Assembly (NCBI GenBank): GCA_021846945.1
Contig: JAJZVZ010000015.1
Location: 1-47,382 of the forward strand
Direction of reading: 5' to 3'
From: Acidobacteriota bacterium
GTDB taxonomy: Bacteria > Acidobacteriota > Terriglobia > Terriglobales > Acidobacteriaceae
DNA length: 47,382 bases
The first letter of the stretch is position 1. Every line of letters begins with the position of its first letter. Shown here piece by piece: positions 1-47,382 of the stretch. The notes beneath the pieces were generated by a model, which worked only from the letters and a program-made list of their open reading frames with translations, did not search any database and was not told the origin of the DNA. The position numbers and the translations under genes were made by a program.

Positions 1-267
1 GAAAGCCATGAGAAGGGCTTTTCGCCGCTGCCGCCATCGGGCCTGATTGGGCCGCTCACCATCAAAGCGCGCAGGAAAGTGGTCTTATCCGCTACTGCGT
101 GAACGTAGGATTCCGCGGCCACGATTCCTCGTGCGTGACATGGCTGATCCGCTCAACCCAAGGTCCAACCCAAGAATGTCGAGTCTTCTACGTATTTTCC
201 GGGGCTTACAAGTGTTTGGCAGTTTCGGAACCGGCTGTAAGTTGTTGATTTTGTTGATCAGTCCACT
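1..267. other. Intergenic, no gene recognised
   Basis: No reading frame here has family resemblance or a convincing ribosome binding site. The right part contains GTAAGTTGTTGA (about 239-250), a 12-base string that recurs at 40992-41003 beside the second tRNA fragment. The sequence runs directly into a tRNA-Val 3' half, so it is probably integrated DNA that replaced the tRNA 5' half. Confidence 0.4.
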
Positions 268-312
268 TTGACACGGAAGAGGTCGTTGGTTCGAATCCAA
301 TCGTGCCTACCA
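268..312 (+). other. 3' half of tRNA-Val(GAC), putative attachment site
   Basis: From the anticodon loop onward the sequence is a normal tRNA: loop TTGACAC with anticodon GAC, 3' anticodon stem GGAAG, variable loop AGGTC, T stem GTTGG/CCAAT around loop TTCGAAT, acceptor strand CGTGCCT, discriminator A and an encoded CCA. The bases before the loop (CCACT) cannot pair with GGAAG, and no D arm or 5' acceptor strand is present, so this is a fragment, not a working tRNA. Tyrosine integrases commonly use tRNA 3' ends as attachment sites, and a tyrosine-recombinase remnant lies 75 bases downstream. Attachment-site function is inference. Confidence 0.75.
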
Positions 313-386
313 TTTTAAAATCAACAGTTTAAGCTGCATCATAACCCAAGATTTTTCCTCTTTTTCACCCAAGGTTTCACCCAAAC

Positions 387-735
387 CTACTGAACTGCCC
401 CGGGCTCGGCCTTGAAGATTGCGTCGAGCATCAGGTTCTGCGCCGCCAGAAGCTCGTCGAGGTCGGTTTGAGTGTATCTGTCCATAGTGAACCTCGAATC
501 GCTCTGGCGCAGCGCGGTCTGCGCCGTCTTCGGGTCCACCTTCTTCTTCGTCGTTAGGAAACTCGACAAGCTGTGGCGGAACTGGTGGAAGCCGAAGCGC
601 TTCACCCGTTTGCCCTTCTTATCGAAGTAGATGGGTACTTCCACCTCTGCCTTCTCTTTTTTCCCTTTCTTCCTTACCGTTCTGATTACCTTGATATTGG
701 TGGTTGTGAGAACGCCAGCTTTAACAGCAGCTGGA
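387..735 (-). pseudogene. Tyrosine recombinase (integrase) C-terminal remnant
   Basis: The frame encodes the C-terminal catalytic part of a tyrosine recombinase: FGFHQFRHSL supplies the H-x-x-R box and MDRYTQ supplies the tyrosine nucleophile, about 40 residues later. The usual G-H-S-D box reads RQSD, so the histidine is replaced. About 115 residues remain of the roughly 350-400 of the family. The open frame continues upstream into IS66 tnpB sequence at about 735, where the integrase similarity stops, so the 5' part was lost when IS66 DNA joined it. It lies just inside the tRNA-Val fragment and is likely the relic of the island integrase. Confidence 0.75.
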
Positions 736-799
736 TACCCTTGGCCGTCATAAGTAAGGACACGCACCGTCGTTGCTCTGCGGCTGCGAAACAAAAACA
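736..799 (-). pseudogene. tnpB: IS66 TnpB, 3' fragment left of the recombinase element
   Basis: Read on the minus strand, this encodes MFLFRSRRATTVRVLTYDGQGY, characteristic of the central part of IS66 TnpB (Orf2). The matching N-terminal half of tnpB is found 3.3 kb away at 4138-4269, so one tnpB gene has been split by the element between. On its left side the TnpB frame runs without a stop into the tyrosine-recombinase remnant at about 735, a second junction. The last part of TnpB and any tnpC are missing. Confidence 0.75.
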
Positions 800-800
800 T

Positions 801-823
801 ATGCCCGCCACACTGCACCCATC
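801..823 (+). repeat. Left terminal inverted repeat of the recombinase element
   Basis: ATGCCC, seven variable bases, then TGCACCCATC. Its partner in opposite orientation is at 4113-4135, with 17 of 23 positions identical. Confidence 0.65.
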
Positions 824-908
824 TTGTTTTTGTTTGTTTCGCCGGCGAGCGGTTCGTTTTTTCATGACCGTTTTTCCCTTTCAACGCGGCGATCTGTTCG
901 GCCGTGGG

Positions 909-2900
909 TTAGACATAAAGGTACTCTGTTCTGTAGTTCGACCGATAACCGATGATACGGCCTTCCCGGCGCCAGTGGGTGATGGTCAAGTCCTTCACCC
1001 TGATTTTGCGGGCCATTTCCTTGAGCGTCAGCATCCCTTTCTCTCGTAACCGCTGGCGTCGAGTCCTGAGACCCGATTGCTTACAGATCCAGCCGACGAT
1101 ATGGACATTGAACGCACGGCCATCGCCGGAGCGAAGACCACGTGCGTTGAGAAGATCCACGATCTCGCAGTACTCGTGCTCACCCAGCAACTCATCGATC
1201 ACTTCCACCACCTCGGGTCTGGTTCTGGAAAGCACACAGAAGGGCAAGGGTAGCGGCAGCTCAAGAGTCTTCACGGCCCCACCCCGGAAACGTACCTGCG
1301 CGATGATCTTCTCTTCTTTCCGAAGGGTCACATCTTCCAGGAGTAATCGGGTCATGCGCTTTCGTTCTCGATAAGGAAGGCTTGGATCGTTCCAGACTCG
1401 GGGAAAATCCGTAGCCAAGGCGCGGATTCTTTCCCGTTGCTCCGCGCGTAAGGTGCTCTGCTCGCTCTCCTGCTGGTGCTCGTATTCTTCCTGAGCCGAA
1501 CGCAGATCTCGCAATTTGCTGTTCCAGTCCGCTTCCAGTTGATCAGCAACCAGACGGTTGTCGGGATCCACCTGCAGATAGCGGCGACGCGCCAGGTCTG
1601 CTTCTTGTTGCGCGCGCTGGACCACCTGCCGGCGAAGGCAGTCCACTTCCTTGATTCGCGTTTCCACTTCCTGCTCGATGGCCAGCGCCACCTCCAGGTT
1701 CAACGGATTGATGGCTGCCAGCAACAGTTCGCCAAGAGCCAAGTCAAGATCACGGCCGGAGATATGCTGGCATTGCTTTTCTCCATATCGGGAAGCGGCA
1801 TGCCCACAGTTGTAATCCGGATACAGATGGCCACGCCGTTTGTGATAGGACACATGCATGCGTCGGCCACATTTTCCGCAGATTGCCAGCCCCTGAAGCA
1901 AGGCCGGACCTTCTCGCGGGGGAGTCTGCTGCCGCTGGCATCGGTATTGCGTAGCGTTCTCCTGGAGCTTCTTCTGATTTTGCTGGTACTCTTCCCAACC
2001 GATATATCCTGCGTGCGCGTTGGGAATAAACGCGTACCATTCCTCGGGTTCCACCTTCTTTTTTGTCCGCTTCACCTTGCCGTTGGGCAATTGCACAGAT
2101 CGTGTGCGTCCGTAACCGTACGCCCCGGCAAAGCGCGGACAGGACAACACCCACGCGGCCCGATAATAGCCCAGCGGCCTCCACACCAGTTCTCCACTAT
2201 GCACGCCTCCCCAGACACGGTTCGGGAACTTGAGACCCTCCTGACGAAAAGCCTTCACCACCGCCAGCGCCGATCCTGTCCGCCGAAACGTCGCAAACAG
2301 ATGCCGGAAGCTTTCCTGAACCTGACCATCGGGATCACGCTCTACCTGGCCGCGAGACCCGTAGACTAACCCCGTCGGAAGCCGTCCACCCAGTTCTCCA
2401 CGCCGCGCCTTCTGCAAGAGACCACCCCGCAGCCGCGCACGGATCAGATGTAATTCCACTTCGCTCATCGTTCCTTTTAGGCCCAGCAGCAACCGGTCGT
2501 TGAAGTTCGAAGGATCATAGAGGCCGTCTTCGTCCAGCAGCAGCGTGGACGTGAGCGCGCATATCTCCAGCAATCGATGCCAGTCGCTGGAGTTGCGCGC
2601 CAGACGCGAGACCTCCAGACCCATTACGATCCCGGCGCGGTTCATGCTGACCTCGGTGACCAGCTTCTGGAATCCTTCCCGCTCGACCACGCCGCTGCCC
2701 GACTGTCCCTGGTCGCAGTCGATGACCACGATCTGCTCAAGCGGCCATCCCAGCGCCAAGGCTCGATCCCGCAGTCCATATTGCCGTTGGCTGCTCTCCA
2801 CGTTTTCCCGAACCTGCCGAAGCGTGGATTGCCTTACATAGAGGAAAGCATTCCGGCTCAGATGCTCGGCCTGGACCTTCTGATGGGTTTCACTGTTCAT
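909..2900 (-). CDS. Large serine recombinase (resolvase/invertase superfamily)
   Basis: Site-specific recombinase of 663 residues. The N-terminal catalytic domain starts with YVRQSTLRQV, where Ser25 is the expected nucleophile, and contains EVSRLARN. A recombinase domain follows, then a zinc ribbon (CGKCGRRM with a second Cys pair about 30 residues on), a long charged coiled coil (about 400-490), and a C-terminal helix-turn-helix-like segment. I chose the ATG at 2900 because GGAGGAG sits five bases upstream and the ATGA overlap with the preceding gene implies translational coupling; an in-frame start at 2915 lies inside that Shine-Dalgarno region. Large serine recombinases integrate and excise phages and conjugative or mobilisable elements. 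Here it is the probable mobility enzyme of the element split into IS66 tnpB. Confidence 0.9.
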   Translation of the reverse strand: MNSETHQKVQAEHLSRNAFLYVRQSTLRQVRENVESSQRQYGLRDRALALGWPLEQIVVIDCDQGQSGSGVVEREGFQKLVTEVSMNRAGIVMGLEVSRLARNSSDWHRLLEICALTSTLLLDEDGLYDPSNFNDRLLLGLKGTMSEVELHLIRARLRGGLLQKARRGELGGRLPTGLVYGSRGQVERDPDGQVQESFRHLFATFRRTGSALAVVKAFRQEGLKFPNRVWGGVHSGELVWRPLGYYRAAWVLSCPRFAGAYGYGRTRSVQLPNGKVKRTKKKVEPEEWYAFIPNAHAGYIGWEEYQQNQKKLQENATQYRCQRQQTPPREGPALLQGLAICGKCGRRMHVSYHKRRGHLYPDYNCGHAASRYGEKQCQHISGRDLDLALGELLLAAINPLNLEVALAIEQEVETRIKEVDCLRRQVVQRAQQEADLARRRYLQVDPDNRLVADQLEADWNSKLRDLRSAQEEYEHQQESEQSTLRAEQRERIRALATDFPRVWNDPSLPYRERKRMTRLLLEDVTLRKEEKIIAQVRFRGGAVKTLELPLPLPFCVLSRTRPEVVEVIDELLGEHEYCEIVDLLNARGLRSGDGRAFNVHIVGWICKQSGLRTRRQRLREKGMLTLKEMARKIRVKDLTITHWRREGRIIGYRSNYRTEYLYV

Positions 2901-3172
2901 AACGCTCCTCCGCACACCAGAGCGATCACTGCTCCTCCCATGAATCGAATCACTTCATCCTGCACAGGGAATGGCACACTGGCCACTTCCTCTGAGGACA
3001 CCGCCATCGATGGCACGGGCGCGATCAACTCGCCCGCCACCTGCATCCACTTCGCCATCCCTTGGGCCATCAATGCCCCTTGACCCAGCCGCGAACCAGA
3101 AGTGCGGTCCCGTGTCAGCACGTACGAACGCAGAGCTTCGTACTGCTCCGTGAGCATCGCCGCCGGCAACAT
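2897..3172 (-). CDS. Small conserved protein of the recombinase cassette, unknown function
   Basis: A 91-residue protein beginning MLPAAMLTEQYEALRSY, with no recognised domain; the C-terminus is hydrophobic (FMGGAVIALVCGGAL). It is coupled to the recombinase by a 4-base ATGA overlap and lies 23 bases after the HTH gene, so the three genes form one operon. The frame is open further upstream, but that extension is antisense-like composition overlapping the HTH gene, so the ATG at 3172 is preferred. Its position suggests a recombination accessory factor, which is inference from context only. Confidence 0.6.
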   Translation of the reverse strand: MLPAAMLTEQYEALRSYVLTRDRTSGSRLGQGALMAQGMAKWMQVAGELIAPVPSMAVSSEEVASVPFPVQDEVIRFMGGAVIALVCGGAL

Positions 3173-3195
3173 CTGTCTGCGGCCCGGCTTGCCAG

Positions 3196-3678
3196 CTATG
3201 GCTTGCCTCGTTTTTTTTTCGCGGCCACCAGCGCCCGCTCCACCGTTCTGCGATGCACCCGCACGGCAAATTCCTTTTGAATCCGCTGCACCAGTTCCGG
3301 CATTGCAAGCGACGGCTCCTGAGCGCGAGCTCGTTCCGCAAACGACACGATCTCCCGTGTCAGCTTGTGCCCTTCTTTGGGGCCGCGGCGCCGGGGAATA
3401 AGACCCACCAGCCCTTCGCGCGTAAAATCCTGTCGCGCTTTGTAGAAAGCCGGACGCGAGAAGCCGAAAGTGGCGGCAACGGTGGCGATCGGCATCTCTT
3501 CCTTTTCGACCCGGCGCAGCATCTCGTACTTGACCTGGGTCAGGTCCTGAGGATCGAAGAAGCTCTCCTCCAGAAACAAACGATCCCGGATGGTCCCCGC
3601 ACGGGAATTGAGCGTTCCACTTTGGCGGAGTGTCTGGACCTTGACGGTTGCTCTGGGGGAGGAACGAGTGATTTTCAT
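3196..3678 (-). CDS. Helix-turn-helix protein of the recombinase cassette
   Basis: A 160-residue basic protein. Residues about 60-85 (IATVAATFGFSRPAFYKARQDF) form a transposase-type HTH, followed by the linker LVGLIPRRRGPKEGHK and a second helical segment (PELVQRIQKEFAVRVHRRTVERAL) resembling the DNA-binding half of IS630/IS481-type proteins. There is no DDE catalytic domain, so it is not a transposase on its own. It is the first gene of the operon leading to the recombinase. A palindrome upstream (3712-3729) could be its operator. It may act as a regulator or a recombination-directionality factor, both speculative. Confidence 0.7.
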   Translation of the reverse strand: MKITRSSPRATVKVQTLRQSGTLNSRAGTIRDRLFLEESFFDPQDLTQVKYEMLRRVEKEEMPIATVAATFGFSRPAFYKARQDFTREGLVGLIPRRRGPKEGHKLTREIVSFAERARAQEPSLAMPELVQRIQKEFAVRVHRRTVERALVAAKKKRGKP

Positions 3679-3827
3679 ATGTAAGTATAATTACGCCTAT
3701 ATTGAGGGAGTGTGCAAACATTTTTGCACGCAGAGTCAAGATAATAAATGGACACCTTGCGTACTCGCCGCCAACTTCCTCCTTACGCGTAGGCGTATTT
3801 ATCTTTACACATGCGGCGCAATTTGCT
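3679..3827 (-). promoter_or_regulatory. Candidate promoter/operator with perfect palindrome
   Basis: Between the DUF5372 and HTH genes lies GTGCAAA-CATT-TTTGCAC (3712-3729), a perfect 7-base inverted repeat with a 4-base spacer. On the minus strand TTGCAC in its distal arm could be a -35 box with TAATTA 18 bases downstream as -10. A second imperfect palindrome, GTAAGTATAATTAC, covers 3681-3694 just before the HTH start. This is consistent with autoregulation by the HTH protein. Confidence 0.4.
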
Positions 3828-4145
3828 TTACATGCCATGGCCCCTCGCTTTCTCCATCTGCCCCACCAGATCGCACAGTTTCAACAGGCATCCGGAATGC
3901 AGTTGCGAGCGCCCCGCCGCCAACTCCACAAACGCGTCGCCCTTCACAAAGTCTGTCCAAGCCGCTGGAATCTCGCGCAGATGCCCATCGCCATCGTGAA
4001 AGTACACGAAGCTCTCAGTGAAAATACAGCGGTGCTCAACCAGATCAAATTGCTTGCCGTTCAGCGGATGGAAGGGATGCGTGATCCGTATTTGACGGCC
4101 TTCCTTGTTCGGGATGGGTGCAATTGAAGGGGCATTGAAAAACAC
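3828..4145 (-). CDS. DUF5372 family protein
   Basis: A 105-residue protein with ITHPFHPLNGKQFDLV near the N-terminus and REIPAAWTDF followed by FVELAAGRSQ in the middle, the pattern of DUF5372, a small family I know mainly from next to recombinase genes. Function is unknown. The only ordinary start codon before the conserved region is a GTG at 4145, which lies on the tnpB side of the element edge: the same bases are codons of the interrupted tnpB in another frame. The gene may thus borrow its start from the target, or use a non-standard start inside the element. It lies upstream of, and in the same direction as, the HTH-small protein-recombinase operon. Confidence 0.65.
   Translation of the reverse strand: MFFNAPSIAPIPNKEGRQIRITHPFHPLNGKQFDLVEHRCIFTESFVYFHDGDGHLREIPAAWTDFVKGDAFVELAAGRSQLHSGCLLKLCDLVGQMEKARGHGM
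4113..4135 (-). repeat. Right terminal inverted repeat of the recombinase element
   Basis: On the minus strand ATGCCC-N7-TGCACCCATC, matching the left repeat at 801-823 in inverted orientation. It lies two bases inside the AAAAACA core. Confidence 0.65.
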
Positions 4146-4269
4146 AGCCTGAAAAAGGATCCTCGGCCAGCTTCTCCTGGCACAGCCGCGCTAACGAATC
4201 AATGCCCTTGCGACCATCCACCGGCTCAATCGCCACCAGCACCCGCATCTGCGGCGTGATCTGAATCAT
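4138..4269 (-). pseudogene. tnpB: IS66 TnpB, N-terminal fragment
   Basis: Starts MIQITPQMRVLVAIEPVDGR and continues through LARLCQEKL and DPFSGCVF, the conserved start of IS66 TnpB. The ATG at 4269 overlaps the stop of the preceding tnpA by four bases (ATGA), as is usual for IS66. After SGCVF the similarity ends at the edge of the serine-recombinase element; the continuation of the same gene is at 736-799. Confidence 0.8.
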
Positions 4270-4727
4270 CCCGCAACTTCCCGCCAGGCACCCAGCAGAG
4301 AACCCCACTCCGGCGTGGCCCCTCTCCACCGCACCCGCATCAGCAGGCCGGCGCGCGATTCGAACTCGATGACATATTCATCACCGCCAACCCCCACGCT
4401 TCTCGCCAGTTCAACAAATGCCGGTGATGCGGTACTCGAGATGCCGCCGGGCTTTTTGGATCTCCGCCGATCGGCTGCGGCACAGTCTCCGGCGCGGCGA
4501 ACTCTTCCATCCAACGGCGCACCGTCCATACGCTTCTGCATGCTGCTGTAATCCAGCCCCAAGGAACGCGCCACCACGTAAACACCATGCTGCTGTGCGG
4601 CCTCGACCGCCTTCTGCCACAGCCCTTCCGGAAGTCTCGTCCGAATCGCATGCGTGCTGCGGAACTGCTGAAGTTCCTCTGCCAAGCCTTTCATCGAATC
4701 CGGAACCACCCCGATTTTCCTGCCCAT
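4266..4727 (-). CDS. tnpA: IS66 family accessory protein TnpA-like
   Basis: A 153-residue protein. LPEGLWQKAVEAAQQHGVY followed by VARSLGLDYSSMQKRM is the HTH segment typical of IS66-associated Orf1 proteins. The C-terminal part (FVELARSV, then YVIEFESRAGLLMRVRW) matches the second conserved block of the same family. It precedes tnpB with a 4-base overlap. The frame is intact, but the IS is not, because tnpB is interrupted and tnpC is absent, so it is a stranded gene. IS66 accessory genes are needed for transposition, but their biochemical role is not established. Confidence 0.75.
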   Translation of the reverse strand: MGRKIGVVPDSMKGLAEELQQFRSTHAIRTRLPEGLWQKAVEAAQQHGVYVVARSLGLDYSSMQKRMDGAPLDGRVRRAGDCAAADRRRSKKPGGISSTASPAFVELARSVGVGGDEYVIEFESRAGLLMRVRWRGATPEWGSLLGAWREVAG

Positions 4728-4796
4728 CGCCAGCCGCTCTCCTCAGCGGCTAACTCAACTTACCAATGCTGACCGGTCGAAATCATGCATCGTTGC

Positions 4797-5057
4797 CGAA
4801 AACTCACTGTTGACGAACTCGGCTATGTGCCGCTGTCGAAGACCGGCGCCGAGTTGCTCTTCGAGACCATCAGCCAGCGCTATGAGCGCGCCTTGACGCT
4901 GATCACCAGCAATCTCCCCTTCGACGAGCGGACCGAGATCTTCGGCTCCGAGCGGCTCACCGGCGCGCTTCTGGATCGCATCACCCACGATGTCCACATC
5001 CTGGAGATGAACTCCGACTCCTATCGCCTCAAGCCGAGCCGCCGCAAGCGAACCTGA
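4797..5057 (+). pseudogene. istB: IstB ATPase helper, C-terminal remnant
   Basis: Encodes DELGYVPLSKTGAELLFE, the Walker-B region of IstB, then ALTLITSNLPF and the C-terminal MNSDSYRLKPSR. IstB is the AAA+ helper of the IS21 transposase IstA. About 85 of 250 residues remain; the Walker-A part is missing. The apparent ATG at 4785 lies in junction sequence, not at a natural start. Non-functional. Confidence 0.85.
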
Positions 5058-5077
5058 ATCACCCGCCCAAACACGCC

Positions 5078-5128
5078 TCGGGGGAGGAGGGCCGCCTTCG
5101 CTATATTCCGGCGCCCCTCCTCCCCCGA
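5078..5128 (+). terminator. Long hairpin after istB remnant
   Basis: TCGGGGGAGGAGGG-CCGCC pairs with GGCG-CCCCTCCTCCCCCGA across a 13-base loop, about 18 base pairs. It lies 20 bases after the istB stop inside the IS end. No T-run follows, so it may be an IS21 structural feature and not a rho-independent terminator. Confidence 0.45.
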
Positions 5129-5224
5129 AATATCCGCGCTCAACCCTCGACTGGCCCCCTTTTACTCCACCCTTGACACAAGGGGATTCCGAGGCTTGCT
5201 CAAGGTTTAACTCATCCAGGCTTT

Positions 5225-6769
5225 TTATGCCTGATCCAGTTCCTTCGGACGATGCCAGGTCAATAATCTTTGCTTGAGCCTCTCCACAATATGGCTATAT
5301 TCCGGTTTTTCCGCCAAATTGTGCATCTCTTCCGGATCGTTCCGCATGTCATACAGTTCATCCTTGAAGTGCAGCCACAACGTATATTTGTACCCGCCAT
5401 CGAGAATCATGTATTTTGCGTTCTTCCCGCCCAGATCGTACTCGGCAAAGACCGGACCATATTCCTTGTGCGATCGCGGTTCATCCACCAGGTAGGCAAA
5501 GCTCTCTCCGTCACTCTGCGTAACAGGAACGCCGCACAATTCTTCAATGGTGGCTTTGAGCGAGACCAGGCTCACAGGCTGCTTGCAAACGCCCGGGGCG
5601 CCGCCGGGGACGCGGAACATCAGGGGCACTCCGCACGATCCATCGTAAAACTGGAGCTTGCCCCACAGTCCCAGGTCGCCCAGCATCTCACCATGATCAG
5701 ACGTATAGACGACGATGGTGTTCTGATCCAGACCCAGCCGAGTCAATGCGGCCAGTATCTCCCCGATGCACGCATCGGATTGTGCCAGATTTCCGTAATA
5801 GTACGCCATGCGTTCGCGAACCGCGGAAGCGTGCAAAAGTTCAGGAGTAAAGGGACACTTTTCAATCGAATGAACCACCGACTCCGGCAATGTTTTTAAG
5901 TCTGCCTTGCCCCAGGTTTTTGACGGGGTCATCTTGTCCGCTTGAAACATCTCCGCGAATTGCTTCGCCGGCATGAAGGGCTCATGTGGTTTCAGCAGAG
6001 AAGCAACCAGCAGGAACGGCTGGTCCTGATTCGCATACTGTTCCAGAAAATTGATGGACTCGCGCGTGACGAAGCTCTCAAAGTGGTCCTCGAGTTCCAT
6101 CTTTGACGGATTGCCCACAGCCACTGGTCCTAACCGGCCATCCTTCTTGATATCTCCCTTCCACGGGTACCCCTCTGTTTTACATAACTCCGGTATCTGA
6201 GGTTGCCCGGCGCCGGAGTCGGAATGGCCCACCTCGTCGGCATACATGATTGTTTTAGGGCCGAGATACTCAAAATAATCATTGAACTCCAGATGATAGT
6301 TGAACCCATGCGTCTGCGCATCGATCATGTGCATCTTGCCGATAAGCGCGGTCATGTAACCGGCACGGGCAAATTCATCCCCGATCGTTTTATGCTTGGG
6401 CGAGTAGGGCATCCCGCTCCCTTGATATTCCTTGCCTCGAAAAGTCAGATTATGCGTCCATAATCCGGTCATAATCGTTGCCCGCGAAGGAGAGCACACC
6501 GGATTTGTGCAGTAGGCGTCAGAGAACCGGATACTTTCGGCCGCCAGCTTGTCCAGATTCGGCGTAATGGCAACGGCATCGCCCGCCGCGCCCATGCAGG
6601 TGCGCCGGTGTTGATCCGTCATCAGAATCAGTACATTCGGCGGAGCTTTACGGGGTGCGCCGGCACGTTCCTCGCTGACAACTGTTTTTTCTTCACCCCT
6701 GCTTTTTGCGCTTAATCCCAGGGCTCCCAGCGTCCCCGCGGACGTGGAAATAAATTCTCTTCTGTTCAC
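5225..6769 (-). CDS. Sulfatase (formylglycine-dependent), Tat-exported
   Basis: A 514-residue type I sulfatase hydrolysing sulfate esters, probably on carbohydrate. The N-terminus MNRREFISTSAGTLGALGLSA is a Tat signal, so it folds before export. The metal motif is TDQH (Asp52), the catalytic motif is C92-S-P-S-R96, where Cys is converted to formylglycine, and TSDHGEMLGDLGLWGK carries the late Asp-His pair. The C-terminal YDMRNDPEEMHNLA segment is typical of the family. Its length and motifs are complete. It reads leftward toward the IS21 remnant and appears monocistronic. The exact substrate cannot be read from the sequence. Confidence 0.93.
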   Translation of the reverse strand: MNRREFISTSAGTLGALGLSAKSRGEEKTVVSEERAGAPRKAPPNVLILMTDQHRRTCMGAAGDAVAITPNLDKLAAESIRFSDAYCTNPVCSPSRATIMTGLWTHNLTFRGKEYQGSGMPYSPKHKTIGDEFARAGYMTALIGKMHMIDAQTHGFNYHLEFNDYFEYLGPKTIMYADEVGHSDSGAGQPQIPELCKTEGYPWKGDIKKDGRLGPVAVGNPSKMELEDHFESFVTRESINFLEQYANQDQPFLLVASLLKPHEPFMPAKQFAEMFQADKMTPSKTWGKADLKTLPESVVHSIEKCPFTPELLHASAVRERMAYYYGNLAQSDACIGEILAALTRLGLDQNTIVVYTSDHGEMLGDLGLWGKLQFYDGSCGVPLMFRVPGGAPGVCKQPVSLVSLKATIEELCGVPVTQSDGESFAYLVDEPRSHKEYGPVFAEYDLGGKNAKYMILDGGYKYTLWLHFKDELYDMRNDPEEMHNLAEKPEYSHIVERLKQRLLTWHRPKELDQA

Positions 6770-7038
6770 TATTGTCTCCTTGAGTGCCTGATATCATCAT
6801 CAACCGCTAGAGCGCAACGAAGGCAATCTTAGGTGCGCTGACACTTCTTAGCCCGCACAGCTGAGCGGGCCCTTTATCCAGTCGCGCGTTCACCGCTTCT
6901 TCTGCCGTGGATCATATCACCTGGTCCAGATGAGCCTGGATACCACGACAAAGGTTCTGACTGGTGAAGAAGCTCGGACTGGTGCGATATTCCATAAGCG
7001 TGACACCGAGCCAGTTGAAGTTGAGCGCATCCTTGCTG
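6770..7038. other. Intergenic with 20-base palindrome
   Basis: Between the first sulfatase and the GH39-like gene. At 6851-6870 GCCCGC-A-CAGCTG-A-GCGGGC is a palindrome broken only by one A/A pair; it could be a regulator site or a weak terminator (CCCTTT follows on the plus strand). No supported gene. Confidence 0.4.
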
Positions 7039-8541
7039 TCATGCAAAAGAAATCAAAAGCATATAAGCTGCATTTCCTTTCAAAGCGACAACCTTATGTT
7101 CCAAAGCACGGAGGGGCTTCTCCCCACTATCGATCGGCTTCATCTGCCACGCGTCCTTGTCCGCAAAATAGTTTCCGTGGCTCTGATCGAGCAGATACTC
7201 CGTTACCCGGCCGGTCTGCTCAGCCAGCTTGTCGGTGTGAAGAAGCTTCATTGCCACCGTCTTGGGCGATTCACCCGTTGCATCGTAATTGAACAACAGA
7301 ATGGCAACTCCGCTTTCATCAAAAGTGGCAACCGAATAGATACCATTGCCCGTACTATCGATAGCAATCGAACTCCTGGCATGATTCTTCTTGAGCATTT
7401 GCGCCAACTTGAAGGCATTTCCTCTGGGAAGCAGGGCCGGCGCATCTGTTGCTGGCGCTACCATGGAATAACGATCCTCCTTGCGAGGATAGACCCACTG
7501 CATTGGCGTCACATTTTGCTCGGCAATCTGATAAGTGTGCGCCAGGGATCCGGTGGCCCAGCGCAATGCGTCCATTGGATTGCCGTTATACGGTTTTGCC
7601 CCCTTTTCTTTCCACCCGACCTCCGATACGATGAGAGGAACGGTAGGCAGATGGTATGAGGATAGGATCTCTTCGGTGTCGCGGCGAAAAGCCATCATTC
7701 TGTCGCTTTCGCCATCTATATAATAGTGAATGGAAAGAAAATCGAGTCCCTTCGATGGATCCGGGTCATTTGCGTAGCAAGTTATAAAGTTCTTCAAATA
7801 ACCGTGGACATATTGCGACCCCATGCATGCCGGACCGCCCACGAGAATTGGTTTTGCGTAAGAATTTTTTCGGTTAAGTTCCTTAGCTGCCAGATAGGCC
7901 ACCCGAAAACCCTTGTAATAAGCCTCTTCAACAGTCATGCCTGGAGGCAGATCCAGTGCTTTTGCGGTCAACTCGTTGAAAGGCTCGATGTGAGTTACAA
8001 ACGGATATTTTGCCTTGATCGCTCCAAGATACCGTTCCGCAAGCGTTACGCACTCGTCCTCTGTCACTGTGCCGTGTACCAGCCCCCAGAGATCGATGAA
8101 GCTTTCGGCGTTGTGCATACGTTCTGCCGCAAAGGCTTGTTTTGGATTGCCGGATATTGGATGATGGAGATTCCCCCCGGGAACCATCAGGGCTTCATCG
8201 GCAACTTGCATAGCATAATCAATGTAGCTAGTTCCCCAGATCCGCACGAGTTTCAACCTTCCAAACTGTTTCTGATAGAGCTGAAAATCCTGCTCAGTGA
8301 ATTGGTCTCTTTTGCCGTTGAAATTCAAATATCGTCCATACAGGCTGGAATCAGCCGGGTCCTTTTGCGCAAAGTCGACTTCGATGAGTTGAGCAAAACC
8401 TGCTGAACCGGGGGTGCTCTTGGAGAAGGCACTGTCCAAAGCGTTCAGAAATGTTGGCGATCCGACTGCGGCCGCACCTGCTGTCCCAGCCGCCTTCAGA
8501 AGAAATGACCTCCGTGTCTGAGATGTTCTAGCGCTGTTCAT
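7039..8541 (-). CDS. Glycoside hydrolase, clan GH-A (GH39-like), Tat-exported
   Basis: A 500-residue protein with a Tat signal (TRRSFLLKAAGTAGAAAVG) and a TIM-barrel glycosidase domain. FVTHIEPFNEL carries the expected acid/base Glu190 after Asn, and VPLIVSEVGW the nucleophile Glu307, the spacing of clan GH-A families such as GH39 (beta-xylosidase/iduronidase). A C-terminal beta domain follows. AAAGGAGGT lies 7 bases before the ATG. The start overlaps the end of a broken upstream phosphoesterase frame, which may couple translation. Activity on xylosyl or uronosyl branches is a guess from family; the precise GH family would need an HMM search. Confidence 0.8.
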   Translation of the reverse strand: MNSARTSQTRRSFLLKAAGTAGAAAVGSPTFLNALDSAFSKSTPGSAGFAQLIEVDFAQKDPADSSLYGRYLNFNGKRDQFTEQDFQLYQKQFGRLKLVRIWGTSYIDYAMQVADEALMVPGGNLHHPISGNPKQAFAAERMHNAESFIDLWGLVHGTVTEDECVTLAERYLGAIKAKYPFVTHIEPFNELTAKALDLPPGMTVEEAYYKGFRVAYLAAKELNRKNSYAKPILVGGPACMGSQYVHGYLKNFITCYANDPDPSKGLDFLSIHYYIDGESDRMMAFRRDTEEILSSYHLPTVPLIVSEVGWKEKGAKPYNGNPMDALRWATGSLAHTYQIAEQNVTPMQWVYPRKEDRYSMVAPATDAPALLPRGNAFKLAQMLKKNHARSSIAIDSTGNGIYSVATFDESGVAILLFNYDATGESPKTVAMKLLHTDKLAEQTGRVTEYLLDQSHGNYFADKDAWQMKPIDSGEKPLRALEHKVVALKGNAAYMLLISFA

Positions 8542-8809
8542 CGATATGACCTCCTTTCATCGGGATTCCATCCGCTACCGGACAAGTTCCAAAATAACTG
8601 TCAAATGAGCAGTTCTCCTGCATGTTGATAACAACATGTTTGATTTTGTGAATGCCAAGATTGTGGATGGCAGGATCTGTCTTCGGCGCTACCTCATAGC
8701 GTGTATGTACCTGTTGTGCACTTACATTAGCACCGGCTAGTATGAGTGCTGCAGCGACTATGCTCACCACCCAGACATTACTGCATAATTGCTTAATAGA
8801 AGAATTCAC
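8528..8809 (-). pseudogene. Truncated phosphoesterase (phospholipase C / acid phosphatase family)
   Basis: A 93-residue frame with a Sec signal (MNSSIKQLCSNVWVVSIV then AALILAGANVSAQ) and the start of the phosphoesterase domain: IKHVVINMQEN-C-SFDSYFGT-C-PVADGIPMK. The family normally has ENRSFD..FGTFPG, so two conserved positions are Cys. The protein stops after about 55 residues of the mature domain, against 400-500 for intact members, and its last codons run through the ribosome binding site of the GH39-like gene. It starts with the same 17 residues and leader DNA as the GH26 gene. It could serve as a short leader ORF for GH39, but is best called a remnant. Confidence 0.7.
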
Positions 8810-8917
8810 TTTGGGCTCCTCGATTGATTTGCATGGCTACTCCTCTTCATTATTTGTTGATCTCTGTGCATAGTTCACGGCGGCTTCGCCGTTGTGAACT
8901 ATGCACCTTCACGATAT
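8756..8917 (-). repeat. 162-bp leader duplication, copy 1
   Basis: Nearly identical (about 155 of 162 positions) and the same length as 10033-10194. It covers the first 17 codons of the phosphoesterase remnant, its ribosome binding region and 5' leader, and a hairpin at 8866-8906 with 13-bp perfect arms GTGCATAGTTCAC/GTGAACTATGCAC around a GC-rich inner hairpin. Confidence 0.9.
8866..8906 (-). promoter_or_regulatory. Leader hairpin, copy 1
   Basis: Perfect 13-bp stem with a 15-base apical part (GGCG-GCTT-CGCC). It lies 57-97 bases upstream of the start codon. No T-run follows on either strand, arguing against a simple terminator; an RNA switch or regulator site is possible. Confidence 0.55.
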
Positions 8918-9045
8918 GCCGACGCTCCAAGCTCTGAAGATCGACGCGGAGGATCGGCGCAAACTCACAATCTGACCCGAGCCGAAACCGAACGCAGATC
9001 TATGAGAGCGAACTAGTATTTTCAGTCTTCAGCTCACTTCGACTC

Positions 9046-10086
9046 TCAAGGCTTCTGCTGGAAGAATGGGTCGGCGCCCATCGCAGTGAACGCGGGTAGT
9101 CCGGTGCTGCTGAGAGTCCAGATACAAGTGCCCGTGCTATTACTACCAGGGGCATCGAAATACATAAAGCCCTTGACTAGCGGGAAGCTATAACCGCCGG
9201 GATTTGTCTTTCCTTCGATTTCAGTTTGAGCGGATTCTAGGTACGCGGCCTGCTCAGTAGGGCATTCGCCTGTCTCGGCGATTAGAATCGGCTTGTTGTA
9301 AGAGCTAAACTCCGTGTAAAAATTGCTGAAGACGCCGCCGAAATCGTTAGCTTGAATTTTGTCGTAGCCGTCAAAGCCGATCCAATCAACATAATTTGAG
9401 CCGGGATAGTAAGGTGCTGGATCGGGTCTACCGGGTGTCCCAGCGGGGTTCCACAGCCAGGAGACATTGGTGACACCTTGGGCTATGAAAATATTGTGAA
9501 TGTGCTGCCACGCTGCAATGTATCCCGCCGCTCCTCCGGTCCCCATGCAGTCTTGGTTGTTTACTCCCGCGCCAAGATTCATCTCCCAATACCAGCGAAG
9601 AAAGATCGGCGCGCCAAACTGCTTCACTGCCTCTGCTGTTTTGATAATAAGCTGATCGTCTGCGCCACTCGCGACGTTTACATTTTGATCCCCACACCCC
9701 CACGTGACTACTGGCGTGCGTCCTTCGCTCAGATCCGATTGCATGGACGCGTCTGGAAAACTCGGCGTTATTCCGTTACCCCAACCGTAATAGTGCATGT
9801 GGAGAGCCAGCTTGCGGCCAATCTGTGATTCCAGCACTTCTGTCGCAGCTTCCGCGCTAGTAGACCCTGGCACTGGCATCACCCAGGCACCGAAATAGGC
9901 GCCGCTGGAAGGCACAGAGACTGCACCTCCGCTGGTAGCTGGTGGCGTGCTGGTACCTGGTGGCGTGCCAGTGAGCGAAGGAGATCCGGAGGAACGTCCT
10001 CCACAGCCTGAAAGGAATAACACTGTAAAAGTGACTATGCTCACCACCCAGACATTACTGCACAACTGCTTAATTGAAGAATTCAC
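9046..10086 (-). CDS. GH26-like endo-beta-mannanase, lipoprotein
   Basis: A 346-residue glycoside hydrolase. The N-terminus has a lipoprotein signal ending in LFLSGC (lipid-modified Cys28), then a Ser/Thr/Pro/Gly-rich linker (30-60). The catalytic domain has IFLRWYWEMN with acid/base Glu168 and KPILIAETGECP with nucleophile Glu271, the GH26 arrangement; WLWNPAG and WIGFDGYD are also family-like. GH26 enzymes cleave internal beta-1,4-mannan bonds, a few members other beta-glycans. It is anchored to a membrane facing the periplasm or surface. It shares its first 18 residues and 162-bp leader with the phosphoesterase remnant downstream. It lies after the TonB receptor gene in the same direction. 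Confidence 0.85.
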   Translation of the reverse strand: MNSSIKQLCSNVWVVSIVTFTVLFLSGCGGRSSGSPSLTGTPPGTSTPPATSGGAVSVPSSGAYFGAWVMPVPGSTSAEAATEVLESQIGRKLALHMHYYGWGNGITPSFPDASMQSDLSEGRTPVVTWGCGDQNVNVASGADDQLIIKTAEAVKQFGAPIFLRWYWEMNLGAGVNNQDCMGTGGAAGYIAAWQHIHNIFIAQGVTNVSWLWNPAGTPGRPDPAPYYPGSNYVDWIGFDGYDKIQANDFGGVFSNFYTEFSSYNKPILIAETGECPTEQAAYLESAQTEIEGKTNPGGYSFPLVKGFMYFDAPGSNSTGTCIWTLSSTGLPAFTAMGADPFFQQKP

Positions 10087-10194
10087 TTTGGGATCCTCGA
10101 TTGATTTGCCTGGCTATTCCTCTTCATTATTTGTTGATCTCTGTGCATAGTTCACAGCGGCTTCGCCGTTGTGAACTATGCACCTTCACGATAT
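10033..10194 (-). repeat. 162-bp leader duplication, copy 2
   Basis: Covers the start of the GH26 gene, its leader, and a hairpin at 10143-10183 with the same 13-bp arms as copy 1 at 8756-8917. The copies differ at about seven positions, and the arms of the hairpin are unchanged in both. Confidence 0.9.
10143..10183 (-). promoter_or_regulatory. Leader hairpin, copy 2
   Basis: Same structure as at 8866-8906, again 57-97 bases upstream of a start codon and 37 bases after the stop of the TonB receptor gene. One base differs in the apical part (A for G). Confidence 0.55.
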
Positions 10195-10219
10195 TGCAGC
10201 ACCTTGGCGGAACTATCGT

Positions 10220-13200
10220 CTAGAACTGGAGTCGCAACGTTAACTGGATCTGGCGGGGTGTGTTGTGCGAGGCGAGCATGTTTTCGATGCCGTTCGCAGC
10301 ACCTGGATTGTTATAGCCCTGCACATTCAAGGCGTTGAATGCGTCCATGTTGAACCGAAGCCGCATCGATTCGGTAATTGGGAAGACTTTAAACACCGAG
10401 AGATCGACGTGGTAGTTCATCGGTCCGTTCAGAAACGTCTTCGCCCAGGGGTTGACGCTTAGCGGGCCGGGCGAGTAGCCCTGGACATCCGCGGTCCCGT
10501 TCAGCAAATTAATCTGTACATCGTTCGTGTTGTAGTATTGGTCCTGGGCCTGACCACAAGTTCCGCTGGTCACCGGATTGTAATTCGTGTCGATCGGTTG
10601 GGAGTAGGGTGTCCAGTTTGCCGGCAGTCCCGTGACAACTGTGCTGCAACCGCTCGATGGCAGATTGGAGGGAGCAATATATCCGTTGAACCACTGGAAA
10701 GCCTCGATGCATGTGCCGCTCCGACAATCGGTAACCTTGTGTGCATGCTTGTAAGTATGGATAGCGCTTGTTGGCCCCCAGTTTGAGCTATCCACCTGGA
10801 AGTCCTGGGAAGTGACGGATCCATAGCCGGCAAGTTGGAAGCCACCCAGCAGTTCATTCAGGAAACTGTTGGCGTTGCTCAAATACCGCTTGCCACGTCC
10901 GAAGGGCAGGTCCAGGATCCAGTTAAATTGAATATGCTGTTTCGGCACGACGGTGTCGAGTTCATAGTTTTCATAGACATTCAGTTGATGCCACGATGCG
11001 TAGGATGCGATGCCGGCCGGCCGCTGCGGCGGCATCACGGGTGCAGTAATCGGCGACGAATTGGGGACCGGCGTCATGGTTCCCAGCCCGGAGTTGACAT
11101 AGTTCTGTGCAGGATAGATAGGCGTCATTACGTTTTTGGCAGCCTGGTAGTCGCTCCCCACGCGGAGGGGCTTGGACCAGACATAGAAGATCTGATAGGC
11201 AAGCCCCTTATGGTATAGCCTCTGGTAGTTCACTTCCAGCTCATTGTCGTTCGACCAGCCGCTCTTCTGGAGCGACTTGAGGGACCCCGACCATGTCGTC
11301 TGATCATACGGGCCGGTTGCGGTAGCCGCATAGGTGGGCAGCCCGATTGTGGTTCCCTGTGGGGGTATCGTGCCGGTCATGATCTCCCAGGCGTAGGTGG
11401 AGGGATGGTTGTTGAACATGTATGACTGGAGTAGGTTGGTGCCGTGTGTCCAGATCCAGCTAACCCGCAATGCCGAGTTTCCTTTGAGGGGCTGCTCGAT
11501 GGTGAAGTTTGTCTCGGTGACAACAGTTGGCGGTAGGTCGGCGGGTAGCGTAGTTGGACCAATACTCCCCGGCACAATGGCGTTGACCGAGTTGCTGTCC
11601 ACCACGTTGGTGGTGTTGACTCCCATTACGTTCGGCTGCGGGTTCCGGAGGAGGTAGTTCTTGATGCCGTCGGGAGACTGGGCTGGGTCACTGTAGTTCT
11701 GGTGATAGGTTGCCGAAAAGGGCACGTCTTCCACCGTGCCGCCGTAGAGGGTGCGCACCGGGGTGGGATAGAGATACCGGCCGTAGCCGCCGCGGATCAC
11801 CGTGCCGTGCTTGCCGCCAAACGGCTGATACGCAAAGCCTAAGCGCGGCTCAAAGTTCAGATTGTAGTTGCGGACTCCGTTAGCGGGTATCCCTGCCTGC
11901 GAAAAAGTCTCGAGCTTGACGCCGATGTTCTCCAGGTTGGTAATGATCGGCTGGGTCGTATAACCCCTGGCGATCAGTTGCTGCGGCGTGCTGGCCAGCG
12001 CCAGAGCGTCGTTCTTCAGATCGAAGGTGTTCATCAGTCCATACTTCAGCCAGGGAGCCGGATGGGCCTCGTAGCGCAGACCCAGGTTCCAGGTCAGATT
12101 CCGCGTCATGTGGTAGTCGTCCTGGAAATAAAGGTCAAACTCCATGTCATGGAAGTGCTCGTACGGCGGTTCCAGGTTAACTCCGTACGAATTGGCCGCG
12201 CCCAGAAAGGCATCGCCGTTCTGGTTGCCAATGTGCGGCAAACCTCCGTAATTCTCTCCCGTCGCCGTGTTGTATAAACCCGTGGCCTGGTTGGTGAACG
12301 CCACCGAATCGCTCTTTTCGCTGGGCAGGTATCCAAAGCGTTCATGCCGGTAGCGGCCGCCAAACTGGATCTGCTGCCGTCCCATTGTCTTGGTCAGGTT
12401 CTCGTCCAGATTGGTGACAATCTGACTTATTCCATCGCTGAACTGCGTACCGGAGATGGGATTGATCAAGCTACCTAGACCAAAAATCGGGAAGCCCGTC
12501 TCGCCGAAGTTGTTGGGCAGGCCCAGCATCTTCTCGTAGTTTGCGGCCACCGGGCCACCGGGATATTGGTCCATGTTGAACCACTGGTTGCTCAGGACCG
12601 TTTCTGAAAAAAACGTGGGCGAAAAGATGTGCGTATAGCCAATCGCCGGGGCGAAGTTCGCTACCGGGTAGTACGCTACACCGGTAGCATTCGGTGGAAA
12701 GCCATCGGCCCCGCCCAGCGCCGGCTCGTTGCCCGGATAGTCTCTCAATCGATGGCTCACATCCAGGTTGATCGTGTTGCGCAGGTAGACGTGGTTGTTC
12801 TGGTTGAAGGCGTGGTCAAGACGGAAGGTCCAGGTCGGAATCACGGTCAGGCTCTCATCGGGCCCTTGCAGGTTCGGCGTAACGAGAGGGTTCTCTGTCA
12901 AGTTCGGCAACGGGGTGATATCGTTGATGATCTTCATCGTCGGAGACTCGCGGCCGACGGGGATCTGGTCATTGACAAAGGGTTTGCGGCAATATGCGTT
13001 CAATTTGCCGGTGGCCGGGCACTTGGCCGCGTTATATGTTGTGGCTGGATCGTAAAGCTGGACCGGAGCTGCGAGGGTGAGCAGTGCGCTGAAGTCACCG
13101 CCACGCATCGCCTGCGTTGGCACGCTAAAGAGTTGACTGCTGGCGCTGGCCAGCGAGTATCTTTCGTAGGCCATGAACCAGAAGCTCTTGTCTTTTCCGT

Positions 13201-14119
13201 GGTAAACATGAGGAAGAATGATCGGCCCGCCGGCAGAAACACCAAACTCGTTGCGGATATACTTCGGGGCCGTGAAATTCGCTGGATCCTGGCGCGCCTT
13301 GGCAATGCCTATAGCGTTGTTGCGCGCCGTCCAAAAAGCAGTGCCATGAAGCCGATTCGTGCCCGATTTCGTGGTAATAACCACCGTACCGGGAGCTGCA
13401 AATTGCGCGCTGGCATTGGTCGTCGCCACCCGAACCTCCTGGATCGCGTCCGGATCGGGCTCCTGAGCTTGCGCGGTGTTCGTGCCTCCAAACTCGCGGT
13501 TGTCCAAAGGCGCACCGTCCGCAACATAAGCCACAGAAGCACCCTGTATGCCGTTCAACATCGTGCCACCTGTACTGCCGCCTTCCAACCCGGGCGTGGT
13601 CATGGCCAGAAGAGTCGACAGCACGCGCCCGTTCATTGGAAGCTGGCTAATTCTTTGATTTTCCAGCGTCGAGGATAGAGCGCCGCTGCTGGTCGTGGTA
13701 AGCTGCACGAGATTCGCCGACACCTGCACCTGTTGCGTCACTGCTCCGGCAATCATTACCGGATTAATCACCGCGGTCTGTGATACCAGAAGTTGGATCC
13801 GGGTTGCATACGTCTTCATATTCGGCACCGTAACCGTCACCGAATAGGTGCCCGCAAATAAGCCCGGCACCTGGTAAAAACCAACACTGTTGGACTTGGT
13901 ATTCTCCGATACACCTGTGGCCCGGTTGACCACGTGGATCGCGGCTCCCGGAATTACCGCTCCGGTCGAATCCGTCACAGTACCCTGGATTGAACCGGCA
14001 CCGCTCTGGGCAATGGCGCTGCCTGCTGAAAATACCACCGCACCCACCACGGAAACCGCGGCGATCAGTCTCATGGATTTGCTCAATATTCGCTTCAAAT
14101 GCATGGTCAAGCTTGTCAC
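10220..14119 (-). CDS. Oar-like TonB-dependent receptor with carboxypeptidase-regulatory domain
   Basis: A 1299-residue outer-membrane transporter. Signal peptide to about residue 38 (AGSAIAQ), carboxypeptidase-regulatory-like beta domain (about 42-125; GSIQGTVTDSTGAVIPGA), plug domain (about 150-260, with LPMNGR and IQEVRVATTNASAQF), then the barrel, ending in RQIQLTLRLQF with the aromatic C-terminal residue needed for outer-membrane assembly. Such receptors are numerous in Acidobacteriota. The start is GTG at 14119, five bases after GGAGGGATCC; ATG at 14104 is a possible alternative. It probably imports oligosaccharides released by the neighbouring enzymes; substrate unknown. Confidence 0.93.
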   Translation of the reverse strand: MTSLTMHLKRILSKSMRLIAAVSVVGAVVFSAGSAIAQSGAGSIQGTVTDSTGAVIPGAAIHVVNRATGVSENTKSNSVGFYQVPGLFAGTYSVTVTVPNMKTYATRIQLLVSQTAVINPVMIAGAVTQQVQVSANLVQLTTTSSGALSSTLENQRISQLPMNGRVLSTLLAMTTPGLEGGSTGGTMLNGIQGASVAYVADGAPLDNREFGGTNTAQAQEPDPDAIQEVRVATTNASAQFAAPGTVVITTKSGTNRLHGTAFWTARNNAIGIAKARQDPANFTAPKYIRNEFGVSAGGPIILPHVYHGKDKSFWFMAYERYSLASASSQLFSVPTQAMRGGDFSALLTLAAPVQLYDPATTYNAAKCPATGKLNAYCRKPFVNDQIPVGRESPTMKIINDITPLPNLTENPLVTPNLQGPDESLTVIPTWTFRLDHAFNQNNHVYLRNTINLDVSHRLRDYPGNEPALGGADGFPPNATGVAYYPVANFAPAIGYTHIFSPTFFSETVLSNQWFNMDQYPGGPVAANYEKMLGLPNNFGETGFPIFGLGSLINPISGTQFSDGISQIVTNLDENLTKTMGRQQIQFGGRYRHERFGYLPSEKSDSVAFTNQATGLYNTATGENYGGLPHIGNQNGDAFLGAANSYGVNLEPPYEHFHDMEFDLYFQDDYHMTRNLTWNLGLRYEAHPAPWLKYGLMNTFDLKNDALALASTPQQLIARGYTTQPIITNLENIGVKLETFSQAGIPANGVRNYNLNFEPRLGFAYQPFGGKHGTVIRGGYGRYLYPTPVRTLYGGTVEDVPFSATYHQNYSDPAQSPDGIKNYLLRNPQPNVMGVNTTNVVDSNSVNAIVPGSIGPTTLPADLPPTVVTETNFTIEQPLKGNSALRVSWIWTHGTNLLQSYMFNNHPSTYAWEIMTGTIPPQGTTIGLPTYAATATGPYDQTTWSGSLKSLQKSGWSNDNELEVNYQRLYHKGLAYQIFYVWSKPLRVGSDYQAAKNVMTPIYPAQNYVNSGLGTMTPVPNSSPITAPVMPPQRPAGIASYASWHQLNVYENYELDTVVPKQHIQFNWILDLPFGRGKRYLSNANSFLNELLGGFQLAGYGSVTSQDFQVDSSNWGPTSAIHTYKHAHKVTDCRSGTCIEAFQWFNGYIAPSNLPSSGCSTVVTGLPANWTPYSQPIDTNYNPVTSGTCGQAQDQYYNTNDVQINLLNGTADVQGYSPGPLSVNPWAKTFLNGPMNYHVDLSVFKVFPITESMRLRFNMDAFNALNVQGYNNPGAANGIENMLASHNTPRQIQLTLRLQF

Positions 14120-14263
14120 TGGATCCCTCCTAAAACATATGATTGCGTGTTACAACTAAATTCCGATGTTAAAGACTTCGGTGTCGTATTGCATGGAAGA
14201 CAGGAATCTTACTCATCGTCCACCAAATAAACTACCGGCTCGTGACTGAAATCACGGCGAGAA

Positions 14264-14890
14264 TCATATCGTTTTCTTCCGTATACATTCCGGTTTACCA
14301 GGGGGGAGCCCAATAATTTGCCTTGGTTCTATCGTTTGCCCGATTTGAGCAGTGGCCGTATTTACGAGGGACGGCGCGCTGGTTACAACGATAGACTGGG
14401 TCTGTGATCCCACTTCCAGTGCCACGTTAAGGGTGAGCGTCTGTTCTACAGAGAGAACTATATTGTTCTGGGTGAAACGATTGAATCCTTTCGAATCGAC
14501 ACTGAACGTGTAACTACCTACGGGAAGATGTTGGAGAACGTATATTCCCTCGCTGTTTGTAGTCGTCGCAGTCACGGCGCCGGTGCCAAGGTTGGTGGCA
14601 TTGACATCAGCTCCTATCACAACGCGGCCTTGAGGATCGGTCACCGTTCCTACAATCGACGCGGATATTCGTTGAGCTGCCGCGGAGGAGGAGAATTCCC
14701 CAATCAATATGGCTGTCAACGTCAAGATCGCTATCCGAAAGAAGTTGCCAGTTTTAAGACAGCGTAGCCGCCTTCGAATGGAGTGCAAAGAGGAATCAGT
14801 GTGCTGTTGAAACTCGCCGTGCTGCATCGACACAGGTTCCGCGAGTGACAGTCGGAGAGATCGCTTGGCGGGAAGTCTTAATAGATACAC
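14264..14890 (-). pseudogene. Truncated Oar-like TonB-dependent receptor (N-terminus only)
   Basis: The 208 codons contain a signal anchor (FRIAILTLTAILIGEFSSSAAAQ), a carboxypeptidase-regulatory-like domain (ASIVGTVTDPQGRVVIGADV) and the start of the plug region (GQTIEPRQIIGLP). Intact homologues continue with LNGRN and about 900 more residues; here GLP is followed by 11 unrelated residues and a stop. The break is at about 14300. The N-terminal 45 residues before the signal look unnatural, so the true start may be internal (for example Met22). Non-functional as a transporter. Confidence 0.8.
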
Positions 14891-15060
14891 ATCATCCTCC
14901 TAAATCCTCGGCAGGGATCCTAAATAGGGAACCAACAAGACCCATAGCACTTTGGCGCTTAGGAGCCTCTCCTAAAGCGATTTACTAAGCACAGAGGGAA
15001 ATGCTACTCACCTGAATAGTATTTGTCAAGCGTTAATTTTCAGAACTTTCCCAGAATTTC
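14891..15060. other. Intergenic with short inverted repeat
   Basis: Upstream of the broken receptor. TTAGGAG-CCT-CTCCTAA (14959-14975) is a perfect 7-base inverted repeat, possibly a regulator site of the lost gene. No gene. Confidence 0.35.
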
Positions 15061-15528
15061 TCAGGCTGACCAAACGAGAGCCAGTTCCAGTTGGGCATCT
15101 GGAGGTGATTCCTGCGGCGGCCGGAAGACGCTGCCGGAGAGAAGGCGTCGAATTCCGTCTGCCAAAGCATAAAAGCGGAAGGGCGGAATGCCAAAGAAGC
15201 GCTGCGAGATGACCAGGAGCTTTTCGGCGAGGATGCGCAGCTTCATCTGCTGTCCCAAATAGGTGGCGGCGAAGAAGGCTGCGGCGGTAACCAGCACAAC
15301 TAAGTTCTTCAGCCGCTGATACTTCATTACCCGGATATCTTCGAGGTTATAACTCTGTTTGACGAAGCGAAAAGTTTCCTGTCGGGTAAGGGGCTGGCGC
15401 GGTATCTGCGTCAGGCGCAGTCCGTTTCCAGTCCCTCCCCATAGGAACTGCTCGTGAGGTTTTCCCTCAAGCAGCTCGCCTAACTTGCTCTGATTCTGAG
15501 CTACACAACTCCTGAGATAGCCGGGCGT
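15061..15528 (-). pseudogene. IS4-like DDE transposase, C-terminal remnant
   Basis: The frame is open from 15528 down to the stop at 15061 and reads SKLGELLEGKPHEQFLW, then RQETFRFVKQSYNLEDIR, then VMKYQRLKNLVVLV and ISQRFFGIPPFRFYALADGI. This is the C-terminal end of an IS4-type transposase including the Y-x-x-E-x-I-R region. The catalytic Asp residues lie in the missing N-terminal part, and an in-frame stop occurs at about 15530. The Met at 15327 is internal and not a true start. Confidence 0.65.
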
Positions 15529-15645
15529 CGGTATTTATGTTCAACTGCTCATTTTCAGTAGCTTTATAGGATAATTTCGGTGGACCATGACAAAATCAAG
15601 CGTTGCGCCTGCAGGTTTCCTCAATCTTGAGAATCGTCCGAATAT

Positions 15646-15903
15646 GTGTCGTTCTGCCTACGAAGCTCCAGAACATTCGGGATAGTAACTATGTCGTTGC
15701 CGCTGCTGCGGCACAGTTGTGCCGTCGCTTTTCTCCAGGCAGGCATCGATGTATCTGTAATCAGGGATTACCTCAGACAGGCGTCGGTCGCAATGACAAG
15801 CCGCTACATCACCAGCACTTTCCAGATGAAGCGAGAGGTGCTCGACGCCTTTTGGAGACGGTCCGGCTTGATGTCCAGATCGGTGAGGCCATGGCGCCCA
15901 TGA
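15646..15903 (+). pseudogene. Tyrosine recombinase C-terminal fragment
   Basis: Contains LLRHSCAVAFLQAGIDV followed by IRDYLRQASVAMTSRYIT and QMKREVLDAFW, the C-terminal block of XerD-like phage integrases, with the R-H-x-x box and the Tyr nucleophile (SRYIT). The usual GHAS box reads RQAS, as in the recombinase remnant at 387-735. Only about 65 residues are recognisable (about 15695-15875). The preceding DNA is not integrase-like in any frame, so the 5' part is missing. Confidence 0.65.
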
Positions 15904-16179
15904 CCGAAGCTTCTTGTCTTCCTCAAAACGTTATAAGCGTTATCTGGTGTCAACAGTGCAAAACGGCCGTTCTACAGAATGCTTCAAGGGGTATTCCTCA
16001 ATCTCTCCGGATAACTGGTTGACCAGGGTATGGTTTACGCGCCACGCTTATCTAACGACCGCTTTCTCATGGGACTCAAACGCACAATTCATCAAGGCAC
16101 TTTATACCGGAATACTGTTCGAGACAAGCAGTATGGTTCCGTTGTCGTTGTCTCTCATGCTTCCGGAATTATCCGTATC

Positions 16180-17649
16180 TTAGCTGCGTCGCCACCAGGC
16201 GTCACTATGCGCATAGGAGTTTGTAGCCGGAAGAAGCGTTCGCTCCCATTCTAGAAGCCGCGCTCGCAGATCATGGACCACACGGGCGTGGTCCGAGTCA
16301 TGCAAGAGATTGTTCGTCTCGAACGGGTCGGACTGCATATCGAACAGCATGTCGTTCGGATCATTTGCATACGTGATCAGTTTGTACCGAGACGTGCGTA
16401 CTGCTCGGCCAATGTTACCTGGAACGTCACATATAACCGCGCGATCACCAAAGCTGTCTTGACCGCGAAGCAGTGGGAGCAAAGTCTTACCGCGGATCAG
16501 TGGAGGCGCGGCAATTCCCGCAAGATCACAAATCGTAGGGACAATATCCAGGCCAGATACAGGCGTATGAGAGATCACTTGATTGGATGGAAGTCGCCAT
16601 GGCCACATGATGGACAATGGTACACGCGAAGCCTCGTCGTACGCAAAGTTCTTACGAACCATCTGATGATGGGCTAGTCCTTCCCCGTGATCCGAGACGA
16701 AAATGATAGCCGTATTGTCTGCGTATCCCGAATCTTCCAGGCCTTGGAGCAAGACGCCGATGTTCGAATCTACCTGTTCGACATGACGATAGTAGTTCCA
16801 CATATAGTATTGCCAGTGCTCCTTTGTCCAGTGCCCCCGGCTCGGATCAAGCCGCGCACGAAGCGCGCGCAGTTGCCTAGGCTCATCCAGTGCGAACTCG
16901 AAATTTGCTGGGAGTGGAGGGAGATGATCGGCGAGTTCGGGATAGCGAAGAGACGATGGGTTGTCTTGATTAAACACCAACCACTCGCAAATATCATGTG
17001 GCTGCAAAAAGGAAGCAACCATGAAGAAAGGCTTTGGATTTCTGCGATTGCGGAGATAATCCGCGCAGGCCTCGGCTACCGCTGGATCGGAAACAATTCC
17101 GTGTCCGGAAGTTCCTCCTTGCAGGACTTTAAACCCCGAAATTTCGGATTGGTAAGCTCCAGGTAAATGCCACTTACCGGCGTAGAGTGTCTCGTATGCG
17201 CTGTGACCCGAAAGCCATTCGCCAACATGGGGCATGCCGGACTTGATTACTGGGTGATCGTTAGTGATAACCCCAGTCTCAAGCGGTGCACGTCCTGTCA
17301 TCATGCTTCCGCGTGAAGGTGCACATAGCGACGAGGGACAATAGCACGAAGTGAAGAATGTACCGCCGCGCACGAGGTGATCGATGTTTGGTGTGCGCAC
17401 ATGCATCAGACTGTTGATGTTCGGCAAACTCACTTGACTGCAAGACCTTGCTGAGATGGCATCCACATGGTGTTGATCCGTAATAATCCACAGGATGTTT
17501 GGTGTACCGCTCTCACGTGATGTCTGTCCCAGCGCATGCGAAGGTTGCAGGGCGGCACCCACGGACGCACCTGCAAGGCCCGCAATCACCTCACGTCGAC
17601 TAAGAGTCATGCCATCTGCCCTTTTCCCATTGGTTTGTTCTTTGCTCAT
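16180..17649 (-). CDS. Sulfatase, Tat-exported
   Basis: A 489-residue sulfatase. Numbered from Met at 17649, SRREVIAGLAGASVGAAL (18-35) is a Tat signal, TDQHH (57-61) binds metal, C109-A-P-S-R113 is the formylglycine site, YAGKWHLPG is the usual substrate-side Lys/His motif, and FVSDHGEGLAHHQM the second metal motif. The C-terminus LFDMQSDPFETNNLL is family-typical. The frame extends to 17682, but that extension has no ribosome binding site; ATG at 17649 follows GAGGGG closely. It lies 47 bases after an unknown gene in the same direction, probably in one operon. GC is lower than in the sulfatases at 20981 and 25912. Confidence 0.92.
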   Translation of the reverse strand: MSKEQTNGKRADGMTLSRREVIAGLAGASVGAALQPSHALGQTSRESGTPNILWIITDQHHVDAISARSCSQVSLPNINSLMHVRTPNIDHLVRGGTFFTSCYCPSSLCAPSRGSMMTGRAPLETGVITNDHPVIKSGMPHVGEWLSGHSAYETLYAGKWHLPGAYQSEISGFKVLQGGTSGHGIVSDPAVAEACADYLRNRRNPKPFFMVASFLQPHDICEWLVFNQDNPSSLRYPELADHLPPLPANFEFALDEPRQLRALRARLDPSRGHWTKEHWQYYMWNYYRHVEQVDSNIGVLLQGLEDSGYADNTAIIFVSDHGEGLAHHQMVRKNFAYDEASRVPLSIMWPWRLPSNQVISHTPVSGLDIVPTICDLAGIAAPPLIRGKTLLPLLRGQDSFGDRAVICDVPGNIGRAVRTSRYKLITYANDPNDMLFDMQSDPFETNNLLHDSDHARVVHDLRARLLEWERTLLPATNSYAHSDAWWRRS

Positions 17650-17696
17650 CCCCTCGCTTCCCCTCCTCCCCCGCACTCGCATTGAATGCCAAATTG

Positions 17697-18521
17697 CTAC
17701 GCGTTCGCATCTAAAATGTAAGCAATCGAGAACGTGGTGAAGAGAACAAGGAGACCCGTCTCAGTTAGCCAGTACTCAATAGGTCCAATCCCGCGCCCTA
17801 ACTGATGGAACTGATGCAGCTTGATTTTGCTCTCCCCCCAAGCCTGTTCGGAAAGTCCTCCGTATATCAGCTGATGGTTATGCTTCAGCATTTGAAACTC
17901 TTCCAAGTAAGCGAAGGTGTTCCCATTCGTCCAGTCATGCGGATTGCGCTGAAGCGTATCAATCAACCCCCAATCGCAGCATAGATTGCCGAGAAAGGGC
18001 ACCTGACTCTGCCTTCCATTTCGACTCAGAGCAATGGTCTTACCGTGGACCTGCCCGCGTAGATCAAGATTGAGCTCGTCACGTACGGTGCCACTACGGG
18101 AGACAAAACGCGTAGACATCGACCACTTACGTGGCGTTCCCGATGCATCGCGTGACAGGTGAACTTGGGCAATCATTCTACGCTCGTTGCCCACCGCATA
18201 TGCGATTCTCTGCTCCCCCGCGATCACGACCTCAACATCAGTGGAAGCAGTACGCGTAAGAGAAAGCCGCCCCATCACCTTATTCGCCTTCGATCCCAGA
18301 TGCCCACGACTGGCAAAGATGTGATAGTGTAATGCCCAATTTGAATGAGCGTCAAAGCTTTGGCTCGGCAGAGAAGGTAGAGCGTTCATCTCTGATAGCG
18401 TCAGCGGAGAAAGCGGCTGACCAACGACTTGTCCTATAGGTGCCTGCTGACGTCGGGACTCTCGTTTCCGTTTGCCATGCATCTGTTCATGTGTGTCACG
18501 AATCTGAAAGGATAAACTCAA
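17697..18521 (-). CDS. Unknown protein upstream of sulfatase
   Basis: A 274-residue protein I do not recognise. The N-terminus is basic (KRKRESRRQQ), with no clear signal peptide. The centre is rich in beta-strand-like segments (NWALHYHIFASRG, DVEVVIAGEQRIAYAV, RDELNLDLRGQVHGKTIAL) and has a Cys pair, LCCDW. The C-terminal end is hydrophobic (LLVLFTTFSIAYIL), possibly a membrane anchor. It is the likely first gene of a two-gene unit with the sulfatase at 16180. The start is uncertain: Met14 (18482) is an alternative. A role in sulfated glycan use is inferred from position only. Confidence 0.6.
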   Translation of the reverse strand: MSLSFQIRDTHEQMHGKRKRESRRQQAPIGQVVGQPLSPLTLSEMNALPSLPSQSFDAHSNWALHYHIFASRGHLGSKANKVMGRLSLTRTASTDVEVVIAGEQRIAYAVGNERRMIAQVHLSRDASGTPRKWSMSTRFVSRSGTVRDELNLDLRGQVHGKTIALSRNGRQSQVPFLGNLCCDWGLIDTLQRNPHDWTNGNTFAYLEEFQMLKHNHQLIYGGLSEQAWGESKIKLHQFHQLGRGIGPIEYWLTETGLLVLFTTFSIAYILDANA

Positions 18522-18859
18522 GTGTCTTTACCTCCGTCGCTACAAACTGGAATCTGATACAAACCTTTCGACGCGAAGCATTTGCCATGTGTGATCTTGA
18601 GTCACAACATATGGACGTTAAGGTCTGCAGTTGTGCTCTGTCAAGCTAATATTCGATGAGCCTGCCCCTGTAAGCATGATTGCTGTTCTGGTAGTGATAC
18701 AGTCTCGTTGGATCGCTACCAAAATCAGAACCTGGATCAACTGCCTGCTCAATCAGACCTTACCTGGGATTTCTTAAACTGAGCAAACACTCACAATGTG
18801 CCGATCGTGTGGATGGGTACACCAACCTCACCCGAAACAAATGGCTGAAGTGACACATC
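18522..18859. other. Intergenic, nothing recognised
   Basis: No supported gene on either strand. It contains the presumed promoter of the unknown gene at 17697-18521 and, toward the right, the edge of a degraded IS66 copy. Confidence 0.35.
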
Positions 18860-19215
18860 TGCTCTCCAGTATTACCCGCAGCAGCGCGCGGTCCGATCCA
18901 CGTTCTATACTGATCGACGTCAGGTCCGGAAACTCGATGTGAATCGCGCCGACGGCTGCACTGGACAGGCTTCATCCGGCGCTACCTATGGAACCTCTGG
19001 GCCCGATGCCATCTCCGCCATGCTGCTGGTCTCAGCTCCGATCACCACCGGGAGCAGTGCCGTCGGACAGAAGCGTTCCCTCCCGGTATGCCTGCCGCCA
19101 CTGAAACACCTGGTTGGCGTTCACGCCTTCAGCCTGCGCTACTCGGGCCACGCTTGCTCCAGGCTCCAACGTCAGCTCCACTACCGCCGCTTCTCCTCTA
19201 CCGCCCACCGCGCCC
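18860..19215 (-). pseudogene. IS66 Orf1 (TnpA) remnant
   Basis: Two pieces in different minus frames match IS66 Orf1: VVELTLEPGASVARVAQAEG and VNANQVFQWRQAYREG (about 19060-19215; the frame stops at 19032), then GAIHIEFPDLTSISIERGSD with ALLRVILES (about 18860-18955). The first is the HTH, the second the conserved C-terminus. At least one frameshift separates them. A relic of a different IS66 subgroup from the one at 4266. Confidence 0.65.
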
Positions 19216-19235
19216 GTGTCCTACCCATTAACTCA

Positions 19236-19281
19236 GCGTTCGATTCTCCTGGCTTCTATACCAGCGGGGAGAATCGAACGC
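19236..19281. repeat. 14-bp perfect inverted repeat
   Basis: GCGTTCGATTCTCC and its exact reverse complement are separated by 18 bases. It sits between the IS66 Orf1 remnant and an IS3-type OrfA remnant, so it may mark abutting IS ends. Confidence 0.6.
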
Positions 19282-19290
19282 TTATTCAAC

Positions 19291-19375
19291 CGCGCGCCTG
19301 ATCCACCTGCAAACCTCTATACTCCTTGCGCCAACGGTAGGATGTCTGCTCGGTGATTAAGGCGTCTTTCCTCAC
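19291..19375 (-). pseudogene. IS3-type OrfA remnant
   Basis: A minus frame reads TEQTSYRWRKEYRGLQVDQAR, the helix-turn-helix end of an IS3-family OrfA. Only about 27 codons are recognisable; the start and OrfB are missing. Confidence 0.6.
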
Positions 19376-19526
19376 GCCATCCAGAGCTCCTTCTATAAGC
19401 CCAGGACACTCCAGCACCAAATTGTGCGGCTAATTATGATAAGCCGCCATGGCCGTTGTCGTAGGCAGTCAATAGTTTATGCCGCAGATGGTTCGAATAT
19501 GCTTGCGCCATGCACTGATGTGTAGG

Positions 19527-19800
19527 CAGTCGCTGTCGTGTACGGGACTCACTTCCCAATTGCAATCAAAGCTGATGGGGAGTTTACCCGACGGATTTGC
19601 ATCTCCGAAGAGCACACGCGCGAGTGCATTGCCTGCCTCCTGACCCTAATACTATGTTTCCAAAATGGCAGGCACATTATTTGCCCAGAAACGCATGTCA
19701 ATCGCGCTACCGTTGGTCAGGACAACGACTGTACGAGGATCGGCTTTAACCACTTCCTGAACCAGTTGTTTCTGCCCAAAGGGATGGCCCTGCGTGATGC
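19527..19800 (-). pseudogene. GH3 beta-glucosidase C-terminal remnant
   Basis: One minus frame reads HPFGQKQLVQEVVKADPRTV, VVLTNGSAIDM, NNVPAILE, then two stops where a Trp-Tyr type segment is expected, then GQEAGNALARVLFGDANPSG and KLPISF. This is the GH3 C-terminal domain. In-frame stops show it is dead. Weak traces may extend to about 20050 with frameshifts. It is clearly distinct from the intact GH3 gene at 27672. Confidence 0.7.
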
Positions 19801-20049
19801 CTGTGATGAGTGGTCGCCGCGTCCTTCAAGCCCTCGTCGCCGTGCCTTTCCCCGGTTGGGACCGGTTGCGATTCCGTCGCTGTTAACAATACCGTGAAGC
19901 CGATCCCCATACTCGCCTCCTGCACTGCGGGGATGGCGGACAGCACAGTCAACAGTCGATATCCCCTGTAAAGTTTCACTTCCTGAGCCAATCTGACGAC
20001 CTTTGAATTGAATACGTGCATCATGAGAATCTTCGAATAGCTTGGGCCG

Positions 20050-20980
20050 TCGATCCTTCGCTATCTCGGCGGCAGCTCGACCAATTGCTTCGACCTGAGC
20101 ACAGGTGTTCTCTTCGCCAACTCCACAACTCCTTCGAACAGCGAGCAGCTTGAGAGCATCACCACGCGCCTGTATGGGCCTTCTACGCCATCGCCGAGTG
20201 AGCCGAATAAATGGCGGGCGAACATCATTCTGATATTCCCCTTTTGTTTTGTCTTCCAGCGAAAGCGAACGATTGTGATATGAATCTCCACATGCTGATT
20301 TGATATTGTGCTTGCGCGGTCTTCCGACGCTAACCGCCATGCTTTTGTCTTATCGCATGCTGTCCGATACGGGTGTTTCCTACATCGGAGCATAGGTGGC
20401 ACGCGTAATGAGAGTGGCTTTTGGGGCTGGTGTCGGATCGTTAATTTCGCCAAGATCGGGAGCAGTTTCGTGCGATCGCTGTTCGGCAGCACAAGGCCGC
20501 GGCTTTGGTACTGACGCCAACGGCGGAAGGTCTGCTCGTTGAACTCTATTGCGAAATACTTGAGCAACTGGAACCCTGATCGGCCTGCTCCAAAAAGTCA
20601 ACAACGAAAATGCTCTTGTTCATCAGCTAATCCTCCTCCGCGGTCATCCACACCCGAGAGTGTGGTAAAGCCTCAAATAGGCTCTTGACAGCCAGTTTGG
20701 GCAGTGAGTATTGTTGTGAATCAGGAGTATATTGTTATCTGGGCGAAGCACAGGAGAAGTTATGCGTGTGTGAGATACAGGGATGGACTCGGGATCGGCA
20801 TCTTCGCGCGACGGTGTCAGTGTGAGAATCACTCCATCCCTAGCCAGAGATTACCCAATTGGATGTGAAGCCGAAGGCTTTGCGTGATATCGTCTTCAAT
20901 CTACAAGCGGATCCGAAAGAAAACATAGATCTGGCCGCCAATTCTAAGGCCACCGCAAGGCAGCCACTTGGCCTTGGAAA
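20050..20980. other. 930-bp stretch without an intact gene
   Basis: Minus-strand frames between 20060 and 20567 include FNEQTFRRWRQYQSRGLVLP, which looks transposase-like but cannot be assigned. On the plus strand TTGACA (20685-20690) with TATTGT 18 bases later (20709-20714) could be a sigma-70 promoter for the sulfatase gene at 20981, with a leader of about 260 bases. Confidence 0.35.
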
Positions 20981-22492
20981 GTGTTAAGTCGGATGGAAGG
21001 AAGAAGAGCAGTGGAGACACGCAGGACAGTATTGAAGTACCTGGCCGGTGGTGCCGGTCTGGCCGCGACCAGTCTTGGCGGAGTTGAGGCTTTCGCCAGG
21101 CAGTTAACCGGCGATTCTGAGAAGCCCAACATCCTCTGTATCGTGGGTGAGGGGCTGCGCTGGGATGAGCTGTCGCTGACAGGAAACAAGATCGTCCAGA
21201 CGCCGAACATGGACCGCATGGGACGCGAGGGCTGCGTGTTTCATAATGCCTTCATCGTAAACGCGCTATGCCTGCCTTCGCGAGCTACGATTCTGACCGG
21301 TATGTATTCTCACTCCACCGGGGCAGTTTCGAACGTGCAAGGCAAGATCGATCCCAAGCTGCCGCTCGTATCGGACTTGCTGAAGAGGGCCGGCTATGAG
21401 ACGGCTTTCCTCGGCAAGTCGCACGTAGAGGGCGCGCTGATGGATCACTACTGGGATTATTACTTCGGATTTGTGGGGCAGGCGGATTACTACCGGCCGC
21501 GCATCACGGAGGGAATCAAGGGCAAGTATGGTCCCGAGAAGCTATATGCGGGCGAGTACGTGGATACGCTGCTGACGCGCAAAGCGGTGGAGTGGATTGA
21601 GCAGCCGCACGACAAGCCATTCGTTATGTTCTTATGGTTTTATGCGCCGCATGCGCCATTCTTCCGGCCCAAGGATATGGTCAACGACCTTAACGGTGTA
21701 CCCATACCGGTGCCGCTCTCGTTCAATGAAGATAGGAACGGGTATGCGGGCAAGCCCCATGCAGTAGCCGATGCCGATGACAAGATTGGCTATTCGGAGG
21801 TGGGCACTGACGATCCACGCTCGCTTGAGGAGTTGGTGAAGGACCATTACGTTGGGGTTGAAGACAACGATCGCAATTTAGGCGCAGTGCTCAAGGCTCT
21901 CGAGCGTGGAGGGCAGCTCGAAAAAACCGCGGTAATGATCACCGCTGACCATGGCTTCTTCCTGGGCGAGCATCATCTCTACGACAAGCGTCTAATGTAT
22001 GAACCTTCGATTCGAGTTCCGATGATCCTGCGCTATCCAGGCAAGATTAAGGAAGGGGAGACATCGGACGAGATGGTGCTTAATCTGGATGTCGCGCCCA
22101 CCCTGCTGCAGTTGGCAGGGCTGCCGGTGCCGAGCGGCATGCAAGGTAAGAGCTTCCTGCCACTGGCTGAAGGCGAGAAAGTTTCGTGGCGCCAGGACTG
22201 GCTCTATGAATACTACGAGTATCCGGGTTACGAGAACGTGAAGCCCTGCCGGGGTGTGCGCACCGCACGCTACAAATACATCGAGTTTTTCCTCGAACCG
22301 AAGGAGTACGAGCTATACGATCTCGCGAAGGATCCAAACGAGATGAATAATCTTTACGGCAAGTCGGGTTACGAGGAGTTGACAAAGCACCTGCAGGCCA
22401 GGATGGCCGAACTCCGCGAGGAGACCGACGACCATTACCAGTATCAGCCGACAGGGCTGCCGCTCCATCGCAGTGTTCGTCATGCTAGGTAA
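20981..22492 (+). CDS. Sulfatase, Tat-exported, with altered metal motif
   Basis: A 503-residue sulfatase. ETRRTVLKYLAGGAGLAATSLGG (12-34) is a Tat signal; C97-L-P-S-R101 is the formylglycine site; FLGKSHVEG and TADHGFFLGEHHLYDK are the later active-site motifs. The first metal motif, normally a D-D or D-Q pair after the first strand, reads CIVGEGLRWDE, so the usual Asp is Gly and the next position Glu. It may bind metal differently or be weakened. The start is GTG at 20981; ATG at 20993 is an alternative, and neither has a strong Shine-Dalgarno. An IS701-type element is inserted 17 bases after its stop. Confidence 0.9.
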   Translation: MLSRMEGRRAVETRRTVLKYLAGGAGLAATSLGGVEAFARQLTGDSEKPNILCIVGEGLRWDELSLTGNKIVQTPNMDRMGREGCVFHNAFIVNALCLPSRATILTGMYSHSTGAVSNVQGKIDPKLPLVSDLLKRAGYETAFLGKSHVEGALMDHYWDYYFGFVGQADYYRPRITEGIKGKYGPEKLYAGEYVDTLLTRKAVEWIEQPHDKPFVMFLWFYAPHAPFFRPKDMVNDLNGVPIPVPLSFNEDRNGYAGKPHAVADADDKIGYSEVGTDDPRSLEELVKDHYVGVEDNDRNLGAVLKALERGGQLEKTAVMITADHGFFLGEHHLYDKRLMYEPSIRVPMILRYPGKIKEGETSDEMVLNLDVAPTLLQLAGLPVPSGMQGKSFLPLAEGEKVSWRQDWLYEYYEYPGYENVKPCRGVRTARYKYIEFFLEPKEYELYDLAKDPNEMNNLYGKSGYEELTKHLQARMAELREETDDHYQYQPTGLPLHRSVRHAR

Positions 22493-22509
22493 GGACAGAA
22501 AACATCTAA

Positions 22510-24028
22510 TACTACTGTGTTATAAATTGGATACCTTTTGCTGATTTTCCTGGCATTGTTGACGGCGCGGCGTTAGGTTGAGGGCGATGAGCCATCGCCA
22601 GAAGCCAGACCCAGTGCGTATGCCGGATCGGCTGCAAGCCTACCTGGACGGCCTGACCCAGGTGGCCGGACACGCCGATCGCGTGGTTCCCATCGAAAAC
22701 TACACCAAGGGCCTACTGTTGCCCATCGAACGTAAGAGCGTCGAGCCCATGGCGGCGCGCCTGGCGCCGGGGCGCGTGCGCCAGATGCACCAGTCGCTGC
22801 ATCACATTGTGGCCGAGGCTCCATGGAGCGATGAGTATCTGTTGCGACGAGTTCGAGAACAAGTGTTGCCGGCCATGACAAGCGGGGAGAAGTTGGCGGC
22901 GTGGATCGTCGATGACAGTGGATTCCCCAAGAAGGGAATACACTCGGTCGGAGTGACGCGGCAGTATTGCGGCCAACTGGGGAAGCAGGAAAATTGCCGC
23001 GTGGCTGTCAGTGTTTCCCTGGCCACCGAGCAGGCTAGTCTTCCCGCCGCCTACCGGCTTTATCTGCCGGAAATATGGACCAACGACGCCGAGAGATGCA
23101 AACAGGCCGGGGTTCCCGCGGAAGTCCGTTTCCAAACCAAACCGGAAATTGCTCTCGAACAGATTCGTTCGCTGGTCGCAGAAGATGTGCCACGCGGCGT
23201 GGTTCTGGCTGATGCCGCTTATGGCAACGACAGCCATTTCCGGGAGGGTCTGGAGGTGCTGGAACTCTCCTATGCAGTAGGCATTCAGTCTTCGACAACC
23301 GCTTGGCCTCCGGAGATGAAGCCGCTCGCGCCGCCGCCCAAAGGCAAGATGGGGCGTCCGCCCCGGTTGTTGCGCCGCGATAAACAGCATCAGCCGCTTA
23401 CGGCCAAAGAACTTGCCCTCTGCCTGGGCAGCGACGATCTCCATACCGTCACTTGGCGCGAGGGCACGCGCGGCCGGATGCGCTCCCGCTTCGCCGCCCT
23501 GCGGGTGCGCGTGGCGCATCGCGACTACTGGCGCAGCCAGCCGCATCCCGAACAGTGGCTGCTGATCGAATGGCCCAAAGAGGAGAAGGAGCCGACCAAG
23601 TACTGGCTGTCCAATCTGCCCGCTTCCCTCCTGCTTCACAAGCTGGTGGCCATCGCCAAACTGCGCTGGCGCATCGAGCGCGATTACGAGGAACTCAAGC
23701 AGGAACTTGGGCTGGGCCACTTTGAAGGCCGCAACTGGCGCGGTTTTCACCATCACGCTACTCTCTCCATCGCTGCCTACGGCTTCCTGGTCTTGGAGCG
23801 ATGCCTTTCCCCCCCTCGGCCGGTTTCCCGCCGCGGCGCGCCAAAGACATCCGCCTTTCCCTTACCCCGCCTCGAAGCCGACTACACGCCCCGAGGCGCT
23901 GCCCATAAGAACCGAAAGGCATAACCCCAGTTCCATCGCCACCCTGCGCTGCCAGATCGCAACCCATCTGGCTCGATCTCTGCCTCGCTGCCCTTGCTGC
24001 CTGCGTGGCCTTTTATGACACAGTAATA
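22510..24028 (+). mobile_element. Intact IS701-family insertion sequence
   Basis: A 1519-bp element with 17-bp terminal inverted repeats, TACTACTGTGTTATAAA on the left and TATTACTGTGTCATAAA read inward from the right (two mismatches), flanked by a 4-bp direct repeat CTAA (22506-22509 and 24029-24032) as target duplication. One complete transposase gene is inside. It looks recent compared with the degraded IS copies around it. Confidence 0.85.
22587..23924 (+). CDS. IS701 family transposase
   Basis: A 446-residue DDE transposase. AAWIVDDSGFPKKGIHSVGV contains the first catalytic Asp; VVLADAAYGNDSHFREGL the second Asp; and RWRIERDYEELKQELGLGHFEGR the YREK-like helix with the catalytic Glu, all typical of IS701 members. 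The ATG at 22587 follows a GGTTGAGGGCG stretch; an upstream in-frame ATG at 22578 is less well placed. The frame is uninterrupted and fills the element between its inverted repeats, so it is probably active or recently so. Confidence 0.92.
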   Translation: MSHRQKPDPVRMPDRLQAYLDGLTQVAGHADRVVPIENYTKGLLLPIERKSVEPMAARLAPGRVRQMHQSLHHIVAEAPWSDEYLLRRVREQVLPAMTSGEKLAAWIVDDSGFPKKGIHSVGVTRQYCGQLGKQENCRVAVSVSLATEQASLPAAYRLYLPEIWTNDAERCKQAGVPAEVRFQTKPEIALEQIRSLVAEDVPRGVVLADAAYGNDSHFREGLEVLELSYAVGIQSSTTAWPPEMKPLAPPPKGKMGRPPRLLRRDKQHQPLTAKELALCLGSDDLHTVTWREGTRGRMRSRFAALRVRVAHRDYWRSQPHPEQWLLIEWPKEEKEPTKYWLSNLPASLLLHKLVAIAKLRWRIERDYEELKQELGLGHFEGRNWRGFHHHATLSIAAYGFLVLERCLSPPRPVSRRGAPKTSAFPLPRLEADYTPRGAAHKNRKA

Positions 24029-24131
24029 CTAAATGTCGGATCAAGAGGCGTCTGCTCTGGATTCTCAGACGGAAGACTCAATCCCTTAGCGCGAAAGCGC
24101 CGCCCGCCGCATCGCAGGCGCAGAGATCACA

Positions 24132-24640
24132 ATGAGCAGCACAAACTTCCACGTACTGGCCAAGCCGATTGGGCCGATCTGCAATCTCGACTGCAAGTAC
24201 TGCTTCTATCTTGAAAAGGAGTCTCTCTACCCGCAGGTTTCGAAATGGGCCATGCGGGAAGAAGTGCTCGACAGTTACATCCGCCAGTACGTTGAAGCCC
24301 ACGACACGCCCGTGATGAATTTTGCCTGACAAAGTGGAGAGCCCACCCTGCTGGGAGTCGATTACTTCCGTAATATGGTCAAGATCCAAAAGAAATACGC
24401 CAACGGCAAACAGATCCAGAACGCATTCCAAACCAACGGCGTACTGCTCGACGATGAGTGGGCCGCACTCTTTAAAGAAAGCAATTTTCTCATCGGCCTC
24501 TCGATCGACGGTCCACACCATCTGCACGAAGCCCACCGCGTGGACAAGGGCGGCCAGCCCACCTTCGATAGAGTCATGCGCGGCATGGAGACGCTCAAAC
24601 GCAACGACATCGAATTTAATACGCTCTCTTGGCGCCTCCG
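24132..24640 (+). pseudogene. Anaerobic sulfatase maturase (radical SAM), broken
   Basis: Encodes the start of an anSME-type radical SAM enzyme, which oxidises the active-site Cys or Ser of sulfatases to formylglycine. MSSTNFHVLAKPIGPICNLD begins it, and C17-x3-C21-x2-C24 (CNLDCKYC) would bind the iron-sulfur cluster. At codon 66 a TGA replaces the Trp expected in the family's FAWQ-GGEPTL block; the frame then continues with SGEPTLLGVDYFR and IGLSIDGPHHLHEAHR to about EFNTL (24625), after which similarity stops. The SPASM cluster part is absent. So there is both a nonsense change and a 3' truncation. The IS701 element inserted 100 bases upstream may have separated it from its promoter. Confidence 0.85.
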
Positions 24641-25339
24641 CACACCTCCAGAATCTCGCGATAACTGCTCTGCTGCCTTGCCAATTCGCTGCGAATACCT
24701 TGACATTCTTAACCTCGCCGCCCAGCTCCGCTTCAGCGGCGAGCCGTCGAAGTAAACACAGGAAAACTCGCCTCCAGAGACGCTCGCGCCACTCATGGAA
24801 CTTGCCGTAGATCTGATGAGATGGTCCGCCTGTTCTTCGGCGAGAAGAATGGAGTTGATGATCGCATCAGTTTAGACGTGACCGAAGCTACTAACGTTTA
24901 CTTAGCGACAGACCACTAGTTAAACAGTCTCTCCACCATTCAGCCCGAGTATACTGCTCGTACTGCTAGGACCGCCTCAACATTACCTCCGAGTTCCGAA
25001 CGATATCATCTCTTTTGCCTTTGTGCCTTACTCGAGCGTCCAACCCTATTTACGTATGTCTCGCGACTATTGTAGATTGATAGAGAGAGGAAGGCGGAAT
25101 CAAGAGCTGAATGTAGATTGGAATGCTCCTCGGATCCGAGGAGGAAATGAAGATCCACCGCTGGAGCCGAGCCTACTGGTACAGGAGGACACATCATTCC
25201 ATTATGGCCAGTGTGTTTTGTCTTGCGCTGGATTCGACAACCCCTACAGCACCGTTTCGGTCTTGGATATCGAAGAACCCACGCTTCACCTCCGCCCTGT
25301 CGGCATGCGGTGTGCTGGCGAACTCCTCGGTAAAGTGCT
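24640..25339. other. Stretch without intact gene between maturase and receptor remnants
   Basis: Reading frames here have no convincing family similarity. Short runs after 24640 suggest scrambled fragments. Nothing supported as a gene. Confidence 0.3.
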
Positions 25340-25776
25340 CGGCCGGTATGACGCTGTTTGCGGATGACTTTGTGGCTCCCATTCCGACCGTGCCCAGAGA
25401 CACGATCTATACGATCCCTGACGCCGCCGACCTCAACTTCCGAACCGTGTATGTCCATCAATTCGACGTGACAGTGCAGAAGCAGGTGAGGCGCGAACGT
25501 TGTTACCGTCAGCTAACTCGGAGAGTGGGGACAGGATCCGATCCGGACCTTCAACGACTTCAATGCTCCGGCGCCCAACCCGGTCACCGGAGCCGCATTC
25601 CAGGCGCTGCGGTGCCTTCTTCAATTCTGGCGCCTTCGCCTCGCCGGCCAAGGGCACGCTGGGAACGGAGAAGTGGAACCAGTATTGGGGATCGCACTAT
25701 CTTCGGACAAGTGACCCGCATGCTGGCCGGTTATACTCCGCAGGTCTACCAGTTCGCAGTAACATTCCGCTTCTGA
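25340..25776 (+). pseudogene. TonB-dependent receptor C-terminal remnant
   Basis: Pieces in more than one frame match an Oar-like receptor barrel: MTLFADDFVAPIPTVPRDTI, NFRTVYVHQFDVTVQKQV (about 25430-25485), IRTFNDFNAPAPNPVTG in a second frame (about 25540-25595), and the ending GYTPQVYQFAVTFRF with a terminal Phe at 25776. At least two frameshifts interrupt it, and the signal, plug and most of the barrel are missing. It precedes a sulfatase, the arrangement usual for receptor-enzyme pairs. Confidence 0.65.
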
Positions 25777-25911
25777 GTGAGGGGCTGCAAGTCTGTTTGC
25801 GCAGCAAAATGCGCGTCAGCGGCCATGGGAAGAACCCAGCGCCGCCCGGTCCCTTGCTGAAACTAACGAGTAAGCGAAATTGCCCATGTTAACAACTATG
25901 AGGTTTTGCAG

Positions 25912-27597
25912 ATGAGCTCAAATAAGAAAGAGAAGGGAATGAGCCGCCGGACATTCCTTGCCGCCAGCGCCCTGGCCGCCCCTGCAGCCGCAACCTCGCT
26001 GGCCGCTCCCGCTGCGGCATCGCATGCAGGCCTGGCCACCCCGAACATCAATAAGGGCGTGCGCCGGCGCAATGTGCTTTTCATAGCGACAGACGATATG
26101 TGCACCCGCCTGGGCTGCTATGGCGTCCCGGTGAAGTCGCCCAACCTCGACCGCCTGGCGCAATCGGGGGTGCGCTTCGCACATCACTACTGCCAGTTTC
26201 CTCTTTGCGGGCCGTCGCGCACTTCGCTCATGACCGGCCTGGCGCCCGATACTACCCGGTGCTACGACTTGTACACCGATTTCCGCGAAACCATCCCGCA
26301 GACCGTAACACTTCCCCAGCTCTTCCAGAAGAACGGCTACTTTACCGCGCGCGCCGGCAAGATCTACCACTACAACAATCCGAGTGAGATCGGCACTCCC
26401 GGCTTCGACGATCCGGCGAGTTGGCAGAAGGTCTCATACCCCGCGGGGTATGACCGCACCCATGATGAGGGCCTGATCACCTTCTATGCTCCCGCACAGA
26501 TGAAGAGAATAGAACGGTACGGGCAGATGCAGGCCGCCCGCGAAAAGCAGATGAAGGAGCACTGGCAGGATATTGTCGCCAAAGTTCCGTGGCGCCACGG
26601 CGGCCCTGGCCCAGGAGGAATTCGCATCTCGCAAGACGGTTGCACGCCGCTGTTACCGCTCAGCAAGTACGGATTTCTGGGCTCCGCCATCGCTGGCCAT
26701 GCCTCCACTGCCGAAGATCAAGAGATCACCGACTTCAAGGTTGCCGAGGCGGCCATCTGCATGATGGAGGAACACCGCAACGAGCCGTGGTTTATCGGCT
26801 CCGGTTTTTTTCGCCCGCATGTGCCCTTCATCGTCCCATCTAAATATTTTGATCTGTACCAGCTCGACGATATCCAGGTTCCGCCCTTCGATCCCGGGGA
26901 ACTGAAGTCAGCGCCGCGCATCGCGTACGATACCATGAACCCCAATTACGGCATGTCGCTGCAGCAGCATCGCGAGGCGGTGCGGGCCTACTACGCGGCA
27001 ATCAGTTTCGTGGATGCGCAGGTGGGGCGCCTAGTGGATGCCTTGCAGAAGCTCGATCTTGCCAAGGACACAACCATCGTCTTCTGGGCCGATCACGGCT
27101 TCATGGTCGGCGAGCACGGCCAGTGGGAGAAGATGAAACTCTTCGAAGCCGCCACGCGCGTGCCCTTCATCATGGCGGGAGCCGGTGTGACCGGCGGCGG
27201 CCGCGCCTGCAACAGAACATCGGAGCACCTCAATGTCTACCCGACGCTGGTCGAGCTGTGCGAGCTGGAAGGCGCGCCAGCTGATCTGCAGGGACGAAGC
27301 CTGGTTCCTCTTCTACAGGATCCGGATGCGCCCTGGGATCATCCCGCGGTTTCACAAGTCACACGGCGCAACGCTGCGGGTCCGACGATGGGCTACTCGG
27401 TTCGCAATGAACGATATCGCTACACCATGTGGTCGGGCGACGCTGACGGTGAGGAGCTCTACGACTACCAGACCGATCCGCGCGAGCTGAAAAACCTGGC
27501 GCACGACTCGAGCATGTCCGCTCTCAAGTCCCGTCTCCGCGCCAGGCTTGAGGAGATCGCCGGCTCGCGTGGGATGAAGCCGGCAAAGCACGTGTAA
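25912..27597 (+). CDS. Sulfatase (iduronate-2-sulfatase-like), Tat-exported
   Basis: A 561-residue sulfatase. Numbered from ATG 25912: Tat signal SRRTFLAASALAAPAAATSL (11-30), metal motif TDD (60-62), C99-G-P-S-R103 formylglycine site, GKIYH, and FWADHGFMVGEHGQWEK for the second metal cluster. C-G-P-S-R with GKIYH and RPHVPF resembles the iduronate/uronate-2-sulfatase subgroup, so a sulfated uronic acid or related sugar is plausible. GAGG lies nine bases before the ATG; a TTG at 25906 is in frame. It is 74 bases from the GH3 gene, probably co-transcribed. Confidence 0.92.
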   Translation: MSSNKKEKGMSRRTFLAASALAAPAAATSLAAPAAASHAGLATPNINKGVRRRNVLFIATDDMCTRLGCYGVPVKSPNLDRLAQSGVRFAHHYCQFPLCGPSRTSLMTGLAPDTTRCYDLYTDFRETIPQTVTLPQLFQKNGYFTARAGKIYHYNNPSEIGTPGFDDPASWQKVSYPAGYDRTHDEGLITFYAPAQMKRIERYGQMQAAREKQMKEHWQDIVAKVPWRHGGPGPGGIRISQDGCTPLLPLSKYGFLGSAIAGHASTAEDQEITDFKVAEAAICMMEEHRNEPWFIGSGFFRPHVPFIVPSKYFDLYQLDDIQVPPFDPGELKSAPRIAYDTMNPNYGMSLQQHREAVRAYYAAISFVDAQVGRLVDALQKLDLAKDTTIVFWADHGFMVGEHGQWEKMKLFEAATRVPFIMAGAGVTGGGRACNRTSEHLNVYPTLVELCELEGAPADLQGRSLVPLLQDPDAPWDHPAVSQVTRRNAAGPTMGYSVRNERYRYTMWSGDADGEELYDYQTDPRELKNLAHDSSMSALKSRLRARLEEIAGSRGMKPAKHV

Positions 27598-27671
27598 GTC
27601 AACGGCCATAAGGTGCAATAGTTCATTGCAGCGGCACAACCTGAGGTGCGGATTATGTTGGGAGAATAGCG

Positions 27672-29867
27672 ATGAGCTCTGGATTCAATCGGCGGAAATT
27701 TATGCAATCTGGCGCCGCTGCACTAGCGGTAACTGCAGTGCCGGCCAATGCAGCCTTGCAGGCTTTATACAAAGACAAAACTAGGAGCCCGGAAGTGCGA
27801 GCTAAAGATCTCTTGCGCCGCATGACCCTAGCCGAGAAGATTGCACAGATGGAGAACGATGCGCCTGTGAACGAAAGACTGGGGATTCCCAAGATGATGC
27901 ACGGGGAAGCGCTTCACGGCGTGGTCACGACCAAGGCCTTCCTTAAAAGCAAAGGTTTGCCAGAAGAAGTTGGACCGACAATTTTTCCGCAGGCGATCGC
28001 ACTGGGCTCTACCTGGGATCCGCAGTTGATTGAAGAAGTCGCAAACGCGATTGCGGCTGAAGCGCGCTCGCTTGGCATTACGCATGCCTATGCCCCGGTT
28101 ATCGGTGTAGCCAGGGACGCGCGTTTTGGGCGGTCGGAAGAGACTTATGGTGAAGATCCCTATCTGGTATCGAGAATGGGGGTTGCTTATGTTAACGGTC
28201 TCCAGGGTACCGGCGCCGCCCGGTTCGACAGCCAGCACGTCATGGCGACGGGCAAGCATTATGCGGGATATCAGTTATCCACCGGTGGAGTGAACGGAAA
28301 TTATGTCGACTTATCCCGACGGATGATGTACGACATTTTTCTGCCTCCCTTCGAGGCGGCCGTCAAGGAAGCCGGCATCGGAGCGGTTATGCCGGCGCAC
28401 TCGGATATTGACGGCATACCAGCCCACATGAACAAGTGGCTGCTGACAGAAATACTTCGGGACGATTGGGGATTCAAGGGATTTGTTGTTTCTGACAACA
28501 TTGACATATATCGGCTTTATGAGATGCATCACGTTGCTCGAAGCCCAGCCCAGGCTGCCATTCTGGCATTGAAGGCTGGCGTGGATATGGAACTGGATTT
28601 AACCAAGGGGCAGGGTTATGCAACCTATAAGGAGACGCTGGTCGGTTCCATCAAGGCTGGAAAGATCAGCGAGTCCTATGTCGATAATGCAGTGCTCAGG
28701 ATTTTGGAAGCCAAATTCAAATTAGGGCTATTCGATCACGCTACAGAAGAGAATCCAGGCAAAGTGCTGGGATCGCCGGCGCATCGGCAACTTGCACTGC
28801 GCGCGGCAGAAAAAGCCCTTGTGCTACTGAAGAACGATGGAGTTCTGCCACTGGCTGAAGGATCTGCTGCGAAGATTGCGATCATCGGTCCGCACGGAGA
28901 CTATGTGGAATTCGGAGACTACGCAGGGACCGGTCATGCACCGGGGGTTCCATTGAATGCAGCCCTGCCGAAATTGCTTCCACAGGCTTCCATTCGCTTT
29001 GCCCGAGGCGCTGAAGTGACTGGCGAGGATAAAAGCGGATTCGCCGCCGCGGTGCAACTGGCTCGCGATTCAGACCTGGTGATTATGGCGATCGGCGGGT
29101 CACATGCGACTTGCGGAGAAGGTCACGACCGCGATGAAATTGGTCTTCCCGGCGTGCAGCAAGAACTGTTCGATGAAATTGCGGCAACCGGAAAGCCAAT
29201 TGTAACTGTACTTACAAATGGACGTCCTCTGATAATTAGCGATGTAGTGCAGCGATCCAAAGCTTTATTGGAGGGATGGTACTTGGGTTGCGAGGCGGGC
29301 GTTGCAGTGTCTGAAGTCCTGGTTGGCAAGGTCAACCCGGGCGGCAAGCTGACGATGACATTCCCCAAGAGTCTTGGTCAATTACCGAGCTTTTATCAGA
29401 AGAAAGCTGCATTCACCGGCATGGGGCATGGCGAGTATATCGAAGGAAAAAGCTCGCCACTCTTTCCATTTGGTTTTGGTCTGAGTTATACAACCTTCCG
29501 GCTTGCGAATATTAGGCTCGCTTCTTCCCATATCCGTCCCAATGGTTCCACAACGCTGATGGTGGATGTGACCAATACGGGTTCCCGGGCGGGTGATGAA
29601 GTTGTACAGTTTTATGTATCGCAGGATTATGCTTCGATCGGCCGCTGGGAAAAACTACTTAAGGGTTTCCAGAGGGTGACGCTTCAGCCGAATGAAACCA
29701 GGACGATTTCCTTTCCGGTGGGTTTTAAGGAATTGTTCCTCTGGAATGCAAAGTTTAAGCGCGTGGTTGAGCCTGGAGAGTTTTCGCTGCGGGTGGGTAC
29801 ATCGAGCGATCAGCTTGAGACGGTGCATCTGACCGTGGATGGCGACGGAAGCGATTTGTTCGGATAA
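27672..29867 (+). CDS. GH3 beta-glucosidase/beta-xylosidase, Tat-exported
   Basis: A 731-residue GH3 enzyme releasing terminal beta-linked sugars. FNRRKFMQSGAAALAVTAVPANA is a Tat signal; the (beta/alpha)8 domain (about 40-350) has GRSEETYGED, GKHYAGY (194-200) and FVVSDN with nucleophile Asp275; the alpha/beta sandwich carries the sugar-site loop GGSHATCGEGHDRDEIGLP; a C-terminal fibronectin-like domain (VDVTNTGSRAGDEVVQFYV, about 635-720) ends it. Its length is normal and the frame intact. GGAGAATAGCG precedes the ATG. Composition is less GC-rich than the preceding sulfatase. Confidence 0.93.
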   Translation: MSSGFNRRKFMQSGAAALAVTAVPANAALQALYKDKTRSPEVRAKDLLRRMTLAEKIAQMENDAPVNERLGIPKMMHGEALHGVVTTKAFLKSKGLPEEVGPTIFPQAIALGSTWDPQLIEEVANAIAAEARSLGITHAYAPVIGVARDARFGRSEETYGEDPYLVSRMGVAYVNGLQGTGAARFDSQHVMATGKHYAGYQLSTGGVNGNYVDLSRRMMYDIFLPPFEAAVKEAGIGAVMPAHSDIDGIPAHMNKWLLTEILRDDWGFKGFVVSDNIDIYRLYEMHHVARSPAQAAILALKAGVDMELDLTKGQGYATYKETLVGSIKAGKISESYVDNAVLRILEAKFKLGLFDHATEENPGKVLGSPAHRQLALRAAEKALVLLKNDGVLPLAEGSAAKIAIIGPHGDYVEFGDYAGTGHAPGVPLNAALPKLLPQASIRFARGAEVTGEDKSGFAAAVQLARDSDLVIMAIGGSHATCGEGHDRDEIGLPGVQQELFDEIAATGKPIVTVLTNGRPLIISDVVQRSKALLEGWYLGCEAGVAVSEVLVGKVNPGGKLTMTFPKSLGQLPSFYQKKAAFTGMGHGEYIEGKSSPLFPFGFGLSYTTFRLANIRLASSHIRPNGSTTLMVDVTNTGSRAGDEVVQFYVSQDYASIGRWEKLLKGFQRVTLQPNETRTISFPVGFKELFLWNAKFKRVVEPGEFSLRVGTSSDQLETVHLTVDGDGSDLFG

Positions 29868-30159
29868 GAAACTCCCCAGTGAAGTAGCAGGCAGGGGGCG
29901 CTGATCATGCTTAGAAGCGGGGCTACCTGCCGAGGTATTTCGAGTTGGCTCCATAAGTCACTGTTCTTCTTTGCGCCCCGGCTTACAATCATCTGAGAAC
30001 CACTTGTGTAATAAATCACCGCCTTCACGCATCTTTTCTGATGAACATCATGTCCAAACAGCAATCGAATTCATGAGGAGCAAGCTCCGCCAAATGAAGC
30101 GCGCTTACCCAGGGGTGTTCTTGCACTCGAGTCTTGCAGGCAAGCTGGTTGGGTAATGG

Positions 30160-30235
30160 GAGCCGTATGACGCGAGAGCGTCACGTACGGTTCTGCGAGA
30201 GACTCAGGGTGAAATCCCCTGGGTCAACTCACCCT
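30160..30235 (+). ncRNA. Group II intron domain V-VI relic
   Basis: The 34 bases 30160-30193 fold as domain V: GAGCCGTATGACGC, GAGA tetraloop, GCGTCACGTACGGTTC, with the AGC triad near the base. A domain VI-like hairpin follows (GACTCAGGG pairing with CCCTGGGTC, one G-T pair), then AACTC with a candidate bulged A. No reverse-transcriptase/maturase frame lies upstream (only 290 bases to the GH3 gene), so this is the 3' end of a lost intron. The rest of 29868-30159 shows nothing recognisable. Confidence 0.7.
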
Positions 30236-30302
30236 AGGTCACCGCGTGCTTGGGCTGTTCAGAAAGGCAGCCCACCTGCTGAATTATGATCCTGTCGCCC
30301 TG

Positions 30303-32474
30303 TCAGGGAACACGTCCAACATAGAGCGGCAGGAATACCTGATTCTTATTGATGTCGTACGAGGGCAGCCCCTGAATCGTAGGCCTCTGTGGAAGCTGGG
30401 TATATTGAATGCTCCCGCTCGTCCCGTTCTGCGTCTCGCTCACAATTGTCTGGAAATACTGCGACGTGGGACCCATGGTTGCGAACGATGCTGACACGTT
30501 CGAATCCTGATTGGAGATAATCGGTTGGGTGGCGGGAATAGTCGCTCCGCCTGTAAATACATTGATTTCGGCACCGAGAAGTTCCGTCGAGCCACCGTTC
30601 TTGGTTACGAGCAGTACGCCTGGACCTTCCGATTTAATTCCCAGGAGCCACAGCTTTGATCCATCATTGATCACGTCCGGATTCCGATATTCGACGTTGA
30701 GATAGCGAACCCATACCTGCTGGCCGGTAAAAGTGATACCGGAAAGCGACTGATTTGGACTGGTGGAATTCTGTGTAATTGCACCAGATCTGACGTTTTC
30801 AAGAAATACATCTCCGCCGGGGACTGTGTTGGCATAGAGAGGGGTTGAATTCAGAAAAATATCCTTCATGACAACCGGACGCGATGATGAATGCAGCACC
30901 AGCACAGGAGCAAAGTTATTACCGGTGTATAAATCACTGAAAATATCTTCGAAAAATAGTGGTGAATCAGTGCTGTTTCCCTCCACCGAAAAAATGCCTG
31001 TGCTGCTGGACAGGCCACTGCCTCCGATGAATCCAGTGAAGAAGAATACGATTGCCTTGACGTTCGAGGGGATCGTAATGGTGTTGTTGATGTAATAAGA
31101 GCTTCCATTGGGGCCTGACGGAAAATAAACAATCGAGCCGGTTGCAGCTGCGTTCACTGCCTTCTGTATGGCCACGGAGTCATCCGTCTTGCCATCACCC
31201 ACAGCGCCGTAAGACTGCACGTTGACCCAAAGCGACAAATCCGTGGGCCAGGCCACGCTCGGTGTTGGCATGATCGGTAAACCAAGCGTCTGCGGAGAAG
31301 CAATATTGAAAATCGTCTCGGGGCCAGAGCTGACCCACTCCGTAACATTCGGTCCTTTCACCGCTGCAGTGCCTGCCAGCGTTACAGCGGTTCCAAATCC
31401 CGATGTCGTGATATCCCGCAACAGCGCTTGGCCTGCATCCACAGCAATGGCAGTGCTGCCGGCCGCAGAAGACGAAATTGTTGAACTGATCAAGACGAGC
31501 GATCCGTCCGCACCGGTGACCTGCACTCCCATCATGGCAGCGTTCCCGGCTGAAATCTGCAGGTTATTGGCAGACATCTGGGCATTCACGACCGTTACCG
31601 CTGCTCGATTCTGATTCTGCAACTGAACCGTGTCCACCGTGATTCCAAATCCGCGAGGTTGTTCCGCCACAATCCCCTGATCGAATCCGATAATCGTCAG
31701 ATTTGTGTAGACGCCCTGGGTTTCTGCAACGGGCAGCCAAAGCCCAACGGCGCCGGCGCCCGCCGGGTCGGAGCTTCGGATCGTGACATTGCGAACGGCG
31801 GCATTATTGGCTCCAGCAAAGAGAAGCCCTACCGCTCCTGGATTGCCAGAACCAACATCAATCGTAAGATTCTCGACATAGTTCGAGGCTTCTGTCGCGT
31901 TGAAAAGTTCCTTGGCAAAACTCAAGACTGGCGTTTGCATGCCAGCGGCAAACGCCCCACCGAGATTATCGTCCAGTTTGATGATGGTCTGACCTTCACC
32001 AGCACCCCAGAAACGAATGCGCGCAAGCTCCTCGCTACCGTAGCTGTTAAAAATCACCGGTGTGGAGTAGATGATTGTATTGGTCACGCGGTAGGTTCCA
32101 GCCGGAAGGTAAATGATGCTCTGGCTTCCGTAAATTTCCTGCTGCTGATCCGTATTCTTTTGATACCGAGCAAGAACATCGTTGTAGGCATTGATGAGCG
32201 CCTGGGTATCATCCGTGACACCATCACCTTTTGCGCCGTAAAGCTTTTGAACATCGATCACTCCCGGATCCGTGGTCGATGCCGCAAACACATCCGGTGG
32301 AAGCACGATTGCCTTGGATGACGTCGTTGTGCCGATGTTGCCAGTGGGAACGCTTGTTCCCCCGCCGCATGCCAAAAGAGGTCCTGCCGCAGCAGTTGCA
32401 ATGACTGCCGCTCCCATTCCGAGCGCTTTTCGTCTACTGATTGTCATAGAAGTGCTTTCACCACTATCACTCAT
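30303..32474 (-). CDS. Pectate-lyase-fold protein, Tat lipoprotein
   Basis: A 723-residue protein built of two right-handed beta-helix modules. Each starts with the pectate-lyase-3 signature: YGAKGDGVTDDTQA at 80-92 and YGAVGDGKTDDSVA at about 425. The N-terminus has a twin-arginine motif (SRRKALGM) and a lipobox GPLLAC (Cys36). The fold occurs in GH55-type glucanases, GH28-like enzymes and phage-type depolymerases. Catalytic residues cannot be assigned from sequence, so it may be a lyase, hydrolase or binding protein. AAAAGGGCG before ATG 32474 supports that start; Met10 (32447) is an alternative. It reads opposite to the GH3 gene and appears monocistronic. Confidence 0.8.
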   Translation of the reverse strand: MSDSGESTSMTISRRKALGMGAAVIATAAAGPLLACGGGTSVPTGNIGTTTSSKAIVLPPDVFAASTTDPGVIDVQKLYGAKGDGVTDDTQALINAYNDVLARYQKNTDQQQEIYGSQSIIYLPAGTYRVTNTIIYSTPVIFNSYGSEELARIRFWGAGEGQTIIKLDDNLGGAFAAGMQTPVLSFAKELFNATEASNYVENLTIDVGSGNPGAVGLLFAGANNAAVRNVTIRSSDPAGAGAVGLWLPVAETQGVYTNLTIIGFDQGIVAEQPRGFGITVDTVQLQNQNRAAVTVVNAQMSANNLQISAGNAAMMGVQVTGADGSLVLISSTISSSAAGSTAIAVDAGQALLRDITTSGFGTAVTLAGTAAVKGPNVTEWVSSGPETIFNIASPQTLGLPIMPTPSVAWPTDLSLWVNVQSYGAVGDGKTDDSVAIQKAVNAAATGSIVYFPSGPNGSSYYINNTITIPSNVKAIVFFFTGFIGGSGLSSSTGIFSVEGNSTDSPLFFEDIFSDLYTGNNFAPVLVLHSSSRPVVMKDIFLNSTPLYANTVPGGDVFLENVRSGAITQNSTSPNQSLSGITFTGQQVWVRYLNVEYRNPDVINDGSKLWLLGIKSEGPGVLLVTKNGGSTELLGAEINVFTGGATIPATQPIISNQDSNVSASFATMGPTSQYFQTIVSETQNGTSGSIQYTQLPQRPTIQGLPSYDINKNQVFLPLYVGRVP

Positions 32475-32671
32475 CGCCCTTTTGATCTCCTATCAATAAG
32501 TTTCATCTCACAACCAACTGGATCATGGAGTCTTTCCAGGACTTGTAGACTGCATGCACAAATGGGAACCCGACTATGTAGACTTTGTTTCGCAGATTTT
32601 TTACTCCCCTTTGAGACCGCGCCATTAGTGCTAGCAGACGGAGCAAGATTCCAGTAGCTGGTCCGATAGAG

Positions 32672-33838
32672 CTAGTGCAGCCGGCCATAAATAGAATCAT
32701 TTATGGACACGGTTCATATCATAGAGTAGAGGTGACCAGTATGCGGGTAGCGAGAGCGATCGAGTTGAGTGCCGCAGCGCGGACGGAGTTGGAGAGGCTG
32801 ATGCGGCGGCGAACCACCCCACAGCGGGTGGCGCAGCGCTGCCGGATTGTTCTGCTGGCAGCGCAAGGTTTGCGAGACAAGCTGGTCGCGGAACAGATGC
32901 AAGTTGCTCCCCGCATGGGCACTCTTTAGCGCGGCCGATTCCTGGAACTGGGCGTGGAGGGAATGCTGAAGGATGCGCCGCGCTCGGGCCGCAAGCAGAC
33001 CATCACCGCCGAGAAGGTCGCTGAAGTGGTCACCAGGAGCACGCAAAGCAGACCAGAGGCCAGCACGCACTGGTCGCGCAGCACGATGGCGCGTGAGGTG
33101 GGCATTTTTCGATTCCAGCGTGGGCCGCATCTGGCGCTCGCATGGCCTCAAGTCGCATCGTGTTGAGAGCTCCAAGATCAGCAACGATCCCAACTTTGCC
33201 GAGAAGTTGGAAGACATCGTCGGGCTGTATCTGAACCCGATCGAGCACGCACTGGTCTTGTCGTTCGATGAAAAGAGCCAGATACAAGCCCTGGATCGTA
33301 CACAACCTGGCCTGCCCACGAAGAAAGGCCGCGGCCAGGCGATGACACACGATTACAAACGCAATGGCACGACCACACTGTTTCCTGCACTCAACGCCGT
33401 TACCGGCGGTCTACGGTCTGTGTCAACAACGGCATCGTCATCACGAGTGGCTGAAGTGTCTGCGCCTGATCGATTAGACGGTCAATGCGAAGAAGCAGAT
33501 CCACATCATCTGCGACAACTATGCCACGCACAAGCATCCGCGTGTAAAGCGCTGGCTGGACGGGCACGAGCGATTTCATGTGCATTTCACGCCCACCTCA
33601 GCCTCATGGTTGAACATGATCGAGCGCTTCTTTCCCGATCTGACCGAGAAAAGAATCAGACGCGGCGTGTTCCACGAGCTCGAACGACTCATCATCGCTG
33701 TCGGAGACTACATCGACCCTCACAATGAAAGCGCAAAGCACTTCATCTGGTCTGCCAAGGCCTACAACATCCTGGAAAAATTATCCGCGCTCAGGCCACG
33801 CTCAATTAATCTCTATCTGTGTATCGCACTACACTAGC
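32672..33838 (+). mobile_element. Degraded IS630-family element
   Basis: Contains a frameshifted IS630 transposase. The ends CTAGTGCAGCCGGC (about 32672) and, read inward from the right, CTAGTGTAGTGCGA (about 33838) match at most positions, consistent with terminal repeats beside the TA target of this family. Confidence 0.6.
32741..33837 (+). pseudogene. IS630 transposase, frameshifted
   Basis: Blocks of an IS630 DDE transposase appear in several frames: the N-terminal HTH (TPQRVAQRCRIVLLAAQG) ending at a stop at 32927, [36 protein letters not shown] with the first catalytic Asp, [16 protein letters not shown] with the second, and [12 protein letters not shown] with the Glu. All three catalytic residues survive, but at least three frame changes and stops prevent synthesis of one protein. 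Confidence 0.85.
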
Positions 33839-34034
33839 TAGCCCACTGAATTGGACTATACAAACCGTTCATGGATCAAGATATTTCTAGTCTTGACACG
33901 CGCATAAGTGAGACGTTAGGATATGTGAGATTTTCCACATCAGGCACGACGATAGAATCCGAAGAGCACGCCCCTATCGTGATCGATTGTCCGATCGTGA
34001 CTGTATTTGCACTATTGTAAGGAGATATAAGACC

Positions 34035-35546
34035 ATGGCAAAGGTTACCCGGCGTAAGTCACTACAATTACTAGGCATGGCATCCGTTGCGCCACTGATG
34101 GCAACGAAGGGAAGTGGGAAGCTCTCGTTTCCGTCTTTGTTGCCAGGCTTTGTAGCTTCCGCATCGGTTGGTCCCAAACGTACAATTCCTCACGCACTGT
34201 TCGGCCTAAACGACGGGGCCAGTCTCCCCAGGCACATCGGTGAATATATAGATAATAGAGAGTTTATGAGGACATTTGCTCAGCTCGCACCAAGTATCTT
34301 GCGTTATCCAGGTGGGACTATAGCAAATTGGTTTGATCTAAGCACAGGAGAGATGCTAAAGCATCCTTCTGTTCCAAACACCAAGACCGTCGCAGATCTT
34401 AGCCGGTATCCTTTTACTTGGAGTGTCTATAAGAAACTCCTGGACCAGGCGGATTCCGAGTCGAGCATTGTCTTGAACCTGCTCACCGGAAATCTGGAGT
34501 CGCAAATCGCAGCATTGAAGAATGCACAGAAGGTCGGTGTGCCCATTACGCGGATTGAATTGGGAAATGAGTATTATCTTGCTGGCTCAGGCGGTAGTGA
34601 TGGATATGAAACCGTCTTCCCAGACGGCGTCTCCTATGCGCGTGTCGCAAATAAGTATGCCCGTGCGGTCAAGCGGGAGTTTCCGGATTGTCGAATCGGT
34701 GTATGTATGAACAGTAACGTTCATCTCCGAGTTCCCCGCTCTCGAGAGTGGAACCAGAGTCTCCTTAGCACAGTCGACTCTAGCATAGACGCTGTTATTC
34801 CACATATCTATCATGATCCTCCGAGTACGCTCTTCGGAGACAGGCACAATAAGCCCAAGACAGATGCACTGGCAGAGCGAGGCGGTCCTCAACTAATATT
34901 CTCGCTGGCTCTGGATCCGCGCCCGCTTTCCTTCATCCGTGAGGCTACTGCCAGCCGTCCATATGAAATCTGGATTACAGAAACTAACCTGCGAGATTTT
35001 GGGGGAAAGATTGCAGGCACATGGACGCACGGTCTCTTCGTTGCCTTTGACTTAATGAATCTGCTCAATCTTCCTACTCTGAATATGGCACTTCTTCATG
35101 ATGTGATCGGCCGCGTGATGTATGGCACAATTTTTAGCAAGAGTGATGGAAACACTTTTCCAGGGACTGACTTACATTACCAGCCCGATACCCTTAGTGC
35201 TTCCGGCATGGGGTGCATGATGCTCTTCCAGGCTGCCCGCGGAAAGCACTCGGCAGCTCCCCTTGAGTTTGACAGGAATCCGATGCAAACGGGATTGCTT
35301 GATAGCCGGGTGCCCTCCTTGTATGGTTGGGTATTTGACGAGGATTCGATGCTGGTATTAAACCTCTCTCCCCAGACTTGTAACCTGAAGATTCCTAAAC
35401 TGCGACTTGCGGGCTTGAAACACACTCAACTCTTTGGTGACCCGGTCAAGTACGTTGCTTCACTCTCCTCTTTAAAACAACTCCACGGGATAACTGGTAC
35501 GGAGATTAATTTGCCACCCTACTCAATGACGCGAATCGGAAGCTGA
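34035..35546 (+). CDS. Alpha-L-arabinofuranosidase-like glycoside hydrolase (clan GH-A)
   Basis: A 503-residue glycosidase. From ATG 34035, which follows AAGGAGATATAAGACC, the N-terminus VTRRKSLQLLGMASVAPLMA is a Tat-type signal. LRYPGGTIANWFD (89-101) resembles the conserved block of GH51-type enzymes, RIELGNEYYL has acid/base Glu179, and EIWITETNLR has nucleophile Glu316. A C-terminal beta domain (about 400-503) follows. Family placement near GH51 is by motif only, and another GH-A family is possible. It stands alone after the IS630 remnant. Composition is AT-richer than the GH2 gene, like the next sulfatase, suggesting shared origin. Confidence 0.75.
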   Translation: MAKVTRRKSLQLLGMASVAPLMATKGSGKLSFPSLLPGFVASASVGPKRTIPHALFGLNDGASLPRHIGEYIDNREFMRTFAQLAPSILRYPGGTIANWFDLSTGEMLKHPSVPNTKTVADLSRYPFTWSVYKKLLDQADSESSIVLNLLTGNLESQIAALKNAQKVGVPITRIELGNEYYLAGSGGSDGYETVFPDGVSYARVANKYARAVKREFPDCRIGVCMNSNVHLRVPRSREWNQSLLSTVDSSIDAVIPHIYHDPPSTLFGDRHNKPKTDALAERGGPQLIFSLALDPRPLSFIREATASRPYEIWITETNLRDFGGKIAGTWTHGLFVAFDLMNLLNLPTLNMALLHDVIGRVMYGTIFSKSDGNTFPGTDLHYQPDTLSASGMGCMMLFQAARGKHSAAPLEFDRNPMQTGLLDSRVPSLYGWVFDEDSMLVLNLSPQTCNLKIPKLRLAGLKHTQLFGDPVKYVASLSSLKQLHGITGTEINLPPYSMTRIGS

Positions 35547-35869
35547 ATTTCCGATTCGCGCGCTGATGAATGCTTAGCGCAGTCTCGTACCCTGGAACAA
35601 ATTTGGGAACATCGAATTTCGACATCGTTAGTAGTCAGAGTAATCTGCCGAGAGTCCTGCAGTTTGCATTACGTATTAACTACTAGTCAGTGTGCCTCCT
35701 AAGCCGGGGAAGAGATGTGCCCTAGCTCTCTTCCCCTAAGAGAATTCTATTGGATGCACTTTGCAAGGCAGTACGCAATAGTAGCACTTTCTCCAATGGA
35801 CCGCTATGGGTGCCAGCCGAAGATACTTCGGCAGCGGGAACAACGACAAAGATGAAGGGAATCACGAAG
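35547..35869. other. Intergenic with hairpin
   Basis: About 320 bases between the GH-A enzyme and the next sulfatase. GGGGAAGAG/CTCTTCCCC (35706-35714 and 35728-35736) forms a 9-bp stem; no T-run follows, so it could be a leader structure for the sulfatase. No gene seen. Confidence 0.4.
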
Positions 35870-37639
35870 ATGTCAACGATGACGAGGCGAGAATGCCTCT
35901 CTGTGCTTGGGGGAACATGCGCTGCAGCGCTCGCTCCATTTTCTGAGGCAGGTCCAGTCCGAAATCACCCAAATGTAATTGTGTTGCTGAGCGATGATCA
36001 AGGGTATGGCGACCTGTCGAGTCACGGAAATCCATGGCTAAAGACTCCCAACCTGGATAGATTCGCAACCCAAGGGACGGAATGTACGAGATTCTATGTG
36101 TCCCCCCTCTGCTCTCCATCACGAGCCAGCATTCTTACCGGTCGCTACAATCTTCGCTGTGGTGTGCATGGCGTAACTCGTGGCTTCCAGACGATGCACA
36201 GCGGAGAGACAACGCTCGCGACGGCATTTCGCGCTAATGGATACCGGACAGCCATCTTTGGAAAGTGGCACCTCGGTTCCGTATATCCTTATGTTCCATT
36301 TGCAGAGGGCTTTGAGGAGTTCATCGGCTTTAGAGAAGGCCATGAAATCAACTACTGGAACAGTATGCTGGAGCATAATGGCAATCCCTATCCGGTCAAA
36401 GGATTCATCACCGACGTCCTAACTGATGAAGGGATCCGCTACATTGAAAACCATCAGCATGAGCCATTTTTCTTATACATGGCATATAACGTCCCCCATA
36501 CACCCGAGGAGGCCCCCCGAGCGCTGTTTGAGCACTATGCAAAGATGAATATTTCGAAATACGATGCGGGCATCTATGCCATGATGGCGAACCTCGATAG
36601 CAATATCGGTAGGTTGCTCCAGCGGGTCGATGATCTTAGCCTCACAGGCGATACAATTGTCATCTTCCTGAGTGACAACGGCCCGAATGGCCACCGCTAT
36701 AACTGCAATTTCCTTGGAATCAAGGGGGATGTGAACGAAGGCGGTGTACGAGTGCCATTTTTTATTAGATGGCCTGGCCAAATTCCGCAAGGACACAAGA
36801 ATGCAGAAATGGTCGCGCACATCGATCTCTACCCTACACTCATGGCGCTCTGCAATATAACGCCACCCAAAGGACGACCTATCGATGGCATCGATCTGTC
36901 GCCTACCCTCCAAACAGGAAAGCCGTTGGCTGATCGTTTATTCTTCACGCACAAGCCGTCAGACAAACCACAACTGGCGGACGCGGGAGCCGTCCGAAAC
37001 AGCCGATTCTGCCTCGTCAACCGGGAGAAGCTCTACGACATCATCCAGGATCCCGATCAGAAGAATGATATTGCCAGCCATCACCCGCAAGAAGTTGCCG
37101 CACTCTCGAAGGCATATGAGAATTGGTTCCGTGATGTGACAGCCCATGTATCTTACGGTCGGCCGCTAATTCCTGTAGGCTATTCCGAAGAAAACCCTGT
37201 GACTCTTCCAGCGACCCAGGCCTATTTCAGTGGGGAGCTGCACTTTTGGGGTCGACACGGATGGGCTTGGGATTGGATTACCGGTTGGTCCCGAGTGCAA
37301 GATGAAATCTATTGGGACATTGATGTCGTTCAGGACGGTGAATATCTCGTAGACATCCGATATCTCTGTCCCGCTGAGGATGTAGGATCCCGCATTCAGG
37401 TTGTGGCCGGGATGAATCGCACTTCTGCCCTAGTTCGATATCCCACCCAGATGGATCCGATTCCAACTTTGGATCTAACTCCTCGGAAAGAGGTTCCGCC
37501 AATGCCGTGGGGAACTCTCGATGCCGGCGTTCTTCGCTTGTCCAAAGGCAGAACTAAGCTCTACCTGAAGGCGCTGAGCAAAACTGGGAACAACGTAATG
37601 GAAGTCAAGGCAGCGGTCCTCAGACGTATCATGCCTTGA
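35870..37639 (+). CDS. Arylsulfatase A-like sulfatase with C-terminal beta-sandwich domain
   Basis: A 589-residue sulfatase counted from ATG 35870, preceded by AAGGGA nine bases upstream; in-frame Mets at 35750 and 35852 are less likely. TMTRRECLSVLGGTCAAALA is a Tat signal, SDD (41-43) and C81-S-P-S-R85 are the metal and formylglycine motifs, GKWHLGS and FLSDNGPNG complete the active site, the latter with Asn in the D-N form of arylsulfatases. Beyond residue about 440 a beta-rich domain (DGEYLVDIRYLCPAEDVG, LSKGRTKLYLKAL) looks like a carbohydrate-binding-type extension, which is uncommon in this enzyme group. A terminator follows 8 bases after the stop. Confidence 0.92.
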   Translation: MSTMTRRECLSVLGGTCAAALAPFSEAGPVRNHPNVIVLLSDDQGYGDLSSHGNPWLKTPNLDRFATQGTECTRFYVSPLCSPSRASILTGRYNLRCGVHGVTRGFQTMHSGETTLATAFRANGYRTAIFGKWHLGSVYPYVPFAEGFEEFIGFREGHEINYWNSMLEHNGNPYPVKGFITDVLTDEGIRYIENHQHEPFFLYMAYNVPHTPEEAPRALFEHYAKMNISKYDAGIYAMMANLDSNIGRLLQRVDDLSLTGDTIVIFLSDNGPNGHRYNCNFLGIKGDVNEGGVRVPFFIRWPGQIPQGHKNAEMVAHIDLYPTLMALCNITPPKGRPIDGIDLSPTLQTGKPLADRLFFTHKPSDKPQLADAGAVRNSRFCLVNREKLYDIIQDPDQKNDIASHHPQEVAALSKAYENWFRDVTAHVSYGRPLIPVGYSEENPVTLPATQAYFSGELHFWGRHGWAWDWITGWSRVQDEIYWDIDVVQDGEYLVDIRYLCPAEDVGSRIQVVAGMNRTSALVRYPTQMDPIPTLDLTPRKEVPPMPWGTLDAGVLRLSKGRTKLYLKALSKTGNNVMEVKAAVLRRIMP

Positions 37640-37647
37640 GTGATATC

Positions 37648-37700
37648 GAACCCCGACGGCCTTCGCGAGGGATCGCATTTCGCGCGGGGTTCTATTTCTC
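37648..37700 (+). terminator. Intrinsic terminator after sulfatase
   Basis: GAACCCCG (37648-37655) pairs with CGGGGTTC (37685-37692), with additional GC pairing inside, followed by TATTTCTCCTTT. Confidence 0.65.
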
Positions 37701-37870
37701 CTTTGTAACATTTACCGATATCAGTTTCATGGCCCAAGAAGGCCAACAACAACACCACGACTAAGGTCCTGGCTGAGGAAGAAGGTTCATATTGTGCGAA
37801 CTTTACACACTAACATTCAAGGGATTCATGCCGATTGCAGTTCATTGAAATATGTGGAGGTGAATAACTT

Positions 37871-40561
37871 ATGTTGAAACAGTTTGGCTCACAGGTTCGT
37901 CATGTCTTTCTAATGGCGTTGTTCATTAGCCTGTCAGCCGTGTCCAGTGCTATCGGGCCAGTAATTCCAGCACCGGTGGAGCTAAGCAGCGGCTGGCAGT
38001 TGCAGTTTGAGGACAAGACCTCGCAGAACGGGGCGGAGATTGCCGCGGCGAACTACCAAACGGTGGGATGGTATAGGGCCACCGTGCCGGGAACGGTACT
38101 CACCTCGCTGGTGAACGATAAGGTCTATCCGGAGCCGCTCTACGGCGAGAATAACCGGCCAGAGATCATTCCCGACAGCCTGGCACGGCAGTCCTACTGG
38201 TATCGCACCGTGGTGAAGGTGCCAAAGGACTACAAGCACCACCAGGTGTGGCTGAACTTTGACGGCATCAACTACTCGGCCGTGGTGTGGGTGAACGGCA
38301 CGCAGGTCGGGACCATCCGCGGGGCGTTCATCCGTGGCATCTTCGACGTGACCAGCGTGGTGAAGCCGGGCAAGGATGCAGTGGTGGCCGTCGAGATTAC
38401 CCCGCAGCCGCATCCGGGCGTGCCCCACGAGCACACCATTCGCGCAGGCATCGGCAAGAACGGCGGTATCGGCACCAGCGACGGGCCAACGTTTTTTTGC
38501 ACACAGGAGTGGGACTGGATTCCGGCGATCCGCGACCGAGATACGGGCATCTGGCAAAAGGTGTATCTCTCGGCCACCGGCGCGGTGGTGGTGAAGAATC
38601 CGCAGGTGACCACGGATCTGCCGCTACCCAGGACGGACTCGGCTGACGTGGACGTGAGCGCCACGGTGCAGAACGTGATGGACAAGCCGGTGAAGGGCGA
38701 GCTGCAAGGCCAGATTGAGAACATCAAGTTCAGGCAGAAGGTGGAATTGGCGCCGCACAGCACGCAGGTGGTGCACTTCGATCCGCAGAACACGCCGAAA
38801 CTGCACATGGAAAAGCCGCGGCTGTGGTGGCCGAACGGATATGGGCCGCAGAACCTGTATAAGCTGCACCTGAGCTTCAAGACAGGGCGGCGCGTTTCAG
38901 ATGCGCAGGATGTGACGTTTGGCGTGCGGAAGATAACGTACAGCGTTCCCGGCTCGGACACGCTGACCATCTCAGTGAACGGCGTGCCCATCTTCATCCG
39001 CGGCGGCGACTGGGGCATGGACGAGGCTATGAAGCGGATTCCGTGGGACCGGATGGATGCACAGATCAAGCTGCATAAACTGGCGCACCTGAACCTGATC
39101 CGCAACTGGGTGGGACAGAGCACCAGCGAGGAGTTCTATGAGCTGTGCGACAAGTACGGCATCCTGGTGTGGGATGAGTTCTTCCAGGCCAATCCCCATG
39201 CCGGCCCCGACCCCACCGATATTCCCACCTACATGGCCAACGTGCGCGACAAGATTCTGCGCTTCCGCAATCACCCATCGATCATGCTGTGGTGTGCGCG
39301 GAACGAGGGATATCCGCCGCCGGAGATCGATGCGAAGCTGCGGCCGCTGCTGGCGCAACTGGATCCGACGCGGCGGTATCAGCCGAGTTCGACGGCTGGA
39401 GGCGGGGTGCGGTCACATGGGCCATATCACTGGCGCGAGCCGCGGGCGTTCTACAAGGTGACCGACGACTACTTCAAGACAGAGACGGGCAGCATGTCAG
39501 TGCCCACGCTGGAGTCGATCGAAGGGATGATGCCCCGGAAGGATTGGGAGACGATCAACGACGACTGGGCGGAGCATGACTTTGCGCGGGGCGCGCAGCA
39601 GGGCGACAAGTATCCCGCGATGATTACGGCGCGGTATGGGAAGATTCGCAACCTGGCGGACTTTGTGCGCAAGGCGCAGATGGCCAACTACGAGGCCTTC
39701 CGCGCCATGTACGAGGGGCGCAACGCGCTGCTGTTCCATCCTACGACGGCGGTCATCACGTGGATGAGTAATCCGGCGCAGCCGAGCTTTGTGTGGCAGA
39801 TCTATCACTACGACCTGGAGCCTATGTCGTCGTATTTTGCCGTGATGCACGCCTCGGAGATGGTGCACATCCAGTACAACCAGGCGACCGGCGAGCTGCA
39901 GGTGATCAACAACGAGCCCACGGCATTGACCGGCGCAACGGCGCATGTGTCCATCTATAACCTGGATGGCACGCTTGCCGCGGAGCACTCGATGCGGGTG
40001 ATGGCAGCCGCGGAGGCAGCGACGAACCTGGGCGAGGTGGAGATTCCGGCGGCAGCCAGCGAGGTGCACTTCATCAAGCTGGACCTGACCGACAGCACCG
40101 GCAAGCTGATCTCGACCAACTTCTACTGGCATGCCAAGCCGGATCACCAGGACGACTTTACCAGCCTGAACCAGATGCCGATGGTGGCCTTGGAGGCGAA
40201 GGCGCAGGTGAAGGACGACGACAACGGCAACCGCGCGGTGACGGTAACCCTGAATAACCCGACAAAGAGCATCGCACTGATGGCTCACGTGCAACTGCGG
40301 CGCAAGTCGGGCGAGCGCGTGCTGCCCGTCTACTATAGCGACAACTACGTATCGCTGGTGCCTGGCGAGAGCAAGGTGATCACGGTGACTGCCGCGGGCG
40401 ACGGCTTCAACGGCGAGGATGCGCTGGTCGTGGTGGATGGATGGAATGTGAGCGTCACGCCTGCGTCGTTCAAGGGCATGGCCGTGGCGCCCAACCTGGA
40501 AGCGCAGCCCATGCGCTCGCCGGAGACAGGACTGCCGCTCCAGACGGTAGGGTTGCGGTAG
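37871..40561 (+). CDS. GH2 exo-beta-glycosidase (beta-mannosidase / exo-glucosaminidase-like)
   Basis: An 896-residue secreted GH2 enzyme. TGGAGG lies before the ATG; MLKQFGSQVRHVFLMALFI to about residue 28 is a Sec signal. The sugar-binding domain (about 35-235) and Ig-like domain (240-350) precede the TIM barrel, with acid/base Glu479 in WCARNEGYPP and nucleophile Glu538 in YFKTETGSMS; two further beta domains end the protein. The R-N-E-G-Y-P-P form is closest to exo-beta-D-glucosaminidases and some beta-mannosidases. With GH26 nearby, beta-mannoside trimming is plausible. After the first 100 bases the gene becomes strongly GC-biased at third positions, unlike its two left neighbours, suggesting separate acquisition. 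Confidence 0.88.
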   Translation: MLKQFGSQVRHVFLMALFISLSAVSSAIGPVIPAPVELSSGWQLQFEDKTSQNGAEIAAANYQTVGWYRATVPGTVLTSLVNDKVYPEPLYGENNRPEIIPDSLARQSYWYRTVVKVPKDYKHHQVWLNFDGINYSAVVWVNGTQVGTIRGAFIRGIFDVTSVVKPGKDAVVAVEITPQPHPGVPHEHTIRAGIGKNGGIGTSDGPTFFCTQEWDWIPAIRDRDTGIWQKVYLSATGAVVVKNPQVTTDLPLPRTDSADVDVSATVQNVMDKPVKGELQGQIENIKFRQKVELAPHSTQVVHFDPQNTPKLHMEKPRLWWPNGYGPQNLYKLHLSFKTGRRVSDAQDVTFGVRKITYSVPGSDTLTISVNGVPIFIRGGDWGMDEAMKRIPWDRMDAQIKLHKLAHLNLIRNWVGQSTSEEFYELCDKYGILVWDEFFQANPHAGPDPTDIPTYMANVRDKILRFRNHPSIMLWCARNEGYPPPEIDAKLRPLLAQLDPTRRYQPSSTAGGGVRSHGPYHWREPRAFYKVTDDYFKTETGSMSVPTLESIEGMMPRKDWETINDDWAEHDFARGAQQGDKYPAMITARYGKIRNLADFVRKAQMANYEAFRAMYEGRNALLFHPTTAVITWMSNPAQPSFVWQIYHYDLEPMSSYFAVMHASEMVHIQYNQATGELQVINNEPTALTGATAHVSIYNLDGTLAAEHSMRVMAAAEAATNLGEVEIPAAASEVHFIKLDLTDSTGKLISTNFYWHAKPDHQDDFTSLNQMPMVALEAKAQVKDDDNGNRAVTVTLNNPTKSIALMAHVQLRRKSGERVLPVYYSDNYVSLVPGESKVITVTAAGDGFNGEDALVVVDGWNVSVTPASFKGMAVAPNLEAQPMRSPETGLPLQTVGLR

Positions 40562-40564
40562 GGA

Positions 40565-40582
40565 CGAGCCTCACGGCTCGCC
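40565..40582. terminator. Short hairpin after GH2 gene
   Basis: CGAGCC-TCAC-GGCTCG, a perfect 6-bp stem with a 4-base loop, 4 bases after the GH2 stop. There is no T-run, so termination strength is doubtful. Confidence 0.35.
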
Positions 40583-40599
40583 CACCAGGCGGCCGGTGG

Positions 40600-40657
40600 C
40601 AGTCACCCGCCTCCGGCTCCCACAGAACCAGGCGTGCGGATTTCCCGCACCGGGCTC
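40600..40657 (-). ncRNA. Group II intron domain V relic
   Basis: On the minus strand 40657-40625 reads as a 33-base domain V: GAGCCCGGTGCGG, GAAA tetraloop, TCCGCACGCCTGGTTC. The following TGTGGGAGCCGGAGGCGGGTGAC resembles the linker and domain VI seen after group II domain V. Upstream frames (about 40660-40900 on the minus strand) do not encode a recognisable maturase, so only the 3' end of an intron remains. Confidence 0.7.
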
Positions 40658-41010
40658 GTCAGAAGCTGATTCACAGTGTATCCAAACAGACTCTTTCCAC
40701 TTCGGCCGCGCGAGCGAGCTGGCGGAGCTATGCCACAAATCCAACTTCGCCGCTGAAAAAGTCCCTCCGCGCATGCGCTGGACCGCTTCGAGATCAACTT
40801 CTTGCCGGAAAACTACCCTCCAGGCAGGCCCAGCCCCGCCGCTCCCCGCAAAAATCGGCCCCTGTGAGATATGGCGGCTAAGGCCGAGTAGCGCAAAGAG
40901 CCGCACCAAGATGAAAGCCTGAAGGGGGCCGTTGTGATTGCAGCGTGGATCGAGTGGTCCCGGGGTGGTCCCGAGGATCTGACTTCGAATCGTAAGTTGT
41001 TGAATCTATT
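40658..41010. other. Stretch without a gene between intron relic and tRNA fragment
   Basis: The frames here show no family similarity. Part is probably intron-derived DNA upstream of domain V. It contains GTAAGTTGTTGA (40992-41003), shared with the left end of the window. Confidence 0.35.
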
Positions 41011-41054
41011 TGTCGTCCCCGACGGGATTTGAACCCGTGTTATCGCCGTGAAAG
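41011..41054 (-). other. 3' half of tRNA-Glu(TTC), putative attachment site
   Basis: On the minus strand the sequence from the anticodon loop CTTTCAC (anticodon TTC) onward is a normal tRNA-Glu: stem GGCGA, variable TAAC, T arm ACGGG-TTCAAAT-CCCGT, acceptor CGGGGAC, discriminator G, then ACA. The bases 5' of the loop (GCCAA) do not pair with GGCGA, and no D arm or 5' acceptor strand follows. It is the same kind of half-tRNA, cut at the anticodon loop, as the tRNA-Val piece at 268-312. It probably marks an integration junction. Confidence 0.75.
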
Positions 41055-41546
41055 TTGGCCCTTAAACCGCCGCTGGAGCGCAATCCAGCATTGCGAAGTG
41101 CATCGGAACACATCGCAGTGGACCCAAAATTCAGCGTAAATGGTCCCCGAGTGGTACTCGGGGAAGCAAAATCCGGCCCGCGACCGATTGCAGGCTTCTG
41201 ATCGGGGGGTACTGCCTCTCCATTCTTCGCGAGAGGCTGGCGCTCCGTTCTCTCTGGCTCCACGAAGCCGATCCGATCTGCTCCGGGAAAATAGGATCTT
41301 TTTTGTCAATGAGTTGCAGAGAGAGAGAAGCGCTGGATCAGGCCTCAACGCACTTCGGTGTGGTTCCCAGCTGGTACCCGAAAAACCCAGAAATCTCACT
41401 GCCTTCATAGCCTTTTGTGAGCGCGCCTCGGCAGCGGCGATTGGAAGGGGAACTGCTTCCATTCGACTTTGCGGGGCGGCCGGACGACTCGGACCCAAGG
41501 AGTTTGAAATGATCCCACGTCGGTTCGAGATCCCTTCGATTCGCTT
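41055..41546. other. Intergenic with perfect hairpin
   Basis: About 490 bases without a supported gene. CCCCGAGT-GGT-ACTCGGGG (41145-41163) is a perfect 8-bp stem with a 3-base loop. Open frames here lack family similarity. Confidence 0.35.
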
Positions 41547-42455
41547 CTAACCGCCGGCGAGGAAAGCTCGCGCTGCGCCCATGATCTCCGGGGCCACGGT
41601 CTCCAGATCATTTTCCCTCACGAGCCGAAGCGGGACGCGGTCACCGAGTTCCGGGTTCAGGCCGGTAAGCCAGGATTGGATCACGGCAGGGTTTTCTCTT
41701 TCGGCGAGCATCCGGACAAGCTGGAAGGCGAACCTCAGACGCTGTTCGGCATCACCAGAGAGCTCGCCTCCCTTCATCCACCGATCGACCGCGTGCACAT
41801 CCCGGACACCGCCGGCGTAGGCGGTGAGCTTGCGGCCGATAATGCCGACGAGTTGCTTTACGATCACCGGCATTGGCGATTCGTGCCTGCCCGCAATTCG
41901 CCGGACCTGATCGATCACTTCCCGTTCGTTCTGCAGACATAGCGTCTTCCGGCCGCAGTTCACGCGGTAGACCACCAGATTGTCGTCACCGCCAACAGTG
42001 CTCGGGAACACAAGGCCCTGGATTCCGGCGGAGATGAGTTCGCGGGCCAAAGCCATCGAAGTGGTCAAGTCATCCTTGTCGAGACAGGCAGCCCTGATCG
42101 CTTCGGCAACGTGTGACGATCCAAGAGTGGAAAGGTTGAGCGATTTCTTCAAGTCGACGGCGACCGCGTACACAACCCGAGGATATTTTTCGACGCTGAT
42201 CTGGCCGACGCCACCAAGCCTCGACTTGCGTGCGGTCACTTCCTTGCTCGCTCCTGCGTCGGTCGCTGACAGGTAGACCGCCCGTGTGCCGACGGGAGCA
42301 AATCTCCCACCATAAGCCCGCGCTCCCGCTCCGCTCAGGACATCAAGCGGATCCATGTAGCGGTATTCGACACTGCGGAAGAAAAGCCCCTTGATGGGGA
42401 CAGCTCGGCTTATCCAGCGCTTGATTGCCCTCTGCTGCTTGGCATTGAACGTCAC
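41547..42455 (-). CDS. RES-domain toxin fused to C-terminal Xre/ParS-like antitoxin-type domain
   Basis: A 302-residue protein. Residues about 20-170 form a RES domain: FFRSVEYRYM with Arg27, YGGRFAP (48-54), AVYLSATDA then Glu72 (SKEVTAR), and LVFPSTVGGDDNLVVY with Ser152. RES toxins of RES-Xre systems degrade NAD+. Residues about 200-302 instead resemble an HTH plus MbcA/ParS/Xre toxin-binding region (IGRKLTAYAGGVRDVHAVDRW, VIQSWLTGLNPELGDRVPL, then AARAFLAGG), normally on the antitoxin. GTG 42455 is the start: it overlaps the upstream stop (GTGA) and GGGAGGGA lies 8 bases before. The gene is translationally coupled to the Xre gene. The fusion may be self-inhibited. Confidence 0.75.
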   Translation of the reverse strand: MTFNAKQQRAIKRWISRAVPIKGLFFRSVEYRYMDPLDVLSGAGARAYGGRFAPVGTRAVYLSATDAGASKEVTARKSRLGGVGQISVEKYPRVVYAVAVDLKKSLNLSTLGSSHVAEAIRAACLDKDDLTTSMALARELISAGIQGLVFPSTVGGDDNLVVYRVNCGRKTLCLQNEREVIDQVRRIAGRHESPMPVIVKQLVGIIGRKLTAYAGGVRDVHAVDRWMKGGELSGDAEQRLRFAFQLVRMLAERENPAVIQSWLTGLNPELGDRVPLRLVRENDLETVAPEIMGAARAFLAGG

Positions 42456-43174
42456 ACTGGCTGTCCCTCCCGCAACCTGTCGAACTCTACGACGAGATCG
42501 CGGATACGTCCATCGGCGATCAATTCCTGGGGAGTCCGTCCAGCAAACGCCTCAAGCGGCGAAGAGAGCCACTCTTTTTCCTTGGGCGCCACGACATAGT
42601 CATCCATGCGGGACAGTAGTTCGCGGAGATCGCGGGTCTTCTTGTGCATCTGGCTGGTCCCTTTGCCCGCTTCCCAGTTCTGCACGGTGCGAGCGGTCAC
42701 GTTCAAGGCGTTCGCCAGCTGTTCCTGGCTCAGTCCAAGCCTCTGCCGAGCATTCCCGAGCGCGAAGGTCGATTTCTCATCCCCTTTGGGCCGAGCATGG
42801 GTACGGATGTTCCGCGCCTTCAGGAGTTGCCGGAGGTGTGGCCAGTTGAAGGCCCATTCCGCCTCGGCGAACTTCTGCCGGCCGACCATCGTTCCCACGC
42901 GGAAGGCAAAATCGGCCGAATGGTGTGGAGTATAGACCAAGAGCGTTGATACCTTGCAATTCCGAAGGGTAGCCAGGGTGCTCTCGACCGCGGCATCCTC
43001 TTCGGGCCTGGACAGGTAGAGAACGCTAACCTGGGCCTTGCCCAGCCCGGACTTCAGGTGACAGGGAACGGTCTGGAACCGGGGAGCGTAGGGTGCGAAG
43101 AGCGACTTCGCCTCGTCCAGCGCCTTTGGTTCGGTCCAGACTATGAGTCCTTCGGAATGAGTTGCGGTTTGCAT
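42452..43174 (-). CDS. Xre/MbcA/ParS-type antitoxin-like regulator with extra N-terminal domain
   Basis: A 240-residue protein from ATG 43174, with GGAGG five bases upstream; a TTG at 43201 in frame overlaps the -10 box and is unlikely. Residues about 138-172 are a classic Xre HTH (RQRLGLSQEQLANALNVTAR, TVQNWEAGKG). Residues about 185-240 match the toxin-binding domain of MbcA/ParS antitoxins (WLSSPLEAFAGRTPQELIADG, FDRLREGQP). Residues 1-125 are extra: alternating strand and helix segments (GLIVWTEPK, QVSVLYLSRPEED, KVSTLLVYTPHHS) suggest a small Rossmann- or receiver-like domain absent from standard antitoxins. It overlaps the RES gene by four bases and is probably autoregulated through the operator at 43201-43224. 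Confidence 0.8.
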   Translation of the reverse strand: MQTATHSEGLIVWTEPKALDEAKSLFAPYAPRFQTVPCHLKSGLGKAQVSVLYLSRPEEDAAVESTLATLRNCKVSTLLVYTPHHSADFAFRVGTMVGRQKFAEAEWAFNWPHLRQLLKARNIRTHARPKGDEKSTFALGNARQRLGLSQEQLANALNVTARTVQNWEAGKGTSQMHKKTRDLRELLSRMDDYVVAPKEKEWLSSPLEAFAGRTPQELIADGRIRDLVVEFDRLREGQPV

Positions 43175-43190
43175 GCTCGCCTCCGAATCC

Positions 43191-43224
43191 ATTATACGCA
43201 ATATTTCGTGCTATACGAACATAT
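43191..43224 (-). promoter_or_regulatory. Promoter and palindromic operator of the RES-Xre operon
   Basis: On the minus strand TATAAT (43196-43191) is a perfect -10 box. Upstream lies ATATG-TTCGT-ATAGC-ACGAA-ATAT (43224-43201), an inverted repeat with 5-base arms TTCGT/ACGAA extended by ATAT on both sides. It covers the -35 position (TTCGTA, 17 bases from the -10). Binding of the Xre protein here would block its own promoter. Confidence 0.65.
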
Positions 43225-43380
43225 GCAAAACGCGAGTATTTTAGTGTATGTCTTATTAGGCCTGGGCAATTCTCGGAGACACGGAGACACGGCTGCGGGG
43301 CCGTTTGGTTTCTGACTGCAGCGCCGACTTCCGGCTGCGAGGCCGAATAAGGCGGAAGGCGGAACGAGGTGGAATAGGAT

Positions 43381-44739
43381 ATGAGCCGCGCCAGCATCAA
43401 GGAGACGGAAGCCAACACTCCGTTGTATGAGCAAATCGCGGCGCTCTCAGCGCGGACGTTGCATCGAATCAAGGAACTCGGCCTTTTGAGCACGGAGTTT
43501 CTCTCCGTGCTCCCGAACTCGCAGGACCAGATTCCGTCGCGCTATAAGTGCATCCGGTCAGCGATCATCGAGGAAATGAAGTCACAGCCGCTGACGCCGA
43601 CGTATGCCCGCGAACATGCGTCCGCGAATCGCCTCATTCAGGCGAGGGCCTCTCTCAAGGAGCTACTTTCCGAAGACGACATCGAATTTCTAGTAGATTA
43701 CGACGACGCGCCGCCTCTATGGGCCGTGGGCGCAACTCAGAGAAACAGCCGCATCGACAATTTCCTGACGGGCTTGAGCATCCGCGAATGGGGACTTGAC
43801 CGATTCATCGAAACCTTACGCCAGAAAGCGCGCGAAGAAGATGGATTGTTCCCGACAAAGCCAGACGATTCGTTCTTGTCATGGCTCAAGCAGAAGCCCC
43901 AAGCGTGGATGCAGGAGTTCTACGCACTCCTTAACGACGAGGTGAACGATAAGTCTTATCGGCTCAAGTACCTGTGCATCGTGCGCCTAGCCGACGGAAC
44001 TTTGGGCAGGGCCGACCGCGCTTTCTTCGCCGGTGAAAACACAGGCAGCGACATACCTGTCGTGGACAGAGCCGTTTACACGTCCGGTACAAGCAAGAAG
44101 CAACAGGACAGCGCCAAAAGCTTCTTGTCACAGCTGGGCGTGCGTGAAATCGGCAAAGCTGAAGAAGTCGAAATCATCCTCAAGCGCCGCTACACCAAGG
44201 AAGCGGAATTGCCGGATGATTCCACCTACCTTGACGACTTGAAGCGTTTTATCGCGCTCACCGAGGACAAGCCGGATACGCCAAACATGTTCAGCGACTT
44301 CTACATCTTTCAGGCTGAAAACGAAATGTGGTATCGTCCGGTGGACATTTACCTCGATCAGCCGTACATGGACACCTGTCTGTCCGTCTACTACAAGGCG
44401 CTTAGGCAGGATCATGAACCTGAAAGGATTCATGCCCGCTACCGCGACTGCGGGATCGAAGCCAAGCATTTCGTCAAGTTCGCACAGGCCGTAGGTGTCA
44501 GGGTTCGTCTAGAAATCAAGGAAGACGGCTGTTACAAGAACCCTAATCGCAGCCATCTCCTTTCTGCAGGAGGTAGCTGGACGGCATATGGAATCAATCG
44601 CGACTATTTCATTCCGAAGCTCGACGAATTGCTGAAGACGCCATCCCTTGAACTCTCGCGACTGATTTGGGAAGATCCGATGCGATGGTCTCGACCTCGG
44701 TCTTACTTTCCGGGAGCGGCTTCGGGGTCACTTCGCTGA
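43381..44739 (+). pseudogene. Internal fragment of a sacsin-like large ATPase-family protein
   Basis: The 452 codons resemble the middle of very large (over 1000-residue) bacterial proteins with a sacsin-type N-terminal ATPase domain: IREWGLDRFIETL, SFLSWLKQKPQAWMQEFYAL, EMWYRPVDIYLDQPYMDTCL and ARYRDCGIEAKHFVKFAQAV. The ATPase module is not present. An in-frame TAG lies two codons before the ATG, and similarity stops after LSRLIWE at about 44676, followed by 20 unrelated residues read antisense to a CHAT gene. So it is cut on both sides. AGGAT precedes the ATG, so a peptide might be made. Assignment is by recall of the family and moderately sure. Confidence 0.55.
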
Positions 44740-45385
44740 ATCCGGAGAAGATGCGAAAGACCGGGCCCTCGACTTTTGCCTTTGCGGTCCACGCCGCCAC
44801 GCCCAGGTAGGGCAGCGGAGGATCGGCATCCACCGCCCGTTTGTTCTCCAGAATCGAAAAGACGGTTGCCGATGGAGAGGTTGCGATGGTGTGGCTCTCG
44901 GCGAGGGGAATGCCTCTGTCGGTGATGGCGCCAAACGGGAGGAGATCCAGTTCTCCGTCAGGCACAAGGATCAGGGTTGAATGATCACGATACTCGGGGA
45001 TCTTGGCCAGGAGTTCACGAAAGAGGGCATCGCCGAGGGTCGAATTTGCATGCTGATCCCGGATGCTCGCGCGATATTCACTGGCATCGGTCTCGATCTC
45101 GGTTCTCCCTGCAAGTTCGTACGCTCGTGCGGAAGTTCGTGTCACGGCGAGTGCATAGGAATGGGGATCGGCGAGAACGTATTCCACGAATAGCTCGTTT
45201 TGAGCGAGATCGGATTTGAGCCGGCTGAGACCGACCGGATCTTCAATGGTGGCCGATGCCAATGACCGCTGATCGAGCACTGGCTCGGAGTCCTGGACCT
45301 GTTCCGATAGTTCCTGCCCTGTGGCTGGATTGTCGGTGTTCAGTAGTGCCACGTTCAGCATGCTCAGATGCCGCTCGGCAGGCGT
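44676..45385 (-). pseudogene. CHAT-domain (caspase-like) protein fragment
   Basis: The minus frame encodes the N-terminal half of a CHAT protease domain: LFVEYVLADPHSYALAVTR, STLILVPDGELDLLPFGAI and SHTIATSPSATVFSIL, ending near LPESKTEVETIASDLP. The later part with the His-Gly and Cys catalytic dyad is missing, as are the N-terminal repeats. The frame is already CHAT-like (TPAERHL) before the ATG at 45361, so that ATG is not a natural start. Downstream codons to 44609 are antisense to the sacsin-like fragment. CHAT proteins are peptidases often found in bacterial immune or cell-death modules; this one cannot be active. Confidence 0.75.
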
Positions 45386-46542
45386 GGGTGCCCGCCAAAC
45401 CGCTTGAAGAATCGACGGAACTGTCCAAGCGCTTCGGCCAGATCGAAGCCAGCGACGCTCCTGCCCGATCCGACCACCAGACCCGGTTCCGGCGACGGCG
45501 CCAGCATAATGCTAGGAATCCTGAAGCGCTCCACACATTTCGCGGCAAGCAGGCCCGCGATGCCTTTGGGACAAGATTCCCGGTAAAGCACCAGAGCGGG
45601 CGGAGCCGGCTGCGGGATCTCACCGCACAGTCCACCAAAGTGGGCTGCGACAAGCTGGCGCCGCTGCTGGTTGAGTTGATCCAGTCGCTCGACGCTCCTG
45701 CGTGCGGCATCTTCGTCCCGTGCCGCCTCGAAAACCGACAGCGCCGCGGCGGGATGATCGATCCGGCCGGCGGCATTGATACGAGGCGCTACGCCGAAGG
45801 CCAGATCATTCGAATCGGGATTCGCCGGGTCGGCGCAGGAGACCCGAAGCAGTTCCCGAAGCCCGCAGTTTTCGGCACGAGCGAACTCACGCATCCCCAG
45901 GCGTGCGAGCGTTCGGGTTCCGCTTTGCAGCGGTACACAATCAGCAACCGATGCGATCGCGGCATACTGGCTCATGGCAGTCTGCAGGCGTTCGACCCGC
46001 TCCTCTTTCCAGCCGACTCGCAGCGCCAGTGCAACAGCGAACAAAGCCGCAAGACCAGCTCCGCAGAACTCCTGGGACCAGACTGCGAGTGTATTGGCCC
46101 GCTCCTGAACGCGGTGATGGTCGATGACAATCACATCGACACCCAGCCGATGCGCGAGCTGAATCTCTCTCTGCGCGTTAATGCCGTTGTCGACCGTGAT
46201 CAGAAGGTCGGTGCCTCTCAGGGAGAATTTATGGACCATAGACGAACTGAGACCATATCCTTCGTCCCGATGCGGCAGATACGCTCGCGCCTGAACTCCG
46301 AGACCGTCCAGAACCGAGCGCAAAATGTGAGTGCCGAGGACCCCATCGCAGTCATAGTCCCCAAAAATCGCGATCCGATGCTGGCCGCGGATGGCGACAA
46401 GCACGCGGTCGACTGCCCCGGCCATCCCCGGAATTGACTCCGGCTCGGGAAGATCGTTCCAGGACGGAGGCTGAATGAAGGAATCAATGTCCTCGATCCC
46501 GCGGGAGATGAGGACGTCGAGCAGTGTCTGGCACAGAAACAT
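45364..46542 (-). CDS. RecJ-like DHH-family single-strand exonuclease, 3'-truncated
   Basis: A 392-residue DHH phosphoesterase related to RecJ, a Mn-dependent 5'-3' ssDNA exonuclease. Motifs in order: IAIFGDYDCDGVLG, LLITVDNGI, VIDHHR, SVADCVPL, RINAAGRID, then the DHHA1 domain with LVVGSGRSVAGFDLAEAL and RFGGH. Directly after GGH the frame ends in PRLPSGI, where RecJ continues with further DHHA1 and OB-fold sequence (usual length about 550-570). The break at about 45385 joins CHAT sequence. AGGAGG precedes ATG 46542. Core catalytic residues are present, but loss of the OB fold makes activity doubtful. Confidence 0.78.
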   Translation of the reverse strand: MFLCQTLLDVLISRGIEDIDSFIQPPSWNDLPEPESIPGMAGAVDRVLVAIRGQHRIAIFGDYDCDGVLGTHILRSVLDGLGVQARAYLPHRDEGYGLSSSMVHKFSLRGTDLLITVDNGINAQREIQLAHRLGVDVIVIDHHRVQERANTLAVWSQEFCGAGLAALFAVALALRVGWKEERVERLQTAMSQYAAIASVADCVPLQSGTRTLARLGMREFARAENCGLRELLRVSCADPANPDSNDLAFGVAPRINAAGRIDHPAAALSVFEAARDEDAARRSVERLDQLNQQRRQLVAAHFGGLCGEIPQPAPPALVLYRESCPKGIAGLLAAKCVERFRIPSIMLAPSPEPGLVVGSGRSVAGFDLAEALGQFRRFFKRFGGHPRLPSGI

Positions 46543-46600
46543 ACCTCCTCCTCACGGCCCTGATTGGGCACTTTGTCAGTTGTTGAATGGAGAATTGAGG

Positions 46601-46760
46601 CTACACAACGCGCAGGTGGTCGCCGCGGTAGACTTCGGCGCCGGGAACGGCAATCTGGTTCTGAACAGCCTGCTTGATGGCCTCATTGCTGGGTGACGCA
46701 TCCTGAATTGATGCCATGAGCGGACGAATGAGGTCCTCTGGGAGGCTCACCGAGCCTGCG
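46601..46760 (-). pseudogene. C-terminal fragment of unknown protein
   Basis: After the MoxR similarity ends near 46755, another minus frame reads SLPEDLIRPLMASIQDASPS and NEAIKQAVQNQIAVPGAEVY, then RGDHLRVV and a stop. The composition looks coding and the end clean, but I do not recognise the family. It lacks its own start at the junction and is probably a truncated gene. Confidence 0.35.
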
Positions 46761-47298
46761 TTCCTGATTCGATGTGAGAAACACCAAAGGAATGGAATTC
46801 GCACGCACTGTGCCCATTCCTCGGAATCGACAACGTCCACACGGAAAGGAGCTCCAGCAGCATGGCCTCGAAGGCGTAGTCGACTTTGTCGATTTCATCG
46901 ATGAGCAAGACGCAGGGTTCTTCCTGCTCAATGGCTTCGAGCAGGGGACCAGCAATGAAGTAGGCTCGGCTCGTGATTTCGCGCTTGATCTGCGCCCAGT
47001 CCGGAGCCTGGATGCTTCTGCTCATCAGCAGGACATAGAGTTCCTGCAAACTCCGGTCGTACTGCCCAATGGCCTTTTCTTCATCGATTCCCTGGTAGCA
47101 CTGCAGGCGCAGCAGCGGTACAGCAGATGCGCGCGCAACCGACTGTGCGAGCTCCGTTTTGCCCGCACCGGCAGGGCCTTCCAGCAGGACGGGGCGATGG
47201 ATCCTGCCCGCTAGGGACAACGCGGTCGCTACTTTGATGTCGGTGAAGTAGCCTACGCTTTCAAGTTGAGCTAGCGTTTCCGCGGGTGAAGCAAACAT
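46747..47298 (-). pseudogene. MoxR-type AAA+ ATPase, frameshifted and truncated
   Basis: A AAA+ ATPase of the MoxR group: Walker A GPAGAGKTEL (41-50), Walker B VLLIDEIDK, then LLELLSVWTLSIP. The annotated frame runs on to an unrelated ending, but the expected continuation (IPLVFLTSNQERRLGEP, sensor 1 with Asn) is found in a neighbouring frame between about 46830 and 46750. So a single frameshift lies near 46835, and a second break near 46750 removes the C-terminal lid domain. MoxR ATPases act as chaperones for metal insertion or VWA-domain partners; no partner gene is in the window. Confidence 0.75.
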
Positions 47299-47382
47299 CC
47301 GGCCCGTCCTCCCGAACGCGTCAAGCGTGGGGAGAGCGTAGGACGCAACTAGATTTCGGTCAAACGGGGATAGGGCAGAGAG
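47299..47382. other. Window end, upstream of MoxR-like gene
   Basis: No gene. The GGACGGGCCGG just before the MoxR ATG is a poor Shine-Dalgarno. Confidence 0.3.

Follow-up and report, generated by a model that had tools for sequence, protein, structure and literature searches.

The window analysed here, a 47,382-nt stretch of contig JAJZVZ010000015.1 from an Acidobacteriota bacterium, carries a 3.3-kb element that interrupts an IS66 tnpB gene. This arrangement raises the question of what placed the element there and how its insertion site was chosen. We are confident that it is a four-gene element of 3.34 kb lying in IS66 tnpB between TT dinucleotides, likely placed by its own recombinase, and that its relatives can be predicted to read a short motif carried by transposase genes at conserved codons.

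Borders and genes of the element

The features relevant to this question are as follows.

736..795, minus strand: interior part of IS66 tnpB after the insertion (PF05717 positions 31-58; joined frame)
796..797, no strand assigned: core TT (AA on the plus strand), recombinase-side junction (arm model and sequence)
798..4138, minus strand: complete element as integrated, core dinucleotides excluded (attP-arm model GGTGCA-N16-TT-N16-TGCACC)
809..811, minus strand: GTG in the end opposite the DUF5372 body, predicted to start DUF5372 in the circular form (circle joining)
814..819, no strand assigned: TGCACC arm, recombinase side (arm model and sequence)
909..2900, minus strand: large serine recombinase (PF00239, PF07508, PF13408; consensus of 24 relatives starts MNSE)
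2897..3172, minus strand: small protein of 91 aa without a family match (profile search)
3196..3678, minus strand: HTH protein (PF13565, PF13384)
3828..4138, minus strand: DUF5372 gene body, start predicted to be severed by integration (PF17342, E=4e-19; circle joining)
4117..4122, no strand assigned: GGTGCA arm (inverted repeat of TGCACC), DUF5372 side (arm model and sequence)
4139..4140, no strand assigned: core TT (AA on the plus strand), DUF5372-side junction (arm model and sequence)
4141..4269, minus strand: N-terminal half of IS66 tnpB, the target (PF05717 positions 2-37)

The original prediction of a four-gene element inside IS66 tnpB is borne out by PF05717 halves at both edges. The minus-strand frame at the upper edge matches positions 2-37 of this model with 28.7 bits (cut-off 26.6), and the frame at the lower edge matches positions 31-58 with 22.6 bits, which is below the cut-off. 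When the flanks are joined at TT, they read G-C-V-F-L-F-R-S-R-R in a single open frame with both tnpB parts. The seven-base core AAAAACA proposed earlier had to be abandoned, because its match is partly a coincidence and it would put tnpB out of frame, whereas TT restores the frame. This TT core sits within an A-run on the plus strand, and the exact element (798-4138) comprises 3,341 bp plus one core. The predicted terminal inverted repeats are present: one TGCACC arm occupies 814-819 and the other 4117-4122, and 16 bases separate each of them from its AA/TT dinucleotide. They conform to the rule derived from the loci of related elements, with GGTGCA-N16-TT at the right end and TT-N16-TGCACC at the left. 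Past position 736 the rest of tnpB is gone and the frame continues into a stretch that weakly matches a tyrosine integrase end, and thus the IS66 copy in the window is decayed.

Between the tnpB halves there are only four genes, which follow one another as DUF5372, HTH protein, small protein, and large serine recombinase. The recombinase frame encodes 668 aa with Resolvase, Recombinase, and Zn_ribbon domains; its start was taken as the ATG at 2900, which overlaps the stop codon of the small gene (ATGA). R28, S30, and R104, which we take to be catalytic residues, are invariant in the 24 sequences compared. Among Pfam matches to the recombinase at E <= 0.1, DUF4368 is absent, a domain that Durrant et al. 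report in the multi-targeting, TndX-like clade (PMC10083194). The locus has the features expected of a large serine recombinase system, including resolvase, Recombinase, and zinc-ribbon domains, a 2-base core at both junctions, and symmetric attP arms. The HTH protein resembles the N-terminal HTH of IS481/IS630 transposases, with NF033577 and NF033545 matching below their cut-offs. DUF5372 has a weak SH3/KOW-like barrel as its model fold.

Insertion sites across the wider family

Scanning species genomes yielded 245 loci, of which the best 80 were kept; their recombinases are 51-57% identical to that of the window, none exceeding 57%. With 6 plasmid and 19 phylum loci, 105 loci were examined. 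The HTH gene is found in 79 and DUF5372 in 72 of the 80 kept loci, upstream and in the same order, and at the eight loci lacking DUF5372 the contig starts too late to include it, either within ~330 bases of the HTH match, inside this match, or beyond it on the downstream side. Only 10-12 of the 80 have a recognisable small protein, so this protein either diverges fast or is a different gene at some loci. The wider family shares the block of recombinase, HTH, and DUF5372 genes, but the flanks of this block do not always reconstitute IS66 tnpB. Indeed, a TnpB reading was not found at the junctions of the 80 kept loci, many of whose flanks are short. Scattering of such cassettes over unrelated sites without common ends, which had been named as contrary evidence, is not what we see, since family members have both their ends and the TT core in common.

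Target preference was evaluated on 65 non-duplicate loci with a resolved left end. The core dinucleotide is TT in 62 of these, TA in two, and CT in one, and the insertion codon encodes Lys at 36 loci, Asn at 26, and another residue at three. In the antisense frame, a Glu codon lies four codons past the insertion codon at 56 of the 65 left ends; the other offsets and frames tested give Glu at no more than 11. Right-flank translations of at least 30 aa (65 loci, near-duplicates included), grouped by homology with no motif assumed, fall mainly into two transposase groups, of 29 and 27, with nine singletons besides. Left-flank translations form one homology group (45 of 57). Among 58 right flanks, Pfam finds rve in 31 and an IS66 transposase in one, and the overlapping NCBIfam matches comprise IS21 (26), IS481 (27), and IS3 (21). 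The relatives thus target transposase genes of the IS21, IS3/IS481/ISNCY, and IS91/ISCR types and, in one case seen from the right flank only, IS66 tnpC.

The conserved Glu can be placed by alignment of the IS21 site of locus L080 to IstA, where the insertion codon is 229 and the Glu is residue 233. The DDE residues of IstA are given as D124, D187, and E233 (PMC11208146), which identifies this residue, by alignment, as the catalytic E233. The Glu of the other families is probably catalytic as well, as it occupies the homologous position.

The Glu is missing at nine left ends. Of these, four resemble IS91/ISCR sites (L058 by motif only and L064 weakly), L065 is a DDE-like site with Lys in place of Glu, and the left end of L088 is half-rearranged. 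L028 lies in citrate synthase, and L050 and L081 also lie outside the IS91/ISCR-like and DDE-like classes. Conversely, three of the 56 loci with Glu (L054, L062, and L073) probably have it by chance, because their right flanks belong to neither transposase group. Matches to IS91/ISCR-type transposases were obtained for L020, L038, L039, and, at a weak level, L064, and L046, L058, and L098 resemble such sites by motif only, with L046 and L058 lacking a family match. L058 has the core TA, and insertion there would interrupt a Tyr codon rather than the Phe codon of other IS91-type sites. L014, which is not among the 65, is situated within an integron integrase and has the core AC. In Desulfopila, a citrate synthase gene occurs as two halves, each next to one of two element copies that are 89% identical; the simplest explanation is insertion into this host gene followed by rearrangement.

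These exceptions bear on the possibility that insertion is of low specificity and that only harmless insertions into ISs survive and multiply. ISs are common and dispensable, some multi-targeting large serine recombinases are known (PMC10083194), and a few sites do lie in other genes, citrate synthase among them. However, survival bias cannot choose one codon, and a Glu offset common to 56 of 65 left ends, against at most 11 elsewhere, makes this explanation unlikely. Selection may still add to a sequence preference.

The 39 two-sided DDE sites have the consensus YTC-N8-SC-N-TT. YTC is present in 56 of the 65 left ends, identical to the 56 with Glu. Because YTC is simply a Glu codon read in antisense, and hence given by site selection, information is added only by the TT and by a C at position -2, present in 36 of 39. 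In the tnpB of the window, Phe-Ser of PFSG supplies a sense TTC at equal distance from TT, although the C at -2 is absent. The recognised motif would resemble YTC-N8-SC-N-TT. DDE genes would supply it through the antisense of their Glu codon, and tnpB would supply YTC and TT at equal spacing in sense, where PFSG-x-[VL]-F encodes its Phe-Ser and its last Phe. The presence of such a motif in both gene types could offer a route for one enzyme lineage to switch targets.

The recombinase tree (FastTree, 115 rows) places the five IS91-type rows present in one clade and the window, together with its 11 close relatives, in another, each with support of 100; the position of the latter clade among DDE-targeting rows is weakly supported. 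Target labels change less often on the tree than after shuffling (DDE 14 vs 34.1; IS91 1 vs 4.9), although near-copies aid such clustering.

Recurrence, probable mobility, and a predicted split of the DUF5372 gene

Recurrence at the tnpB codon was examined by using the chimeric TnpB/element reading as query. Of 3,485 proteins, 120 were listed, and with P0205 a total of 121 were examined. Seventeen of these TnpB-type proteins break at the codon used in the window, after PFSG-x-[VL]-F, and continue with an element-like [QEHK]-[CW]-xxx-CT; 88 continue as TnpB and 16 are other. Since both query and pattern are anchored at that codon, this count shows recurrence, neither frequency nor exclusivity, and has no bearing on the low-specificity explanation. 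L164 also lies in IS66 tnpB, at another place in the gene, and L161 adjoins an annotated tnpB; both have more divergent recombinases. The proposal that IS66 tnpB is a recurring target therefore holds for the clade of the window element, while the wider family has other targets.

The genome of origin has one copy of the element, and among 396 phylum genomes (this one included) no other recombinase exceeds 57% identity at E <= 1e-100, and thus the tnpB clade is known from protein records. The IS66 flank of the window was matched in 27 of the 396 genomes (again including its own), with many matches short. The search for empty sites suggested by the original prediction succeeded, as tnpB is uninterrupted at the insertion place in 12 of the 13 phylum loci inspected (L130-L142).

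The same distribution might arise if each IS family had received one ancient insertion that was then carried along as the IS moved. Such composites do move together, as illustrated by Polaromonas loci L021, L022, and L023, where element and host IS are both 99-100% identical. Elsewhere, the elements resemble each other more closely than their hosts do: 96.3% versus 79-80% for the flanks in Polaromonas (L021/L032), 100% versus 82% for the right flank in Paraburkholderia (L025/L027), and 94% versus flanks that cannot be aligned (L006/L019). Moreover, the 17 interrupted tnpB halves comprise 15 distinct forms that are 70-100% identical. We therefore regard the ancient-insertion account as highly improbable, and the Polaromonas L021/L032 and Paraburkholderia L025/L027 pairs are, judging from these identities, independent insertions.

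In one Polaromonas genome, three host ISs without an insertion (87-91% identical to the joined flank) exist alongside at least five occupied sites. At occupied places, two IS halves lie ~3.3 kb apart (five such, plus more diverged ones). At the insertion site, the uninterrupted copies have neither duplicated nor lost sequence, and the core is TT in two and CT in one. Under the preferred reading of recombinase-driven insertion, the recombinase would excise the element as a circle, whose attP would recombine with a target at TT. The element likely spreads by inserting into, and breaking, other mobile elements with its own recombinase. Landing in ISs would give it many harmless, movable sites and disable those copies, and we infer that the ISs so disabled include working ones.

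Integration would also divide a gene of the element. The circle was modelled by joining right end, TT, and left end for 66 loci, including near-duplicates and the window. In all 66, attP lies within the DUF5372 coding sequence, and the codon two bases past GGTGCA is open and in frame with DUF5372. This codon is ATG in 47, GTG in 15, CAG in three, and CTG in one (ATG/GTG in 62 of 66). The conserved start codon is a stronger sign than the frame, because, with the spacing fixed, a frame that holds at one locus must hold at all of them. A G-rich stretch resembling a ribosome site, which overlaps the arm, is found just upstream in 63 of 66, and the corresponding stretch in the window is weak (GATGGG). 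Because attP falls inside its 5' end, DUF5372 is predicted to be whole, and hence made, only in the circle. A host-supplied start in the integrated state is possible, since some relatives' records begin there.

Taken as a whole, we judge it somewhat better than an even proposition that a widespread minimal family homes on the catalytic-Glu codon of DDE transposases across IS families, has been retargeted to IS66 tnpB and IS91/ISCR, and parasitises and disables transposons, with DUF5372 severed on integration and produced solely from the free circle. If so, bacteria host small elements specialised on other mobile elements via their active-site DNA, which would act as a natural brake on ISs and spread without harm to the host. 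Related recombinases with different short targets would make serine-recombinase retargeting testable, and DUF5372 would represent a compact gene switch driven by integration.

Comparison with known systems

The original prediction knew of no described family with this gene set and target, which is true only in part. Region 33989-37258 of pNGR234a, which we take to be NGRRS-1 of Sinorhizobium fredii NGR234, carries DUF5372, HTH, small-protein (by position, not sequence), and recombinase genes in the same order, with arms as in the window element. NGRRS-1 is said to have been described as one complex repeat by Perret et al. in 1997. The rhizobial member is old. Its four genes, their order, and the arms are alike, but its target is a DDE-type site, with insertion at K|GRVER of a transposase frame near an annotated ISNCY transposase, rather than IS66 tnpB. 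The targeting rule and the split DUF5372 gene were not found in any paper in the literature searched.

Targeting of conserved active-site sequences is also a habit of homing introns, inteins, and Tn7, which likewise land at a conserved catalytic codon, although their enzymes differ and the targets here are other mobile elements. Large serine recombinase systems are defined by a symmetric attP with a 2-base core. As in phiC31, Bxb1, and TndX-like transposons, such an attP is combined here with Resolvase, Recombinase, and Zn-ribbon domains. Unlike known elements of this kind, the present one is only 3.3 kb, has no cargo, and, with its relatives, targets mostly mobile-element genes at an active-site codon; the enriched targets reported by Durrant et al. 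are a Mg-chelatase-type gene and competence genes (PMC10083194). The integration-dependent immunity of mycobacteriophage BPs (PMC4557955), a working analogue, also has attP inside a gene, that of the repressor, whose product is altered by integration. There, the repressor loses its 3' end, whereas DUF5372 would lose the side carrying its start codon.

Relatives at other genes

One Desulfopila genome holds two copies of a related recombinase element (loci L028:3927-4718 and L054:3648-4160). A citrate synthase gene is split between them, with a half bordering each copy, which points to recombination between the copies. A further relative comes from an archaeal MAG, where the gene it interrupts encodes an integron integrase (L014:3865-4695). 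Its insertion site lies directly ahead of the Thr-Thr..Tyr region of the integrase, and the core, the two bases common to both element junctions, is AC.

Divergent relatives at IS66 tnpB, and a second recombinase in the source genome

Two more divergent relatives are associated with IS66 tnpB: one adjoins the gene (L161, near 6100) and the other is inside it (L164, near 6120). The latter is antisense to tnpB, and its insertion point, LYY|K.LERGRF, differs from that in the window. Separately, the source genome of the window carries a second serine recombinase, 36% identical, at L002 (C158).

Other features of the window

387-735, - strand: C-terminal part of a tyrosine integrase, continuing from the tnpB remnant (PF00589, below cut-off)
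3196-3678, - strand: HTH protein of the element
30158-30233, + strand: group II intron domain (Rfam RF00029, 55.9 bits)

The intron domain is the sole Rfam match within the window at gathering scores. An old deletion may have joined the tnpB remnant to the integrase part. In the HTH protein, the similarity is to the N-terminal HTH of IS481/IS630 transposases, as though it had come from a transposase.
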